NCBI GenBank assembly: GCA_025060505.1
Contig: JANXBU010000001.1
Location: 1 to 64,000, forward strand
DNA length: 64,000 nucleotides
Reading direction: 5' to 3'
From: Candidatus Calescibacterium sp.
GTDB lineage: Bacteria; Calescibacteriota; Calescibacteriia; Calescibacteriales; Calescibacteriaceae
Of this stretch, positions 1 to 64,000 are shown piece after piece. Under the pieces are notes generated by a model. That model ran no database searches and was not told where the DNA came from. It was given only the letters and a program-made list of their open reading frames with translations. Within the stretch, counting starts at the first letter, position 1. Each line of letters opens with the position of its first letter. Position numbers and translations under genes: made by a program.

Positions 1-381
1 ATGGACTATGTTCAGTTTGATATACCAAACCTGGAGCCAGAGAACCTGCTTGGTTCTGTCTCCTTGGGTGGAGGTGCAATCTTCACTTTCGATCTTCAAT
101 CATCGCCAGAGACTGCAGTAGCCTTAATAAGAGAAGCGATAGAATATATAGAGAATATCAGAGGTAGAGTTGGAGCGGTCAAAAACATGCTTGAAGTATC
201 TCAGACACAAGTTCAGAATCAGAGAATTATAGCTCAAGTTCAGCGCTCTGCGATTATAGATACAAGGTTTGATGAAGATGCTCTTGAGCTCACAGCTCTT
301 CAGGTTATTCAGCAAAGTGCAAACGCTATGGTGGCTATAGCAAGACTTACACCGCAGCTTGTTCTACAGCTTCTTGCATAG
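1..381 (+). CDS. Flagellin, C-terminal fragment (5' end outside window)
   Basis: This is the C-terminal D0/D1 helical region of a flagellin, the filament subunit of the bacterial flagellum. The visible 126 residues carry the usual order of motifs: an AREAIEYI-like helix, then GRVGAVKNMLE (flagellins have a GAxxNRLE-type motif), then RSAIIDTRFDEDALELT (compare SRIRDTDFAxE), and the end QQSANAMVAIARLTPQLVLQLLA (compare QAGTAMLAQANQLPQxVLxLL). The ATG at base 1 is probably an internal methionine, because full flagellins are much longer and need the matching N-terminal helices, which would lie left of the window. A hook-filament junction protein (FlgL) shares the fold, but the final motif fits flagellin better. 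It is the only flagellar structural gene here. csrA, whose product controls flagellin translation in several bacteria, lies 15.5 kb away. Confidence 0.82.
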   Translation: MDYVQFDIPNLEPENLLGSVSLGGGAIFTFDLQSSPETAVALIREAIEYIENIRGRVGAVKNMLEVSQTQVQNQRIIAQVQRSAIIDTRFDEDALELTALQVIQQSANAMVAIARLTPQLVLQLLA

Positions 382-733
382 TTTTTAATTACTCTGCTGT
401 TATTATTAGAGTGAGCTACCCGCCGTATCCTACTACCTCTGCTGCGCAAATAGTCTTCCTGCTAACGCTCATCTGCGAACATAAACTCACTTTGAAGTAA
501 TTACCTAGCATTCAGAAAATCTCCGCTAAGGTTCCTTCTCGCGACTAAAATAAGGTGCGGAATAATGTAAGGTGTTAAAGAAATTACGAACCAAAAACTT
601 GAAAATAACAGAAAGCTCGGTTGCTATTTTATGCCCTTAAGTTTAGATTCTGGCTAGAAATCTCTTCACGCAAATATGATCACCACTTACTGCTCACATT
701 TCTTTTCATTTTGGAGAGTTCAGCTTCAATAAT
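382..733. other. Intergenic stretch with a GC-richer block (about 405-560)
   Basis: This is the longest gap in the window without a convincing gene. It lies between the flagellin stop and the aroE stop. Bases about 405-560 are visibly richer in G and C than the flanks, and AGTGAG at 410-415 can pair with CTCACT at 486-491. I see no tRNA cloverleaf, no ORF with a recognisable product and no clear terminator hairpin with a T-run. It may be a structured or regulatory RNA, the 3' region of the flagellin transcript, or a decayed mobile-element end. None of these is established. Confidence 0.3.
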
Positions 734-1594
734 TCAAAATTTTTTCATGCATCTGGTCAATGCCTGGAACATAACTCTTTCATCTGGATATATTGATGTC
801 CATATTTTAAAACTCATAGCTCCTTGAAGAACGAGCATCCATCTTCCGTCCTGTACATTGTATCCAAGTTCTTTTGATATACTCAAAAACTTGGTTGTTA
901 CATATACCGTGTCAAAGAAAAGTATTTTCTTTTTTTTCTTGATTGGTTTGGGGTATATACCAATGATTTCAAAAAGATTTTCTCCTTTCCATCCTATGTT
1001 TGTTGCATTGACAATTATATCAAAGTCTTCAAAGTTTATTTTTTCTAATGTCTCAGTTCTTATTTCTGTTTGGTTTGAGAAGATCGACATTTCTTCTTTT
1101 ATTTTTTCTGCTTTCTCATAGGTTCTGTTAAATATAGTTATTTCCTTGGCTTTTGATCTGAGGGCGGAGTATACAATTGCTCTTGAAACACCACCAGCTC
1201 CTATTACCGCTATGCTGCTTCCTTGCAGTGAAAATCCACTTCTCTCAACTGCTTTTGAGAATCCGTATATGTCTGTATTGAAAGCTTTTATTTTATTTTC
1301 TTCAAAGTGAATCGTGTTGGCAGCTTTCACATTTTTGACATCCTCTGACATCTCATCTGCTATTCTGTATGCATTCTCTTTGTAAGGTAGAGTTACGTTC
1401 AGTCCTTTGAATCCAAGTTCTTTTGCACCAATAACAGCTTTTTCAAAATTGTCTACTTCGAAAGAAAGATATACACCTTTTATGCCGAGTTTTCTCATCA
1501 CAGCATTATGCATTGCCGGAGATAATGAATGAAAAGCAGGCTTTCCTAAAACTGCTAGGTATAATGGTGCGGACATAACGATATGATAACCCAT
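734..1594 (-). CDS. aroE: Shikimate dehydrogenase (NADP+)
   Basis: AroE reduces 3-dehydroshikimate to shikimate with NADPH in the cytoplasm, the fourth step of the chorismate (aromatic amino acid) pathway. The 286-residue protein has the family hallmarks in order: LGKPAFHSLSPAMHNAV near the N-terminus (the SxS substrate-binding motif), NVTLPYKENA with the catalytic lysine, the Rossmann nucleotide-binding loop VIGAGGVSRAI, and LVLQGAMSFKIWT near the C-terminus with the substrate-binding glutamine. The length is normal. Two starts are possible: the ATG at 1594, or an ATG six codons in at 1576 (MSAPLYLAV), which better matches the usual short N-terminus. Neither has a Shine-Dalgarno sequence. 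The gene is divergent from the phosphoketolase gene across about 100 bases, and no other aromatic pathway gene is in the window. Confidence 0.92.
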   Translation of the reverse strand: MGYHIVMSAPLYLAVLGKPAFHSLSPAMHNAVMRKLGIKGVYLSFEVDNFEKAVIGAKELGFKGLNVTLPYKENAYRIADEMSEDVKNVKAANTIHFEENKIKAFNTDIYGFSKAVERSGFSLQGSSIAVIGAGGVSRAIVYSALRSKAKEITIFNRTYEKAEKIKEEMSIFSNQTEIRTETLEKINFEDFDIIVNATNIGWKGENLFEIIGIYPKPIKKKKKILFFDTVYVTTKFLSISKELGYNVQDGRWMLVLQGAMSFKIWTSIYPDERVMFQALTRCMKKF

Positions 1595-1698
1595 TCGGTT
1601 AATCTAAATAAAAAACACACAATACATTTGAAATTTGTCTGTTTTCTTGAATAGGTTTTATTTTTATGAGATTATCCTAATATAGTTGTGATTAGTTT

Positions 1699-4101
1699 AT
1701 GTCAAATCTAAATCTTGAGCATAGGATAGATAAATTTTTCAGGGCCTGCTGTTATGTGTCTGCTGGTATGATATACCTTTGGGATAATCCGCTTTTAAGA
1801 GAGCCTCTCAAAAAGGAACATATAAAGAAAAGACTACTTGGGCACTGGGGAGCTTGTCCGAACATAATTTTATCTTATATACACTCAAATTTAGCTCTAA
1901 AAAGACATAATTTACAGGGTCTGTTTGTAGTTGGTCCAGGACACGGTGCGCCTGGGTATATATCTGTTGTTTATTTGGAAGGAACTTTGACTAAATATTA
2001 TACACAGTTCAGTCGAGATGAAATTGGACTAAAAAGGCTTTTTAGAGCTTTTTCTTTTCCGGGCGGACTCGGAAGCCACTGCACTCCTGAACTTCCCGGA
2101 ACAATTCAGGAGGGTGGGGAACTCGGATACACAATATCTCATGCTTTTGGAGCTGCATTTGATAATCCGGATCTATATGTTTTTGCTCTTGTTGGAGACG
2201 GAGAGGCTGAGACTGGACCTCTTGCAGCATCTTGGCATTCAAACAAATTCTTAAATCCTCAAAAAGATGGAGCAGTTGTTCCTATAATATCTCTTAACTC
2301 ATACAAGATAAATAATCCAACAATACTTTCGCGTATAAGTAGTGAAGAACTTTTTTCTCTTTTTAAAGGCTACGGTTATGATGCTGTTTTGGTTGAAGGT
2401 TCAGATTCTCTGGAAGTTCATCAGAAGATGATCGAAGCTATGGACTGGAGTATATCAAGAATAAAAGATGTAAAAGCTTCCGGAAAAGTGTTTCGTCCAT
2501 TCTGGCCAATTATAATACTCAAAACTCCCAAGGGTTGGACTGCTCCAAAAAAATTCAAAAATAGATTCATAGAAGGATATTGGAGGTCTCATCAGGTTCC
2601 TTTCAGTGATGTACATGAAAATCCGGAATCTCTTAGAATAATTGAGCAATGGCTAATGAGCTATGAACCACAAAAGTTATTTGATCAGAATGGCAAAATT
2701 ATAGACGATCTTTCTGATCTCATACCTGAAAGCGGCAAAAGATTAAGCGATACTCCTTACTCAAATGGAGGTATCTTACGCGTTCCCCTGAATCTCCCAG
2801 ACCCATCTTCTGTTTGTGTTGATGTTAGGAAACCTTGTCTTCATTTCGTGAGCAATACACTTATAACAGGATACTACCTTAAAGATGTTATTTCAAAAAA
2901 CAGAAAAAATTTTAGGGTTTTCGGACCAGATGAAACATCGTCAAACAAGCTATATCCTGTTTTTCATTTTGGAAAGACTTGGGTTGCTCAAACGGCTCCA
3001 GAAGATATTGATGAAGGATATCTTGATCCAGAGGGAAGAGTTATGGAAATACTCTCAGAGCATACAGTTGAGGGTTGGCTTGAAGGATATATCTTGACGG
3101 GAAGACATGGAATTTTAAACACCTACGAAGGTTTTGCTCCGATAATTTCTTCTATGGTAAATCAGTTTGGAAAATGGCTTGATATATCTTCTGATATTCC
3201 CTGGAGATTACCGATAAGTTCTCTGAATCTTATTTTAACATCTGTGGTGTGGAGACAAGATCACAATGGTTTTACTCATCAGGATCCGGGTTTTATAACC
3301 AGCATAGTAGATAAATGGCCTAATGTTGTTCGAGTTTATTTCCCACCGGATGCAAACACTTTGCTTGCAATGATTCATTTCTGTCTTCAAACCACAGATC
3401 GTATAAACATCATCGTTGTTGATAAGCAAGTTCATCCTCAATATTTGAGTTGGGAAGATGCTCAAAGACACGTTATAAAGGGTATAGGAATTTTTGAGTT
3501 TGCGAGTAATAACTTAGATTCTGAACCAGATGTTGTCTTGGCTTCCTGTGGTGATATACCTACAAAGGAAGCGGTCGCTGCTTCGCTGATTCTGAGAGAG
3601 TTTTTCCCAGATATATCTATAAGATTTGTCAATGTTGTAAATCTTTTCAAACTTACCCCGGAAAATGAGCACCCGGATGGGCTGCCAGATAGATACTTCG
3701 ATGATTACTTCACAACAGATAAACCAATAATATTCAATTTTCACGGATATCCGTGGCTTATTCACAGATTAACTTACAGAAGAAAGAATCATAGAAATCT
3801 GCATGTTAGAGGTTATAGGGAAAACAGAAAATTTGGAATAGATGCTTCGCATATTCAATCTTTCCTGAAAGGAAGAGGTGGGATTATGACTCCGCTTCAG
3901 CTTGCTATAATAAACCAGATCGATAGGTTTAGTATTGCAATAGATTGTCTTCAGCGGGCTGAACGTTTTCGGAAAGATGCAGGAAGAGTTGTTGACACTT
4001 TGAAAAACATGCAGATAGATTGTCTGAATTATGCATACAAAAACGGAACAGACCATCCAGATTTCCAAGATGAGGTATTTTTTAGCTCTAAATTACGGTA
4101 G
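1699..4101 (+). CDS. xfp: Phosphoketolase (xylulose 5-phosphate/fructose 6-phosphate)
   Basis: This thiamine-diphosphate enzyme cleaves xylulose 5-phosphate (and often fructose 6-phosphate) with inorganic phosphate to give acetyl phosphate plus glyceraldehyde 3-phosphate (or erythrose 4-phosphate). The 800-residue protein has the full-length family architecture. Visible signatures are LGHWGACPN and VGPGHGAPG (residues about 48-86), SHCTPELPG (127-134), EGGELGYTISHAFGA (about 138-152), GDGEAETGPLAASWHSNKF (thiamine-diphosphate region), EGWLEGYILTGRHG, SVVWRQDHNGFTHQDPGF and GRGGIMTPLQLA. By offset from the Bifidobacterium enzyme, the active-site histidines 64, 97 and 142 correspond to H49, H82 and H127 and are all present. 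Substrate preference cannot be told from sequence. The 3' end overlaps the acetate kinase gene by 32 bases, so the two are surely co-transcribed and form an acetyl-phosphate-to-ATP branch. Confidence 0.96.
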   Translation: MSNLNLEHRIDKFFRACCYVSAGMIYLWDNPLLREPLKKEHIKKRLLGHWGACPNIILSYIHSNLALKRHNLQGLFVVGPGHGAPGYISVVYLEGTLTKYYTQFSRDEIGLKRLFRAFSFPGGLGSHCTPELPGTIQEGGELGYTISHAFGAAFDNPDLYVFALVGDGEAETGPLAASWHSNKFLNPQKDGAVVPIISLNSYKINNPTILSRISSEELFSLFKGYGYDAVLVEGSDSLEVHQKMIEAMDWSISRIKDVKASGKVFRPFWPIIILKTPKGWTAPKKFKNRFIEGYWRSHQVPFSDVHENPESLRIIEQWLMSYEPQKLFDQNGKIIDDLSDLIPESGKRLSDTPYSNGGILRVPLNLPDPSSVCVDVRKPCLHFVSNTLITGYYLKDVISKNRKNFRVFGPDETSSNKLYPVFHFGKTWVAQTAPEDIDEGYLDPEGRVMEILSEHTVEGWLEGYILTGRHGILNTYEGFAPIISSMVNQFGKWLDISSDIPWRLPISSLNLILTSVVWRQDHNGFTHQDPGFITSIVDKWPNVVRVYFPPDANTLLAMIHFCLQTTDRINIIVVDKQVHPQYLSWEDAQRHVIKGIGIFEFASNNLDSEPDVVLASCGDIPTKEAVAASLILREFFPDISIRFVNVVNLFKLTPENEHPDGLPDRYFDDYFTTDKPIIFNFHGYPWLIHRLTYRRKNHRNLHVRGYRENRKFGIDASHIQSFLKGRGGIMTPLQLAIINQIDRFSIAIDCLQRAERFRKDAGRVVDTLKNMQIDCLNYAYKNGTDHPDFQDEVFFSSKLR

Positions 4102-5167
4102 CTCTTCTCTGAAATACGCTTTTTTTGATGAGAATCTGAGAGAAATAAGGAGAGGAAATTTCGTTTCATATACCTATGAGGATTTTAAGAAATCAATTTT
4201 TGAGTTGAGAGAACAAATTTTTTCTATTGTTTCCACAGAAAATTTATATTTGGCTCACAGATTTGTTCATGGTGCTCAGAATACAAGTCCTTTAACTTTG
4301 AACGATGAAAACTTGAAGATCCTTGAAAAACTCGTGGAGTTAAATCCACTTCACAATAAAATATCTTTTTTCTGTATTCAGATTTCTCTTGAACTTTTTC
4401 CATTGAGCAAACATTTTGCTATATTTGATACAGATTTTCACAGATCTATCCCTCCCGAAGCTCAGATATATGGTCTGGATTTAGATTTGTACAAAGAAGG
4501 AATTAGAAAATATGGATTTCATGGAATTTCCTACTCATATATTTTAAGAAGAATCAAGGAGATACTGGGGAAGCAAAAACCTAACATTATAGCTCTTCAT
4601 CTTGGATCTGGGTCAAGTGCTTGTGTGATAAAAGAAGGAGTTTCTATAGAAACATCTATGGGTTTTAGTCCGCTTGAAGGTTTGATTATGTCAACAAGAC
4701 CAGGAGATGTAGATCCTGGTTTGATTGTCTTTCTCATCGAAAAAGGAATGTCTGCGGATCAGATCAAAAATTATCTTTACTACAGCTGCGGAATAAAAGG
4801 TCTTTGCGGAACGAAAGATTTTCGTGAGCTTATCAGGAGATTAAAAGATGGAGATAAGACCGCTGAGCTCGCTTTCAGGGCCTTTGTTCAGAGAATACTA
4901 AAATATGTAGGTTATTACTGGATTTTGATTGAGGGAGATGTAGATGCTTTGGTTTTTTCTGGGGGTATAGGTGAAAATAGCCCGGAGGTCAGGTATGCTG
5001 TTTGTGAGAAATTGAGAAAATTTGGAGTAGTAATAGATCAAGAATTGAACTCTCAGAATACGGAGCGAATAAGTGATTTAGGAAGTAAAGTGGGTGTTTT
5101 TGTTATAAGAACCAATGAGGAACTCGAGATGATATTAAAGATTTTGGAGTCGGAAGACATAAAATAG
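4070..5167 (+). CDS. ackA: Acetate kinase, divergent, paired with phosphoketolase
   Basis: Acetate kinase transfers phosphate from acetyl phosphate to ADP, yielding ATP and acetate. The start is the ATG at 4070 (MRYFLALNYGSSSLKYAFFD); an upstream in-frame ATG at 4031 only adds residues inside the phosphoketolase gene. The 365-residue product is shorter than the usual roughly 400. Family motifs are recognisable but altered: NYGSSSLKY for NSGSSSLKF, HRFVHGA for HRVVHGG, DTDFHRSIPPEA for DTAFHQTMP, KYGFHGISYSYI for RYGFHGTSHxYV, HLGSGSSACV for HLGNGASxxA, SMGFSPLEGLIMSTRPGDVDP, and FSGGIGENS. The arginine and aspartate of the RPGDVDP block and the FHG histidine are kept, so activity is likely. 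Butyrate kinase is a relative, but the pairing with phosphoketolase and the motifs favour acetate. Confidence 0.92.
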   Translation: MRYFLALNYGSSSLKYAFFDENLREIRRGNFVSYTYEDFKKSIFELREQIFSIVSTENLYLAHRFVHGAQNTSPLTLNDENLKILEKLVELNPLHNKISFFCIQISLELFPLSKHFAIFDTDFHRSIPPEAQIYGLDLDLYKEGIRKYGFHGISYSYILRRIKEILGKQKPNIIALHLGSGSSACVIKEGVSIETSMGFSPLEGLIMSTRPGDVDPGLIVFLIEKGMSADQIKNYLYYSCGIKGLCGTKDFRELIRRLKDGDKTAELAFRAFVQRILKYVGYYWILIEGDVDALVFSGGIGENSPEVRYAVCEKLRKFGVVIDQELNSQNTERISDLGSKVGVFVIRTNEELEMILKILESEDIK

Positions 5168-5217
5168 CCTGATATCTTGTTGTAAAATTGATAAATATTA
5201 AGAGAAGAATCAACAAA

Positions 5218-6378
5218 ATGATTGGTTTCTTATTATTTTTGATTTCTATGTGGAGCGAAAGATTTTTTGATTACATTGTTTTAAGGGCTGAGGAATTTGG
5301 CCTGAAATCTAGGGCGCAAGATGTTTATGTATTCTCTATTTCGGAGAATCAGTTTTACTTGATTCCTTCTCAAATAGACGAAGTAGAGTACGTGAATGAT
5401 AAAAAAACATACAAGATTGGTGATGGTTCATTTTCTGCAAAAGATGAATTGGTTTTTCCTGCAAGGTATTGTGGAGATAAAGCAGACAAAAAAGATATAT
5501 CAGGTTTTTTCGAGTCAGTGTTTGAGGTTGAGGTCTGGGATAGCCAAAATAGGAAATATTGTTACGTTGGGATAAAGAGCAAAGGAAGTCTTGCAAAATT
5601 TAAGAGAATTCAGCCAGAAGGTATAAAAGTTTCAAAGCGAGGAGATGAAATCATAGTATCACAGGACAACAGATATTCTATTTTTGATAATTTAAGACCT
5701 GTTGTAAAGTCAATATATATGAAAGATGATGGGGATTTCAAGCAAGTTTTTTTCGGTCTGAAAGCAGACATATATATAGAGCTTTTGAGTTTGATAAAGA
5801 TAAGAAAAACCGAACAAGATATGTATGCGAAGCCAGTTTTTATGAAGTCGGGAGATGTTAGAGCTTTGCGATCTATTCGTCCTTATGCTGATATTGGTTT
5901 TGGTATAAAGATTCCGGGAGCTGACACTACATCTTATATATACAAAGGTTTTATGTATGTTGAAAACGCCGTTCCGGTACCATTCAATTTGAAGTATTTA
6001 TCTCGTCAGGCTTATGCGAATATATATCTTTCTTTTTTGAGACCAAAAAAATTTGTTTCGGAGAAGAACAATATTGAGATCAATGCTCAGCCTACCACAG
6101 CAAATGAAGACGGACATATGTGGGGATTTATTGAAGGAGATAATTGGTCCGCTGCGTATTTCATAAAAGAACTTTCAGATATTCCTATAAAAAGGAGCCT
6201 GTATTATCAGGATGATGGTCGCAACTTTTATGTTGGTATAAGTTTGAACATTTTAGATCTACCGAAAGGTGAGCACAAATTTGCTTTGTATGGATTTTTC
6301 ATGCCTCCGGGAAACCTTGAAAGCGCAAAAAGAACAGTATTTGATCCATTAAGTTTTAAGATAAGAAAAGTGATATAG
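5218..6378 (+). CDS. Exported protein of unknown function
   Basis: I do not recognise this protein with confidence. The preferred start is the ATG at 5218 (MIGFLLFLISMWSERF), giving a short hydrophobic signal-like segment and a 386-residue product; a TTG at 5188 would add ten residues. After the signal comes a stretch reading FYLIPSQIDEVEY and then DELVFPARYCGDKADKKD. This pattern, an IPxQIDE phrase followed by DELVF, recurs in uncharacterised secreted proteins of Gram-negative bacteria as far as I recall, but I know no function for it. The rest looks beta-rich, without membrane helices or obvious catalytic motifs. It starts about 50 bases after acetate kinase on the same strand and may share its transcript, though no metabolic link is evident. 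Likely periplasmic or surface located. Confidence 0.6.
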   Translation: MIGFLLFLISMWSERFFDYIVLRAEEFGLKSRAQDVYVFSISENQFYLIPSQIDEVEYVNDKKTYKIGDGSFSAKDELVFPARYCGDKADKKDISGFFESVFEVEVWDSQNRKYCYVGIKSKGSLAKFKRIQPEGIKVSKRGDEIIVSQDNRYSIFDNLRPVVKSIYMKDDGDFKQVFFGLKADIYIELLSLIKIRKTEQDMYAKPVFMKSGDVRALRSIRPYADIGFGIKIPGADTTSYIYKGFMYVENAVPVPFNLKYLSRQAYANIYLSFLRPKKFVSEKNNIEINAQPTTANEDGHMWGFIEGDNWSAAYFIKELSDIPIKRSLYYQDDGRNFYVGISLNILDLPKGEHKFALYGFFMPPGNLESAKRTVFDPLSFKIRKVI

Positions 6379-6415
6379 ATCAGGTTTATTCTTTTTCAAG
6401 CTTTCTCAGTTTTTT

Positions 6416-9400
6416 CTAAACATTGAGCAGGTTAAATAGTATTCCTATGGTTTCTCCTCTATATACGAATAGATCTCGGATTTTCTCAGTTGGGATATTA
6501 TCTGTTCCTTCTTTCTCGATCACCATTCTTGTTATCTCGTTGAGGTGCTGAATTAGATCAGTTCTGTTATCAATTTCTTCTCTTATTCTTCCAAGTGATA
6601 TAGGACCTTCGTAAATCTTAGATATTTCTTCACTCAGGTTTATTATTCTGTCTCTTTTCATAACCGGAAGATTTTCTCTGAGGATTTGTACAAAATCTTT
6701 GCTTAATTTCCAGTAAACTATGTATTCTGTGTGTCTTTCCTTCGTTGATATTTCATCTATGGTTTGAATTATCTCTTGATATTCGTTTTGTTTAGCTGAA
6801 TCGTCAAAGATTCGGATAATCTTCAATGGTTTCTCAGGACCAGCTATTATGATAGCGTATCTTTCAAGAATTTCATCTACAATCAATATAGTTTTCCGTG
6901 GATTTTTTGGAACCTGATTTATCTTATCTTTTATTTTGACAGATATTGTATTGTATACGTAATATGCTAACCTCTTTGCTCCTCTTCTTATTTCCTCCAG
7001 AAGTTTGATGATTTTTTCTACTTTTTCTTTCAGCTTTTCTTTTTCCGAATCTGTTATATCAGGTTTTGATATTTTATCTTTAGCTTGAATATAGAAATTT
7101 ATAACTGTTCTAAGATATCCGAGAGAAAAATTCTTCAGAATAATTAAAAATACATTATCTGATAAACTCTGATTTTCTATGTCTTTCAGTAGGCTTTCAA
7201 AGCTTAGAATCTTGCTTCCTATGTTGAACTCTTCAAGTTTTCTCATCTTCTCAAGAAGACCAACTGGTTCGTTCTCCCAAATTAAGAGTGCTCTTGTTAT
7301 AGGGTACCTGAAGTATTTGATGAGGTCTTTTTGGACTCCATACTTGTAGTAAAGTATAGAAATTAGAAAGTCAAACGCATTATCAAATTTTTCTTCGTCT
7401 AAATCAATGTCATTAGGATCAATATCAGAGATGTATGCATATGTGAAAAATTTGTAGGTGTAATGTTCTTTTATGATTTTTTTCAATCCTTTCTGATCCT
7501 CGTCAAAGTCAAATATCTTCATCAATTTGGTTTTGTAGGTCTGGTCTGTTATGTCAAGGTCATATCTCACTCTTGGATCAAGGAACCAGAATATCTGGAA
7601 CGGTATTTCTTCCACAAGTTGCAATCCGCCTACTTCTTCAAAAAGGACTATCGTTTTGACATGACTTGTTAGTCTGGAGTATTTGATATCCTGATGCAGA
7701 TCATATTTCTGTCCAAATTCTCTACAAGCTCTTTTGTATTCTTTCAGAGCTTTTTCTATGTAGTATTGATGGATTATCCATCCATCTCCTTTTAATTTTT
7801 CTATTAATTTTTTAAGTTCATAGTTTGAAGATTGATTTATACTATATCTATTTGGCAGAAGACCAGATGAAACTTTTATTATTGAATTCTTTTCTTTATA
7901 ATTAATATGATTGTAGTTATAAGTTGAGAAGACTATAGAGGATTCTTCTATAGCGTCAATACAGCATACCATGTGTCTTTGAATCAGTTCTCTATGAGTT
8001 ATTGTGAAATCCTTTTCAACTATTTTAACCGTTTCGTTTTCTATTTTGAGCACGTATACTTCATAATCTCGATAAAGATTCTTAAGTGGTTCGTAGAATT
8101 CGAGCTCAAAGTTGTCTTTTGGTATCTTTCTTATATCCTTGTCATCTAATTTGTTTTTTATTGTTCTGATCAGATCAGAAGGATTAGATATATACTTGCC
8201 GTAAAGCTCAAGAATTTTGTTTTCTGGATTCAGTAAGACTGATTCTTGTGGAGCATACTTTTTCCAGGTTACAAAATCTTCCACAATGGAAAGATCATAT
8301 TCTGAGATAGGTATGATTACGGTCTCTGTTCTTTGTATGTTTTTTCTTCTACCTTTTCTTCCCTCTTTCTGCATAAACTCATTCTTAGATATGGGAAGTC
8401 CGACATGTATTGTTCTTGTGACACTTCCTATGTCTATTCCCTGCATCAACGTTTTCACAGTTATAGCTACTCTTATTTTTCCATCTCTCAATCCTTTCTC
8501 TATTTTAATCCTTTCTGAGCCTGGCACTGATGAGTGGTGTACTGCTATTTTTTCGGATACTATTTCTGTTTCTTTCTGATTGCTTGGTATTTCAGATATG
8601 TTTGCCTGCTGGAGAGAAGTCTGGATATGCTCCTTTGTTTTGCTGTATATTGTATTGGCTTTGTCTCTTGATTTTGCAAAGACGATAGTTGTCTCCGGTA
8701 GTTCTGCACATTTCAGGACTATCTGCTGAACCAACATTTCATTTTGCTTTAATATGTCTTTCATGACGGAGTGGATAGAACTACTATTGTTGTCTGATTT
8801 TGATTTCGCTTCCCGGGTTTTCTTCCCATAAACAATGTAAATATGATTTTCTGGTCTATATGATTTTCCTTCTATGATTTTAAAATCTTTGTTTGGGAAG
8901 AAGTCTCTTATAGCTTCAGCATTTGATACGGTAGCTCCAAGGAAAATCAGTCTTATTTTCCTTTGTTCTGAATCAAACAGATCAAGCGCTTTCTTTACGA
9001 GGTATAGGAGAACAGTTGCTCTGGAGCTACCATAAAAATCCAGCTCATCTACGACTATGATTTTCAATTTTGTTTTGAAAAAATTGATAAGTTTGTGATA
9101 TTTTCCGTTTTTGTATTTATGAAGGACATCTAAAAATATTTCTGGATTGGTCAGTATCGTTGATGCGTGAGATATATCATGATGGATATACATATCCGAT
9201 GTATCTCCGTCATATTTGATAAGACTTCCTCTGTAGATTTGGTCTTTCTCATTGAATTCTACACCCAAATTGTTTTCCTTATAGTATTCTGCTATTCTCT
9301 TGATCTGGTCGCCTGTTAGAGCTTTTGTTGGGTATATTGCAACAACGCCATAGTTTTTGTACATCTTTTGTTGTGATATGGCGTATGATGTCCATATCTC

Positions 9401-10354
9401 TGTTTTTCCGGAACCAGTCTCAGACTTTACAATTATGTTTTTACCTTGCTTAAGGAGTTCCAGTGCGATTTTTTGGTGTTCATACATTTCTAATTCAGAG
9501 ATTTTACCTTCAAGGTTTTTCAAAAGATCTTTGAACTTGATCTGCAATCTGTGGACAATCTGAGATTCCTCCTTGTGCTCCTTGTAGTTTATATCAAGAC
9601 CAAATGGAAATTGATTGTTCAGTTTAGAGAAAGAATTTGTGATTTGAAGCGGTTGTTCCTGCTCAGGTTTGGTATATTGTTTCTTTTGTTTATTTTCATA
9701 TTCTTTTTCTTGTGATTCTTTTCTTTGTTCTGTATTATTTTCTTTTTGTTCTATGTTGTCTTGTTTTTTATCAGATACAGTTTTCTGATAAATTTCTTTC
9801 GGGATATATTTTGTATAGGATACAGTTTTTTGATAGAACTCTTTCAGGATATCTTTTACATAATCATTCTGTGCCGGGATCATTCCGTCGTCGTCTTTTC
9901 TATACGGATCCGCTCCTTTTGCTATAAGTAGCTTTATTATGTTAAGGCATTTTTCTTTTTTCTCTCGCTGACTCTCGGATATTTTTTCGAGGTTCATTAC
10001 GGCATAGTGAAGTGGAGTTTTTCCTACATCTTTGTAGCCTTCTCCCTTGTCTGGTGTGTTTATTTCAGATCCGTTTTGAATGAGAAGATCTGCTATCTCA
10101 TAGTTTCCATGTATTATAGCATAGTGCAGGGGTAGTCTGTTTTTTAAGTCTTTGAGATTTACATCGGATCCATTTTTTATCAGCAGATTTGCAACGTAGA
10201 GTGCGTCTTTCAGTTTTGGCTCAGGAGCAGCAGCAACTACATGCAAAGGAGTTGTATTGGTTTCAGCATCTCTTATGTTTACATTGAACCCATTTCTGAT
10301 CATGTGTTCAATCTCTATTACGTTCAGTTCAAGAAAAATCCTGTACCATTCCAT
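6416..10354 (-). CDS. Ankyrin-repeat / SF2 (DExD-type) helicase fusion with long unknown C-terminus
   Basis: The 1312-residue protein joins three parts. Residues about 15-175 are four to five ankyrin repeats (NGFNVNIRDAETNTTPLHVV, NRLPLHYAIIHGNYEIADLL, KTPLHYAV, LLIAKGADPYRKDDDG). Residues about 180-240 are a K/E/Q-rich, probably disordered linker. Residues about 285-720 are a superfamily 2 helicase with Walker A SETGSGKT (311-318), YPTKALTGDQ (Ia), motif II VVDELDF (D436, E437, D439), GATVSN (III), TIVFAKSRDKA (IV), TLMQGIDIG (V) and QKEGRKGRR (VI). The last 590 residues match nothing I know and lack the four-cysteine cluster of MrfA/YprA-type helicases. The ATG at 10354 is preceded by GAGGGGC at good spacing. 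The gene stands alone, facing away from rpsL. It is probably an ATP-dependent nucleic-acid translocase; a defence role is conceivable but unproven. Confidence 0.85.
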   Translation of the reverse strand: MEWYRIFLELNVIEIEHMIRNGFNVNIRDAETNTTPLHVVAAAPEPKLKDALYVANLLIKNGSDVNLKDLKNRLPLHYAIIHGNYEIADLLIQNGSEINTPDKGEGYKDVGKTPLHYAVMNLEKISESQREKKEKCLNIIKLLIAKGADPYRKDDDGMIPAQNDYVKDILKEFYQKTVSYTKYIPKEIYQKTVSDKKQDNIEQKENNTEQRKESQEKEYENKQKKQYTKPEQEQPLQITNSFSKLNNQFPFGLDINYKEHKEESQIVHRLQIKFKDLLKNLEGKISELEMYEHQKIALELLKQGKNIIVKSETGSGKTEIWTSYAISQQKMYKNYGVVAIYPTKALTGDQIKRIAEYYKENNLGVEFNEKDQIYRGSLIKYDGDTSDMYIHHDISHASTILTNPEIFLDVLHKYKNGKYHKLINFFKTKLKIIVVDELDFYGSSRATVLLYLVKKALDLFDSEQRKIRLIFLGATVSNAEAIRDFFPNKDFKIIEGKSYRPENHIYIVYGKKTREAKSKSDNNSSSIHSVMKDILKQNEMLVQQIVLKCAELPETTIVFAKSRDKANTIYSKTKEHIQTSLQQANISEIPSNQKETEIVSEKIAVHHSSVPGSERIKIEKGLRDGKIRVAITVKTLMQGIDIGSVTRTIHVGLPISKNEFMQKEGRKGRRKNIQRTETVIIPISEYDLSIVEDFVTWKKYAPQESVLLNPENKILELYGKYISNPSDLIRTIKNKLDDKDIRKIPKDNFELEFYEPLKNLYRDYEVYVLKIENETVKIVEKDFTITHRELIQRHMVCCIDAIEESSIVFSTYNYNHINYKEKNSIIKVSSGLLPNRYSINQSSNYELKKLIEKLKGDGWIIHQYYIEKALKEYKRACREFGQKYDLHQDIKYSRLTSHVKTIVLFEEVGGLQLVEEIPFQIFWFLDPRVRYDLDITDQTYKTKLMKIFDFDEDQKGLKKIIKEHYTYKFFTYAYISDIDPNDIDLDEEKFDNAFDFLISILYYKYGVQKDLIKYFRYPITRALLIWENEPVGLLEKMRKLEEFNIGSKILSFESLLKDIENQSLSDNVFLIILKNFSLGYLRTVINFYIQAKDKISKPDITDSEKEKLKEKVEKIIKLLEEIRRGAKRLAYYVYNTISVKIKDKINQVPKNPRKTILIVDEILERYAIIIAGPEKPLKIIRIFDDSAKQNEYQEIIQTIDEISTKERHTEYIVYWKLSKDFVQILRENLPVMKRDRIINLSEEISKIYEGPISLGRIREEIDNRTDLIQHLNEITRMVIEKEGTDNIPTEKIRDLFVYRGETIGILFNLLNV

Positions 10355-10363
10355 AATTATTTT

Positions 10364-10370
10364 GCCCCTC
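10364..10370 (-). promoter_or_regulatory. Ribosome binding site of the ankyrin-helicase gene
   Basis: Read on the minus strand, GAGGGGC ends nine bases before the ATG at 10354. It supports that start, and therefore supports the ankyrin repeats being part of the protein rather than an artefact of a start placed too far upstream. Confidence 0.6.
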
Positions 10371-10523
10371 TGTTTTGTGTTGGGTTCAGACTAGCATCAG
10401 CAAAGGTTTAAGTAAAAATATAATCATTTTTCTGATATATAAGTTATTCAGATTCAGGGCCTTGTTTATTTTCTCTTTTCAGAGAATTTTTTTGTATTTT
10501 ACTGAATTGATTTTTGATTAAAC

Positions 10524-10529
10524 TATTAT
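10524..10529 (+). promoter_or_regulatory. Putative -10 box of rpsL, leaderless spacing
   Basis: TATTAT lies eight bases upstream of the rpsL ATG at 10538, and no Shine-Dalgarno sequence is visible. Transcription from this box would begin at or within a base or two of the start codon. No convincing -35 element is seen. Confidence 0.4.
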
Positions 10530-10537
10530 TTCAAAGT

Positions 10538-10933
10538 ATGCCACCTACCATAAATCAACTTGTGAGACTTGGTCGAGGAGAGAAGAAATGGAAGAGTAAG
10601 TCTCCAGCTCTTGAGTCATGTCCACAGAAGCGTGGGGTCTGCATCAGAGTCTATACTGTGACGCCAAAGAAGCCAAACTCAGCTTTGAGAAAGGTTGCAA
10701 AAGTCAGGCTTTCAAACGGAAGAGAGGTTATAGCATATATACCTGGGATCGGACACAATTTGCAGGAGCATTCTGTTGTTCTTGTGAGGGGCGGAAGAGT
10801 TAAGGACCTGCCGGGTGTTAGATATCATATAATAAGAGGTTCTCTTGATGCAGCAGGTGTTGAGAACAGAAGAACCTCAAGATCAAAATACGGAGCAAAA
10901 AGACCAAAAACAGAAGCTGCAAAAGCAAAATAA
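10538..10933 (+). CDS. rpsL: 30S ribosomal protein S12
   Basis: S12 sits at the decoding centre of the small subunit. The 131-residue protein begins [17 protein letters not shown] at the ATG at 10538; an in-frame TTG at 10514 would add eight residues that are foreign to the family. The decoding loop [17 protein letters not shown] keeps the lysine where streptomycin-resistance mutations occur in other bacteria. [16 protein letters not shown] contains the aspartate that RimO methylthiolates in some species, although no rimO is present here. rpsG follows 15 bases later. The usual fusA and tuf partners of the str operon are absent from this locus. Expression likely starts from a TATTAT box eight bases before the ATG. 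Confidence 0.98.
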
Positions 10934-10939
10934 GGGAGG
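10933..10939 (+). promoter_or_regulatory. Shine-Dalgarno of rpsG
   Basis: AGGGAGG, overlapping the last base of the rpsL stop codon, lies nine bases before the rpsG ATG at 10949. A strong site at this internal operon start contrasts with the absence of one at rpsL. Confidence 0.75.
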
Positions 10940-10948
10940 TTATAAGAT

Positions 10949-11422
10949 ATGCCAAGAAAACTAAAAGTTCAGAAGAGACAGATCAGTCCTGATATAGTAT
11001 ACGGAAGCGTTGAGATTGCGAAGCTTGTCAACAAACTAATGAAGGATGGAAAGAAGAACTTAGCTTACAACATCGTATATTCTGCACTTGAGATCGTGAA
11101 ACAGAAAACAGGAAAGGATCCTTTTGAAGTTTTCAAAAAAGCCCTTGAAAATGTGTCCCCAGAGTGGGAAATTCGATCAAGAAGGGTTGGAGGTGCTACC
11201 TACCAAATACCAATAGAATGTCTTCCGGAAAGAAAATTACACCTTGGACTGAAATTTCTCGTAGACGCGGTAAGGGAAAGATCAGATAAAAGAGGAATAG
11301 TAAATAAACTAGCATACGAAATAATGGAAGCAGCGGAGGGTAAGGGAGTTGCTGTTAAGAAGAAAGAGGAATTACATAAGCTTGCAGAAATAAACAAAAC
11401 ATTTGCTCACTACAAATGGTGA
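10949..11422 (+). CDS. rpsG: 30S ribosomal protein S7
   Basis: S7 is the primary assembly protein of the small-subunit head and contacts E-site tRNA. The 157-residue sequence is full length and collinear with the family: MPRKLKVQKRQISPDIVYGS, VNKLMKDGKKNLAYNIVYSAL, VSPEWEIRSRRVGGATYQIP, RERSDKRGIVNKLAYEIMEA and the C-terminal AEINKTFAHYKW. It is the second gene of a two-gene unit with rpsL, with a strong ribosome binding site. fusA and tufA do not follow as they do in most bacteria; instead a glycosyltransferase gene starts about 115 bases downstream. Confidence 0.98.
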   Translation: MPRKLKVQKRQISPDIVYGSVEIAKLVNKLMKDGKKNLAYNIVYSALEIVKQKTGKDPFEVFKKALENVSPEWEIRSRRVGGATYQIPIECLPERKLHLGLKFLVDAVRERSDKRGIVNKLAYEIMEAAEGKGVAVKKKEELHKLAEINKTFAHYKW

Positions 11423-11537
11423 TCTACCAATTTTCAGTTTGATCTTTCACTTTGTTCTGCCTCAACAACAAGAAAACATTTTTTTTACATTTGTAATTCT
11501 TTAACGAATAGGAAAGAAACTTTTCTATTTAGATGCA

Positions 11538-12632
11538 ATGAGAGCTCTTTTTATTTCATATGGAAGTATTTTTAATCCGTTTCTCCCTGGCGGAGGAGCT
11601 CTGAGAATACATAAATTCTCTTCTTTTTTAACGCAGAGAAATTGGAATGTTACACTTGTCACAGGTAATTTTACAGGCTCTGAAAATATTAGAACACAAT
11701 ATAAGACAATATTTCTCGGTGATGGAAGAAATTTATACACATCTCTTCTTTCTTTTTCTCTCGGTGTTATTCATTTCGCCAGAAAAAAATCAAAAGATTA
11801 TGATGTGATTATTGACGACTATTCTCCTTTTTATTCTTCTCTTGCTCCAATTTACAACAAAAACTCAGTTATTCAGTTTCAGATCTACATAGGAAAACAC
11901 AATTTCCGAAGGTTTCCATATCCTATAAATGCATTATTCTATTTGAATGAAAAACTATATCCAAAACTTTTCAGAAAAGCTATATTTATGTGTGATTTTC
12001 TCGTTAAAGCATTTGGTTTTGATCTTGTTGAGAAAAAATACAGTATTGTCTGGAGCGGTATAGAACAAAAGAATTTGAGTTTTCAAGCATCTGAGGAAAA
12101 TTTTATATTGTATTGTGGGAGAATTTCAGAGTATATGAAGGGTATAGATATTCTTTTTGAAGCTATAAAAAAGATCAAGGATTTTTTGGTGCGAAAAAAC
12201 ATATACATTGCTGTTGTTGGAGATGGTCCTGAAAGATCAAAGTTTGAGAAAGCATCACAGAATTTCGGATTACCTGTAAAGTTTTTCGGTTGGATATCAG
12301 ATTATGAAAAATTGTCTCAGTTTTATTCAAAGTGTCTTTTTTCTGTTCTTCCTTCAAGATATGAGGGGTTCGGCCTATCTATTCTGGAGGCTGCTTCTTT
12401 TTCTAAAACATCTGTGATAAGCGATATACCTGCTTTTTCATGGGCAAAACACTTCTGTGTTTCTTTCAGAAGTGAGAATCCAGATGATCTGGCTGAAAAG
12501 ATTATATACCTTGTTGAAAAACGTGATGAAAGAAAATTTCTTGGAGATTTAGGAAAAAGCTTGGCAAAACAGAAAACTTGGGATAAAGTCTCTCAGGAAT
12601 TTGAAAAGGCAATACTTGATATGATGGATTAA
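11538..12632 (+). CDS. Glycosyltransferase, GT-B fold (family 4 type)
   Basis: A 364-residue glycosyltransferase that probably transfers a sugar from a nucleotide donor to a cell-envelope glycan or lipid. The N-terminal domain has a glycine-rich loop (FLPGGGALRIHKF) typical of GT4 acceptor domains. The C-terminal donor domain has ILYCGRISEYMKGIDILFEA, AVVGDGPERSKFEKA, VKFFGWIS and the family motif SRYEGFGLSILEA, an EX7E-type signature with two glutamates. There are no transmembrane helices, so the enzyme acts at the cytoplasmic face. The neighbours (rpsG upstream, an Fe-S protein downstream) give no clue to donor or acceptor. Start at the ATG at 11538; no Shine-Dalgarno sequence is visible. 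Confidence 0.85.
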   Translation: MRALFISYGSIFNPFLPGGGALRIHKFSSFLTQRNWNVTLVTGNFTGSENIRTQYKTIFLGDGRNLYTSLLSFSLGVIHFARKKSKDYDVIIDDYSPFYSSLAPIYNKNSVIQFQIYIGKHNFRRFPYPINALFYLNEKLYPKLFRKAIFMCDFLVKAFGFDLVEKKYSIVWSGIEQKNLSFQASEENFILYCGRISEYMKGIDILFEAIKKIKDFLVRKNIYIAVVGDGPERSKFEKASQNFGLPVKFFGWISDYEKLSQFYSKCLFSVLPSRYEGFGLSILEAASFSKTSVISDIPAFSWAKHFCVSFRSENPDDLAEKIIYLVEKRDERKFLGDLGKSLAKQKTWDKVSQEFEKAILDMMD

Positions 12633-12710
12633 ATATGTGACTTTAAATAAAGGAAACCAAAATAAAAGCTGTATGTAGCTGAAATATTTAAATTTTAACG
12701 CTAACCTGTG

Positions 12711-13856
12711 ATGTTTAATGATATTGAATTGAAAAATAAGATACTTTTTGATCCGGAAGTTTGTGTGAAATGTGGTTATTGCAAATCTAATTGTCCGACC
12801 TATCTTGCAAAACTTGATGAGAGGGTATCTCCAAGGGGAAGGCTCGTTCTTTCAAGAAAAATTTATTCAGGAGATTTGGGAATTCAAGATCTTTTTAATT
12901 TCTATTCTGATCTTGATACATGCTCAAAATGTGTGGAATGTGAAAGAGCGTGTCCAGTTGGGCTAAAACCTTGGTTGAACTTTGTTCTTGTGAAAAATCA
13001 CACTGTTTTTGGAAAGTTCGAATCTCTTTTTGCAAAGCTTATATCAAAGAATGAAATATTCTTCAAACTCGCTTTTTCTTCTTTTATGAATATAAGGCGT
13101 TATAGAAATGACCAAAAAGATCAGGGCGGAAAATTTGAAAGTAAATCTATAAATTCTTCTCAGATAAATGATTATGTTTTTGTTTTCCCAACTTGTTTTG
13201 GATATACATTTTTCAAAAACACAATAGATAAGCTTGGTATAATTCTGAAATCTTTCGGAGTAAGTAGTTCTGTTGTTCCAAAAGATTTTGCTTGTTGCGG
13301 AGCTCCTATTTTTCTTTCCGGAGATCTGAAAAGTTTCAGAAACCATGCAAGGAGATTTTCTGAAAGTGTAAAAAAAGAAATAGTAGATAAGAAAAGCGGA
13401 AAAATTCTTGTTTTTGGTAGCACCTGCGCTTGGGTTATGAAAGAGATCTTTCCTGTGGAAGCTGGTGTGTCTATTTCAGATGTTTATGAGGTATCAGACT
13501 ACGTTGTTGGATTACTTTCGAAGCAAAGTATCAGACAAAAGGTTGAACCAAAATTCGTATCTAAAAAAAGTAGAGATTTCTTACTTCACAAACCCTGCCA
13601 TAGGGAATCAAGCTTAGATGGGTTCTTTTTATCTTTTGGTCTTAATTTTGAGAATACAGATTTTTCTTGTTGCGGCTTTGGTGGATCTCTGATGTTCAAA
13701 CATTGGAATATGTCTGATTCGCTACTTCTGAAAACTTTGGAGAATAAAAAAGGAAGCATTGTCGTTTCAACTTCTCCAGGATGCATAATCAACATATCAA
13801 GAAAGAAAAAGGCTCTTCACCTTGTTGATTTTATCTACGATATACTTTTTGATTAG
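12711..13856 (+). CDS. Fe-S oxidoreductase subunit, GlcF/GlpC/LutA-like (two 4Fe-4S plus two CCG domains)
   Basis: The protein of about 381 residues has two ferredoxin-type 4Fe-4S motifs near its N-terminus, CVKCGYCKSNCP and CSKCVECERACPVG. Two cysteine-rich CCG domains follow: PTCFG with FACCGAP, then KPCHRES with FSCCGFGGSLMF and STSPGC. This is the layout of glycolate oxidase subunit GlcF, glycerol-3-phosphate dehydrogenase subunit GlpC and related electron-transfer subunits of 2-hydroxyacid oxidases. Such proteins pass electrons from a flavoprotein partner towards the quinone pool or a heterodisulfide-type site. No flavoprotein gene is adjacent; the nearest is the LhgO-like gene cut by the right edge, about 50 kb away. 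The ATG at 12711 is chosen over a GTG at 12708. The true substrate is unknown. Confidence 0.85.
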   Translation: MFNDIELKNKILFDPEVCVKCGYCKSNCPTYLAKLDERVSPRGRLVLSRKIYSGDLGIQDLFNFYSDLDTCSKCVECERACPVGLKPWLNFVLVKNHTVFGKFESLFAKLISKNEIFFKLAFSSFMNIRRYRNDQKDQGGKFESKSINSSQINDYVFVFPTCFGYTFFKNTIDKLGIILKSFGVSSSVVPKDFACCGAPIFLSGDLKSFRNHARRFSESVKKEIVDKKSGKILVFGSTCAWVMKEIFPVEAGVSISDVYEVSDYVVGLLSKQSIRQKVEPKFVSKKSRDFLLHKPCHRESSLDGFFLSFGLNFENTDFSCCGFGGSLMFKHWNMSDSLLLKTLENKKGSIVVSTSPGCIINISRKKKALHLVDFIYDILFD

Positions 13857-13951
13857 ATTGCTATTGTTGTATGTGATCCAATTTCGTTATATATTTGCTA
13901 TAAAATTCTTCAATTTTTCTATTTTAAGAATAACTCTTAATCATAAAAGCT

Positions 13952-15793
13952 ATGCTGATTGAACTTGGATTTGACGATATACCTTCTGATTATCTGAAAG
14001 CAATTTCTGAGAAAAAGAAGGAGCTCAGAAAAAATTTTGGCAACGCCGTTTTGTATCTCACACCGCGCAGAATAGTTATGAAGTTTGATTCAAGGTATTT
14101 TGACCAGAGCAAAATTATTGAATTTATAAGGTATCCATTCAGAGAGATGAGATGGATAGAGGGAAGACCGGACTCTTTTGTGAGACCATTGAGGTGGATT
14201 CTGGCTTTTGATGGGGATAGGAAGGTAGATATTGATCTATTTGGTGTAAGTAGTTCAAATTTTACATTCACGCACAGAGCTCTTGGAAACAGAAAAATAT
14301 ATATAAATTCAGAAGAAGAATATTTCAAAAAAATATATGAGGAGTGTAGAGTAGAGCTTTCTCACGTAAAGAGGAGAGAGAAGATAGAAAAAACCATCAC
14401 TGAGTTTGGAGTAAATCCTTCTGACTACCAAAAGCTCTTGGATATGGCTGTTTTCACGACGGAATTTCCAGATTTCATAAGCTCAGATTTAGATGCAGGG
14501 GAAGTTCCACCAAAAATAGCTGAGAAAATTTTGACTGACTTTGTTTTTGTTTTCCCTATAAGGGGAGAAGATTCTATTCTTGGAAATAAAATAAAGGGTT
14601 TTGTAGCCGTAGTGGATAATCCTCAACCAGATAAGGAAAAAATAAAGGAAGGATATATGTTCGTGATAAAAAGCAGATTTGAGGATGCTGAGTTTTATAT
14701 AAGGGAAGATGAAAAGATTAACATGTCTCAAAGGATACATCTTCTTTCAGACATTCTGTATAACGAAAATTTTGGAAGTTTTTACGATAGAGCCGTTTTT
14801 GTATCAAAAATAGCAGACTTTATAAATGCAAGGTTATCTGTTTGTTCAAGATCAGATATAAGAAGAGCGGTTATGTTCTCAAAAGCAGATATTACAACTG
14901 GTCTCTTCAGAGAATTTCCGGAGCATCAGGGATACATTGGTATGTTTTATCTTATTAGGGAAGGGGAAGATTCGAATATATCTTATGCCGTTTATGAACA
15001 TAAGCTCCCGGAGAAGCAAGAAGATCCTATTCCGAAGACGGATTTAGGCAAGGTTGTTTCTCTTGCAGATAAGCTTGCTCATGTTTTTATTTCATTTGTC
15101 ACGGGACTTCCTATAACATCTGAGGAAGACCCTTTTGGAATCAGAAGGGCTGCCAGATCTGCTTTGAGGATTACACTGGAAGCCAAGATAGATATTGATA
15201 TTTTTGAACTTGCAGACTTTATTTCTCCACTTCTGAGAGAACATTTTGAGCAAAAAGGATTAGCTGTAGACGTTGAAAGAAAAATAAAGGACGCTGCTTC
15301 GTTTATTCTTGAAAGACTGGAGGTTATTTTTTCGGAAAGTTTTAAAAAGGATATAGTAAAGGGTGTGCTAAGTCGTTCGTTTTCTCCATGCGATGCTTAC
15401 GAAAGAATAAGGGTTCTTTCAGAACATGATTTTTATCCACTTTTTTATGTCGCAAGAAGAATTAAGAACATAATAGATCAAGCTGTTAGCAGGGGACTAT
15501 TGAATCAAGATAAAATTGGGAGTATAAGAATTACAAACGATAAAGAGAAAGAGATTATGGAATTAAATGAGAAACTTCAAAAGGAAGATTTCATTGATTC
15601 AAAGAGATACCTTGATTTTATAAAGTTTTTCGAAAGTGCAAAAAATAAGGTTGATGATTTTTTCAACTCTGTTGTTGTATTATCTGAAAATGAAGAGGAG
15701 AGAAATACAAGGTTGTCGATTCTTTTGCTTTTATTTTCCCATATAGATAGTTTTGCTGATTTTTCACAGATAGAGAAACCATCACAGAGATAG
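13952..15793 (+). CDS. glyS: Glycine-tRNA ligase, beta subunit
   Basis: This is the beta subunit of the bacterial alpha2beta2-type glycyl-tRNA synthetase, which charges tRNA-Gly. Family motifs in order are IELGFDDIPSDYL at the N-terminus (compare IGTEELPP), MRWIEGRPDSFVRPLRWIL, FTHRALGNRKI, FTTEFPDFI, the block KADITTGLFREFPEHQGYIG, YEHKLPEKQEDP, LGKVVSLADKLAHV, EEDPFGIRRAARSALRI, and a C-terminal VDDFFNSVVVLSENEEERNTR followed by SFADFSQIE. At 613 residues it is shorter than the usual 680-700; the deficit appears spread over loops rather than as one deletion. Normally the alpha subunit gene glyQ sits directly upstream, but here the preceding gene is the Fe-S protein, so glyQ must lie elsewhere. 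Confidence 0.93.
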   Translation: MLIELGFDDIPSDYLKAISEKKKELRKNFGNAVLYLTPRRIVMKFDSRYFDQSKIIEFIRYPFREMRWIEGRPDSFVRPLRWILAFDGDRKVDIDLFGVSSSNFTFTHRALGNRKIYINSEEEYFKKIYEECRVELSHVKRREKIEKTITEFGVNPSDYQKLLDMAVFTTEFPDFISSDLDAGEVPPKIAEKILTDFVFVFPIRGEDSILGNKIKGFVAVVDNPQPDKEKIKEGYMFVIKSRFEDAEFYIREDEKINMSQRIHLLSDILYNENFGSFYDRAVFVSKIADFINARLSVCSRSDIRRAVMFSKADITTGLFREFPEHQGYIGMFYLIREGEDSNISYAVYEHKLPEKQEDPIPKTDLGKVVSLADKLAHVFISFVTGLPITSEEDPFGIRRAARSALRITLEAKIDIDIFELADFISPLLREHFEQKGLAVDVERKIKDAASFILERLEVIFSESFKKDIVKGVLSRSFSPCDAYERIRVLSEHDFYPLFYVARRIKNIIDQAVSRGLLNQDKIGSIRITNDKEKEIMELNEKLQKEDFIDSKRYLDFIKFFESAKNKVDDFFNSVVVLSENEEERNTRLSILLLLFSHIDSFADFSQIEKPSQR

Positions 15794-15907
15794 ATTTTGT
15801 CTGGTCGATATTTGCAGATGCTGCTAAGTCGAAAAAAACACTAAAGACATAGATTTCGCCCTATAACTCAAATACTGGACTATTTCCAAAGTTTCTTTAA
15901 AAATTTT

Positions 15908-15913
15908 TATAAT
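15908..15913 (+). promoter_or_regulatory. TATAAT -10 box of csrA, leaderless spacing
   Basis: A perfect TATAAT ends eight bases before the csrA ATG at 15922, with no Shine-Dalgarno sequence. Transcription would start at or next to the start codon. That would leave no 5' leader for the autoregulatory GGA sites known in other csrA mRNAs. Confidence 0.5.
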
Positions 15914-15921
15914 TTTTGATA

Positions 15922-16164
15922 ATGCTTGTATTAAAACGCAAGGAGGGGCAAAGTATAGTTGTTGGAGGCAATATAATCATAAAGGTTCATAAGATAGAGG
16001 GGAGATCTGTTAAGCTTGCAATAGAGGCTCCAAAAGAAATTTCGATTTTGAGAACAGAGCTTATCGAAAAATCGGTGGAGAAGACAAAGCAGTCTATTCT
16101 TGGTGAGGATATTAAGAAATTTTTGGAAATCGGTATAAAGACTACCAAGTCCGAAGAAAAATAA
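15922..16164 (+). CDS. csrA: Carbon storage regulator CsrA (RNA-binding translational regulator)
   Basis: CsrA dimers bind GGA-containing hairpins in mRNA leaders and repress or stabilise messages for motility, carbon storage and biofilm genes. The 80-residue protein begins MLVLKRKEGQSIVVGGNIII and continues with IEGRSVKLAIEAPKEISILRTELIE, which matches the family core (IxGxxVRIGIxAPxxVxVxRxE). The C-terminal tail, TKQSILGEDIKKFLEIGIKT and onward, is longer and lysine-rich. The ATG at 15922 is chosen over a TTG at 15916 because it gives the canonical MLVL start. fliW, the flagellar antagonist of CsrA in many phyla, is not seen nearby. A flagellin gene at the left edge and glgB at 41 kb are plausible targets, but this is inference. 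Confidence 0.93.
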   Translation: MLVLKRKEGQSIVVGGNIIIKVHKIEGRSVKLAIEAPKEISILRTELIEKSVEKTKQSILGEDIKKFLEIGIKTTKSEEK

Positions 16165-16217
16165 AACAAAGCTTTAGGTTGTTTGGAAAGTCTATTGTGG
16201 ATCTAAAAATTTTTCAA

Positions 16218-17045
16218 TCAAATAAACGGATCCGGTTTTATTTCTAATTTTTCAAAATAATCTTCAAGTATTTTTTTTATTTCTGATTCATCTATTTTAC
16301 CTTCAAGGAATTCTTTAACAATTGAATCTTTTTTCTTTATTTCGTGTAATATTTTTGCAACAAGGTCTGGTCTTTTCTTTATTGTTTTTTCAATTGATTT
16401 TTTTATTCTGAAACTTCTTATTTCTTTGTGGTTTCCTGAAAGGAGAATATCTGGTACTTTATATCCTTCAAATTCTCTTGGACGTGTATATTGTGGATAT
16501 CCGAGTAGATTCAGAGATATTTCTTCGGTACATTCTTTTGATTTAAATCCTTCAAGCAATCTTGCAACAGATTCTATGATGACCAGAGCTGCGGTTTCTC
16601 CTGAATGTATTACATAATCTCCTATTGATATTTCATCATCAATGTAGTGTATAACTCTTGCATCAATTCCTTCGTATCTCCCGCATACTATAACTATATC
16701 TGAATATCCCGACATTTCCTGCGCTTTTTTTTGGTTGAACAGGCTGCCGGAGGGTGTTGTGATTATTTTTATGATTTTATCTCCTTCGGGTTTAATGCTT
16801 CTTATAGCCTTTACTATTGGTTCTATTTTCAAAATCATTCCCTGTCCGCCGCCGTATGGTCTGTCATCAAGAATCTCGTCAAATTTTTTCAGATCTATGA
16901 ATTCAAGGTCTATTATACCATTGCGTATAGCTTTTTCCATAAGTCCGACTTTCAGAGGAGAAGAGAAAAATTCTGGAAAGACTGTTATTATGTGAAACTT
17001 TATTTTTTTTGTTTTGGTTGAGTTTTCGTTTGAATTTGGATCCAT
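16218..17045 (-). CDS. trmD: tRNA (guanine37-N1)-methyltransferase
   Basis: TrmD is the SPOUT-family enzyme that methylates G37 next to the anticodon and prevents +1 frameshifting. The knot region is clear: DRPYGGGQGMILKIEPI, VCGRYEGIDARVIHYIDDEISIGDYVIHSGETAALVIIESVARLL, then LLGYPQYTRPREFEGYKVPDILLSGNH with the catalytic aspartate. The 275-residue protein has a hydrophilic N-terminal extension of about 16 residues before the usual KFHIITVFPEFF start; no internal ATG is available to shorten it. The gene stands alone and is convergent with csrA, whereas in many bacteria trmD lies in an rpsP-rimM-trmD-rplS operon. Confidence 0.96.
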   Translation of the reverse strand: MDPNSNENSTKTKKIKFHIITVFPEFFSSPLKVGLMEKAIRNGIIDLEFIDLKKFDEILDDRPYGGGQGMILKIEPIVKAIRSIKPEGDKIIKIITTPSGSLFNQKKAQEMSGYSDIVIVCGRYEGIDARVIHYIDDEISIGDYVIHSGETAALVIIESVARLLEGFKSKECTEEISLNLLGYPQYTRPREFEGYKVPDILLSGNHKEIRSFRIKKSIEKTIKKRPDLVAKILHEIKKKDSIVKEFLEGKIDESEIKKILEDYFEKLEIKPDPFI

Positions 17046-17121
17046 CTGATTTTGTTTTATTTAATTAATTACCAGGAGAACTTTTGACTAAAAGTTTGGA
17101 AACATACAATCTTATATTCAT

Positions 17122-17895
17122 CTACTTCTTACTTTTGAGTTTGAGATATATGAATCTGAATCTTTCTATTGATGTATAGAGAGATCCAATAAGTATGAGT
17201 GTTACCGATATAGTAATAAATATAATTTTCTTTGTCAGAAGGTAGAATAATGAATCAAGAAGTAATCCGGTAAATATCAGAAAGATTCTTTCTTGTCTTC
17301 TCATGATTCCTTCCTCTGATAGTATTCCGAGAGACTCTCCGCGAGACCTTATGTAGCTTACAAGTATAGAGAATCCAAGAGCAAGTACTGTTATACTCGC
17401 GGGAATTTGGTAGTTGTTTTGAATATACATAATAGATATGGAAGAGAATATTGCGATTTCTCCTATTCTATCGAGGACAGAATCAATGAATGCTCCGGAC
17501 GGACTTACTCTGTTGTTGGTCCGGGCTGATTTTCCATCTAAAATATCCATAAATCCTCCAAGTAATACAAGAATACTCCCGAGGGATACAAAGTTGAGAG
17601 ATATTGAGACCGCTGCTCCAATACTGAGTATCATTCCGGAAATAGATATTTTTATTGGATCTATGTTCTTCGGAAATGCATCAAAAACTTTGCTTGCAAT
17701 CCATATAATCCATTCTCCTAAGAATTTATATATTTTTTTTATTGTCCGGGGATATCCACTTGCATATTTTCTTATTCTTTCTTCTTCATATTTTTCTATT
17801 TCTGTCTTTTGGAAAGAAAACGAATATATTATTAGCGAAAAAGCTATTACCCCCAATAATGCAGATGATACATAGAAGTTTATTCTTTCTAACAT
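17122..17895 (-). CDS. CDP-alcohol phosphatidyltransferase family membrane protein
   Basis: This integral membrane enzyme condenses a CDP-linked lipid or polyol with an alcohol to make a phospholipid headgroup or polyol phosphodiester. The family signature DxxDGxxARx8Gx3Dx3D is complete: [14 protein letters not shown] followed by [10 protein letters not shown], which supplies the four metal-binding aspartates. About six hydrophobic helices surround it. The start is the ATG at 17895 ([16 protein letters not shown]). An upstream in-frame start at 18081 would run antisense into rplL and is not believable. The substrate (inositol phosphate, glycerol phosphate or another polyol) cannot be told from the sequence. 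It follows no lipid operon; rplL starts divergently about 106 bases away. Confidence 0.87.
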
Positions 17896-17967
17896 TTTAA
17901 AGAAAATAATACTAAATAATAAAAACGGAATTTTTCTGTTTTTATGTTTTTTTTGTTGTATTTTTTT

Positions 17968-17973
17968 TATAAT
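17968..17973 (+). promoter_or_regulatory. TATAAT -10 box of the rplL-rpoB-rpoC operon
   Basis: A perfect TATAAT lies 28 bases upstream of the rplL ATG with a Shine-Dalgarno sequence between them, so this transcript would have a conventional short leader. The -35 region is poor (a T-rich TGTTTT at 17-base spacing). Confidence 0.5.
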
Positions 17974-17986
17974 CAAAAGCATACTT

Positions 17987-17994
17987 GAGGAGGG
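17987..17994 (+). promoter_or_regulatory. Shine-Dalgarno of rplL
   Basis: GAGGAGGG lies seven bases before the rplL ATG at 18002 and is among the strongest sites in the window, as expected for a protein made in several copies per ribosome. Confidence 0.8.
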
Positions 17995-18001
17995 ATCTAT
18001 T

Positions 18002-18433
18002 ATGGCAGAGCAACTTAAAACAGAGGAATTAGAAATGACAGAAAAGGTAAAGGGTATAGTAGATGCAATAAGCTCGCTCAATGTTATGGAGTTAGTTCAG
18101 CTTGTTAAAGCTCTTGAAAAAACTTTTGGAATTTCAGGAGTTCCGATAGCAGCTGCTCCGGTTGGGCAACCATCTGCTGGCGCAGCAGCTCCAGCTGAAA
18201 AACAAGAAGAACAAAAACAAAAAACCTTCAATGTTGTTCTCAAAGATGCAGGTCCAAATAAACTCCAGATAATAAAAGAAATAAGAGCGATACTTCCTAA
18301 TCTCAATATAAAGGAAGCAAAAGACTTCGTTGAGGCTCTTCCAAAAGTTGTCAAAGAAGGAGTTTCTGAAGCGGAAGCTAAGGAACTTAAAGAAAGGCTT
18401 GAAAAAGTCGGAGCCAAGGTAGAGCTTACATAA
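18002..18433 (+). CDS. rplL: 50S ribosomal protein L7/L12
   Basis: L7/L12 forms the stalk that recruits translation GTPases. The 143-residue protein has the three usual parts. The N-terminal dimerisation helix has [26 protein letters not shown]. An alanine/glutamine-rich hinge follows ([19 protein letters not shown]). The C-terminal globular domain has [40 protein letters not shown] and [18 protein letters not shown]. It is about a dozen residues longer at the N-terminus than typical; a later ATG at codon 12 (MTEKVKGIV) is possible but has no ribosome binding site. rplJ (L10), its near-universal upstream partner, is missing here, and rpoB follows 62 bases later. Confidence 0.96.
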
Positions 18434-18495
18434 ATTTTCTGATTTTTTAGCTATAAAAAGTATAACCTTTAATTTATAAAAGTTTTCTCAAATTT

Positions 18496-21400
18496 ATGGT
18501 AAAGCAAACTAACCAAAACCTACAAGAGCTTGGCGTATATCCATATTATCTCGGCGAACTAAATCAAAGATTCTCTCCAAGTGGGTATAAGCTTCAAATA
18601 GACATACCAGATCTCCTTTCTCTACAAAAAGAATCTTACGATATATTCCTTGGAGAAAAAGGTGATAAGAAAAACTCCGGTATTCATGAGGTTCTTTCTT
18701 CGCTTGTATTTGAAGTTCCAGGTAGAAAGCTTGAGTATCTTGATTTTCAAATTGACCCACCAAGATACACACCAGAAGAATGTAAGATAAGAGAGCTTAC
18801 TTACTCCTCTATAATGAAAGTGAAGTTCAGACTGACGATTTTTGAAGATAAGACCAACGAAAAACCAAAGGAAATAATAGAAGACTGGGTCTATTTCGGA
18901 GAGATACCTCGTATGTCTCCAAGATGTTCTTTCATAATTGCGGGAACAGAAAAAGTTATAGTGAACCAGCTTCATAAATCTCCCGGAGTTTACTTTGAGT
19001 ACGATAAATACAAAATGAAAACTACTCTGAAATTTGTTCCTGTTGCTCGTATTGTGCCATACAAAGGAATGTGGATTGATTTTGACTTCGATCTCAAGGA
19101 TATTCTTCATGTTAGATTGAGAAAGAAAAAGAGAATAAACGCTTGGATATTCCTCAGGGCCATAGGTCTTGATCTTGAAGACCTTCTGCCAATATATGAA
19201 GTTGAGGAGATACTTCTGAAACCAAATGCAAATTCTTATGATATTTTTCTTGAGATAAAACCAGATGTTCTTAGGTACAAGAGAGCTTCGCTTGACTATA
19301 ATGTTGGGGGCTCATCTCTCAAAAAGGGAGGTAAATTTACTCTACCATTTATAAGAGAGCTAATGGAGAAAGATAATGAATATATTTACAGAGAAGGAGA
19401 GAGATACTTTTTGAAGGTTTCAGAGGAGAAATTTGATCCAACCAAGAGAAAGAATTACGGGACACACGTTTTAGCAAAGAATATGGCAGGAACTTCAGCT
19501 GGTCAGGAGATAGATCCGGTTCTTTTGAACGAATTTTTCAAGAAGGGTATATATAGGATTCCCGTGGTATGGTATGATGATGTTTTCATATCTGGATCTA
19601 TTGTGAGGACATACAGGGAGATGGAGAGAAAACACAAGGTAAAGACACAGGAAGATGCAGCTGTTGAATTTTACAGAAGAACTCGTCCTGGTGAACCGAC
19701 AGATCCGAAACTCATTTCAGAGTATGTGAGAGGTATGTTCATGAAGCCGGACAAGTTCAATCTTTCAAGAGTAGGAAGAATCAGAATTGTAAGGAGACTC
19801 GGATTAGATTTTCCGATTGAGATACGAATAGACGGAGAAGGCAAGATATTCAAGAGTTATAATAGAAAGTTGATGAGATACCAGGTTTTATCTCAGGGTT
19901 TTCAGGTTGGAGATACATATCTGAACGAGGGATTGCGAATGAGCGACGAATATTTGGATTTAATAGAAAAGGAAAAAGTAGAATGGATCCCGATTTCGGA
20001 TAGAGAACTTTTTGAGTACTCTACGGTTGAGGATATACTTGACGAAAAAGGTAGAGTTTTGGTAAGCAAATCATATAACATAAATAAAGATAATATAGGG
20101 GAGCTAATAAGGTATGCAAAGACAAAAGGTGGGATTTCGTTCAGAGCATATTGGTACCCAGAGGGTTTGACATATCTTGATATAGTTGAGGTTATAAGGT
20201 ATCTTTTTGATCTGAGAGCTGGAAAACCAGATAAGAAGATAGATGATGTAGATAACCTTGCAAACAGAAGAGTAAGATCTGTTGGAGAGTTGTGCAAGCT
20301 TGAGCTTCAGCGTGGTATTGAGAGAATAAGAAAAACTATATACGAGAAATTACAGAAGTTGGATCTTGAAACAAAGGGGCTAAGAGATATTGTAAATTTC
20401 AAGCCAGCGGCATCTGCACTTCGAGAATTTTTCGCGATGGGTCAGCTTGTTCAGTTTCTTGACAACACAAACCCTCTTTCTGAACTTACTCACAAAAGAA
20501 GACTTTCTGCTTTGGGAACAGGGGGACTCAGAAGAGAAACAGCAGGAATAGAAGCAAGAGATGTTCACTCATCTCACTATGGTAAGATATGTCCTGTTGA
20601 AACTCCAGAGGGTCAGAATGTTGGACTTATCACATCTATGGCAATTTTCTCAAAAATAGATGAGCTTGGGCTTCTGCAGACTCCTTATAGAAAAGTTCAG
20701 AACGGATATGTGACAGACAAAGTGGAGTATCTTTCAGCAATTGAGGAGGAGAAATTTGCAATAGCTCCTTGGGGTGTTGAGATTGATAAAGAAGGAAGAA
20801 TTGTTCCGGAGTATCTTCCTGCAAGAGTTGGAACTGAGATAAAGCTTTGCAAGAGAGAAGACATAAATTATATAGATGCGGTTCCATTTCAGATACTCGG
20901 AGTTTCTGCTTCCCTGATTCCGTTTTTTGAGCATGATGACTCAAACAGAGCACTTATGGGAGCAAACATGCAAAGGCAGGCTGTTCCTCTTATATCAACG
21001 GAGGCACCACTTGTTGGTACGGGACTTGAAGGAATAGTTGCTAAAAACGCTCTAGCCGTTATCACAGCAAAACACTCCGGATGGGTCAAGTATGTTGACT
21101 CATCAAGAATTGTTATAGAAATAGATGATCCAGAACACATTGAGCTAAAAGGTCAGGCAGACATATATAATCTTGTAAAGTGGGCCAGAACTAATCAGTC
21201 CACCTGTCTTTATCAAAGACCAATCGTTAGACTTGGTGAGTATGTGAAGGCTGGACAAGTTATCGCAGACGGATCTTCAACCGCTGGAGGTGAGCTTGCT
21301 CTTGGCAAAAACATACTTGTTGCAATAATGAGTTGGCGAGGATATAACTTTGAGGACTCAATAGTTATTTCAGAGAGACTTGTGTATGACGATGTGTTTA

Positions 21401-23166
21401 CATCTGTTCACCTTGAAGAGCTGTCGGTTGATGTGAGAGAAACAAAATACGGACCTGAGGAAACTACAAGAGATCTTTCAACAGTTTCTCAGGATCTTCT
21501 TGTTCATCTTGATGAAGATGGAATCGTAAGAGAAGGAGTTTTTGTAAATCCGGGCGATATTCTAGTAGGGAAGCTAACACCTGTGCCGGAGGTTCCGCTG
21601 ACTCCAGAAGAGAGATTGATAAAGTCAATATTTGCAAAAAGTCCAGAGAGTGTCAGAGAAAACTTCCTGAGGTGTCCGCCAGATATAAAAGGTATTGTTA
21701 TAGGAGTTCACATTCATTACAGAAAGAACATAGTCAAAGATCAAAGAATAAAGGATCAGGAAGAAGCTCTGATTGCAAAGGTCAAGAAAGATATGGCGGA
21801 TGCAGTGGAGATATTAAGAGGTCAGTTGTGGGAGAACATGCGCCAGTATATACTCGGAATAAGAATATTGTCTACACTCAAGATAGATAAGGATGAGTTT
21901 TCTGAAAACGACCAGAGATTCAGAGAGGCGTTTGTTACAAAGCTTAAATCATACAAAGACATATCAAACATGATAAAGTTTGTAGAATCACTTAGAGGAC
22001 ATATAGATGACTTTTCTATTGATAACATAAAGAGAGCGATAGAAGAATTCAGTCATAGGGAGGAGATGCTCAAGAAGATATATGAAGACAAAATATCGGA
22101 GATAAAGAAGGGAGAAGAACTTCCACCGGGTGTTCTCAAGAGAATAAGAATAATGATAGCGTCAAAGAGGAAGGTGCAGGTTGGAGATAAGTTCTCTGGT
22201 AGGCACGGTAACAAAGGAGTTGTGTCAGTTATACTTCCAGTTGAGGATATGCCGTTTATGCCAGACGGAACTCCAATAGATATGATAATGAGTCCGCTTG
22301 GGATTCCTTCAAGAATGAATGTTGGACAGCTTCTTGAACTCCAACTTGGGTGGATATCAAAAGAGCTTGGGAAGAAGATAGGGGAGATAGCTTCTTCTTT
22401 ACGTGATCAATATATAAGAGAGAACTCCGGTGAGATAAAGAAAAAGATAAAAGAATTTCTTACAAACGGTGTTCAGAATCAAATGCTTGAGAATTTCTTC
22501 AAGTATGTAGATGAGATGGATTCAGACGCTCTGGTAAAATTTCTCAGAGAAGCCCAGAAACTCGGGGTAAGATTCGGAGTTTTCCCTTTTATTTCTCCGA
22601 AAGAGGAAGAGATCAGAGGATTTTCGAAGATACTTGGTATTCCAGAATCTTCTGCTGTTGATCTTAGAGACGGGATAACCGGTGATTACTTCGGTGATAA
22701 TATAACAGTTGGAGTTATGTACATACTTAAGCTTGTACATATGGTGGAGGATAAGATACATTCAAGGTCAACGGGTCCATATTCTCTCATTACACAGCAA
22801 CCGCTTGGAGGAAAATCAAGAGGTGGAGGTCAGAGATTCGGAGAGATGGAGGTCTGGGCACTTGAAGCTTACGGAGCATCTTACACGCTACAGGAGATGC
22901 TATCTGTTAAATCAGATGATATTTCCGGAAGGGAAAGAATAATTCACAATATAATCGAAGGAAAACCAATATACGAGCCATCAATTCCAGAGTCTTTTCT
23001 TGTTCTTGTAAAAGAGCTTCAATCTATGGGCTTTGATATAGAACTCTTATCAAAGAGAGATATAGAAGAGATGAAAATGAAAAAAGAGGAAGAAGAAACA
23101 CAAGATGGGAGTGGCATCAAAAAAGATATTGAGAAGAAGAAGTTAAGGAAAGTTCAGAAGAAATAA
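18496..23166 (+). CDS. rpoB: DNA-directed RNA polymerase, beta subunit
   Basis: RpoB forms one pincer of RNA polymerase and carries the rifampicin pocket. The 1556-residue protein is about 200 longer than the Escherichia coli subunit. Landmarks are the rifampicin cluster around residues 645-675 (GQLVQFLDNTNPLSELTHKR), RDVHSSHYGKICPVETPEGQ, SWRGYNFEDSIVISERL, GDKFSGRHGNKGVVS, and the C-terminal PLGGKSRGGGQRFGEMEVWALEAYGA. A long helical insertion lies between ILVGKLTPVPE and the GDKFSGRHGNKG block, as in proteobacterial enzymes. The last 30 residues are a lysine/glutamate-rich tail. At the position of E. coli S512 there is valine (V652), and at N518 threonine (T658). No clear Shine-Dalgarno sequence precedes the ATG at 18496; translation may follow from rplL. 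Confidence 0.98.
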   Translation: MVKQTNQNLQELGVYPYYLGELNQRFSPSGYKLQIDIPDLLSLQKESYDIFLGEKGDKKNSGIHEVLSSLVFEVPGRKLEYLDFQIDPPRYTPEECKIRELTYSSIMKVKFRLTIFEDKTNEKPKEIIEDWVYFGEIPRMSPRCSFIIAGTEKVIVNQLHKSPGVYFEYDKYKMKTTLKFVPVARIVPYKGMWIDFDFDLKDILHVRLRKKKRINAWIFLRAIGLDLEDLLPIYEVEEILLKPNANSYDIFLEIKPDVLRYKRASLDYNVGGSSLKKGGKFTLPFIRELMEKDNEYIYREGERYFLKVSEEKFDPTKRKNYGTHVLAKNMAGTSAGQEIDPVLLNEFFKKGIYRIPVVWYDDVFISGSIVRTYREMERKHKVKTQEDAAVEFYRRTRPGEPTDPKLISEYVRGMFMKPDKFNLSRVGRIRIVRRLGLDFPIEIRIDGEGKIFKSYNRKLMRYQVLSQGFQVGDTYLNEGLRMSDEYLDLIEKEKVEWIPISDRELFEYSTVEDILDEKGRVLVSKSYNINKDNIGELIRYAKTKGGISFRAYWYPEGLTYLDIVEVIRYLFDLRAGKPDKKIDDVDNLANRRVRSVGELCKLELQRGIERIRKTIYEKLQKLDLETKGLRDIVNFKPAASALREFFAMGQLVQFLDNTNPLSELTHKRRLSALGTGGLRRETAGIEARDVHSSHYGKICPVETPEGQNVGLITSMAIFSKIDELGLLQTPYRKVQNGYVTDKVEYLSAIEEEKFAIAPWGVEIDKEGRIVPEYLPARVGTEIKLCKREDINYIDAVPFQILGVSASLIPFFEHDDSNRALMGANMQRQAVPLISTEAPLVGTGLEGIVAKNALAVITAKHSGWVKYVDSSRIVIEIDDPEHIELKGQADIYNLVKWARTNQSTCLYQRPIVRLGEYVKAGQVIADGSSTAGGELALGKNILVAIMSWRGYNFEDSIVISERLVYDDVFTSVHLEELSVDVRETKYGPEETTRDLSTVSQDLLVHLDEDGIVREGVFVNPGDILVGKLTPVPEVPLTPEERLIKSIFAKSPESVRENFLRCPPDIKGIVIGVHIHYRKNIVKDQRIKDQEEALIAKVKKDMADAVEILRGQLWENMRQYILGIRILSTLKIDKDEFSENDQRFREAFVTKLKSYKDISNMIKFVESLRGHIDDFSIDNIKRAIEEFSHREEMLKKIYEDKISEIKKGEELPPGVLKRIRIMIASKRKVQVGDKFSGRHGNKGVVSVILPVEDMPFMPDGTPIDMIMSPLGIPSRMNVGQLLELQLGWISKELGKKIGEIASSLRDQYIRENSGEIKKKIKEFLTNGVQNQMLENFFKYVDEMDSDALVKFLREAQKLGVRFGVFPFISPKEEEIRGFSKILGIPESSAVDLRDGITGDYFGDNITVGVMYILKLVHMVEDKIHSRSTGPYSLITQQPLGGKSRGGGQRFGEMEVWALEAYGASYTLQEMLSVKSDDISGRERIIHNIIEGKPIYEPSIPESFLVLVKELQSMGFDIELLSKRDIEEMKMKKEEEETQDGSGIKKDIEKKKLRKVQKK

Positions 23167-23183
23167 ATTTTAATTCTTAAGAG

Positions 23184-23190
23184 AAGGAGG
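23184..23190 (+). promoter_or_regulatory. Shine-Dalgarno of rpoC
   Basis: AAGGAGG lies eight bases before the rpoC ATG at 23199, in the 32-base gap after rpoB. Confidence 0.8.
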
Positions 23191-23198
23191 ATAAATTT

Positions 23199-26100
23199 AT
23201 GGAAGCAATAACGAAAAGAAGTATAAATGACATAGAGGCAATAAGAATTTCCATAGCTTCTGCGGAAAAGATATCAAAGTTAGCGCATGGTGAAGTAAGG
23301 AAACCAGATACTATAAACTATAGAACCGGCAAACCTGAAAGAGATGGACTATTTTGTGCAAAGATATTTGGTCCCGTAAACGATTTTGAGTGCCTGTGCG
23401 GAAAATACAAGGGACCAAGATATAGAGGCCATACTTGTGAGCGCTGCGGAGTTGAGGTTACAACGAGAAGGACAAGAAGAGAAAGATTGGGTAAAATAAC
23501 TTTGGTTTATCCAGTGGTTCATATATGGTTTCTCAAAGTTCCGCCAAATCCGATATCTACTATTCTTGACATATCTGTGAAAGATATAGAAGATATAACT
23601 AATTTTAGTGGTTGGGTCATAGTGCAGCCGCCAGAAAAAATTGCAAAGTTCTCTCTGAAAGATGAACAGAAAGAAGAGATGATACAAGAGCTCAAGAATC
23701 AGGTCAACATAAGAGATGTAGACTTTAACAAGAGATACTCTCGTCATATAGACCAGATAATGAAAATAGATGTTCTTCTTAAGCACATGGCTATAAGAAG
23801 AAAAATCATAGATGTACTTTTTGACAAAGAGATTTTGCAAAAGAAAAGTTTGGAGCTGCTATGCAAGAAGGTTTTATCTTCTATATCAGAGTTCAAGGAT
23901 GTAAAGGAAGTTGATGATATAACAAGGTACTTGCAGAGCGTCTTGCAGAAACTAGACTCTTCAAGTGACTCGGAGAAACTATTTGAAGAAAAGAGAAAGG
24001 AACTTATATTGAATGCTATAAAATTTACAGAGTATCTTATAGTAGAAAGAGAGATAATAGGATTACTTATAAAGTTTTTCCCAGAGATTTTCTCACCGAT
24101 AACATTGATAGGAGGGCTTGGAGGAGATAGTATAAGGGCATTTGATGACAAGAACATAGTTGTAGAGAAAGAGTCATTTGGAAAAGATCAGTTTGCTTTT
24201 GTTATTAGTAAAAAAGGAGCTGGTATAAAAGAGAAAGTTCCACAGAACTTTATAGTTGGGTCTGGTGCGGAAACAATAAGGTATATTCTCAAAAATCTAA
24301 ATTTCTCAGTTTTATTGGAGACTGTGAAAGCTGAGATCTCAGCTGTTCAGGAAAAAGAGGGTGCAGATGACACAAAATCATCTAGCTTTGTAAAGCTGTC
24401 AAGAAGACTCAGAGTTATATCTGGTTTCATCTCAAATGCAGAGTCATCAAAGCCGGAGGATATGATATTTGAGGTTATACCTGTTTTACCACCGGAGCTC
24501 AGACCAATAGTTCAGCTTGAAGGAGGAAGAATAGCAAGAAGTGATCTTAATGAATTCTATAGAATGATAATTCAGAGAAACATTCGCCTTGGCAAGATAA
24601 AGAAACTTCTTGAGATAGGTATTGGAGTTCCGGACTCAGTTATAGAAAATGAAATAAGACTCCTTCAAAATGCTGTTGATTCTCTGATAGATTCATCAAA
24701 GACAAAGAAGCAAGCTACATCAAGAACAGGAATGACTCTTCGATCTCTGGCAGATATAATAAAGGGTAAGTATGGTAGATTCAGACAAAACCTTTTGGGA
24801 AAGAGAACTGATTTTTCAGCCAGAAGTGTGATAGTGGTTGGACCAGATCTCAAGCTTCATCAGATAGCTGTTCCGAAGGAGATAGCCCTTGAACTTTTCA
24901 AACCTTTTATACTCTGGTGGTTGATAGACAAGAGAATAGTGACATCAGTTAAGGAAGCCAGAAAACTTTTTGACGAGAAAAAATATATAGCCTTAAGCGG
25001 TAAAGATGATGAATATGCGAAGTATTTATTTCAGGCTTTGGAAGATGTCATAAAAGAAAAGTTAATTCTTGCGAACAGAGCTCCAACGCTCCATAGAATG
25101 AATGTTCAAGCATTTGAGGTTGTGCTAACCGAAGGAAAGGCTATAAGGCTTCATCCACTTGTATGTACCGCTTATAATGCAGATTTTGATGGAGACCAGA
25201 TGGGTTTATTCCTTCCGCTTTCAATACATTCTCAGACAGAAGCCCGTGTTCTTATGCTTTCAACTCACCAGATACTCTCTCCTGCTCACGGAGGTCCAAT
25301 TGTATATCCGACACAAGATCAGGTTATGGGGATATTCTGGATGACAGTTGATTTTCCAGGTAAAAAGGGAGAAGGGAAGCTTTTCTCATCGGCAAGAGAG
25401 GTTTTTATGGCTTATGTTAATGGGGAAGTTGATCTACAATCAAGGATAAAATGTCTCATAACTTGCCAATGTTCAAAATGTCAAGGAAAAGAGAAAATAT
25501 ACAGTACCACACCCGGAAGAGTTATTTTTTATCACGACATACTACCGAAGAAGCTGTGTTTTGAACTCGTAAACAAACCTCTTGGAAAGAAAGAAATAAT
25601 AGAGCTTATCTCGGTCTCTCGTATGGAAGCAGGCGAGAAGGATACGGTTATTCTGCTCGATAGAATGAAAGACATGGGTTTTGAAATGCTGACAAGATCT
25701 GGTTTTACTCTTGGAATACACCACTTCAAGATACCTGCAAAGAAAGAACAGCTTATAAAAGAGGCATCCGAAATAGTCAAGAGTATAGAAGAGAAGTATG
25801 CAAGGAGGTTGATAACATGGGGTGAAAGATATAACAGGATAACGCAAATTTGGCTTGAGTACACAGAAAGGATAGGAAAAGCTGTTCGTGAAGAGCTTTC
25901 TTATGAGGATTATGATGTGAATGGAAAGACAGAGAGATGGTATTCAAAGAACCCAGCTTTCCTTATGGTGCACTCTGGATCAAGGGGTTCGTATGAGCAG
26001 ATGAAACAGATAAATGGAGTCAGAGGAATAGTTGCAAAGCCAACAGGTGAGCTTATAGAGTTCCCAATTCTTTCTAATCTCAGAGAAGGTCTCTCTCCAC

Positions 26101-28001
26101 TTGAATACTTTATATCCACGCACGGAGGTAGAAAAGGTCTGGCGGATACAGCTTTGAAAACTGCAAAAGCTGGATATCTTACAAGAAAATTGGTGGATGC
26201 TGCACAAGATGTGATCGTAAAGCAGGAGGATTGTGGAACAAAAAAATCAATAGAGATGAAAGCTCTTGCGCACGGAGGAGAAATTCTGAGATCGCTCTGG
26301 CAAAGGATATTTGGAAGAACAGCAGCAGAAGATATAACTTCCCCAGAAACCGGAGAGATTATAGTAAAGAAGGGAGAGATTATAGATAAAAATAAAGCTA
26401 AGCTTATTGAGGAACTCGGAAGAGAGTCTGTAAGGATCAGAAGTCCGCTTACCTGCGATCTTGAGGATGGAGTATGTCAGAAATGCTATGGATGGGACCT
26501 TTCGATGTGGCAACCTGTGACAATAGGAGAAGCTGTGGGAATAATAGCTGCGGAATCAATAGGAGAACCGGGAACACAGCTTACGATGAGAACGTTCCAC
26601 TACGGTGGGATTGGTGCAATATCTGAGCGAGGAGATATAATTGTATCCCATGACGGAATTGTAAAATTCGAGGGCGTCAAATATGTTGAAATAAAGATAT
26701 CAAAAGATGAGATGGAGAAAATAAACGTAGATAAATCTGATTTGATAGAAGGTTCAAAGATTCTCAGGGTAATATCAAGAGCTGGATACTTGAACATAGT
26801 TTCAGAGAAAGGAAGAACTCTTGAAAGATATGAATTGAAATACGGAGCTGCAATTTTGAGGAGAGAGGGGGATAAGGTCAAAGCAGGCCAGAAGGTTGCA
26901 GTTTGGAATCCATATGCTAACATAATACTTACACACGCCTCAGGTATAGTTAGATTTCAAGATATAGTTCCAGGCGTGACAGTTATAGAGAAGACAGAGG
27001 AGACTACTGGAAAGATAGTAAGAACAATAATAGAGCCAATAGCGGCATCTGTAAGTCTGAGACCATCTATAGTTGTTGAGAAAGAAGATAAAACAAGGGT
27101 GGTATATCCGTTGCCGGTTAGAGCAACAATATCAGTTGAAGAAGGTGAGTATGTGAGAGCTGGAGATGAGATAGCCCGAGTTGAGCTGGGGTATGCTAAA
27201 ACGAAAGACATAACAACAGGACTACCGAAAGCAGAGGAGTTTTTTGAAGCAAGAACACCGAAAGATACAGCAGTTGTTTCAGAGATAACAGGGAGGGTTG
27301 TGAAGATAGAGTATCTTAAAGGAGGAAAGAAGAAGGTAGTTATAAAACCTGAGGGTAGAGGGGCAACCAAGCTTCCGGAGAAAGAATACACAGTTCCGAA
27401 AAACAGGCACGTTATAGTGGTTCAGGGAGATATAGTTCAGGCGGGAGAAGCTATAACAGATGGGACACCAGATCCAAAATCTTTGCTGAGAATAAGAGGA
27501 GTGGATTATGCTTCAATGTTTCTACTGAATGAGATACAGAGGATATACTCTTCACAAGGAATAGATATAAACGATAAGCATTTTGAGATAATAATAAGGC
27601 AGATGACCAGAAGGGTAAGGATAAAGGACCCGGGAGATACGAGCTTTGTGACAGGGGAGATAGTAGATAGATTTGTTTTGAAGAGGATAAACGATGAGCT
27701 GATAGCTCAAGGCAAAAGACCTGCAGCATACGAGTACATAATCTTGGGAGTAACGAGAGCGGCATTATATTCAGACTCATGGATAGCTGCTGCATCCTTT
27801 CAGGAGACTCCAAAGGTACTTGTTATGTCTGCAATAGAAGGGAAGATAGATTATTTCAAAGGGATAAAGGAAAACATAATAGTTGGTAAGCTGATACCAT
27901 CTGGTACAACTTTCCCGCGGTATAGGAATACATCTATAGAGATACAGAAAACAGAACCAACAGAGGAAATAATAGAGGAAGAAATAAATAAAGAATACTG
28001 A
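23199..28001 (+). CDS. rpoC: DNA-directed RNA polymerase, beta' subunit
   Basis: RpoC carries the catalytic magnesium site: NADFDGDQMGLFLPLS holds the three aspartates. Other landmarks are the N-terminal zinc ribbon (CLCGKYKGPRYRGHTCERCG), GRFRQNLLGKRTDFSARSVI, ANRAPTLHRMNVQAFE, the second zinc site (QEDCGT, later CDLEDGVCQKCYG), and the trigger-loop region IIAAESIGEPGTQLTMRTFH. At 1600 residues it is longer than the E. coli subunit. The N-terminal half contains a long helical insertion (about residues 170-300). A third cysteine cluster, C752-x3-C756-x-C758-x2-C761, lies in a loop that carries no metal site in the enzymes I know. Third gene of the rplL-rpoB-rpoC unit. Confidence 0.98.
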   Translation: MEAITKRSINDIEAIRISIASAEKISKLAHGEVRKPDTINYRTGKPERDGLFCAKIFGPVNDFECLCGKYKGPRYRGHTCERCGVEVTTRRTRRERLGKITLVYPVVHIWFLKVPPNPISTILDISVKDIEDITNFSGWVIVQPPEKIAKFSLKDEQKEEMIQELKNQVNIRDVDFNKRYSRHIDQIMKIDVLLKHMAIRRKIIDVLFDKEILQKKSLELLCKKVLSSISEFKDVKEVDDITRYLQSVLQKLDSSSDSEKLFEEKRKELILNAIKFTEYLIVEREIIGLLIKFFPEIFSPITLIGGLGGDSIRAFDDKNIVVEKESFGKDQFAFVISKKGAGIKEKVPQNFIVGSGAETIRYILKNLNFSVLLETVKAEISAVQEKEGADDTKSSSFVKLSRRLRVISGFISNAESSKPEDMIFEVIPVLPPELRPIVQLEGGRIARSDLNEFYRMIIQRNIRLGKIKKLLEIGIGVPDSVIENEIRLLQNAVDSLIDSSKTKKQATSRTGMTLRSLADIIKGKYGRFRQNLLGKRTDFSARSVIVVGPDLKLHQIAVPKEIALELFKPFILWWLIDKRIVTSVKEARKLFDEKKYIALSGKDDEYAKYLFQALEDVIKEKLILANRAPTLHRMNVQAFEVVLTEGKAIRLHPLVCTAYNADFDGDQMGLFLPLSIHSQTEARVLMLSTHQILSPAHGGPIVYPTQDQVMGIFWMTVDFPGKKGEGKLFSSAREVFMAYVNGEVDLQSRIKCLITCQCSKCQGKEKIYSTTPGRVIFYHDILPKKLCFELVNKPLGKKEIIELISVSRMEAGEKDTVILLDRMKDMGFEMLTRSGFTLGIHHFKIPAKKEQLIKEASEIVKSIEEKYARRLITWGERYNRITQIWLEYTERIGKAVREELSYEDYDVNGKTERWYSKNPAFLMVHSGSRGSYEQMKQINGVRGIVAKPTGELIEFPILSNLREGLSPLEYFISTHGGRKGLADTALKTAKAGYLTRKLVDAAQDVIVKQEDCGTKKSIEMKALAHGGEILRSLWQRIFGRTAAEDITSPETGEIIVKKGEIIDKNKAKLIEELGRESVRIRSPLTCDLEDGVCQKCYGWDLSMWQPVTIGEAVGIIAAESIGEPGTQLTMRTFHYGGIGAISERGDIIVSHDGIVKFEGVKYVEIKISKDEMEKINVDKSDLIEGSKILRVISRAGYLNIVSEKGRTLERYELKYGAAILRREGDKVKAGQKVAVWNPYANIILTHASGIVRFQDIVPGVTVIEKTEETTGKIVRTIIEPIAASVSLRPSIVVEKEDKTRVVYPLPVRATISVEEGEYVRAGDEIARVELGYAKTKDITTGLPKAEEFFEARTPKDTAVVSEITGRVVKIEYLKGGKKKVVIKPEGRGATKLPEKEYTVPKNRHVIVVQGDIVQAGEAITDGTPDPKSLLRIRGVDYASMFLLNEIQRIYSSQGIDINDKHFEIIIRQMTRRVRIKDPGDTSFVTGEIVDRFVLKRINDELIAQGKRPAAYEYIILGVTRAALYSDSWIAAASFQETPKVLVMSAIEGKIDYFKGIKENIIVGKLIPSGTTFPRYRNTSIEIQKTEPTEEIIEEEINKEY

Positions 28002-28023
28002 GTAATAAGGAAAGCTGAAGGAT

Positions 28024-28443
28024 TTGGAAATAAATAAAGATCGACTGTTGAAGTTCTTCAAGCAAGCTGTAAAATATGGGATTGTGGGGGTCTCCGGTAT
28101 TATCACTAATCTTTCTGTATTTTCTCTTTTAGTTTATATATTAGGTGTTTGGTATATTGTTGCAGGTTTGATTGCTGGATGGTTTTCTTTAACTCAAAAT
28201 TTCATTCTCCACAGAAAATTTTCATTTGTTGATCAAGCAAAGTTTAGACTAAGATCACCTGAGGCTATGAAAAGATATTTCAGATTTTTCTTGCTTTCGG
28301 TTTTCAACGCTCCGGTTTTCTCATCTGTTCTATATTCCCTCGTTGAATTTTTGAGAATAGAGAAAGTTATAGCTCAATTTATAACTTCCGTTTCTCTTGG
28401 ATTTATAAATTTTCTTATAGCAAGAAAGTTCATTTTCTACTGA
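28024..28443 (+). CDS. GtrA-like polytopic membrane protein
   Basis: This small four-helix membrane protein of the GtrA family has 139 residues. Family members are proposed to move polyprenyl-phosphate-linked sugars across the cytoplasmic membrane for O-antigen, teichoic or arabinogalactan modification. Features are KYGIVGVSGIITNLSVFSLL (first helix; compare RFxxVGxxxTxxxxxxxxxL), the WFSLTQNFILHRKFSF loop (compare NFxxNRxxVF), and a closing SLGFINFLIARKFIFY (compare NFxxxRxxVF). It starts with TTG at 28024, with AAGGA about a dozen bases upstream, only 22 bases after rpoC, so it probably rides on that transcript. No glycosyltransferase partner is adjacent. Confidence 0.8.
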   Translation: MEINKDRLLKFFKQAVKYGIVGVSGIITNLSVFSLLVYILGVWYIVAGLIAGWFSLTQNFILHRKFSFVDQAKFRLRSPEAMKRYFRFFLLSVFNAPVFSSVLYSLVEFLRIEKVIAQFITSVSLGFINFLIARKFIFY

Positions 28444-28542
28444 TGTTTTAACAGTTAGTTTGATATATATTCAAAGTTACTAAAATTGATGGTTTTGAGT
28501 TTGAAGACGGAAGAATTTTAAATTAAGGTTTCTAATTTCCTT

Positions 28543-30312
28543 TTACTCTTCTTTTATTTTTATACCAAGTTCATCGAGTTGTTTTTTGTAGACATCAGAT
28601 GGAGCATTTGTAAGAAGACAGCTACCACTTTGTGTTTTGGGGAATGGTATAACTTCTCTTATGTTATCTTCTCCAAACATAATTGCAACCAATCTATCTA
28701 ATCCAAGAGCTATTCCTCCGTGTGGTGGAGCACCATATTTTAGTGCTTCAAGAAACCAACCGAATCTTTCCTGAACTTCCCAATCAGATAACTTCAATAT
28801 TCTGAATATTTTGTTTTGTAATTCTGAATTATGTATTCTTATTGAACCTCCTCCGATTTCTTCTCCGTTCAGAACTATATCGTATGCCCTTGCTCTGACC
28901 TTCTCTGGATTTGTTTCAAGTATTTCAAGGTCTTCCTCTTTTGGGCTGGTAAATGGATGGTGTTCTGATACATATCTGTTTTCCGTTTCATCCCAAGAAA
29001 ACAGAGGAAATTCTACAACCCAAACGAAGGCGAATTTTGTATCACTTCTGTAGAGGTTCATTTCCTTTGCTATATATTTTATAAGTTTTGCTGAAACATC
29101 CCTTGCTCTTTCTTCTCTGTCAGATATGGCGAACACTATACCATTTCCGTCACACAGTTTTGATATTTCTAAATTTTCCTTGTCATCAATATGTTTTATC
29201 ACTGGGCTTGATATGATTTTGTTCTGTTTTATAACAAACCACATCAGACCGCCTGCTCCCATACTTTTTGCTAATGATTCAAGATTGACAAGCTTTGACT
29301 TTGGTATTTCTATATCTCTGATAGAAAATCCAAGAACTTTGCCTCTTCTTTCAAGATTTTTTCTGATAAAGTCAAGTTTTGAATTACTGAAAATTTCTGA
29401 GATATCTTTAACTTCTATTGGAATTCTTGTGTCAGGTTTGTCTGTTCCATATCTTCTTATGCTTTCGGAGTATTTGATTCGTGGAAAAGGTATGGAAACC
29501 TCTATGTCAAGAACCTTTTTGAAAGCATGTTTTAGAACTCTTTCTGTAAGAGATATTATATCTTCTTCTGTGACAAATGACATCTCTATGTCTACCTGTG
29601 TGAATTCAGGTTGTCTATCTGCTCTCAGGTCTTCATCTCTGAAACATCTGACTATTTGGAAGTATCTTTCAAATCCAGAGATTTGTAATATCTGTTTGAA
29701 GAGCTGTGGAGATTGTGGAAGTGCGTAAAACTTTCCTAACTGTAATCTTGAAGGAACCAAGAAATCTCGCGCTCCTTCAGGTGTGCTTTTTGTCAGATAT
29801 GGTGTTTCTATTTCAACAAATCCCTCTTCCCACATTTTTTCTCTTATAGATTTTGAAACAAGGTGCCGTCCGATTATATTCCTTCTCATTTTTTCTCTTC
29901 TGAGGTCTATGTATCTGTATTTCAACCTTATCTCTTCGGATACTTCTTTTCTTTCTGTTGGCAGAAATGGAGGGAGTTCTGATTTTGAAAGAACTTTCAG
30001 AGATTTTGCTATTACTTCAACATTTCCTGTTTTTATTTTTGGATTTTCTGTCCCTTCCGGTCTTCTTCTGACTTCTCCTTCAATTTGAACTGTGCTCCAT
30101 TCTGTTATTTCTTCAGTTGCTCCGTCATCTGCTCTGAATATTACTTGTATCTCTCCAGTGATATCAACCAGATCTATAAATTTAACCCCACCATGATCTC
30201 TTATAGATTCAATCCATCCTGCTAGCTTTACACTTTTTCCTATATCATCTGCTGTTATCTGACCGCACCCTTTGGATTTGTATGATGTTTTCAATTCTGC
30301 GAAATCAAACAT
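28543..30312 (-). CDS. aspS: Aspartate-tRNA ligase (bacterial type)
   Basis: AspRS charges tRNA-Asp. The 589-residue length and the GAD insertion domain mark the bacterial type. Landmarks are the N-terminal OB fold with VKLAGWIESIRDHGGVKFIDLVD, the class II motif 2 region FQIVRCFRDEDLRADRQPEF, TQVDIEMSF, TPEGARDFLVPSR, GGGSIRIHNSELQ and motif 3 GIALGLDRLVAIMFG. The C-terminus is NAPSDVYKKQLDELGIKI. The ATG at 30312 (MFDFAELKTSYKS) is preferred; a start at 30384 would overlap the upstream gene by 60 bases and add 24 lysine- and tyrosine-rich residues. It is the third gene of a tatA-BtrH_N-aspS run on the minus strand, with 10 bases to the preceding stop. Confidence 0.97.
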   Translation of the reverse strand: MFDFAELKTSYKSKGCGQITADDIGKSVKLAGWIESIRDHGGVKFIDLVDITGEIQVIFRADDGATEEITEWSTVQIEGEVRRRPEGTENPKIKTGNVEVIAKSLKVLSKSELPPFLPTERKEVSEEIRLKYRYIDLRREKMRRNIIGRHLVSKSIREKMWEEGFVEIETPYLTKSTPEGARDFLVPSRLQLGKFYALPQSPQLFKQILQISGFERYFQIVRCFRDEDLRADRQPEFTQVDIEMSFVTEEDIISLTERVLKHAFKKVLDIEVSIPFPRIKYSESIRRYGTDKPDTRIPIEVKDISEIFSNSKLDFIRKNLERRGKVLGFSIRDIEIPKSKLVNLESLAKSMGAGGLMWFVIKQNKIISSPVIKHIDDKENLEISKLCDGNGIVFAISDREERARDVSAKLIKYIAKEMNLYRSDTKFAFVWVVEFPLFSWDETENRYVSEHHPFTSPKEEDLEILETNPEKVRARAYDIVLNGEEIGGGSIRIHNSELQNKIFRILKLSDWEVQERFGWFLEALKYGAPPHGGIALGLDRLVAIMFGEDNIREVIPFPKTQSGSCLLTNAPSDVYKKQLDELGIKIKEE

Positions 30313-30322
30313 AGCTTTGAAT

Positions 30323-31354
30323 TTATAGAACTTTTTGTAGCAATATGAAAGCTTCTGATTCTTTCTGATATATATTTTTTGCAAGTTCAGATATTTTGTT
30401 TTTCTGATCCTGATCTATGCTTGCTCCTTCTTTCAATTTTTCTGAAATTTCTTTGAAGATGTATGCAAGTTCTCTCCATGTGTTTGCTGAATCAAATATC
30501 ATTTCAGAGACTTTTTGTATGTTCTTTTTGGTTCTTCCTGTGAATTTTTGCGCTGCATCTTTAAGGAAGTCGGAGAACATATATCTGAAAGAGCCTCCAC
30601 CTGTTCCTCTTCTTTCTATAACTTGATAAGCGAATCTGAAAACCCACCAAGAATCTTTGAGATCAAACCAATTTTTTACGTCTTCACTGAAAGTTCTGAG
30701 TCCTCCAAGTCCCATAAAAGGAGTATCTAGCTGAGCCATTCTTGTATGTACTTTGTTCAGAGCTTTTAGTATATTTTCTCTTTCAAATTTAACTTTGAAC
30801 TCCTCAACAGGCATTATATAATTTTCAAGCGGAAACAGTGGTATGCTTACTTCAGCTGGATTCATAGCTGCCGAAAGTTCTTCTTCCGTTGCAATCTGTG
30901 GTTCATCAAAAGAACTATCTGAAACGATGAATTTGGTTGTTCCGTTTTTATCATCTTCAATGTATCCGAAGATAACAATTTCATGTCCTGGGAAGTGAAT
31001 TCTACCTTTGCCATAGTAGCTGAGGTAATAAAGATCTGTTCTGGCAAGAACTGGTATGTTGTTTTCTATGAATTCTTTGATTTTTTGTTTCGGAAATTTT
31101 TCATGTGATTCCCATTTTTTTTCCAGATCTATATCGTCGAAGAAATCCTCTACAAGTGTAGGATTCCTTCCTCCAATACTTTTTGGAGCTGCACCGAATG
31201 TTCCATAGAAGAAAAGCATTCCAGCAGCAAGCCCAAATATGTTATGCTCTTGGTGAGGATTCCCATAGAATTTCGAAACATTCCAAACAGATGTTGACCC
31301 GCAGTTTTTACCACTGCTGTGCTTGAATCCTTTGATTTCTCTCCTTATCTCCAT
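30323..31354 (-). CDS. BtrH_N / DUF4872 domain protein (papain-like fold, possible acyltransferase or peptidase)
   Basis: The N-terminal half (residues about 10-150) resembles the BtrH N-terminal family. It has GKNCGSTSVWNVSKFYG (the conserved cysteine, then S/T and N, near the start), NIFGLAAGMLFFYGTF, and HFPGHEIVIFGY with a conserved histidine, giving a Cys-His pair of the papain-like kind. The C-terminal half resembles DUF4872, whose signature FAYQVIERRGTGGGSFRYMF is clear. BtrH, from butirosin biosynthesis, transfers a gamma-glutamyl-GABA side chain from an acyl carrier protein; most homologues in genomes without antibiotic clusters are uncharacterised. Here it sits between tatA and aspS with no carrier protein or biosynthetic genes nearby, so its substrate is unknown. 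The length of 343 residues is normal for the two-domain family. Confidence 0.75.
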   Translation of the reverse strand: MEIRREIKGFKHSSGKNCGSTSVWNVSKFYGNPHQEHNIFGLAAGMLFFYGTFGAAPKSIGGRNPTLVEDFFDDIDLEKKWESHEKFPKQKIKEFIENNIPVLARTDLYYLSYYGKGRIHFPGHEIVIFGYIEDDKNGTTKFIVSDSSFDEPQIATEEELSAAMNPAEVSIPLFPLENYIMPVEEFKVKFERENILKALNKVHTRMAQLDTPFMGLGGLRTFSEDVKNWFDLKDSWWVFRFAYQVIERRGTGGGSFRYMFSDFLKDAAQKFTGRTKKNIQKVSEMIFDSANTWRELAYIFKEISEKLKEGASIDQDQKNKISELAKNIYQKESEAFILLQKVL

Positions 31355-31414
31355 TTTTTGTTCTATTTTTTCGTTTTGGCTCTTTCACGTTTATAGTTCT
31401 TGTCTCGCAACATT

Positions 31415-31681
31415 CTAACTACCTGTGATTTCTGATTTTCTCACTTCTTGTGATTTTTTCGCTTCTTCTATTTGTTGATCCTTCTTTGTTTCAATTTTTT
31501 CTTCTGTGTTTTCCTTTTCCTTTGATGTTTTTTGAGAATCATCTTCTTTCATAGTTTTCCTGAACTCTTTGAGTGCTTGTCCAATACCTCTTGCAAGTTC
31601 TGGAATTTTTCTCGCACCAAAGAGCAAAGATACTATGAGCAAAATAATTATAAGCTCTTGTATTCCAATACCGCCAATCAT
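31415..31681 (-). CDS. tatA: Sec-independent protein translocase subunit TatA/TatE
   Basis: TatA oligomers form the twin-arginine pore that exports folded proteins. The 88-residue product has the family layout: a short N-terminal membrane helix ([24 protein letters not shown], quoted here only to name the FGxxKxPE-type hinge), an amphipathic helix ([13 protein letters not shown]), then a charged tail rich in K and E. The ATG at 31681 (MIGGIGIQE) is chosen because a strong GGAGGAAGGAG precedes it; an ATG at 31702 lacks such a site and lies beyond the ribosome binding site. TatB and TatC are not in the window. It is the first gene of a minus-strand group followed by the BtrH_N protein and aspS. 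Confidence 0.93.
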
Positions 31682-31693
31682 GCTCCTTCCTCC
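31682..31693 (-). promoter_or_regulatory. Shine-Dalgarno of tatA
   Basis: Read on the minus strand, GGAGGAAGGAGC runs directly up to the ATG at 31681, with the core GGAGG seven bases away. It decides the start seven codons downstream of the first in-frame ATG. Confidence 0.75.
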
Positions 31694-31825
31694 ATAATTC
31701 AAAATTTGTTCAGTAGAATTCTTTATTTTCTATTTTTCAGCAAATTTGAAATATTGTTCAATTTTTCGAGAGCATATCAAACCCTCTTGAGTTAATCTGA
31801 GATGCATTTTTAATATCATTTGGTC

Positions 31826-33148
31826 TCAAAACCTTTCAATTACTTCTGAAAATTTCTGCACATCGTCTTCTGTATGAGATATAGATACGAACCAAGCTTC
31901 AAAGGGTGACGGAGGAATAAGTATTCCGTTCTTCAATAGAAAAGAAAATAATCTCTTGAACATCTTTGTATCTGATTTTTTTGCCTCTTCAAAGTTTTTG
32001 GGACTTTTCTCTGTAAAGAATACAGAAAGCATTCCCGTTTCAGCATTTATTGAAATACTTATTCCTTTTCTTACAGACCAGTTTTTGAGAACATCGAAAA
32101 ACATCTTCGTTATTTGTCTGAGCTTCTTGTAGAAACCATTTTCATATTCAGCTATAGTTTTCAAAGTTGATATTCCACCGGTAAGAGATATGGGGTTAGC
32201 AGAGAAGGTTCCTGCTTGGTAAACCTGACCAGATGGAGCAAGCATCTCCATGATCTTTCGTTCAGATCTTACGATACCTATTGGGAAACCACCTCCTACA
32301 ACTTTTCCGAATGTTGTTATATCTGGCTTACGAGTTTTTATTTCAATCTCTCTTTCACCATCTGAATCAAATATGATAGGTTTTATCTTTCCAGAATTGC
32401 TTATTCCTCCCCATCCGGTTCTGAATCCAGTTATAACTTCGTCAAATATAACAACAGCGGAGTTCTTCTCACATAGGTCAAATATTGTTTTCAGAAATTT
32501 TTCTTCTGGTATTATAACTCCCATGTTTCCGGGGAGTGGTTCAAGTATCACACCAGCTATCTCATATTTTTTGAAGGCTTCTTCTAACTGATCTGAGTTA
32601 AAGTCAAGTGTTATGGTGCAGGATGTGAATTCTTCAGGAACTCCAGCGCTTGAAGGTATGCTGAGTGTAGCCATACCAGATCCAGCCGATGTGAGAAACT
32701 GATCTGAGTGTCCATGAAAACAACCGGAAAATTTTATTATGTATTTTTTCTTTGTGTATGCTCTTGCAAGCCTCACAGCAGTCATAGTGGCTTCTGTTCC
32801 AGAATTCATAACACGAAACAGAGATTCGGGAAATATTTTTTTGAGTATCTCGCAGAATTCTATTTCTTTTGTGTGGTTCAGTCCATATGATGTTCCGTTT
32901 TCAAGAGATTTTGAAACTTCTCTGACTACGAACGTATGAGCATGTCCGAGTATTATGGCTCCCCAAGAGAGTACAAAATCTAATATTTCATCTCCGTCAA
33001 CTGTTTTTATCTTTGAACCTTTCGCGGAATCAACATAAATCGGCGGATTTTCTACATATACAAAAGATCTCACGGGGGAGTTGACTCCGCCGGGCATAAG
33101 ATCTGTTGCCTTTCTTGCAAGTTCTTGCGATGTGATTACTCTCCCCAT
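31826..33148 (-). CDS. hemL: Glutamate-1-semialdehyde 2,1-aminomutase
   Basis: HemL is a PLP enzyme that turns glutamate 1-semialdehyde into 5-aminolevulinate, the C5 entry to tetrapyrroles. The 440-residue product starts MGRVITSQELARKATDLMPGG at the ATG at 33148; extending to 33232 would add 28 unrelated residues. Landmarks are PGGVNSPVRSF, MNSGTEATMTAVRLARAYT, FDEVITGFRTGWGG, and TTFGKVVGGGFPIG with the PLP-binding lysine. An insertion with KPIIFDSDGEREIEIKTRKP lies between FDEVITGFR and the lysine loop, a place where homologues are shorter. No other haem gene is present. It is divergent from the DNA methyltransferase across about 100 bases. A TATAAA box lies nine bases before the start codon. 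Confidence 0.95.
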   Translation of the reverse strand: MGRVITSQELARKATDLMPGGVNSPVRSFVYVENPPIYVDSAKGSKIKTVDGDEILDFVLSWGAIILGHAHTFVVREVSKSLENGTSYGLNHTKEIEFCEILKKIFPESLFRVMNSGTEATMTAVRLARAYTKKKYIIKFSGCFHGHSDQFLTSAGSGMATLSIPSSAGVPEEFTSCTITLDFNSDQLEEAFKKYEIAGVILEPLPGNMGVIIPEEKFLKTIFDLCEKNSAVVIFDEVITGFRTGWGGISNSGKIKPIIFDSDGEREIEIKTRKPDITTFGKVVGGGFPIGIVRSERKIMEMLAPSGQVYQAGTFSANPISLTGGISTLKTIAEYENGFYKKLRQITKMFFDVLKNWSVRKGISISINAETGMLSVFFTEKSPKNFEEAKKSDTKMFKRLFSFLLKNGILIPPSPFEAWFVSISHTEDDVQKFSEVIERF

Positions 33149-33157
33149 TATCTTCAA

Positions 33158-33163
33158 TTTATA
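33158..33163 (-). promoter_or_regulatory. Putative -10 box of hemL, leaderless spacing
   Basis: On the minus strand TATAAA ends nine bases before the hemL ATG at 33148, with a TTTAAG sixteen bases further upstream as a weak -35. A GGAGGTG also occurs, but it is more than 20 bases from the ATG, too far to serve it. Confidence 0.35.
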
Positions 33164-33250
33164 GAAATACACCTCCGATCTTAAAGATACAAAAATTTTT
33201 GTCTCTCCGTAAAAATCAAAGAGACTTTTCATTAACTTAAATGAGGAAGG

Positions 33251-34138
33251 ATGATTGATAAATATCTGAACAAAGTAATCTGTGGAGATGTTCTGACGAT
33301 TCTGAGAAATCTGCCAGATAATATAGTTGATGTTAGTGTTACTTCTCCGCCTTATAACAAAGGAGAGAATAAAAAGGGTTGGCTTGTTGCAAATGTTAAG
33401 TACAGCGGGGTATCAGATAGATTACCAGAAGATGTATATCAGCAAAATCAGATAGATGTTCTGAATGAGCTTTTCAGAGTAACTAAGCCCGGAGGTTCTC
33501 TTTTCTACAATCACAAATTGAGATGGGAAAGGGGACAACTTCTGCATCCTATGGATTGGTTGCGAAAAACAAGGTGGGTCATCAGACAGGAGATCATATG
33601 GGATAGAATGATTGCAGCAAATATAAGAGGATGGCGTTTCTGGCAGGTTGAGGAAAGAATATACTGGCTTTATAAACCTAATGGTAAGAGTTTGATAGGA
33701 GATGAGTTGAAGCCGAAGCACGCTTTGCTGACATCTATATGGCGTTTCCCACCTGAAAGAAATAATCCGCATCCCGCTCCATTTCCGCTGGAACTACCGG
33801 TCAGATGTATCTATTCGGTAATGGATGATAAAAAGGAAGGATTAGTGATTGACCCATATTGTGGGAGCGGAACAACACTCGTTGCTGCAAAGATTCTCGG
33901 TCATAACTACATAGGCATAGATATATCTGAAGAGTACTGCAGGCTTGCAGAGGAAAGAATAAAAAATTACGAAGATGAAATAAGATTTGCGGAAGAAGAA
34001 ATAGCAAAGCATGTTGTATCTAAAACTTTCAAACAAAGAAAGGAAGCCGGTGAGTTTACCGGAAAATATAGTAAATTGAACAGAGATAAACCAGAAAAAT
34101 TACATCTTTTTAGAACTTCTGAAATAAAGCAAGGATGA
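33251..34138 (+). CDS. Orphan site-specific DNA methyltransferase (N4-cytosine/N6-adenine, beta class)
   Basis: A 295-residue S-adenosylmethionine-dependent methyltransferase that modifies the exocyclic amino group of adenine or cytosine in DNA. The catalytic motif IV is VTSPPYNKG (residues about 30-38) and comes before the cofactor motif I, DPYCGSGTTLVAAKILGHNYIGIDIS (about 200-225), which defines the beta-type order. SPPY is common in N4-cytosine enzymes but also occurs in N6-adenine enzymes, so the base is undecided. KPGGSLFYNHKLRW and WVIRQEIIWDR fit motifs V-VII. The C-terminal 60 residues are charged and may help recognition. No restriction endonuclease gene lies on either side, so it looks like an orphan used for regulation or as an anti-restriction remnant. 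AGGAAGG directly precedes the ATG. Confidence 0.88.
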   Translation: MIDKYLNKVICGDVLTILRNLPDNIVDVSVTSPPYNKGENKKGWLVANVKYSGVSDRLPEDVYQQNQIDVLNELFRVTKPGGSLFYNHKLRWERGQLLHPMDWLRKTRWVIRQEIIWDRMIAANIRGWRFWQVEERIYWLYKPNGKSLIGDELKPKHALLTSIWRFPPERNNPHPAPFPLELPVRCIYSVMDDKKEGLVIDPYCGSGTTLVAAKILGHNYIGIDISEEYCRLAEERIKNYEDEIRFAEEEIAKHVVSKTFKQRKEAGEFTGKYSKLNRDKPEKLHLFRTSEIKQG

Positions 34139-34258
34139 TTTTGCAATGGATGTTTGGATAGATTTTTTGACTTATCTGTAAACATTTCTCAGAAAATTTC
34201 TCATACCTATTTTTGAAACCGAACAAATATAAAAATATTTTATGAAAATAATCTTATT

Positions 34259-35524
34259 ATGACTAATGGAAAAAAGAAAAAGGTCGTACTAGTTCTCGGT
34301 GCTCAATGGGGGGATGAAGGAAAAGGAAAAATAGTTGATGTTCTTTCTCGATTCTTTGACTATTCTGTTAGGTTTCAGGGTGGACCGAACGCCGGTCATA
34401 CTGTTGTTTTTGATGGAAGAAAAGTTGTACTTCATACAATACCATCTGGAATACTTCAACCAAATTGTTCCGCAGTTATATCAAACGGGGTTCTCGTTGA
34501 TCCGGATGTTTTTAGAAGAGAGCTTGAAACACTTGAAAAATCCGGCGTTGATTTTAGGGGAAGAATATTTATTTCTCCCTTATGCCACATAATACTTGAT
34601 TTTCATAAACTTCTTGATTCAATAATAGATAAAAGATCTAATATAGGAACAACGAAAATGGGAATTGGTCCTTCTGTTGAGTTCAAGGTCATGAGAAAAG
34701 GAATAAGGATAAAAGATATATTTTCAAACTCTTTGAGAGATAAACTCAAAGATGTTCTTGATTATGCAAAGACTTTATGCAAAGCTCTTGATGACATATC
34801 TGATTTTGAGCATTATTTCGATATCAACAGAGTTGAGAAAAAACTAAACGAGTTTGGAGAAGTAATTCATGACTTTGTTTTTGAAACAGATATTCTTTTG
34901 AAAAGATCAATCAATGAAGGTAAGAGAATTTTGCTTGAAGGAGCTCAGGGGATATTGCTTGATATAGACTTTGGAAGCTATCCTTTTGTCACATCTACGA
35001 ATACAACTCCCGGAGGTGCTCTCACCGGAACTGGTCTTGGACCGAAAGATATTGACCTTATACTTGGCGTATCAAAAGTTTATACAACGAGAGTAGGTGG
35101 TGGATTTTTTCCGTCTGAAATAAACGATCCGGAGCTATCTCAGAAGCTGAGAGAAATAGGACAAGAATATGGTGCTACAACTGGGAGACCAAGAAGAGTC
35201 GGTTGGCTTGATTTCCCAATGCTCAGATATGCGATAAGAGTTGGTAGTATTGACCTTTTAGCTCTAACAAAAATAGACACCCTTGAAAAATTTGGAAGAT
35301 CTCTATATGTGGAGGAGTATCTAATAGATGGTAAAAAATTCACAGAGTTTTCTCCTCTTATTGATGTTCAAAATATCAAAACCGTTCTGAAAGAGTTCAG
35401 AACATCTGATATAAAAAACATTGTAGAGGATCTTACTGGAGTAAAAACCGTAATAAGGTCTTATGGACCTGAAAGGGAAAACATTAAATTTGATGAAGAG
35501 TTTTATTCATTTCTTGTTTCATAA
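34259..35524 (+). CDS. purA: Adenylosuccinate synthase
   Basis: PurA joins aspartate to IMP using GTP, the first committed step to AMP. Landmarks in the 421-residue protein are LGAQWGDEGKGKIVDVLS (P-loop-like GTP site with the catalytic aspartate), VRFQGGPNAGHTVVF with the catalytic histidine, GTTKMGIGPSVEFKVMR, LEGAQGILLDIDFGSYPFVTSTNTTPGG, YTTRVGGGFFPSEI and TTGRPRRVGWLDFPMLRYA. The usual PAYxDK phrase is replaced by PSVEFK. The length is normal and the start at the ATG at 34259 gives the typical short N-terminus. The 3' end overlaps the start of the Omp85 gene, so the two are probably co-transcribed although functionally unrelated. No other purine gene is here. Confidence 0.96.
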   Translation: MTNGKKKKVVLVLGAQWGDEGKGKIVDVLSRFFDYSVRFQGGPNAGHTVVFDGRKVVLHTIPSGILQPNCSAVISNGVLVDPDVFRRELETLEKSGVDFRGRIFISPLCHIILDFHKLLDSIIDKRSNIGTTKMGIGPSVEFKVMRKGIRIKDIFSNSLRDKLKDVLDYAKTLCKALDDISDFEHYFDINRVEKKLNEFGEVIHDFVFETDILLKRSINEGKRILLEGAQGILLDIDFGSYPFVTSTNTTPGGALTGTGLGPKDIDLILGVSKVYTTRVGGGFFPSEINDPELSQKLREIGQEYGATTGRPRRVGWLDFPMLRYAIRVGSIDLLALTKIDTLEKFGRSLYVEEYLIDGKKFTEFSPLIDVQNIKTVLKEFRTSDIKNIVEDLTGVKTVIRSYGPERENIKFDEEFYSFLVS

Positions 35525-38180
35525 CATTTGTTCAATTTCGTTATTTTCTTTATTTTTTTATTTTTCCTTGTTATTTTCTCATGACTCTTTAGCATTTTCT
35601 TGTAACTTTGATGTTTATGTATCGGGAAGAAAGATAAATTGCAACAGCAATCAATTTGAAAGACAGATCTGTGAGATAATTAAAAGTTGTCCATCTTTTC
35701 ATCAGCTGGATAGAATATTGAGGTCGCTATATCAATCACAGATAATATCTGATTTTTATTTACAAAATTCTGGAGAATCAACATATGTCAATATTGTTCC
35801 AATCATAAGCTTCACAGAAGTTCAAATCAGTGGGAATATTCCGCTGGAAATCTATAGAAGGTTTGAGGAGTTACTGAAAACAAAGAGATTTAGGAAAGTT
35901 GAGGAGGTCAAAAATCTGTGCGAAGATATGATGATGCAGGAGGGTGTAGTTAATCCAGTTTGCTCGGTTAGTATTCAAAATACTAAAGTTTTTGTTGAAA
36001 TATCTGGATCGGTGAGTTTTATTGATGATATAAAATTATCTTTGGATGATAAATCTATTGAAAATGAAATCTATGCAGTTTTGTTAGATTTCAAATCAAA
36101 AAGATTTTTTCCGGCTCAGGTTCAGCAGATTAGAAAATCAGTTTTGATATTGCTCAGGGATTATGGATATCTGAATCCTCAGGTAGATATATCATTCAAT
36201 TCAGGAACTCTATATTGCAACGTGAAGGTGGGTAGAAAATATGTGCTTTTTATACAGATTGATGGAGTAGAAGAGTTAATAGATATATCGGAAGATCAAA
36301 TCAGAGAAGAGATAATAAACAACTTTTCTGGAAACTTTTCTCAGTATTCTGTCAAATTATTTATTGAAAATTTTCTCAAAACACATAAAATACACCATCC
36401 ACAGGTTTATGTTTCGGAGGTAGAAATTGATGAGCAGATTTCAAATGTAAAGGTTGTTATCAAGCTTCCGAAAATGTTTTACCTTGATGAATTCAGAATA
36501 GATGGACTCAAAGCTTTGGATGAAGATGATATAAAGTATTACATAGGTGCAAAAGAGAGAAATATTATAACAGTATTCTATCCAAAATACGGATTGTATC
36601 AGGAAGATCAAATAGACGCTTTTGTTTTGAGAATTAAGGAGTTTGCAAGATTGAAGGGATTCTTTGATTTTAAGATAAAGGATTTTAAAAAAGATGTTTC
36701 TGGAGACAGTTTGAAGATAAAAGTTTCGGTTGAGGAAGGAGAAAGAGCGATAATAGATAACTTCTATATATACAATTTCCCTCAGAAGGTGAGTGATGAT
36801 ATAGAACTTCCAGAAACCCCAGTTTTCTATGACAAAGATTTCATTAACGAATTAAGAAGTGAGCTTGAAAAATTACTGAGAGATTATGGTTTTGAAGATT
36901 TTGATATAGTAGTTTACGAAAATTGGAGAACCAAAAAACTTGTTGATGTTACCTTTGTTTATACTGGGGATAAAAGTGAAAACCTCGTTTGGTATATATT
37001 TGCAAACTCAAGAACAGATACAAGGCTTGTTAAAGATATAAGTGAGGTTGAAGTAGGAGACAAGCTGAGAAATAGCATTGTTGAATCGGTTTATGATAAT
37101 CTGAGCGGTACAAGATATTTTGATTACATAGATGTAAAACCGTATACAATATCTGCGGATTATGTTCCTCAGAATTCTGTTTCTCCCAGAAGGTATTCTA
37201 TTTTGGTGATTAATTTACAAGAGGGTAAATTAAACGAATTTGAGGTTTCAGGTGGAATATCTTCTGTTGAAGGAGTTAGAGGCTCTTTTGAATTTACAAG
37301 GAGAAACATATTTTATTGGGGACTTGATTTTTCTGCTGGTATTCGTTCTTCATACTGGGTATTTCCATTTGGGAGAGAGATGGGTCTTACCTTTCTTGGT
37401 TTCCATTCGGAGTTTGTAAGAAGAAAGCTTGTGGAGAAATTTGATGTATCTTTGTCTTTTTCACCAAAGTATGAAAGTACTTTCTTATATAATATACAGA
37501 AACCGCTTGTTTTGTCTCTTAATATCTCTCGCGATGTTAGTTTTTTTAGAATAATGAATTCTTTTTCATTTGAATTAAGAGAGCTGACATCTTGGCCTGG
37601 TTTTTCTATTATACCGGAATCGAAAAGTTTGAGAAATTTATTCTTTGTTTCTCAAGGAATTTCCTTCAAAAAATCTGGGTTTTCTGGTATTCTGAGAAAC
37701 GATGTTTTTCTTTCACAGAAGATTTCAGATAAAATAGAGCTTTCATCAGAGTTTTATGATCTAAGAGAATTTTGGGGCATTGGAGCTGTTTTTTCCATTG
37801 GTAGAATATTTGTTTCGGATATATTTTATGTTCCGTTGGAACACAGGTTTTTTCTTGGTGGATTCAGAGGTCCAAGAGGATATAGGGAGATGTCAGTATA
37901 TTCAGATATTGTTCCGGAGCTCAGAAACAAATCTTCAAACAAGGTTCTAATTATGACTGAAATTTTCTCACCAAAACTTTATTTTCTCAGATCTTATGTT
38001 TTTTTTGATGTTGGCTCTGTGTTCTACGATTCGCAAAATCCCTTTTTCTACAAGGGTGTTGGACCGGGAGTTTTTATGGATACTCCTTTTGGATCGTTCC
38101 GCTTTGAGCTGGGATATGGTATAGATCGTAAGATATTTATGATACATTTCTCTTTTGGTCTCAATAGATTCACATTGTGA
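35493..38180 (+). CDS. Omp85-family outer membrane assembly protein (BamA/TamA-like)
   Basis: Omp85 proteins insert beta-barrel proteins into the outer membrane or secrete proteins through it. From the ATG at 35493 the product has about 895 residues. It has a long hydrophobic N-terminus acting as a signal peptide (IHFLFHNICSISLFSLFFYF), a periplasmic part of about 500 residues with several POTRA-like repeats (for example the one starting FYLDEFRIDGLKALDEDDIK), and a C-terminal 16-strand-type barrel. The barrel has the family loop motif FLGGFRGPRGYREM and the near-terminal GVGPGVFMDTPFGSFRFELGYG (described, not quoted in full: VGPGV, then PFGSFRFELGYG), ending in a barrel-closing strand. Whether it is BamA or TamA is undecided, as skp, lpxD and tamB are not adjacent. 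The start overlaps purA by 32 bases. Confidence 0.87.
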   Translation: MKSFIHFLFHNICSISLFSLFFYFSLLFSHDSLAFSCNFDVYVSGRKINCNSNQFERQICEIIKSCPSFHQLDRILRSLYQSQIISDFYLQNSGESTYVNIVPIISFTEVQISGNIPLEIYRRFEELLKTKRFRKVEEVKNLCEDMMMQEGVVNPVCSVSIQNTKVFVEISGSVSFIDDIKLSLDDKSIENEIYAVLLDFKSKRFFPAQVQQIRKSVLILLRDYGYLNPQVDISFNSGTLYCNVKVGRKYVLFIQIDGVEELIDISEDQIREEIINNFSGNFSQYSVKLFIENFLKTHKIHHPQVYVSEVEIDEQISNVKVVIKLPKMFYLDEFRIDGLKALDEDDIKYYIGAKERNIITVFYPKYGLYQEDQIDAFVLRIKEFARLKGFFDFKIKDFKKDVSGDSLKIKVSVEEGERAIIDNFYIYNFPQKVSDDIELPETPVFYDKDFINELRSELEKLLRDYGFEDFDIVVYENWRTKKLVDVTFVYTGDKSENLVWYIFANSRTDTRLVKDISEVEVGDKLRNSIVESVYDNLSGTRYFDYIDVKPYTISADYVPQNSVSPRRYSILVINLQEGKLNEFEVSGGISSVEGVRGSFEFTRRNIFYWGLDFSAGIRSSYWVFPFGREMGLTFLGFHSEFVRRKLVEKFDVSLSFSPKYESTFLYNIQKPLVLSLNISRDVSFFRIMNSFSFELRELTSWPGFSIIPESKSLRNLFFVSQGISFKKSGFSGILRNDVFLSQKISDKIELSSEFYDLREFWGIGAVFSIGRIFVSDIFYVPLEHRFFLGGFRGPRGYREMSVYSDIVPELRNKSSNKVLIMTEIFSPKLYFLRSYVFFDVGSVFYDSQNPFFYKGVGPGVFMDTPFGSFRFELGYGIDRKIFMIHFSFGLNRFTL

Positions 38181-38462
38181 GACTCTTGTGTTTATTATCT
38201 ACCAGGAATTTTTCAGGATTATAAATATTTTCCAAAAGCATCCGAGGTATAATATGGAGTATCACTTGACATTTGGTGATCACGAAAAGGATTTCTTTGG
38301 AAGATTATTTTGGGAATCTAATAAAAATCTAGCAAGCATAAAATCTAAAATAAGTTATGACCTGAGATATGGCTGATGGAGCATAATTTATTTATTTGAA
38401 TTTAGGTTTTACAAAAATGCTCAATTTTTAATATAGTGGGAGCATTTATATAAGAGTTTTTT
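38181..38462. other. Intergenic region before the copper ATPase gene
   Basis: This gap of about 280 bases holds no gene I can support. A 73-codon ORF (38155-38376) overlaps the end of the Omp85 gene and resembles nothing known. A TATAAG a few bases upstream of the copper ATPase ATG at 38463 could be its -10 box. I see no copper-regulator operator that I would defend. Confidence 0.35.
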
Positions 38463-40808
38463 ATGCAGTTGAATATAAAAATAGGTGGTATGACCTGTGC
38501 TGGATGTGTCTCTTCAATAGAAAACTCAGTAAGAAAAATAAAGGGAGTGAAAGATATAAGAGTTGATCTTGAAGAGCAGAAAGCTACTGTTATATACGAT
38601 GGGGGAGCCGATGTTATTAAAGATATCGTTTCTACAATATCAAGGAAGGGTTATTATGTTGTACCAGAAAAGTTGATCATTTTCACTGACTTGGTAAGTT
38701 CTGACATCAAAAAAGAAATAGAGAAAATTGAGGGAGTTATCTCTGTTCAAACATTTATTGACGAAATTGATATATCGTATATATCACAGAATCCAGAAAA
38801 GATAATGAGGGAAGTTCAGAAACTTGGTGTAAGAGTACTTAGATATGTAAAGGGTGGAGATAAAGATCTTCAAAGTGATTTGGATGTAAAGGCTCTAAGA
38901 AGAGATTTCCTTATTTCTCTTCCACCTGCTATTTACTTTTTGGTAAGAATGTTTTTTCATCATTTGGATTATCTGAAGTATATTGATTTTTTGGTTTGCT
39001 CATCTATAATTCCTTTGGCTTATAGTAGATTTGCGAGAGGTTTTTTCAAGAAGCTAATTAATTTCAGCTCAGATATGAATGTGCTTGTTTCTCTTGGAGT
39101 TTTCTCAGCTTACATTTTCAGTGTTGTTGAAACTTTTTTCCCCGAGTTTCTCCCGGGAAATTTTCTTTTCTATGAGAGCTCAGCAATTATAACTTCTGTT
39201 GTTCTTCTTGGGAGATACATAGAAATGTCTGTTAGGAAGAAAGGATATGGTGTTCTGAGAAAGATAATTGAGATGGAGCCGCAGTTAGCAATAGTTTTGG
39301 AAGACGGAAAAGAGGTGCAAAAGAGCATATCTGAGCTCAGGCATGGTGATCGAGTTGTAGTCAGAGAAGGTGTTAGAGTTCCAGCAGACGGAAATATTAT
39401 AAGGGGAAGGATGAAGATAGATGAATCTCACATTACAGGAGAAATTCAGCCGGTGGTAAAAACTCATAATGAAAGAGTATTTTGTGGTTCTCTTGTTCTT
39501 GAAGGGTGGGGTTTGATTGAAGTTGAGAATATAGGGGATGACACAATTTTGAGAAAAATGATAAGAGCGATTAAGGAATCTCGCTTTAAGAAAACATCTT
39601 TTGAAAGATTATCAGATAAAATCTCAGCCTTCTTTGTTCCTTCTGTTATTCTTATTTCTCTTGTATCTTTTGTTTTCTGGATTTTTTATGTTCCTGATTT
39701 TGCTTTTGCCCTTGAAAGATCTATCTCTGTTCTTGTTGTAGCTTGTCCTTGTGCTCTTGGTCTTGCTACTCCGACTGCCTTGCTTTCAGCCGTTGTAAAA
39801 TCTGCAGGTTTGAATATAGTTGTTAGAAATGCAAGTGCTTTTGAGTTGATACCAATGATCAAAAATATTGCCTTCGATAAAACCGGAACTCTTACAGAGG
39901 GAAAGTTGAGAATAAAAGATGTTGTCATATACGATGAATCTTACAATTTGAAGAGTTTCATTGAGCTTGTAGCAAGTGCTGAATCAGTTTCAGATCACAA
40001 GATAGCACAAGCTTTGGTCGATTACTCAGCAGAGCTTGGATGCAATATAAAGCCCCCAGAATCTTTCTTTTCTCTTAAAGGAAAAGGAATATGGGCAAAA
40101 GTTGAAAATATTGAGGTAATAATCGGAAATGAGAAGATTCTCAAAGATTTTGGTCTTGAAGTCCCAGATGTAAAGTTCCAAAATGGATATTCTCGTATAT
40201 ATGTTTTTTTTCAGAGAAAGTTTGCAGGTGTTATCGCTGTTGAGGAGAAAATAAATCAGCTCTCATATGAGGTTGTAGATTTTTTAAGGAAGAATGGCAA
40301 AGATATATATCTGATAACGGGAGATAGCTTGGGTGCTGCGCATAAAGTTGCGGTGAATTTGGGAATAGATAAAGTTTTTGCTGGAGTTTTACCAGATGAA
40401 AAGGTCAAAATCATATCTGAAATAAAAAAGAAAGGTTATACTGCGATGGTTGGCGATGGAATAAATGATGCGCCTGCTCTGTCTTCCGCTGATGTTGGTA
40501 TTGCTGTAAATTCTGCTTCTGAAATATCAAAAATAAGCTCAGATGTGGTTGTTCCTTCTCTGAAACTCCTGCCTGTGTTGTTTCGTTTGTCAAGTTACGT
40601 TGTGAAAACTATCAAAATGAACTTATTTTGGGCTTTTCTATACAATCTTATTCTTATCCCAATTGCTGCCGGAGTTCTTTACAAGTTTGGGATATTTATA
40701 AATCCAATGCTTTCTGCATTAGCTATGTCTTTGAGTTCTATTTTCGTTGTTGTCAATTCGCTGACTGTTTTGTCAAAAAGGTTTGGAAATTTGAAGAGCA
40801 GTGTATAA
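38463..40808 (+). CDS. copA: Copper-exporting P-type ATPase (P1B-1)
   Basis: This membrane pump exports Cu(I) with ATP. The 781-residue protein has one functional heavy-metal-associated domain (GGMTCAGCVSSIE, residues about 8-20). A second ferredoxin-like domain (about 70-135) has lost its CxxC, then come eight membrane helices. Core motifs are MKIDESHITGE (TGE actuator), ACPCALGLATPTAL (CPC metal site in helix 6), AFDKTGTLTEGK (phosphorylated aspartate), VGDGINDAPALSSADVGIA, and helix 7-8 signatures FLYNLILIPIA and LSALAMSLSSIFVVVNSL, which match the Cu(I) subgroup. The nucleotide-binding SEHP motif reads SDHK: the histidine is kept and the proline lost. No CueR/CsoR regulator or CopZ chaperone gene is adjacent. 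Confidence 0.94.
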   Translation: MQLNIKIGGMTCAGCVSSIENSVRKIKGVKDIRVDLEEQKATVIYDGGADVIKDIVSTISRKGYYVVPEKLIIFTDLVSSDIKKEIEKIEGVISVQTFIDEIDISYISQNPEKIMREVQKLGVRVLRYVKGGDKDLQSDLDVKALRRDFLISLPPAIYFLVRMFFHHLDYLKYIDFLVCSSIIPLAYSRFARGFFKKLINFSSDMNVLVSLGVFSAYIFSVVETFFPEFLPGNFLFYESSAIITSVVLLGRYIEMSVRKKGYGVLRKIIEMEPQLAIVLEDGKEVQKSISELRHGDRVVVREGVRVPADGNIIRGRMKIDESHITGEIQPVVKTHNERVFCGSLVLEGWGLIEVENIGDDTILRKMIRAIKESRFKKTSFERLSDKISAFFVPSVILISLVSFVFWIFYVPDFAFALERSISVLVVACPCALGLATPTALLSAVVKSAGLNIVVRNASAFELIPMIKNIAFDKTGTLTEGKLRIKDVVIYDESYNLKSFIELVASAESVSDHKIAQALVDYSAELGCNIKPPESFFSLKGKGIWAKVENIEVIIGNEKILKDFGLEVPDVKFQNGYSRIYVFFQRKFAGVIAVEEKINQLSYEVVDFLRKNGKDIYLITGDSLGAAHKVAVNLGIDKVFAGVLPDEKVKIISEIKKKGYTAMVGDGINDAPALSSADVGIAVNSASEISKISSDVVVPSLKLLPVLFRLSSYVVKTIKMNLFWAFLYNLILIPIAAGVLYKFGIFINPMLSALAMSLSSIFVVVNSLTVLSKRFGNLKSSV

Positions 40809-40817
40809 TCTTTTCTT

Positions 40818-41126
40818 TTATTTCTTTTCTCTTTCAAGGATCATTGATATATATTTTTCGATATCTTTTGCCAGGTCTATATCTTTTTGTGTTACAGCAT
40901 TTTCAGAGTGAGTTTTGAGTTTAATTAGGATTTTTTTGTATCCGAATTCTATATCTGGATGGTGAAAGTGTGCTTCTGATAATCCAGCTATAAGGTTCAG
41001 AATCATCATTGTTTCCTTGAAATTTTTTGTAGATATTTCTCTTTTTATGTATTTTGACTCTTTGTCGTATAGCCAGCTTTTAATCTCATTTTTCAGTATA
41101 TCCTGTATTTTTTCGTCGCTTAGCAT
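40818..41126 (-). CDS. Pterin-4a-carbinolamine dehydratase
   Basis: This small enzyme dehydrates 4a-hydroxytetrahydrobiopterin-type intermediates to regenerate pterin cofactors. Many bacterial homologues sit in genomes without aromatic amino acid hydroxylases and may act in other pterin chemistry. The roughly 102-residue protein has the family core SEAHFHHPDIEFGYKKILIK (H-F-H-H-P with the active-site histidines), then LKTHSENAVTQKDIDLAKDIE, which matches LxTHxxxGLTxxDxxLAxxID. Two adjacent ATG codons (41129 and 41126) are possible; the second gives the seven-base spacing from a TATAAT box shared by other genes here. It is convergent with copA, with nine bases between the stops, and no pterin or phenylalanine hydroxylase gene is nearby. 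Confidence 0.87.
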   Translation of the reverse strand: MLSDEKIQDILKNEIKSWLYDKESKYIKREISTKNFKETMMILNLIAGLSEAHFHHPDIEFGYKKILIKLKTHSENAVTQKDIDLAKDIEKYISMILEREKK

Positions 41127-41133
41127 CATCGCT

Positions 41134-41139
41134 ATTATA
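41134..41139 (-). promoter_or_regulatory. TATAAT -10 box of the pterin dehydratase gene, leaderless spacing
   Basis: On the minus strand a perfect TATAAT lies four bases before the first ATG and seven before the second (41126), with TTTTCA eighteen bases upstream as a weak -35. No Shine-Dalgarno sequence fits between box and start. Confidence 0.5.
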
Positions 41140-41327
41140 GCATTTTTCTAAAGCTTCTGAAAAACTTCAGAAAATCTGTTTCTGTATCTTTTTGGATTTT
41201 GTTTTTCTCAGTATCTTGATTTTGTTTTTGGTATATTTTGTTTCTGGTATTTAGATTTTATGCATGTAGAAATTTTTCTGAGCTTGCAAAAAAGTAATCT
41301 TATTTGATTTATTTTTACAGCTTTCTT

Positions 41328-43223
41328 ATGAAGGTTGAATATGATTTGTCATTATTTTCTGAATATGATATTTGGCTTTTTAGAGAGGGGTCACACACTC
41401 GGCTTTATGATAAATTTGGAGCGCATATTGTAGAAGATGGAGTATATTTTGCTGTTTGGGCACCTTCTGCAAGTTATGTTTCAGTTATAGGAGATTTCAA
41501 TCACTGGGATAAATGGGCGCATCCGCTGAAAAAAAGAGATGGGGGTATCTGGGACGGATTTATAAGGGGCATAAAAGAAGGAACAAAGTATAAGTTTTAC
41601 GTGGAAAAAATATCAACAGGATACTCACAAGATAAGGCTGATCCTTTTGGTTTTTTCTTTGAGGTTCCCCCAAAAACAGCTTCTATAGTTTGGAACATAG
41701 ATTTTCCGTGGTCTGACTATGAATGGATTTCAAAAAGAAAAGAAATTCAGGGACATCAAAAACCTATATCAATTTATGAAGTTCATATCGGTTCTTGGAG
41801 GAGGGTACCGGAGGAGGATAGAAGGTATCTCAATTACAGAGAGCTCGCTCACTACCTTGCAGATTATGTAAAAGAGATGGGCTTTACTCATGTTGAGTTT
41901 CTTCCTGTTATGGAACATCCTTTCTATGGTTCATGGGGCTATCAAACAACAGGATATTTTGCACCTACATCTCGTTATGGTACTCCACAAGATTTTGCCT
42001 ATCTGATAAATTATCTCCACAACAATGGTATCGGTGTTATTCTTGATTGGGTTCCTTCGCATTTTCCTACAGACGGTCATGCTCTTGCTTTTTTTGATGG
42101 AACACACCTTTATGAGTATGAAGATCCAAGAAAAAGATGGCATCCTGATTGGGCGAGTTTCATTTTTGATTACTCAAAAGGAGAGGTTCGCTCTTTTCTT
42201 CTGAGTTCGGCGCATTTCTGGTTCGAGAAATATCATATTGATGGTATAAGAGTAGATGCTGTTGCTTCTATGCTATATCTTGATTATTCAAGAGGGGATG
42301 GTCAGTGGACTCCGAACATACATGGAGGTAAGGAAAACCTTGAAGCCATAGACTTTCTGAAAAAACTAAATGAAACTTTATATTTTAGCTTTGAGGGTAT
42401 TCATACAGTAGCTGAGGAATCTACTGCTTGGCCTATGGTTTCAAGACCAACTTATGTTGGCGGACTCGGATTTGGTATGAAATGGAATATGGGTTGGATG
42501 CACGATACTCTTTTTTTCTTCTCAAAAGATCCAGTTCACAGAAAGTATCATATGAACTCAATTACATTTAGTATATGGTATGCTTTTTATGAAAATTTTG
42601 TCCTGCCGCTTTCTCATGACGAAGTGGTTCACGGTAAAGGTTCTCTCATATCTAAAATGCCCGGGGATATTTGGCAAAAATTTGCTAATCTCAGACTTCT
42701 ATATGGATATATGTGGACTCATCCGGGAAAGAAACTTCTTTTTATGGGAGGAGAGTTTGCACAATGGAAAGAGTGGGATCACAACCATAGCTTAGATTGG
42801 CATCTTATTCAGTATCGGGAGCACGAAGGAATCAGAAAGTGGATAAAAGATCTAAACAAGGTTTACAGGGAACACAGAGCTTTATATGAAACAGATTTTT
42901 ACTCAGATGGTTTTGAATGGGTTGATTTTTCCGACGCGGATCAAACTGTGATAAGTTATCTCAGAAAGAGCAAAGATGAAAAGGAGATCATTCTTGTAGT
43001 TTGCAACTTCACACCAGTTCCAAGATATAAATATAGAGTAGGTGTTCCGAGGGATGGTTTCTGGAAAGAAATTCTCAATTCTGATTCACACTACTATGGT
43101 GGTTCAGGTATGGGGAATTTGGGAGGAGTAAATGCTGAGAACATAGCTTATCATGGAAGAGAATATTCGGTATCTATAACCTTGCCACCACTTGCAATAG
43201 TCGTTTTCAGACATACTTCTTGA
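41328..43223 (+). CDS. glgB: 1,4-alpha-glucan branching enzyme (GH13)
   Basis: GlgB cuts alpha-1,4-glucan and rejoins it by alpha-1,6 bonds to branch glycogen. From the ATG at 41328 ([18 protein letters not shown]) the protein has 631 residues; a TTG at 41304 is less likely. It has an N-terminal CBM48 domain ([20 protein letters not shown]), then the GH13 barrel with [35 protein letters not shown] (nucleophile aspartate), TVAEESTAW (acid/base glutamate) and [14 protein letters not shown] (third carboxylate). [20 protein letters not shown] is diagnostic for branching enzymes rather than amylases. Glycogen synthase and phosphorylase genes are not adjacent. CsrA represses glycogen genes in Escherichia coli, but no CsrA site is visible at this start. 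Confidence 0.96.
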
Positions 43224-43271
43224 TGGATGATGTAACCGGTCAAAATTTTAACAAAATCTTGAAAGAATTTT

Positions 43272-43277
43272 TATAAT
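43272..43277 (+). promoter_or_regulatory. TATAAT -10 box of the lipoprotein gene, leaderless spacing
   Basis: A perfect TATAAT lies seven bases before the ATG at 43285, with TTAACA eighteen bases upstream of it as a fair -35 element. No Shine-Dalgarno sequence is present. This is the best complete example of the leaderless pattern. Confidence 0.55.
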
Positions 43278-43284
43278 TTCAAGT

Positions 43285-44958
43285 ATGATTGCAAAGTCAA
43301 GAATAATAATTTTTCTTGTACTTGGCTTTACTCTTTCTTACTGCGGAACCGATCCAGAGAAATTGAAAGAGGAGGAGAAGAAATTAGAACTCTCTCCGGT
43401 TCAGAAGGTTGAGATTGCAAAAAGGTATTTGGAAATAGGTCTGGTATCAGATGCAAAAAATCTATTCGTTGATGCTCTTCCATTACTGGCAAAAGATGAT
43501 TGTAAAGATGAAGACTGGGGAAAAAGCTGTCTTTATTGCGATGCATTATACGGAAAATTTCTTGCAGATTTTTACGGAGTTTTGGGAACACTTGGTCAAC
43601 TCCTTGAGCAATTGCAGGAGGAAGAACAAGAGGGAGCTCCCGTGTCTCCAAGAGAAAAACAAAAGTCGGAAAATTTGCTCTCGGATGCTACCGAAACCAT
43701 TTTAAAAACAATTATTCAAAAGCTTGATTCACAGAGACAAGATCTTTCAAAAATAATTCAGGAAAATTGCCAGTTCCAGAGTTCTGCTAAAACCTCTTTG
43801 AAGATTCTTTCTCTTGAAATTTTTATACCAGCTAAAGCTGAGGAAGATAAAGAATTTATTTATTCTCCGCTATTTGCTCAGATGAATTACGCTGTTTTAT
43901 CTCTTATTGTTGGAGTTGTTGATATTCTTTACTCACAAAACTTTTCAATTTCCGCTAAGGAAACTTTTGACTTTCTGAAAAAACTTTTGAAACTTTCCGA
44001 AGAAGGTAAGCCAACGCTAGAAATCCTGAATTATGTAGGGGATTTTTTTGTGAAAAATCCAGAGCTTTTAACTCAGAATAACCAAAGAGTTCAGATGTGG
44101 TCAAAATCTGCAAAGGATCTCTCGGATTCTCTTTCTAATATATCTCAGGTTCTTACAAAGATTGAAAACGGATGCAAAAACAATGAGACAAACGAGGCTA
44201 CTTTCACTATGTTGAATAGTATTGTTGGTTCGGTTGTCTCTTCTGCTTTACCAGCAGCCTCTGGCAGTTTGGGAGATCTATGCGGTTTGTTGAGTTTGAT
44301 TAGAAGTATTTCCGGCAATCCAAATATTGTTCAGGAAATCTCGGGTACTCTTTCAAGATGGGCACGTGGGTTTTCGGGAGAGTTGGGATGTCAGTTTGAG
44401 GAAATTGATCAGGGTGGTGTCATTGTCAAAAGGATAAAAAGATTGCCAGCTGATGATGGATGCATTAGATTCCCAGATGATATAACTCGACCAATTGGCG
44501 GGGTCGTAGGAAGTGCTATATCTAACCTTATTCCAGTCTATTTTGTTGTGAGACCTGCTGACTTATTCTCTGTACCGAATGAACAGAGCCCGAAAAATCT
44601 AAGAGCGATTTTACCATTGGTTAAAAGGGAAGGAGATATATTTATTTTTGCTATTCAGAATGAGCCAAGAGCAAATCCATTTGAAGGACTTGAACTCTAC
44701 ACAATAGAGAGAGGAGCACCAGAAAAAATTCAAGAGAACGTTTCTTTCCCGAAATCTTGTATAGCTTCTGGGAAGATTTTTATACCTTTTGCTGATCCAA
44801 CTTTGTTTAATTCTATATATTTTTATGCAGAGTGTTCCGCAGATCAAACTCTTAATCTCGGTAGTAAGGATTATTTCCAGCTTCCAAAAGATCGCAGAGC
44901 AGGAATTTACGCTATAAATAAATTAACATCGCCTTTGCTATCAAGTTTGATTGACTAA
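43285..44958 (+). CDS. Predicted lipoprotein of unknown function
   Basis: I do not recognise a domain. The 557-residue protein starts with a lipoprotein signal: MIAKSRIIIFLVLGFTLSYC, with a lipobox-like LSYC at residues 17-20, so it should be anchored by a lipid on C20, probably in the outer membrane. Residues about 35-60 (SPVQKVEIAKRYLEIGLVSDAKNLFVDAL) resemble a single TPR-like helical hairpin. A cysteine-containing segment (CKDEDWGKSCLYCDALYGKF) and a predicted coiled coil with a glutamate/glutamine-rich stretch follow. The middle part is helical, and the last 150 residues look beta-rich (FVVRPADLF, IFIFAIQNEPRANPFEG). It is followed 17 bases later by ispE, probably on the same transcript, with no evident functional tie. 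Confidence 0.65.
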   Translation: MIAKSRIIIFLVLGFTLSYCGTDPEKLKEEEKKLELSPVQKVEIAKRYLEIGLVSDAKNLFVDALPLLAKDDCKDEDWGKSCLYCDALYGKFLADFYGVLGTLGQLLEQLQEEEQEGAPVSPREKQKSENLLSDATETILKTIIQKLDSQRQDLSKIIQENCQFQSSAKTSLKILSLEIFIPAKAEEDKEFIYSPLFAQMNYAVLSLIVGVVDILYSQNFSISAKETFDFLKKLLKLSEEGKPTLEILNYVGDFFVKNPELLTQNNQRVQMWSKSAKDLSDSLSNISQVLTKIENGCKNNETNEATFTMLNSIVGSVVSSALPAASGSLGDLCGLLSLIRSISGNPNIVQEISGTLSRWARGFSGELGCQFEEIDQGGVIVKRIKRLPADDGCIRFPDDITRPIGGVVGSAISNLIPVYFVVRPADLFSVPNEQSPKNLRAILPLVKREGDIFIFAIQNEPRANPFEGLELYTIERGAPEKIQENVSFPKSCIASGKIFIPFADPTLFNSIYFYAECSADQTLNLGSKDYFQLPKDRRAGIYAINKLTSPLLSSLID

Positions 44959-44975
44959 TACACATATCTTTTCGG

Positions 44976-45827
44976 ATGATTTTTTTAAGAAGTCCTGCGA
45001 AGATAAATCTTTGTCTTTTTGTTCTCGGGAAGAGACCAGACGGCTATCATGATATATTTTCCATTGTCCAAACTGTAGATCTGTGCGACATTATAGAGAT
45101 ATACGAATCAAATAGAAATCAAGTTGAGTTTCACAGTGCTTGGGATATTCCTCAAGATAATACAGTTTTGAAAACTATTCAGTATGTTTCTGATGTCACT
45201 CATAAGTTTTATAGAGTAAAGGTTATAAAAAATATACCGCCCGGAGCAGGTTTAGGTGGAGCTTCATCAAACGCGGGTGTAATCATAAGGGAGCTTCTTG
45301 GAAATACAGATCGGAATGCTATTTTGATTGCCGAAAAAATCGGATCAGATGTACCGTTGTTCTTGAGGCAAACTCCATCTGTTATCTCTGGAAGGGGAGA
45401 AAATGTTCAAGAAATAAAAATAGAGAAGATCGATTCTGTATTTTTCGTTATTGTGTTTCCACAAATAACATCTGTAACACGAGATGTGTATGCTGAATTT
45501 GATCGGATTTATATTGAGAATAAAGATTTGCAGAATAGAAGCTTGGAAAAGATTGAACATTTGCAAAAACTTATACTGAAAGAAGGTTATATAAGATGGG
45601 ATGATTTTATTGAGTTTCTCGGATCAAATGATCTTGAAGTCCCATTTCTTAAACTATATCCAAAAGGTTTGGAGATAAAAGAGTATCTTTTGAAGTTCGG
45701 AAATTTTTATCTCACGGGCTCGGGTTCATCTTTTTTTGCTCTGTTTTTTGATCAGGATGAAGCTTTGAAGATCTATAATAAATTAAAAGAAAGATTTCAT
45801 TTCTCTTGGCTTGTCCGGAAATTCTGA
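44976..45827 (+). CDS. ispE: 4-diphosphocytidyl-2-C-methyl-D-erythritol kinase
   Basis: IspE phosphorylates CDP-methylerythritol, the fourth step of the MEP isoprenoid pathway. It belongs to the GHMP kinases: SPAKINLCLFVLGKRPDGYHDIFS at the N-terminus (quoted motif core AKINLCL and RPDGYH), the phosphate-binding loop NIPPGAGLGGASSNAG, GSDVPLFL with the catalytic aspartate, and a C-terminal LTGSGSSFFALF. The length of 283 residues is normal. It starts 17 bases after the lipoprotein gene, without a clear ribosome binding site. It is the only isoprenoid gene in the window and indicates that this organism uses the MEP rather than the mevalonate route. Confidence 0.95.
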   Translation: MIFLRSPAKINLCLFVLGKRPDGYHDIFSIVQTVDLCDIIEIYESNRNQVEFHSAWDIPQDNTVLKTIQYVSDVTHKFYRVKVIKNIPPGAGLGGASSNAGVIIRELLGNTDRNAILIAEKIGSDVPLFLRQTPSVISGRGENVQEIKIEKIDSVFFVIVFPQITSVTRDVYAEFDRIYIENKDLQNRSLEKIEHLQKLILKEGYIRWDDFIEFLGSNDLEVPFLKLYPKGLEIKEYLLKFGNFYLTGSGSSFFALFFDQDEALKIYNKLKERFHFSWLVRKF

Positions 45828-45896
45828 ACAAAATTTTGCTCATTACCGAACCAATCAAAAATCTGGATTTTTTAAAAATGTTTTCTCAAAAGATAC

Positions 45897-45902
45897 TATA
45901 AC
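45897..45902 (+). promoter_or_regulatory. Putative -10 box of carA, leaderless spacing
   Basis: TATAAC lies nine bases before the carA ATG at 45912 (an overlapping TACTAT is three bases further upstream). No Shine-Dalgarno sequence is visible, and there is no room for an attenuator or the PyrR-type leader found ahead of pyrimidine genes in Firmicutes. Confidence 0.4.
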
Positions 45903-45911
45903 ATAAAGCTG

Positions 45912-47057
45912 ATGAAAAAAGGTGTAATCTATCTTGAAGATGGAACATATCTTTTTGGCAGATCTTTTGGAGCAGATGGAATAAAGGTAGGAGAAATAAT
46001 ATTCAATACAGGTATGACAGGGTACCAAGAGATACTCACTGATCCATCTTACAAGGAGCAGATTGTAGTTATGACTTATCCACACATCGGGAACTATGGT
46101 GTAAATCTAGAAGATGATGAGTCGGTGAAAGTATGGCTTGAAGGCTTTGTTATAAAAGAACTTGAAGAAATTCCTTCCAATTGGAGATCAAAAATGACTC
46201 TTTCTGAATTTCTTGAGAAGAACGGAGTTGTAGGACTTGAGGGTGTTGATACGAGATTTCTCACGAGAAAAATAAGAGAGAAGGGAACTATGAAAGCTGT
46301 TTTGCTTTCTGACGAAAAGCAAGCAGACCTTCAAACTTTGAAAAAAATTTTGGCTGAATATCCTGGTCTTGAGGGAAGGGATATTGTAAAGTATGTTACA
46401 TGTAGGGAACCGTACCTTTGGTCGGAAGGTTTATGGAAACACAGTTCTGTTATTTATGAGTCAAGAAGGATCAAACCAGACAAAAAAATAATAGTTTACG
46501 ACTTTGGAGTTAAAAGAAATATTCTGAGGAATCTTGCTGAAATATTTGGAGAGGTTCAAGTTGTTCCTGCTTACACACCAGCAGAAGATGTTTTAGGTAA
46601 AAATCCGGACGGAGTTGTTCTTTCAAATGGGCCGGGAGACCCTGCACCTTTGCTATCTATACAGAACAATGTGAAGAAAATGATCGGCAAAGTTCCGGTA
46701 TTGGCTATATGTTTGGGACATCAGATCTTGGGTCTTTCTCTTGGAGCAAAAACATATAAACTCAAATTTGGACATCACGGTATAAATCATCCTGTAAAAA
46801 ACATACATAGGGCTTCTATTGAGATAACATCTCAAAATCACGGTTTTGCGGTTGATCCAAATACATTTCCAGAAGATATAAAGCAATATATAGTTTTGAC
46901 TCACAAATCTCTGAACGATGGAACTTTTGAGGGTTTCAAATCAGATAAACTTAATTTTATATGTGTTCAGTATCATCCTGAGGCTGGGCCAGGCCCTTCG
47001 GATTCTTCATACATATTTGACGAGTTTGCTAAAATGATTATGGAAAGAAAAATATAG
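45912..47057 (+). CDS. carA: Carbamoyl-phosphate synthase, small (glutaminase) subunit
   Basis: CarA hydrolyses glutamine and channels ammonia to CarB for carbamoyl phosphate, the precursor of pyrimidines and arginine. The 381-residue protein has the N-terminal CPSase domain (YLEDGTYLFGRSFGADG, FNTGMTGYQEILTDPSY) and the C-terminal class I glutaminase domain. The latter has VVLSNGPGDPAPL, AICLGHQILGLSLGAKTYKL with the nucleophilic cysteine, and QYHPEAGPGPSDS with the catalytic histidine and glutamate. The large subunit gene carB does not follow; pncB lies convergently 15 bases downstream, so the two subunits are encoded apart. Confidence 0.96.
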   Translation: MKKGVIYLEDGTYLFGRSFGADGIKVGEIIFNTGMTGYQEILTDPSYKEQIVVMTYPHIGNYGVNLEDDESVKVWLEGFVIKELEEIPSNWRSKMTLSEFLEKNGVVGLEGVDTRFLTRKIREKGTMKAVLLSDEKQADLQTLKKILAEYPGLEGRDIVKYVTCREPYLWSEGLWKHSSVIYESRRIKPDKKIIVYDFGVKRNILRNLAEIFGEVQVVPAYTPAEDVLGKNPDGVVLSNGPGDPAPLLSIQNNVKKMIGKVPVLAICLGHQILGLSLGAKTYKLKFGHHGINHPVKNIHRASIEITSQNHGFAVDPNTFPEDIKQYIVLTHKSLNDGTFEGFKSDKLNFICVQYHPEAGPGPSDSSYIFDEFAKMIMERKI

Positions 47058-47072
47058 TCTCAGATGTTTCAT

Positions 47073-48503
47073 CTATTGAACGGATTTTTTCTGTATATTT
47101 GAATTCTGTTTCTGGTCATGGAATTTTTTCTCAAAATCTTGTATTATTTTTCTTATCTTCGGGCTGATTTCAACATTATAGACTTCATCTTTTGTTGGCG
47201 GAGATAGATCTTTGAGTTTTTCCGGAAGTTTTTCAAAATCCCTCAGAAACATTTCTCTGCAAGATTGTATATATTTTGGTTTGTTATCTTTTATGATTTT
47301 ATATTCTTCGGATATTTTTCCATTGCTGAATACTTTTTTTAATAAGTTTTCGCTTGACCCTGAGTCGTATTCTGTTATATCAACATCTTCATCTTGTAGT
47401 GCAACAATATCTTTGAACATCTTTCCATTCTTGTATATTCTTATAACTTTTTTTCTTCCGGGTAAATTATGTTTGCCTTCCGAAAGTTTCATTTTAGGTT
47501 TTCCGTCATATTCTACTAGTTTGTATGCACAATCAAGGTAGGGCTGGTCTGCTGAGACTGTCAGTTCAGTTCCCACTCCAAATCCTCCAACTCCTTCTGT
47601 ATTTTTCAGGATCTCTTGAATTTTGTATTCATTTATTCCACCACTTATGAATATTGAAACATCATGCATATTGTTCTCATCAAGAATTTTTCTCATTTTC
47701 TTTACTTCATCTATAAGATCTCCGCTATCTATTCTCAAAGCTGTGATCTTGACTCCTTCTTTCCCAAGCTCTTTTATAACTTCGATTGCATTTTTTGTTC
47801 CGACTTCTATGTCGTATGTGTCGATGAGTAGTACTGTTTTCTTGTAGAGTTTTGCAAATCTTCTGAAAGCTTCTTTTTCATCATCGTGTATCATAACAAA
47901 TGAATGAGCCATAGTTCCGAAAACCGGGATTGAATATTTTTCTCCGACAGAAAGTAAAGATGTTCCGGAGAATCCGGTAATATAGCTGGACCGAGCAGCT
48001 ATTTCGGCAGATTGTGTGGAATGAGCTCTTCTGGCTCCAAAATCAACAAGTATCTTTCCATCTGATACACAAAAACACCTTGCAGCTTTTGTTGCTGAAA
48101 GTATTGGAAACTGAATTAGATTTATAACGAGTGTTTCTACTAATTGTGCTTCGGGAAGTGGAGCGGAAACTTCTACAACGGGTTCGTTAGGGAAAATTAT
48201 TCGTCCTTCATCTACGGAATAAATATCACCAGTAAATTTGAATCCACGAAGGTAATCTAAAAACTCTTTTTTGAAAAGACCAAGGCTTTTGAGGTATTCT
48301 ATATCTTCGTCTGAGAAAGATATATTCTCAATAGCTTCAATTAAATACTCCAGACCGCAGAAGACATAAAATCTTCTTGGAACATTTTCTCTGAATCTTA
48401 TGTGAAAATCAAAGACTGCATTTCTGTTTTCTCCTTCAAAAAAATAGCTCTGCATCATTGTGAGTTCATAAAGATCTATGAAGAGATTGATCCTGTTTCC
48501 CAT
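47073..48503 (-). CDS. pncB: Nicotinate phosphoribosyltransferase
   Basis: This enzyme makes nicotinate mononucleotide from nicotinate and PRPP in the Preiss-Handler NAD salvage route. The 476-residue protein has FIDLYELTMMQSYFFEG at the start, VSAPLPEAQLVETLVINLIQF, VDFGARRAHSTQSAEIAARS, the histidine-containing MAHSFVMIHDDEKEAF, LLIDTYDIEVGTKNAI, TALRIDSGDL, and FGVGTELTVSADQPYLDCAY. The family lysine- and glutamine-rich C-terminal tail is hydrophilic. Some homologues use quinolinate or nicotinamide, but the overall pattern is that of the bacterial PncB1-like group. Start at the ATG at 48503, with a TATAAT box eight bases upstream. It is convergent with carA and has the same orientation as the downstream citrate synthase gene. 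Confidence 0.93.
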   Translation of the reverse strand: MGNRINLFIDLYELTMMQSYFFEGENRNAVFDFHIRFRENVPRRFYVFCGLEYLIEAIENISFSDEDIEYLKSLGLFKKEFLDYLRGFKFTGDIYSVDEGRIIFPNEPVVEVSAPLPEAQLVETLVINLIQFPILSATKAARCFCVSDGKILVDFGARRAHSTQSAEIAARSSYITGFSGTSLLSVGEKYSIPVFGTMAHSFVMIHDDEKEAFRRFAKLYKKTVLLIDTYDIEVGTKNAIEVIKELGKEGVKITALRIDSGDLIDEVKKMRKILDENNMHDVSIFISGGINEYKIQEILKNTEGVGGFGVGTELTVSADQPYLDCAYKLVEYDGKPKMKLSEGKHNLPGRKKVIRIYKNGKMFKDIVALQDEDVDITEYDSGSSENLLKKVFSNGKISEEYKIIKDNKPKYIQSCREMFLRDFEKLPEKLKDLSPPTKDEVYNVEISPKIRKIIQDFEKKFHDQKQNSNIQKKSVQ

Positions 48504-48511
48504 TTTCTATA

Positions 48512-48517
48512 ATTATA
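48512..48517 (-). promoter_or_regulatory. TATAAT -10 box of pncB, leaderless spacing
   Basis: On the minus strand a perfect TATAAT lies eight bases before the ATG at 48503, with TTCAAC exactly seventeen bases upstream of it. No Shine-Dalgarno sequence separates it from the start codon. Confidence 0.55.
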
Positions 48518-48620
48518 TCATCTGTGTGTTTTTTGTTGAAAAGTTCTGATGTTTGCTACTGTTTATGAATTTTATGTTTCCGAATATGTGTTTCAGATAC
48601 TTGTATAATATCTGGTTGGT

Positions 48621-49787
48621 TTATCTTCTCATTTCAATGGGTATATATTTTCTTTCTTTTTCTCCAGAGTAAATTATTCTTGGTCTATATATTCTGTTAT
48701 CTTTGAGTTGTTCAAGAATATGTGAAACCCAACCAATAATTCTTCCTGTGGCAAATATAGGTGTGAACATAGGTATATCGATTCCGAGATAATACATAAC
48801 TATTCCTGAGTAGAAATCAACGTTAGGATATATTCTCTTTTCTTTTAGTTTTTCTATCATTATTTTTTCTATTTTGTTTCCGATTTCAATCCATCTTCCA
48901 ACTCTTTCGTCTTTTTTGGCTATTTGTTCTGCTAGTCTTTTGAAAATTGCTGCTCTTGGATCATAGTTTTTATAAACTCTGTGTCCAAATCCGGGAATTT
49001 TTTCCTTGTTTTTCAGCTTTTTTTCAACAAACTTTTCTATTTCTGTTTCCGTTCCTATTTCTTCTATAAGCATTCTCATGACTTGCTCATTTGCTCCGCC
49101 ATGTAACGATCCTTTTAAGCTTCCTATTGCAGCGGAGACAGCTGAGTATATATCTGTGAGGGATGATATAACTACTCTTGCAGAAAATGTTGAAGCATTT
49201 ATTTCGTGTTCTGCGTGTATTACAAGGACAATATCAAATATTCTTTCTTCTTCTTGTGAAGGTATTTTTCCGCTATGCATCCAAAGCCAGTTTGCAGCAC
49301 AAGATAGGTCTGGTTTCGGTCTTATTGGCTTCTCTCCTCTCAACGCTCTTCCTATTGCAGCTGTTATTGTGTGAATTCGTGAGATAAGCTTCAGGGCTTT
49401 ACGATAATTTGCTTCTTCAGTATTTATCTCCGTCTCCTCATCATACACAGGAAGTGTGTCAACTGCTAATCTCAAAACTGTCATAGGGTGGACAGGATAT
49501 TTTGCTGTTCTTTCTATTATCTCGTATGTCAGGTCTGGAACTTCTCTGTAACTGTAAAGTTCAGACTTAAAATTTTCAAGTTCATCTTTCAGAGGAAGTC
49601 TATCATGCAAAAGTAGAAAGCATACTTCTTCATAATTTGATTTCTCTGCTAACTCCTCGATTGATATTCCCGAGTATGCTAAATATCCTCTTTCTCCGTC
49701 TATGTAGCTTTTCTTTGATTCTCCAATTATTATCCCTTCGAGTCCTTTTGAATATTTACCATCTTGTTTGTTATCGTGGGAGTCCAT
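48621..49787 (-). CDS. gltA: Citrate synthase (or 2-methylcitrate synthase)
   Basis: The enzyme condenses oxaloacetate with acetyl-CoA at the entry of the TCA cycle. The ATG at 49787 gives 388 residues starting MDSHDNKQDGKYSKGLEGI; an ATG at 49841 would add 18 residues of unlikely origin. Landmarks are ERGYLAYSGISIEELAEKSN, SLKGSLHGGANEQVM with the first catalytic histidine, KIPGFGHRVYKNYDPRA with the second, and NVDFYSGIVMYYLGI with the catalytic aspartate. The length and motifs fit the short dimeric type of Gram-positive bacteria and archaea, which is not easily told from 2-methylcitrate synthase. No prpB/prpD genes are adjacent, which favours citrate synthase. Confidence 0.93.
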   Translation of the reverse strand: MDSHDNKQDGKYSKGLEGIIIGESKKSYIDGERGYLAYSGISIEELAEKSNYEEVCFLLLHDRLPLKDELENFKSELYSYREVPDLTYEIIERTAKYPVHPMTVLRLAVDTLPVYDEETEINTEEANYRKALKLISRIHTITAAIGRALRGEKPIRPKPDLSCAANWLWMHSGKIPSQEEERIFDIVLVIHAEHEINASTFSARVVISSLTDIYSAVSAAIGSLKGSLHGGANEQVMRMLIEEIGTETEIEKFVEKKLKNKEKIPGFGHRVYKNYDPRAAIFKRLAEQIAKKDERVGRWIEIGNKIEKIMIEKLKEKRIYPNVDFYSGIVMYYLGIDIPMFTPIFATGRIIGWVSHILEQLKDNRIYRPRIIYSGEKERKYIPIEMRR

Positions 49788-49912
49788 AATAATACTTTTT
49801 AGATGTTGTGAAGATTTTTGTTTTTCTCTGAAATTTATCAAACATAGCTTTGCATTTATTCAAATATCTCTTTCATTAAGATTTAGCCTTCGTGAGACTT
49901 AAACTATATCAT

Positions 49913-51559
49913 ATGAAGATATTTCATAAGGTTTTTTTAGGTATGATCTTTTCGGCAGTGTTGCCTCTTTCTATATCTGGTTGGTGGACGATCAAGCTTG
50001 TTAGAAATGAAAATACGCAGAGAATAAATCTTCTCCTTTCTTCCTCTGCCCAAAATCTATCGGATGCTATATATAGGTATGTTATTGCAAATGTTAATTC
50101 GGTTAAAGCAAGCATCAAAGATGTTTCTCCAGATAATGAGGATGTGCTCAGGAACATTCTTGATTCTTTTGACAATATTAATTTTATAAGCGTTAATGGG
50201 ATATCTGTTGGTACAACACCTCGTTCTATAAACGAGTATGGAGATGGGATATTTCTTGAGAAAGATTCTATATTGTTTTCTTCCGATAAACTAAGGATTT
50301 CTCTTTCTATTGAACCAATACTCAAAATTATATACTCTTTCTCAATTGGGAAAACAGGAACAGCTCATCTTGATAGAGTAAAAGCAGATGAACCGATTTC
50401 TAAGATTTTGGAATTTGAGAAGGATGGAAGGAGATATATTTCTTCTTACAACAGGATTCGGGATTCAGATTTTGCGGTTTTTGTTTCAATTGAAAAGAAT
50501 GAAGTTGATAAAATTTGGCAAAATATACTTTACCAGATTATTTTTTGGATAGCTGTTGGTGTTGTTTTGGCATTTGTTTCTGCGTTTTTTATTTCAAGTG
50601 GTATAGTAACTCCTCTGAAAAAAATTTCAGAAGTTGCAATTGATTATGCGAAGCTCAATTTTTCGAAAAAGTTGTTTTACGAAGGAAAAGATGAGATTAA
50701 AGATGTGACAAGAGCTTTTTCCGTTATGTCTGATGAGATACAAAAGGCTTGGGAGGAAATAAAGATGTGGAATCAGGAGCTTGAAAGGAGAGTAGAGGAA
50801 AGAACCTTACAGTTGAAAAAGACACACGATAATTTGCTTGTAGCGGAGAAAATAGCTGCTGTTGGAACTCTTGGAGCAGGAGTTGCACATGAAATAAATA
50901 ATCCTCTTGCAGCTTCTCTTGGTTTTGTTCAAATACTCAAAAGGAAAATACAAGACGAGCAACTCAAAAAATACTTTGAAAGTATATTTAATAATCTCAA
51001 CAGAGTCAGAGTAATAGTCGAAAAACTACGAAATTTCTCAGAAATTCAAATGAAGGCGAACTATAAGCAGATAAATATAAACGAGATTATACGAAAAGTT
51101 GTGGAAGATATGCAAGATTTTATTCAAGAAAAAGGAAAAGATATAAAACTTAACTTGCAGCAAGTTCCAGATATATATTCTGACGATGAACATTTTGGAT
51201 CTGCTATATACGAACTATTGAGAAATGCCGTTTTCGCATCAGATAAAACGATCGAGATCAGAAGTTATAAAAGTGAAAATAATGTTGTTGTTGAGATAGA
51301 AGATGATGGCAAGGAAGGTATACCACAAGAAATTATCAATAGAATTTTTGAGCCATTTTTCACTTTGAAAAAATGGGATGGAATTGGTCTTGGACTTACA
51401 ATAGCCAGAACAATAGTTCAAAACATAAGAGGAAATATTGAAGTTGTATCTTCCCCGGGAAAAACTGTCTTTAAGGTATTGATTGATATTGATAAAAACA
51501 GAGAATTGGGAGAATTTCTCAGAGAAGAAGTTAGCAAAATTAGAACACATCTGGTCTGA
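49913..51559 (+). CDS. Membrane sensor histidine kinase (periplasmic sensor, HAMP, HisKA, HATPase)
   Basis: From the ATG at 49913 the protein has 548 residues. It has a membrane helix at the N-terminus (VFLGMIFSAVLPLSISGWW), a periplasmic sensor of about 190 residues, and a second helix (IIFWIAVGVVLAFVSAFFIS). A HAMP domain (GIVTPLKKISEVAIDYAKLN) and a coiled coil (EELERRVEERTLQLKK-like) follow. The HisKA phosphoacceptor motif is GAGVAHEINNPLAASLGFVQ, and the ATP-binding domain has YELLRNAVFAS (N box), EDDGKEGI (G1), FEPFFTLK (F box) and GIGLGLTIARTIV (G2). All catalytic parts are intact. The signal is unknown. It is the first gene of a tight plus-strand run; the next gene starts two bases after its stop. 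No receiver follows directly; the candidate partner is the stand-alone receiver at 56.9 kb. Confidence 0.92.
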   Translation: MKIFHKVFLGMIFSAVLPLSISGWWTIKLVRNENTQRINLLLSSSAQNLSDAIYRYVIANVNSVKASIKDVSPDNEDVLRNILDSFDNINFISVNGISVGTTPRSINEYGDGIFLEKDSILFSSDKLRISLSIEPILKIIYSFSIGKTGTAHLDRVKADEPISKILEFEKDGRRYISSYNRIRDSDFAVFVSIEKNEVDKIWQNILYQIIFWIAVGVVLAFVSAFFISSGIVTPLKKISEVAIDYAKLNFSKKLFYEGKDEIKDVTRAFSVMSDEIQKAWEEIKMWNQELERRVEERTLQLKKTHDNLLVAEKIAAVGTLGAGVAHEINNPLAASLGFVQILKRKIQDEQLKKYFESIFNNLNRVRVIVEKLRNFSEIQMKANYKQININEIIRKVVEDMQDFIQEKGKDIKLNLQQVPDIYSDDEHFGSAIYELLRNAVFASDKTIEIRSYKSENNVVVEIEDDGKEGIPQEIINRIFEPFFTLKKWDGIGLGLTIARTIVQNIRGNIEVVSSPGKTVFKVLIDIDKNRELGEFLREEVSKIRTHLV

Positions 51560-51561
51560 GT

Positions 51562-52437
51562 ATGATTGTTGAAGTTAAAGTTGATAGAAAAAGGTATGTA
51601 TTTTTGTTGTTAGTTATTATTGTAACTGTTGCTTTATCTGGGAGAATGTATAGCTACCTTTTCCCAGTGCAACCAAATATAGTTTCTGTTTTCGGTGAAG
51701 TTGAAATATTTGTAAATGGAGTTTGGATACCTCTGAAAGCTGGTATGGATATATCTAATGCAACCTTGAGAATAAAGGGAGAAGGAGAGATAAGGCTTGC
51801 TGACAGAGTAATAAGAGCTCAAGGCGGAGAAGTGGAGTTTATTTTCTCAGAAAAGGGTAATTTAGAAGTTCAGAAAGGAACTGTTTTGTTAGGTTCTATT
51901 TCTGAAAATAAAGAGTCGTTTCAGAGATTCAGTCCAGTTGAGCAGATCAACACAGCAGTAACGGAAAAATCAGAACAGATGAAAGAAAAAACAGAAAGAG
52001 ATATAAATGATGAAAAAATGAGCGAAACAGTAAGAAAGCCAGAGGAGCTAAAACCGGAAGAGCTATCCTCTTTACCCAAGAATATTACAGAAGTGAATAT
52101 GGCGGATATAAAAGGTGAAAAATTATATAGAATTACAAATTTTTTTATACAAGGAGCAATTGATGAAAGGGAGATTAAACTCCTAAATAAAAGGACAGCA
52201 CTTGTTGAAGTCTATACCGAGAATATAAAAAAGATAAAAATCAACGGGATAGAATATTTTTCAGACAGAGGAAAATTTGAAATAAATTTTAAATTCAAGG
52301 AAGGAGAGAACAAAATAGACATAGTAGGACTTGATGATTCCGGAAATATAGTGGATAGAAAATCTGCTGTTGTGCTTGTTGATACAAAACCACCGACTGT
52401 TAAGATACAAAAAAGTTTAAAATTTGATTCAGAATGA
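51562..52437 (+). CDS. FecR-like membrane-anchored protein with Ig-like domain
   Basis: The 291-residue protein has one N-terminal membrane helix (YVFLLLVIIVTVALSGRMYSYL) with the rest outside the cytoplasmic membrane. Residues about 40-115 look like a FecR-type domain: VSVFGEVEIFVNGVWIPLKAG, then a short beta repeat ending VEFIFSEKGNLEVQKGTVLL. A charged low-complexity stretch (about 120-180) follows. The C-terminal part, EVYTENIKKIKINGIEYFS to ENKIDIVGLDDSGNIVDRKS and DTKPPTVKI, resembles the Ig-like linker domain that precedes other surface domains. FecR domains in large genomes are linked to surface sensing and peptidoglycan or polysaccharide binding. It is translationally coupled to the next gene by an ATGA overlap, so the two products probably act together. 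Confidence 0.7.
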   Translation: MIVEVKVDRKRYVFLLLVIIVTVALSGRMYSYLFPVQPNIVSVFGEVEIFVNGVWIPLKAGMDISNATLRIKGEGEIRLADRVIRAQGGEVEFIFSEKGNLEVQKGTVLLGSISENKESFQRFSPVEQINTAVTEKSEQMKEKTERDINDEKMSETVRKPEELKPEELSSLPKNITEVNMADIKGEKLYRITNFFIQGAIDEREIKLLNKRTALVEVYTENIKKIKINGIEYFSDRGKFEINFKFKEGENKIDIVGLDDSGNIVDRKSAVVLVDTKPPTVKIQKSLKFDSE

Positions 52438-54443
52438 TATTTGTTCTTTTTATCTTACTTTACATAAATATTCAAACGAATTACGAAAATATTCAAACAA
52501 GTAATGATAAATATGATGTTCTTATTACTCAGAAAAATTTCGTTTGTTGGGAGAATGATTTTGCTTATGCCTTTTGTTTGAAGAATGGTTTTAATTTCCC
52601 ATGTAGTGATTTTAGTGCTGATGTACCTTATGAAACTTTTTCACGTGGTATTTTAAAAATTTATCCTTTAAGATTAACTCCTCCTCCAAGCTCAATAAAT
52701 TTTAGTTTTAAAGATATAGATGGTACCGAGATAAGGAAAGAGATAAATATAAATTACTACTGTTTCTATGAAATAAAACCACATATTGTTGAAATAAAGG
52801 AGCAGGATGATGGAACTTTAAAAATTACATCCCGGTTCCATATTGATTATACACATGTTAAGCAGATAAAGGCCGAAAGTATGTATGGCAAAGTTATTAC
52901 ATCTTCTTTTGAAAATGAAGTTTTTTCAATAATATATAAGAGAAGGTTCAATTATCCATATAGAGATGTTATATTCTTAAATTTTGTTGGTGATGTGAAT
53001 TTCTTGTCTTATATTTATTTTCCTGTTCATTCTTTTGTTCAAGTACCTGGAGAGACAGAACCTTTTAGCAAGATAAGAGCTAAAACTAAATATGCTAGTT
53101 CTAGTACTTCTGCTGGACCAGATGGAAAATTCATTATAGATGTAAAAATATTTCCGGGAGATAAATACATAAATATTGACATTATAGATAAATTTGGAAA
53201 CAAAACATCAGAGAGAATAAAATTAGATTACTCTGATAAGACAACAGATTTTATTGAAGATATATACCTTGGAGATAAGGTAGTTATTTTCACGAATAGA
53301 AAGGCTCAGGAGGAACAATTTACAAAAATTTCAGACCATATTTATTTTTTTTCTCTTCAAAAACCTGGGATACTCTCTCTTACTTTTGGGGACAGAAAAT
53401 ATATTCTTTCGAAGAGAAACTTTCCGGCTTTTTTATCGGTGTATTCAGACTTTAATCAGAGGGAAATATTTGCGGATGGAACATCGGTTATAAACTTTCT
53501 TGTAAAAATCACAGATATATACATGAATGAAGTAGACTGGACTGTAAATGTTGAATATAAATACGATGAAAAATACATAGAGTTTGAGAGAGAAAGGAAT
53601 AAATTTTATTTTCTTCTCAAAAAGAAGTCAGGTGATAAGTTGAATATTTCTTTCTACTATGAATTTCTAAGATATGATTTAGAATTATTAGTTCTTCCTG
53701 GGCTACCGGACAAAATAGTAATATTTCCAGATAAAAGTTATGTATATGGTGACGGCAAAGATAAAATAAAGATTTTGGTATCTTTGCAAGATAGGGTTGG
53801 CAATATTGTTCCTTCAGACATAGATGTAAGCACTGATTTTGGAAATATATATAGGATTAGTAAAGAAAGTGGAGAGTTAGAGGTTTTCTATTCTGCTGAT
53901 TCAAAAATTGATGTCAAACCAAGGATTTTGTTCAAATATGGAAATATTGAGCAAGAGTTCAGTCCATATGTCTTTGCCAAGAGACAATTTTTTGAGTTAT
54001 CTCCTGCCATTGGAGTTTTGAATAATTTTGGAAAGTTGTTAATTCCAACACCTGTACTGCGTATATCATATGCGCGTTTGATTTCTGGAAGATATTTTTT
54101 TTCAAGTATATTTTTGGGTTATTTCTATTCAAAGATTCAGGACGTTTCTTTTAATACTGTATATTCCATTTTAGATTTATCTTTAAACCTTATGTGGGAT
54201 ATGAGATTTGGAGCAAATGTGATCTTTTTTTCTCGTCTTGCAAAGTTTGGTGATATATCCGAAGATATTATAGGAATTGCTCCGGGAGTGAATTTGGGAT
54301 ACTCAACAAGATTAAGTAAATTAAATTTTTTCTTTGATGTTCTCTTATTCTTTCCGGAAGCTTATCAGAAGGGACAATTTATTACAGTTGAGGGTAGTTT
54401 TGAAAGATTATTATTCATTATAGGTTATGTTTTTGAATTGTAG
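52434..54443 (+). CDS. Exported protein with Ig-like domain and predicted C-terminal outer-membrane barrel
   Basis: The start codon overlaps the previous stop (ATGA). The 669-residue protein has a hydrophobic N-terminus (MIFVLFILLYINIQTNYE), then repeated beta-sandwich-like segments. One of these, LPDKIVIFPDKSYVYGDGKD and VSLQDRVGNIVPSDIDVST, has the invasin/intimin-type (Big_1) pattern of a loop asking for a free parameter followed by V-x-D-x-xGN. The last 150 residues (from FFELSPAIGVLNNFG) alternate hydrophobic and aromatic residues and end in FEL, as in outer-membrane barrel proteins. I infer a surface protein anchored by a small barrel. No enzymatic motif is visible. It probably forms a unit with the FecR-like protein. 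Confidence 0.6.
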   Translation: MIFVLFILLYINIQTNYENIQTSNDKYDVLITQKNFVCWENDFAYAFCLKNGFNFPCSDFSADVPYETFSRGILKIYPLRLTPPPSSINFSFKDIDGTEIRKEININYYCFYEIKPHIVEIKEQDDGTLKITSRFHIDYTHVKQIKAESMYGKVITSSFENEVFSIIYKRRFNYPYRDVIFLNFVGDVNFLSYIYFPVHSFVQVPGETEPFSKIRAKTKYASSSTSAGPDGKFIIDVKIFPGDKYINIDIIDKFGNKTSERIKLDYSDKTTDFIEDIYLGDKVVIFTNRKAQEEQFTKISDHIYFFSLQKPGILSLTFGDRKYILSKRNFPAFLSVYSDFNQREIFADGTSVINFLVKITDIYMNEVDWTVNVEYKYDEKYIEFERERNKFYFLLKKKSGDKLNISFYYEFLRYDLELLVLPGLPDKIVIFPDKSYVYGDGKDKIKILVSLQDRVGNIVPSDIDVSTDFGNIYRISKESGELEVFYSADSKIDVKPRILFKYGNIEQEFSPYVFAKRQFFELSPAIGVLNNFGKLLIPTPVLRISYARLISGRYFFSSIFLGYFYSKIQDVSFNTVYSILDLSLNLMWDMRFGANVIFFSRLAKFGDISEDIIGIAPGVNLGYSTRLSKLNFFFDVLLFFPEAYQKGQFITVEGSFERLLFIIGYVFEL

Positions 54444-54516
54444 TTTTTATAAAGGTTGGTAGTAAATCTTTAAAAACCGTCAGAAAAGTTATAAAAATAT
54501 TAAATTTCTTGTAAGA

Positions 54517-56139
54517 GTGAAGAAAATAAAAGTCGCTATTCTTGGAATTAAATTTCTCAAGCAAATAAAAGAAGTTATAAGCAATTTCTATGAATTTGAG
54601 TTACATCTTCTGAAAGCAGATAATCTGGATCATCTTTCTTCTGATAATTATTATGACATAATTTTTGTTGATTTATCTGGAAATAATATTGAAGATATCG
54701 TAGAAAAACTCAAGGAAATTTTTAAGCATATTCCAGTGGTAGTAATATCAGATATAAAAGATTCAAAACGTGTCTATGAATACATAAGTTCTGGGTTGAG
54801 GGACTGGATTACTTATGATGAAATATACAAAATTCCAGCCCTGATACACAGGGAGATACTATGGGCAAAAGAAAAGAAAGTTCATAATCTGAACATGAAG
54901 TATATGAGAGAGTCCAACCAGATAACTGGGCTCCCGAATTTTGAGGGTATTTCAAGAAAAATTGAGGAGATGTTTAGGGGTAATGATATGTTTGCTTTTT
55001 TGCTTATGGAGATAAAATCTGGGGCGAGAAGAGGATTCGGTGATATTGGCAAAAGGGAGTTTGTATCTAAGGTTGCTGATATAATTCTATCAAAGTTGAA
55101 ACCACAGGATATTTTGTCTCACATAGAAGAAGATAAATTTGCGTTGATAACAAAAGATATAATATCTATTCCAGAAATGATTAATGATATTCATGAGACA
55201 ATAAATTCAAATTTTTTAATGAAGATTGATTTCCACGCTGGTGTTAGTGTGTTCCCTTATGATGCTACTGAATTATCAGGACTTCTGAGGTTCTCTCAGG
55301 CGGCTTTGATAAAGTCAAAAGAAAGTGGCAAAATCTTGAGTTTCTATAGTATAAGTATTTCGGAAGAAATAAAAAGGCTAGATTTAATTGTCGAAAATCT
55401 GAAAAATATAAAGAGTAGGGATATAGGTGAAATTTTTTCGCTTCGCTATCAACCTATTTTTAATTTGAAAAATGGATCAGTATTCGCCTACGAGGTTCTT
55501 CTTAGACCAAAGACTTTTGACGGTAAGGTTTTCAGCATTCCAGAAATATTAAGAACTGCTATGGAACTAAATGTCTTATATTACATTGAAGAGTGGGTTT
55601 TATATGAATCTTTTAGAAAAGCAAAGATTTTGGAAGAAAAGGGTTTGAAGGTATCTGTAAATGTATCTCCTGAATATATATCTTCTCGAAATATATACAA
55701 GACAATCAGAGATATAGCTGACTCAGTTCATGCTAATTTTCAATCTATAATCCTTGAATTAACAGAAGATGCTTTGGTTGATGAGACTAAAAAAGATGAA
55801 TTTGACATGATCAGAGATGATGGTATGTCTATAACTATTGATGATTTCGGAACAAAATATAACTCTTTGAGATATCTTAGATGGATTCCGGCTGATATAA
55901 TAAAGATAGATTATGAGCTTATCAAAGATGTTCCAAGATCACAGCAGGATAAAGCACTGATTTCTGCTATTATAAATTTCTCACACGATATAGGTAAGGT
56001 TGTGATAGCTGAAGGAGTTGAAAGAGAAGATCAGCTTGCTTTTCTCAGAAGTTCGGGGTGCGATTTTGCTCAAGGTTTTCTGCTTGGGAAGCCAATTTTA
56101 TGGGAAGATGCGTTTGAAGTTAAGAGTCTTAAAATATAG
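54517..56139 (+). CDS. c-di-GMP phosphodiesterase: receiver-like, degenerate GGDEF, EAL
   Basis: The GTG at 54517 starts a 540-residue soluble protein. Residues 1-115 have a receiver-like fold with an aspartate in IIFVDLSG but lack the acidic pair and the conserved lysine, so phosphorylation is doubtful. Residues about 130-285 are a GGDEF domain (ITGLPNFEGISRKIEEMF) whose signature is degenerate (EEDKF for GGDEF), so it cannot make c-di-GMP and may bind GTP as a regulator. Residues about 300-535 are an EAL domain: FAYEVLLRPK keeps the metal-binding glutamate (EVL for EAL), DDFGTKYNSLRYLRWIPADI, IKIDYELIKD, and VIAEGVEREDQL with the second glutamate are all present. It therefore probably hydrolyses c-di-GMP. 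It sits between the outer-membrane protein gene and a second kinase. Confidence 0.87.
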   Translation: MKKIKVAILGIKFLKQIKEVISNFYEFELHLLKADNLDHLSSDNYYDIIFVDLSGNNIEDIVEKLKEIFKHIPVVVISDIKDSKRVYEYISSGLRDWITYDEIYKIPALIHREILWAKEKKVHNLNMKYMRESNQITGLPNFEGISRKIEEMFRGNDMFAFLLMEIKSGARRGFGDIGKREFVSKVADIILSKLKPQDILSHIEEDKFALITKDIISIPEMINDIHETINSNFLMKIDFHAGVSVFPYDATELSGLLRFSQAALIKSKESGKILSFYSISISEEIKRLDLIVENLKNIKSRDIGEIFSLRYQPIFNLKNGSVFAYEVLLRPKTFDGKVFSIPEILRTAMELNVLYYIEEWVLYESFRKAKILEEKGLKVSVNVSPEYISSRNIYKTIRDIADSVHANFQSIILELTEDALVDETKKDEFDMIRDDGMSITIDDFGTKYNSLRYLRWIPADIIKIDYELIKDVPRSQQDKALISAIINFSHDIGKVVIAEGVEREDQLAFLRSSGCDFAQGFLLGKPILWEDAFEVKSLKI

Positions 56140-56161
56140 GTATAAGCAAATTGAAGTGCGT

Positions 56162-56878
56162 ATGAAGATGAAGAAGAACGATATGGCAAAGCTACTTGGT
56201 ACCGGTATCATGGTTCCATCTATAATACATGACATAAGAGGTTATCTTTCTGTTATCAAAGCACATGCTCAGATAGGATTAAAAGAGACAAGTGAAGAAA
56301 AAGCAAAAGAAAGATTCGTAAAAATTATATCAAAACTTGAATCAATTGAGGAATTGATAGAGGTTTTTAGAAAATTTTATAGAGAGGGCAAAGTTGTTAG
56401 AACCGAGATAGATTTTTACAGTATTCTTGATGAAGTTTTAAGTGTATTATCTCAAAAATTGAAAGGAAGTATAAATCTTGTAAAGGATGTTGAGAATTTT
56501 AAATTAAGAGCTAACAAAATAATGTTTAGACAGGTGCTTGTGAATCTTCTTTCAAATGCGATTGAGGCTGTTGCGAGCTCGGATGAAAAAACTGTTGGGA
56601 TAGCTTCAAGAAAAATCGGTAAGAAAGCTTATATATGGATATTTGATACAGGTTGTGGGATTCCGAGAAGGTATAAATCAAAACTTTTTTCTCATTCTTT
56701 TACGACAAAAAAGGATGGAACCGGATTGGGTCTTATAATAACAAAAAACATGGTAGATGCTCACGGCTGGAAAATAAAAATTATAGAAAATCCAGGTGTC
56801 ATACAGAGAAAGCTTAATTTGAACTCAAATATAAAAACAGCTTTTGAGATAGAAATTTCTGACGGAGTTGCTTTATGA
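56162..56878 (+). CDS. Soluble histidine kinase
   Basis: From the ATG at 56162 (MKMKKNDMAKLLGTGIMVPS) this is a 238-residue cytoplasmic kinase with only the transmitter module. The phosphoacceptor motif is SIIHDIRGYLSVIKAHAQI. The ATPase domain has FRQVLVNLLSNAIEAV (N box), IFDTGCGIP (G1), FSHSFTTKKDGTGLGLIITK (F and G2 boxes). A longer ORF reaches back to 56018 inside the EAL gene, but the residues there do not belong to the family. The absence of any sensor domain suggests that it takes input from a partner protein. It overlaps the next gene by four bases (ATGA), so the kinase and receiver are very likely a cognate pair. Confidence 0.87.
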   Translation: MKMKKNDMAKLLGTGIMVPSIIHDIRGYLSVIKAHAQIGLKETSEEKAKERFVKIISKLESIEELIEVFRKFYREGKVVRTEIDFYSILDEVLSVLSQKLKGSINLVKDVENFKLRANKIMFRQVLVNLLSNAIEAVASSDEKTVGIASRKIGKKAYIWIFDTGCGIPRRYKSKLFSHSFTTKKDGTGLGLIITKNMVDAHGWKIKIIENPGVIQRKLNLNSNIKTAFEIEISDGVAL

Positions 56879-57330
56879 ACGAAAAGATACTTATTGTGGA
56901 TGATGAAAAGGATGTAGCAGACGTCCTCAAAGAGATCTGTGAACTTGAGGGATATACAACAGACTATGCAAAAACAGGGGAGGAGGGTCTCTCAAAATTG
57001 GAGAAGGATCCTGATATAAAGGTTGTTCTACTTGACAAGAACCTTCCGGGTATTTCTGGACTTGAATTTATAAAAAGAGCAAAAAATCACTTAAAACATT
57101 ATGCTCAGATTGTTCTTATTACTGGATATCCCTCGGCAGAGGCTTTCAGAGAAGCTATAAAATCTGGAGCATATACCTGTATGGCTAAACCTTTTAACAT
57201 TGATGAAGTTATAAGAATTGTAAGAGATGCAATTAAACACTATGAAAGAGCAAAGCAGCTCAAGCAAGCTGTTGCAAGAGATGAATCTCAAGCATTGAAA
57301 GAATCTCTTGATAGACTTAAAAAAGTTTGA
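56875..57330 (+). CDS. Stand-alone response regulator receiver
   Basis: The 151-residue protein has one receiver domain and no DNA-binding or enzymatic output. EKILIVDDEKDVADVLKEI carries the acidic pair, VVLLDKNLPGISGLEF the phosphoacceptor aspartate, QIVLITGYPSAEAFREAI the switch threonine, and TCMAKPFNIDEVIRIV the conserved lysine. A roughly 30-residue helical tail rich in lysine and glutamine follows. Single receivers of this kind relay phosphate, bind a flagellar or pilus motor (CheY/PilG-like), or regulate by binding another protein. The overlap with the kinase gene supports pairing; the first kinase of the cluster could also feed it. Which output it controls is unknown. Confidence 0.92.
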   Translation: MNEKILIVDDEKDVADVLKEICELEGYTTDYAKTGEEGLSKLEKDPDIKVVLLDKNLPGISGLEFIKRAKNHLKHYAQIVLITGYPSAEAFREAIKSGAYTCMAKPFNIDEVIRIVRDAIKHYERAKQLKQAVARDESQALKESLDRLKKV

Positions 57331-57465
57331 GTATTTATGTTTTGAATTTATTGTAAAATATTTTTGAATGTTTATCTTATCCATACATACACGTCAGTTC
57401 TCTTAATCCCATTTGAGAATAAGCTAATGATTTACTTTTATGATTAATTTTTATCTGATTTTGTT

Positions 57466-60400
57466 ATGCCCAATCGGGGGATACTATCGCTTATTTGTGT
57501 TTTATCTATTGCTTTATTACAAACTTGTAAATCAAAAAATATTACACCGAAGATAAAATTTATTAGCCCAGAGTTTGTTTGGACAGGTGAAGATACCCTT
57601 GTTCAAATCTACGGTCAAAATCTGATTCACTCCGTTTTAGTAGAAACCGAAGAGAAGAGTATAAAGAGGTTCTCTCCTTTTTTATTTTTGGGAGATATGG
57701 ATTTTACAAATAACGTAAAACATTTTTCGGAGGAGAGAATTGATTTTGTAATTCCGAAAGGAATAAAGCCGGGGGAATATAAGGTTGAGGTTAAGCTTGC
57801 TAATGGTAATAGTGATTCTGCAAAACTTGTTGTGACAAGATTACCGAGACCTCGTATAGATAGGATAGCTCCTGATAATATATCTAATCAATCTGTTTCA
57901 TTTGTATATATCTACGGCAGTAATTTTGAGGAAATAGAGGAAATTATTCTTATATCAGATGATGGAATACAATTTGTGTTGAAGAATTTCCAATATTCTT
58001 CTACTGGAATACTGTTTTCTTTACCGGAGGGTTTTGAACCTGGAAGGTTCAAAGTTGTTTTGAAAAATTCTGAAGGTGTTACATCTCAAGAAAATGTATA
58101 TCTGAAAATCTCTGGAGGTGTCAAAGAAAATATTAAAACTAGATTTGAGATAGATCCAGAGACAGGAGATATAAGATTCGTATTTGAAACAACATCTGTT
58201 TACTCCGATCAAGTTTCGCAGCCGGATTATTCAAATCAGATTTCACAGAGAAGGAAGGTTATTATCGAATTTGATATTGTTGTATCTGAAAATATTGTTG
58301 GTTCTTGGAATCTAAGTTTGAAAATATGTAATGATGTATATTATGAGGATACTGATTCAGATGGATATGGGAATCCCAATAGTATCATATACTCATGTAA
58401 GAAACCTCGTGGATATGTAGAAAATTCAGAAGACTGTGATGATTTGAATACAGTTGTGAATCCAAAAACTCGCTGGTATAAAGATAAAGATTCAGATGGT
58501 TACACAGATGGAATAACTTTTGTTGGTTGTATTGGAGAATCGGGTTTTGTCTTGAATGTAATTGGAGTTGATTGTGATGATGGTAGAAAAGATATAAATC
58601 CGGGAGCTCGTGAGATCTGCAACGGAAAAGATGAAAATTGTAATTCTCTGATAGATGAAGATGTTTTGCTGACATTTTATCGTGACTCTGATTCAGATGG
58701 ATATGGGGACCGGAATTTTTATGTTCAAGCTTGCTCAAAACCAGATGGATATGTTTCTGATGATTCAGATTGCAACGATAGCGATCTACTAATAAATCCA
58801 AACACAATTTGGTATAAGGATTATGATAACGACTTTTTTTCTGATGGTCTTACAGTTGTTCAATGCACAGCTCCGAACGGATACAAAATTCGAAGCGGTA
58901 TTCTTTCAGTTTCCGGTGACTGCGAAGATAATGATCCAAGGATAAATCCGTCAACTGTATGGTATAAAGATAAAGATGGAGATCTTTATTCTGATGGGAC
59001 TACAATAATTCAATGTCAAAGACCATCTGGATATAGTTTACTATCTGAACTGTTGTCTGTATCTGGCGACTGCGATGATTTGGATTACACTAAAAGTCCG
59101 AACACCAGATGGTATAAGGATATAGATAACGATATGTACTCAGATGGTGTTAGTAAAAATCAGTGTCAGAGACCTTCTGGATATAAATCTCATTTAGAGC
59201 TTGTTTCAATTTCAGGAGACTGTGATGATAGTAACTATTTGGTGAATCCAGGTACAAGATGGTATAAAGATCAAGACTCTGATGGATACTATCCAGCGGG
59301 TGGTTCTCAGATCTCATGCCAAGATCCATATCCTGAAAATTCCACATATTTTGCTTTACATCCGGGAGATTGCGATGATAGTATAGCGAGTGTGAATCCG
59401 GGGGCGTCATTGAATTGTAATGATGTATTGGATAATGATTGTTCGGGTTATGTAGAGAGGTGGGCGTATACAGATATGGATGGGGATAGATATGCACCGA
59501 ATAGTTTATCAATTTGCACTGATGAAGTGTTTCCTGGTATGATAACAGTGGGGAGTGAGTTGGGATTGAATGATTGTGATGATAGTGTTGGGAGTATATA
59601 TCCGGGGGCGTCATTGAATTGTAATGATGTATTGGATAATGATTGTTCGGGTTATGTAGAGAGATGGGCGTATACAGATATGGATGGTGATAGATATGCA
59701 CCGGGTGGAGTATCGGCGTGTGTAGATGTGGTGATTTATCCTGGTATGATAACAGTGGGGAGTGAGTTGGGATTGAATGATTGTAATGATAGTGTTGGGA
59801 GTATATATCCGGGGGCGCCATTGAATTGTGATAATGGTATGGATAATGATTGTAGTGGAGTTGTAGATCAGTGGGGGTATGTGGATGCAGATGGGGATAG
59901 ATATGCACCGAGTAGTGTATCAAGTTGTATGAATGTAGTGTTTCCGGGAAGTATAACGGTTGGGAGTGAGTTGGGAGTAAATGATTGTGATGATAGTAAT
60001 GCTTCTGTAAACCCAAATACGATATGGTATAAAGATGCAGATCATGACAATTATTATCCAACGGGTGGGAGTCAGGCTAGTTGTTTAAATCCGTTCTCAG
60101 AATATGCTACATATGTTGTAATTCAATCTGGTGATTGTAATGATGATGATGGAGAGATCAATCCAGGAGCTTCTGAGATATGTAATGGTGTTGATGATAA
60201 CTGTAATGGCTTGACGGATGAAGGATTAGCAATGTGTGGTTTGCCTGTTTGTCCTACTTTGATAACTGCCACATCATTCTTTGGTTCTTCTACCGGTGAT
60301 ATAAGTTTATTAATCCAATGGAACGATCTTTCATCAAATGAGACCAATTTTGTTCTCCAAAAAAGTAAATCTTCAACTTTTTCTTATTCTGTGACTTATG

Positions 60401-63072
60401 TTCTGCCTGCAAATACTTCTAGTAAAATTATTCAATTTCAGGAGCCTCTAACTGTATTTTGGTTCCGTGTTTGGGCTGTAAATTCAACTGGTCAGTGTTC
60501 TCCCGCAACTTTAACTAGTGTTTATACTCCCCCTGGACTACTCTGGTCATTCCCATTAACCGGTATCGCTCGGGACTGGAATAACATATACATAAGTCCA
60601 AAATCTTTTGATCTTGACCTGAATGGTAAAAAAGAAATAATAGTTTCAGATAACTCAGGAAGAATATATGCAATATCAACAACACATTATAACCTTGAAG
60701 TATCCTCTTTTGCACTATGGTCAGTTCACTATAACGACACAAGGTTCGCTACACCAGCTATAGCTATTTTTTCCGGAAGTCCAACTATAGTTATTCCCAG
60801 AAATCCTCCGGGACCAGGAAGGGATATACTTATCTTATCTGGTTCTGGGTATGAGATAAAGACGATAAATGAGAATAATCTGATCCCATATCCTCCCATA
60901 GTAACAGATATAAACGGAGATGCCAGACCTGATTTCATTGTAGCAACTGATAACAACAGGATAAAAGCTTATGACTTTTCAGGTTCTCTGATATTTGATA
61001 TGAATCTGGGTCAGGGTGTCTTTTCACCATCTTTATTTGTATTCAGGGGAAGCACTACTACATATGTATTTGGAACCCATAATAATCAGATTTTGGGATA
61101 TGCAGCTACAAGATTGCTCTTCAACTACAATATTGGTTCTAATGTGCTTCACTATGTTTCCACAGGAGACTTCAACATAGATGGAATCCCTGAAGCTGTG
61201 TTTGTTGCAAACGATCAGAAGCTGAGAGTTGTAAGACTTGTTAAAAATCCAATTTTAAAATTCAATTCTGGATTGAACGTAAGATCTAAACCAGCCTTTG
61301 GAGATTTCAACTCAGACGGTATAACAGATGTTGTATTTGTAGCCCAGAACAGAATATTTTTCGTAAATGGTAAAGATGAAACTCTAATTAATCAATGTCT
61401 TCTTAATGTAAATTCGTTCTCATCACCTGTGTTGATTCCAGGAACAAATAGAGTTATTGTTGGAAGAGATTTTTCTGTCCTAGATCCAGAATTGGTATCT
61501 TTGAATCTAAACTGTAGTACTAACTGGTCTTTCAATTCATTAAATAGTATAAGAACTACTCCTTTGGTTTTTAATGTCGATGGAGATGGGGTATTGGAGG
61601 TTATTGTAGGAAGTAGAGGAATGATATCTGGTAGTCTGATCATACTTGACATTAATGGAAACTCTGAAGCCGAAATTACAGATACTTTGCTTATGGGACC
61701 AGTTCAGTCATCACCCGCTGTGGATGATATAGATAATAATGGAGTTTATGAGATAATATTTGGAACAGATAGCGGGCAAATTTATGTTGTGTCATGCTTA
61801 TCAAATTGTTCTTCTTCTGCAACGATTAGATTTAAGGCTACTACATCATGGGGTAGAATAAGAACTACTCCACTCATATATGACCTCAACGGAGATAACA
61901 TCAAAGATATAGTTCTGGCAGGAGATGAGGAACGTATATTTGCTATTTCTGGAACATCTGTAATCCACAATCAGCTTTATATTATCTGGAGTATAGCTCT
62001 CGCTGGTGTTGGTGTCTCATATGATGCAAACGGTTTTCCTTCTTCTCCAACAGTTGTTGTAAAATCAGGTATACCTTATATAGCGGTAGGATCTGATACT
62101 AATAACATTTATGTGATAGATGGTAGAAATGGTTCTGTTGTAAGATCTTTGAATGTTGGTGGCAAAGTTTTTTCCTCACCAGCTACATTAGATTACAATA
62201 ATGATGGCGTCGCGGATTTAGCTTTCGGTTCAGATAACAATAGTATTTATGTTCTTTCCGGAACTGATTTCTCAACTTTTCTTTTTTCATATCAAACGGG
62301 AGGAAATATTCGTTCATCTCCTGCGATCTTTGATGTTGATGGAGATGGGTTCCTGGATATAGGAATAGGTTCAGATGATAACAATATCTATGTTCTAAAC
62401 GGTATTTCTCATTTTGTCTGTGAGTCTCCTGTTTTAACAAATGTTTCTACAACTTCGCCTCAGATTTCTGTTTATGGCAACAAGGCACTTCTTTACACGC
62501 CATCAAATCACTATGTTGTAAGCTTGACGAACTGTTCTGTTATATACTCTGGAAATTGGGGACACAGTGCTCCTCGCAATTCTCTCTCTGTGTTCTATAA
62601 AGATAATACAACATATTTTGTTTTCAGCTCGGGTGGTAGAATAGTGGTATCGTATGAAGATTTTAGCCCGGTGTATCCGTTCCCGTTTACTCACTCTTCA
62701 CTTACTATGTCATCTCCTCTAATAGACGATATAGATGGTGATGGAACACTGGAAGCTGTTTTTATAGGAAGTGATGCATCATCAAGCAGGGTCTTTGCTT
62801 ATAGAATCACCAACTCTTTCTCATCTTTGCATTGGAAAGAATTTTCTCATGATAGGCATAACTCTTCTTTATACAGATACATACCTCCTTCTATGCTTGC
62901 ACCTCATCTTAAATTCTATGATAATCGGGTTATAGATACAATATCGCAATTGGTCGAACAAGTCAGTGAGCCAAAATACGGTGAAGTTGGATGTAGTTAT
63001 ACTAATTCATATCTGATGCTGGTGTTGATTATCTATGCTGTTGTTTTGTTGCTCATCAGGAGAGCAAAGTGA
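57466..63072 (+). CDS. Giant surface protein: IPT/TIG domains, MopE-type metal-binding repeats, Fn3, FG-GAP repeats, C-terminal sorting signal
   Basis: The 1868-residue protein is exported (signal MPNRGILSLICVLSIALLQT, then C21 in a weak lipobox). Domains in order: two IPT/TIG folds (about 28-125 and 127-215); a run of at least eleven putative metal-binding repeats (about 292-925) of the MopE kind, each with DCDD/DCND, a later NPxT or NPGA, and in some DNDCSG or DENCN; aspartate-rich DxDxDGY calcium-type loops between them; a fibronectin type III-like domain (about 930-1025); and about ten FG-GAP/VCBS-like blades (about 1025-1800) with DVDGDGFLDIGIGSDDN-type repeats, likely a beta-propeller. 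The end, C1843 followed by a hydrophobic helix and RRAK, looks like a Cys-TM-Arg sorting signal. It lies 135 bases after the receiver gene. Confidence 0.88.
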   Translation: MPNRGILSLICVLSIALLQTCKSKNITPKIKFISPEFVWTGEDTLVQIYGQNLIHSVLVETEEKSIKRFSPFLFLGDMDFTNNVKHFSEERIDFVIPKGIKPGEYKVEVKLANGNSDSAKLVVTRLPRPRIDRIAPDNISNQSVSFVYIYGSNFEEIEEIILISDDGIQFVLKNFQYSSTGILFSLPEGFEPGRFKVVLKNSEGVTSQENVYLKISGGVKENIKTRFEIDPETGDIRFVFETTSVYSDQVSQPDYSNQISQRRKVIIEFDIVVSENIVGSWNLSLKICNDVYYEDTDSDGYGNPNSIIYSCKKPRGYVENSEDCDDLNTVVNPKTRWYKDKDSDGYTDGITFVGCIGESGFVLNVIGVDCDDGRKDINPGAREICNGKDENCNSLIDEDVLLTFYRDSDSDGYGDRNFYVQACSKPDGYVSDDSDCNDSDLLINPNTIWYKDYDNDFFSDGLTVVQCTAPNGYKIRSGILSVSGDCEDNDPRINPSTVWYKDKDGDLYSDGTTIIQCQRPSGYSLLSELLSVSGDCDDLDYTKSPNTRWYKDIDNDMYSDGVSKNQCQRPSGYKSHLELVSISGDCDDSNYLVNPGTRWYKDQDSDGYYPAGGSQISCQDPYPENSTYFALHPGDCDDSIASVNPGASLNCNDVLDNDCSGYVERWAYTDMDGDRYAPNSLSICTDEVFPGMITVGSELGLNDCDDSVGSIYPGASLNCNDVLDNDCSGYVERWAYTDMDGDRYAPGGVSACVDVVIYPGMITVGSELGLNDCNDSVGSIYPGAPLNCDNGMDNDCSGVVDQWGYVDADGDRYAPSSVSSCMNVVFPGSITVGSELGVNDCDDSNASVNPNTIWYKDADHDNYYPTGGSQASCLNPFSEYATYVVIQSGDCNDDDGEINPGASEICNGVDDNCNGLTDEGLAMCGLPVCPTLITATSFFGSSTGDISLLIQWNDLSSNETNFVLQKSKSSTFSYSVTYVLPANTSSKIIQFQEPLTVFWFRVWAVNSTGQCSPATLTSVYTPPGLLWSFPLTGIARDWNNIYISPKSFDLDLNGKKEIIVSDNSGRIYAISTTHYNLEVSSFALWSVHYNDTRFATPAIAIFSGSPTIVIPRNPPGPGRDILILSGSGYEIKTINENNLIPYPPIVTDINGDARPDFIVATDNNRIKAYDFSGSLIFDMNLGQGVFSPSLFVFRGSTTTYVFGTHNNQILGYAATRLLFNYNIGSNVLHYVSTGDFNIDGIPEAVFVANDQKLRVVRLVKNPILKFNSGLNVRSKPAFGDFNSDGITDVVFVAQNRIFFVNGKDETLINQCLLNVNSFSSPVLIPGTNRVIVGRDFSVLDPELVSLNLNCSTNWSFNSLNSIRTTPLVFNVDGDGVLEVIVGSRGMISGSLIILDINGNSEAEITDTLLMGPVQSSPAVDDIDNNGVYEIIFGTDSGQIYVVSCLSNCSSSATIRFKATTSWGRIRTTPLIYDLNGDNIKDIVLAGDEERIFAISGTSVIHNQLYIIWSIALAGVGVSYDANGFPSSPTVVVKSGIPYIAVGSDTNNIYVIDGRNGSVVRSLNVGGKVFSSPATLDYNNDGVADLAFGSDNNSIYVLSGTDFSTFLFSYQTGGNIRSSPAIFDVDGDGFLDIGIGSDDNNIYVLNGISHFVCESPVLTNVSTTSPQISVYGNKALLYTPSNHYVVSLTNCSVIYSGNWGHSAPRNSLSVFYKDNTTYFVFSSGGRIVVSYEDFSPVYPFPFTHSSLTMSSPLIDDIDGDGTLEAVFIGSDASSSRVFAYRITNSFSSLHWKEFSHDRHNSSLYRYIPPSMLAPHLKFYDNRVIDTISQLVEQVSEPKYGEVGCSYTNSYLMLVLIIYAVVLLLIRRAK
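59398..60012 (+). repeat. Three tandem coding repeats of about 204-207 bases in the giant surface protein gene
   Basis: Units start at about 59398, 59602 and 59809 (first two junctions at CCGGGGGCG). The first 102 bases of unit 1 (59398-59499) and of unit 2 (59602-59703) differ at only two positions; the third unit is more diverged. Each unit encodes one 68-69 residue MopE-type repeat with DNDCSG and WAYTDMDGDRYAP. The near identity at the DNA level, unlike the other repeats of the gene, indicates recent duplication or gene conversion. The units also have a different look (G-rich, TGG/GGG-rich) from the gene's other repeats. Confidence 0.85.
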
Positions 63073-64000
63073 ATCTATCTCCAAAAACGTGTTTTTCTAC
63101 CACATATCTTGTAAAAGGTAAGCTTGCTGTGAAAGCTGGTGAGACAGCATTTAGTATATGAACAGATTTACTATCTCCTTCTACAACAAAATCATATACA
63201 AATTCGTATGTTCTTAAATTCACAAGCTGTGCTCTTATTCCGGATTTTCCGTATTTTTTAAATATGGTCTTGTCGTAGCTTATAACCAATTTTTCTGCTT
63301 CACTCAAGATGTATGATCTTGAGTATTTTTTGATCTCATCGATTACAGTTCTCCTGAAATCTTTGTTCTTAATCAGACAAGATAAATAATTTTTCGTTGT
63401 TTCGTAAATCTCTTTTAGTTTGAGATTGCTAAGCCTCTTGTAGTTTTCTTTCCAGAATGAAGGAGTGGCTGTTGGACCAATCTTTATCCTACCATCAACT
63501 CCAACTGTAAAATGAACTCCAAGAAAAGGATTTCTCATATTTGGAACGGGATATATGTTCCTTTTAATAAAGCTACATTCTTTTTCTGTTTCAAGATACA
63601 ATCCTTTGAATGGAACAATCACGTAGTTTTCTGAAAATCCGAAGTCTTTTGCTATTTTGTCCGCATAGAGTCCGGCTGAATTTATGAGCTTTTCATACTC
63701 TATTAAATTTTCTCCAACTAGCACCGAGTTGCTATCAAGTTTTTTTCTATAGGGAGCTGAAAATGGAAAATCAACTCCGAGCTGTTCTAGATCTTGTCTT
63801 ATTGATTTCAAGATTTCTAATGGGTCTACTGTTGAGTTTTTGGGACTCCACAGAGCATACTTTAAAGTCCTTGCATTAGATTCTATTTCTTTCAGTTCCT
63901 TTTCATCCACAATGTATGTTTCGACTCCGTTTTTATCTCCTCTTCTTTTGAGCTCAAACAATATTTCTATCTCCTCTTCTGATTTTGCAACGACAACTTT
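63056..64000 (-). CDS. LhgO-like FAD-dependent 2-hydroxyacid oxidoreductase, C-terminal part (5' end outside window)
   Basis: The reading frame stays open to the right edge: bases 63962-64000 add 13 codons (KVVVAKSEEEIEI) before the first in-frame start-like codon, so the true N-terminus with the FAD-binding GxGxxG lies outside. The visible 314 residues match L-2-hydroxyglutarate oxidase and the wider DAO family: KRRGDKNGVE, KLINSAGLYADKIAKDFG (compare NCAGLxxDxxA), NPFLGVHFTVGVDGRIKIGPTATPSFWKENY (compare PFLGVHFT and GPNA), NLRTYEFVYDFVVEG and VHILNAVSPAFTASLPFTRYV. In the known enzyme the acceptor is the electron transport chain. The stop overlaps the surface protein stop by 17 bases (convergent). 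The Fe-S subunit at 12.7 kb is a conceivable partner, but nothing links them directly. Confidence 0.85.
   Translation of the reverse strand, partial: KVVVAKSEEEIEILFELKRRGDKNGVETYIVDEKELKEIESNARTLKYALWSPKNSTVDPLEILKSIRQDLEQLGVDFPFSAPYRKKLDSNSVLVGENLIEYEKLINSAGLYADKIAKDFGFSENYVIVPFKGLYLETEKECSFIKRNIYPVPNMRNPFLGVHFTVGVDGRIKIGPTATPSFWKENYKRLSNLKLKEIYETTKNYLSCLIKNKDFRRTVIDEIKKYSRSYILSEAEKLVISYDKTIFKKYGKSGIRAQLVNLRTYEFVYDFVVEGDSKSVHILNAVSPAFTASLPFTRYVVEKHVFGDRFTLLS

Follow-up and report, generated by a model that had tools for sequence, protein, structure and literature searches.

Gene organization and neighbourhood

Within the 64,000-nucleotide stretch of Candidatus Calescibacterium sp. DNA analysed here (the window), the segment 6416–10354 holds a single gene for a protein composed of ankyrin repeats, a linker, an SF2 helicase and a long C-terminus (Table 1). 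These coordinates agree with the original prediction, in which the strand was left unstated: the minus strand is the coding one (1312 codons without a stop), and translation of the plus strand yields stops only. The parts noticed earlier (ankyrin repeats, charged linker, intact SF2 core, long tail) all reside in one uninterrupted open frame of 1324 codons spanning the whole gene, and the five quoted helicase motifs are all present in the translation, including the DELD version of motif II. Since a GAGGGG precedes the ATG and no internal ATG occurs between residues 158 and 290, ankyrin repeats and helicase belong to a single polypeptide. Joining of the two by a frame or assembly error is not indicated, considering the single frame, the missing internal start and the absence of border repeats besides the 45-nt duplication at the linker. 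Promoter and terminator scans inside the gene yielded chance-level results.

The gene stands alone next to rpsL, with aroE, the genes for phosphoketolase and acetate kinase, rpsG, glyS, trmD and rpoB as further neighbours. The surroundings are of housekeeping type and do not support the defence-island position that had been considered. The arrangement beside rpsL is not kept in four relatives, rendering an empty-site comparison uninformative there.

Table 1. Features of the ankyrin-helicase gene (positions refer to the window)
Feature	Residues	Position	Strand	Basis
CDS, ankyrin – linker – MrfA-like SF2 helicase – family-specific C-terminus	1312 aa	6419..10354	(-)	
Stop codon of helicase ORF		6416–6418	(-)	
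GAGGGG, likely ribosome-binding site		10365..10370	(-)	direct sequence reading; 11–16 nt before ATG
Ankyrin repeats, about 3 full repeats + caps	~9–175	9830..10330	(-)	Pfam Ank_2 E 1.5e-21, Ank 6.6e-17
Tandem 45-nt duplication, 2 copies, 80% identical		9764..9853	(-)	YQKTVS twice at ankyrin/linker junction
Low-complexity K/E/Q linker, unique to window protein	176–250	9605..9829	(-)	sequence; homologues begin after linker
N-terminal family segment, start of archaeal homology	251–290	9485..9604	(-)	alignment; strand before RecA1 predicted in model
RecA1 domain	~291–500	8855..9484	(-)	Pfam DEAD 292–480, E 3.8e-19; model
Motif I, SETGSGKT	311–318	9401..9424	(-)	G314, G316, K317, T318 invariant, 36 sequences
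Motif II, DELD (within DELDFYG)	436–439	9038..9049	(-)	D436, E437, D439, F440, Y441, G442 invariant, 36 sequences
Motif III, GATVSN	473–478	8921..8938	(-)	A474 invariant in alignment
RecA2 domain	~550–690	8285..8707	(-)	Pfam Helicase_C 560–670, E 8.3e-11
Motif V, VKTLMQGIDIG	633–643	8426..8458	(-)	T635, G639, D641 invariant in alignment
Motif VI, QKEGRKGRR	662–670	8345..8371	(-)	Q662, E664–R669 invariant in alignment
Family-specific region	~700–1115	7010..8257	(-)	whole-model Foldseek to MrfA; invariant F, Y, Y, P, Y, Y, E
RNase H-like (RuvX/YqgF-like) predicted fold + helices	C-terminal ~160	6419..6907	(-)	Foldseek; catalytic acids not conserved

Relationship to MrfA/YprA and to a Thermoproteota helicase family

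Helicases of the MrfA/YprA (SftH) type possess an N-terminal strand (NTR) preceding RecA1 and inserted into the RecA2 sheet, as well as an OB-CON-DUF1998 canopy following the helical/winged domain and a four-cysteine zinc cluster; they act as ssDNA-dependent ATPases with 3'-5' translocation. The suggested membership of the window protein in this kind of large SF2 helicase is corroborated by profile and by fold, MrfA/YprA/SftH (COG1205; 6znp) providing the closest SF2 core in both respects: (i) hhalign against canonical YprA yields a probability of 100% (E 2.1e-54), the alignment covering the core and the first part of the winged helix, (ii) the best PDB sequence match is YprA/MrfA (E 8.2e-41), and (iii) a whole-model Foldseek search with the predicted structure (pTM 0.84) places MrfA (6znp_A) first (E 7.7e-29, 937 columns, TMt 0.63–0.66), with the next fold trailing by 14 orders of magnitude. 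The model also contains a strand at residues 256–262 and, like MrfA/YprA/SftH, a large C-terminal part over the motor; a further likeness is the lack of a conserved gene context in most genomes. The four-Cys MZB/DUF1998 cluster and the DELH motif of MrfA/YprA/SftH are not shared by the window protein, which has DELD and, as anticipated, lacks the zinc cysteines: residues 241–1312 contain only four Cys and no CxxC, and Pfam MZB (PF09369) does not match, whereas it does match canonical members (L006, L151). The RNase H-like end and the N-terminal ankyrin repeats represent additional differences.

The SF2 core also resembles that of Lhr helicases (NCBIfam ligase-associated DEXH, E 9e-23; fold), but the NCBIfam models score far below their cut-offs, and no Pfam domain, Lhr-specific domain 4 included, is found after Helicase_C in the ~590-residue C-terminus even at E 10. 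SngC of Shango is the best-matching PADLOC profile (E 9.7e-30, residues 298–673); Shango membership was rejected, since SngC matches the helicase core alone and Shango partners are not nearby.

A search with a DNA pattern for DELDFYG (motif II), followed by tblastn of the loci, revealed a family of ~1030-aa helicases aligning with residues ~250–1312 of the window protein; peptide-pattern searches of viral and genome contigs had given nothing. The family is mainly thermoproteotal (crenarchaeal) and rarely seen outside heat-loving archaea; of 300 Thermoproteota genomes, 79 have members, mostly as a single copy and without common neighbourhood. The best relative is found in Pyrobaculum oguniense (L072:145-3252, 37% identity; tblastn E 2.9e-145 over residues 253–1310), and many other Thermoproteota match as well. 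The window protein has in common with this family the length and motif order over residues ~250–1312, and it fits the full-length alignment in DELDFYG, Q[KR]EGRKGRR and the invariant C-terminal F/Y/P/E residues. Phylogenetic analysis groups it with Pyrobaculum, genome G564 and another bacterial MAG (SH-aLRT 99), a grouping recovered from the core alone (98) and from the C-terminus alone (96). This subclade is patchy in distribution and long-branched; members of the archaeal main clade occur in single copy and are better conserved.

The family carries no name in Pfam, NCBIfam or PADLOC, and biochemistry of any member was not found in the literature searched; published work on SftH, aLhr and SSB-linked helicases of crenarchaea deals with COG1205 (with DUF1998) or Lhr and not with this Thermoproteota family (PMC8301817, PMC10003305). 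It is an undescribed family of a known kind (SF2, MrfA/YprA).

C-terminal region, ankyrin arm and acquisition

The original statement that the C-terminus matches no domain applies to the databases, a PDB sequence search likewise yielding no match (best E 0.78) and tblastn none in plasmids and phages; yet this tail is conserved across the whole archaeal helicase family. With the YprA profile, hhalign gives 7%, i.e., no detectable homology, and a fold search with the tail only retrieves MrfA weakly (E 6.8e-3, prob 0.95). Judging from the whole model, residues ~700–1115 are probably an equivalent of the MrfA OB-CON-DUF1998 canopy devoid of zinc cysteines. For the last ~160 residues, Foldseek proposes RuvX (7ess_A, prob 1.00, TMt 0.50, E 0.026) and also YqgF (7w89), with viral Holliday-junction resolvases recurring among the fold matches.

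The ankyrin part also matches designed and natural ankyrins in the PDB. The expected recurrence of an ankyrin-helicase architecture was not confirmed: none of the 67 homologues checked (those with readable N-termini) has ankyrins, and the window gene is the sole Ank_2 gene in five genomes of the phylum. The N-terminal extension of one homologue (L071, 1233 aa) is not ankyrin. The absence of ankyrins from all homologues checked is one half of what would speak against the original reading; the other half, a known housekeeping family, does not apply to this uncharacterised one. The intact frame and clear repeats suggest that the ankyrin segment is under selection or very recent.

Bacterial carriers of the helicase family are confined, in the sample, to this genome and a second MAG (1 of 386 bacterial genomes sampled), and four family-level relatives lack it. 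Weak C-terminal matches in 386 genomes (E 0.001–0.009) were dropped, since the full-length profile finds nothing in those. The codon score of the window gene is 0.093, compared to 0.137–0.216 in 18 window genes. Bacterial rarity, atypical codon usage and the uniqueness of Ank_2 in the phylum genomes fit horizontal acquisition of the helicase gene, with the ~250 N-terminal residues (ankyrins plus flexible linker) as a lineage-specific fusion.

Proposed function and alternatives

We moderately favour a horizontally acquired, MrfA-like helicase of the Thermoproteota family equipped with an ankyrin arm and probably engaged in genome maintenance. Given the intact motifs, the two RecA domains would bind and hydrolyse ATP, and by analogy with MrfA/SftH the motor may walk 3'-5' on single-stranded DNA and open duplexes. 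The C-terminal module is predicted to cover the motor much as the canopy does in MrfA, though free of zinc. Its RNase H-like end may serve structure or DNA-junction binding instead of acting as a nuclease. Ankyrin repeats are protein-binding modules; on its ~75-residue tether, the arm could dock the motor on a partner protein, and the role of a "sensor-helicase" is inferred. Recombination, repair or replication restart would be the likely job, with restriction of foreign DNA as the main alternative.

In the latter case, the protein would be a single-gene antiviral sensor-helicase, with an ankyrin arm that recognises a phage protein or holds a defence complex in place and releases the motor onto invading DNA. 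This is possible but considerably less probable. The ARMADA/Druantia branch of YprA proteins is characterised by a BrxA-like insert after RecA1 and by zinc-binding modules; CxxC modules of this kind are not found in residues 241–1312. In DISARM, Dpd, Druantia and ARMADA, a YprA-type helicase is a central component, and in Dpd the zinc cluster is lost, too (PMC12458937). The helicases of these systems, including DISARM DrmA, have an SF2 core related to YprA, as is the case here, but their genes lie in conserved operons that also encode methylases, ATPases, nucleases or a RapA/BrxHII-like helicase, a type of partner that the window gene lacks. The nearest relative in Pyrobaculum is located downstream of a restriction-like operon for a DUF1156 methylase, a DUF499-like ATPase and a DrmD/HmaA-like SNF2 helicase, which favours defence for that subclade and keeps it among the possible functions here; the patchy, fast-evolving and horizontally spread subclade points in the same direction. 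However, the operon is absent at subclade members L195, L196 and L185 and at all other loci examined, the window gene sits alone amid housekeeping genes, the ankyrin part is not recurrent, and the searches made retrieved no viral, plasmid or phage homologue of the helicase (seven viral-contig pattern matches were not homologous).

Less probable still, the ankyrin arm would be a neutral or lineage-specific decoration and the protein would double for canonical YprA/SftH or Lhr in ordinary repair. The single-copy, context-free main clade in Thermoproteota resembles the "YprA only" repair branch (PMC12458937), and the same archaea also possess a canonical, MZB-bearing YprA (L151, L152); against this stand the intact frame and clear repeats of the ankyrin part and the fact that in this host the whole gene is an isolated acquisition. 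One may further speculate, at slim odds, on a one-protein sensor-motor device for immunity or genome guarding, taken from hyperthermophilic archaea: a foreign or stress protein would bind the ankyrin receptor and thereby unleash on DNA a zinc-free, MrfA-like translocase with a junction-binding RNase H-like end. An active RNase H-fold nuclease in the tail, cutting DNA junctions in a helicase-nuclease, is very improbable and was rejected on acid conservation: although the RuvX, YqgF and resolvase matches hint at the nuclease or effector fold originally envisaged, all have E > 1e-3, the window protein has S1186 and N1239 at positions acidic in >80% of the family, and the strand-1 acid occurs in only 64% of the family.

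The YprA/MrfA kind gains a further large branch that is zinc-free, has its own C-terminal module and is common in Thermoproteota. Motors of the YprA type drive several antiviral systems as well as DNA repair by MrfAB. Since the branch is context-free in most archaea and adjoins DUF1156-DUF499-SNF2 in Pyrobaculum, it provides a place to ask how repair helicases enter immunity, and the ankyrin fusion in the bacterium offers a handle for finding a partner protein.

The ankyrin-helicase gene and its surroundings

The predicted fusion of ankyrin repeats and a helicase is real and tidy: a single stop-free reading frame encodes matches to Ank_2 (E = 1.5e-21), DEAD (3.8e-19) and Helicase_C (8.3e-11), with no Pfam match past residue 670. 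All helicase motifs originally quoted were found, the motor motifs being intact. Since neither an internal ATG (residues 158–290) nor any sign of a frame change between the two parts was found in the sequence, ankyrins and helicase form one polypeptide. A 45-nt tandem duplication is present at the ankyrin/linker junction. The gene stands by itself: rpsL-rpsG are transcribed away from it on one side, and a gene for a 396-aa protein runs towards it on the other; genes for phosphoketolase and acetate kinase, together with aroE, glyS and rpoB, make up the surroundings. In the rpsL region of genome G002 (L030), the S12 match contains one in-frame TAA, probably because it runs beyond the gene end.

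Coordinates of the gene and of further features in the window and other genomes
Feature	Location	Coordinates	Strand	Remarks
Ankyrin-helicase gene	window	10354–6416	minus	1312 codons
Ribosome site GAGGGG	window	just ahead of the gene's ATG	minus	read from sequence
396-aa protein gene	window	5188–6375	plus	no Pfam match; convergent with helicase gene
Phosphoketolase and acetate kinase genes	window	1699–5164	plus	overlap of about 70 nt suggests a translationally coupled phosphoketolase pathway
Separate DUF499 ATPase match	window's genome, other contig (G000:C115)	1746–2618		E = 9.4e-35; far from helicase gene
P. oguniense gene set	L184/L201, genome	6773–19252		all co-directional, MrfA-like helicase last
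Locus with a short divergent family member (707 aa)	L197 (G681)	1020–8824		member preceded by possible STAND NTPase (1015 aa) and two uncharacterised genes; TnpB-type gene just downstream
Tandem pair of ~1030-aa genes	L194 (G465)	3100–9305		second is family member, first outside family cluster

An archaeal branch of MrfA-like helicases

Peptide-pattern scans for relatives found nothing. A DNA pattern encoding the unusual motif II (DELDFYG), run over genome contigs, matched 101 stretches, ~60 of them encoding relatives; many align over residues ~253 to ~1040 of the window protein, and that of Pyrobaculum oguniense reaches residue 1310 (E = 2.9e-145). For the family alignment, about 35 members were used that are complete or almost so, each roughly 1030 aa long (identity to the window protein 37 % for P. 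oguniense, 23–30 % for the others). Together with the window protein they share dozens of invariant core residues and, in the tail, F, Y, Y, P, Y, Y and E. The C-terminus, originally described as matching no recognised domain, indeed lacks matches in Pfam, PDB sequences, plasmids and phages, but is no orphan, since it is conserved in archaeal relatives, where Pfam, NCBIfam and PADLOC likewise match the helicase core only. The tail is part of a so far unnamed branch of MrfA-like helicases from archaea.

Compared profile to profile, canonical YprA proteins match (probability 100 %, E = 2.1e-54) across the core and into the beginning of the winged helix, and YprA/MrfA is the best PDB sequence match (E = 8.2e-41). 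The fold predicted by AlphaFold2 from a 36-sequence alignment (pTM 0.84, pLDDT 77) retrieved four MrfA chains on top in Foldseek (E = 7.7e-29 to 1.3e-18; TM 0.60–0.66 by target), ahead of Brr2 and other Ski2-like helicases (about 1e-14). On these profile and fold matches, the core probably works like MrfA. The C-terminus alone matches MrfA much more weakly than the whole model (fold search, E = 6.8e-3, probability 0.95; hhalign, 7 %). The YprA-defining four-cysteine cluster of MrfA is absent, as anticipated, so the window protein is not assigned to YprA; a canonical YprA with MZB coexists with a family member in the same archaea. Over its last ~160 residues the protein is similar to RuvX/YqgF and to viral Holliday-junction resolvases (every match E above 1e-3), and no conserved acid set was found there across the family.

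None of 67 family members with readable N-terminus carries ankyrin-like repeats (median length before motif I 85 residues versus about 310 in the window protein), and Ank_2 was not found elsewhere in five genomes of the phylum. The ankyrin-helicase order is therefore not recurrent in the sets of family members and genomes that were searched.

Distribution and probable horizontal acquisition

Of 300 Thermoproteota genomes, 79 have strong matches to the family profile, most of them full-length and almost always in a single copy. Among 386 bacterial genomes only the window's own matched, and four relatives from its taxonomic family lack a member; one further bacterial MAG (L068, seven-genome phylum) has one, and an additional 385-genome sample yielded no other. 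In the tree, the window protein groups in a single clade with L068, P. oguniense and G564 (SH-aLRT 99; core alone 98, C-terminus alone 96). This clade is separate from the main archaeal one, which is conserved, and the long branches within it make the exact sister uncertain. Codon usage is the least host-like among 19 genes compared (0.093 versus 0.137–0.216). Distribution, clade and codon usage therefore support horizontal acquisition, although comparison with relatives gave no empty site.

Genome maintenance or defence

A common neighbourhood in the archaeal main clade is absent beyond close relatives. Solely in P. oguniense is it suggestive: genes for a DUF1156 methylase, a DUF499-like ATPase, a 138-aa protein and a DrmD/HmaA-like SNF2 helicase lie directly upstream of the helicase, possibly forming a five-gene restriction-like system in this crenarchaeon. 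Gene sets of this kind, built around DUF499, have been described as restriction systems related to BREX (PMC12839542). DISARM, Dpd, Druantia and ARMADA each have a YprA-type helicase as a central component (PMC12458937). However, the DUF1156, DUF499 and SNF2 genes are absent from the other loci examined, so the originally suggested antiviral role remains conjectural and genome maintenance ranks somewhat above defence. As to translocation, polarity, docking and biological role, we infer that the window protein would be an ssDNA translocase docked through its ankyrins.
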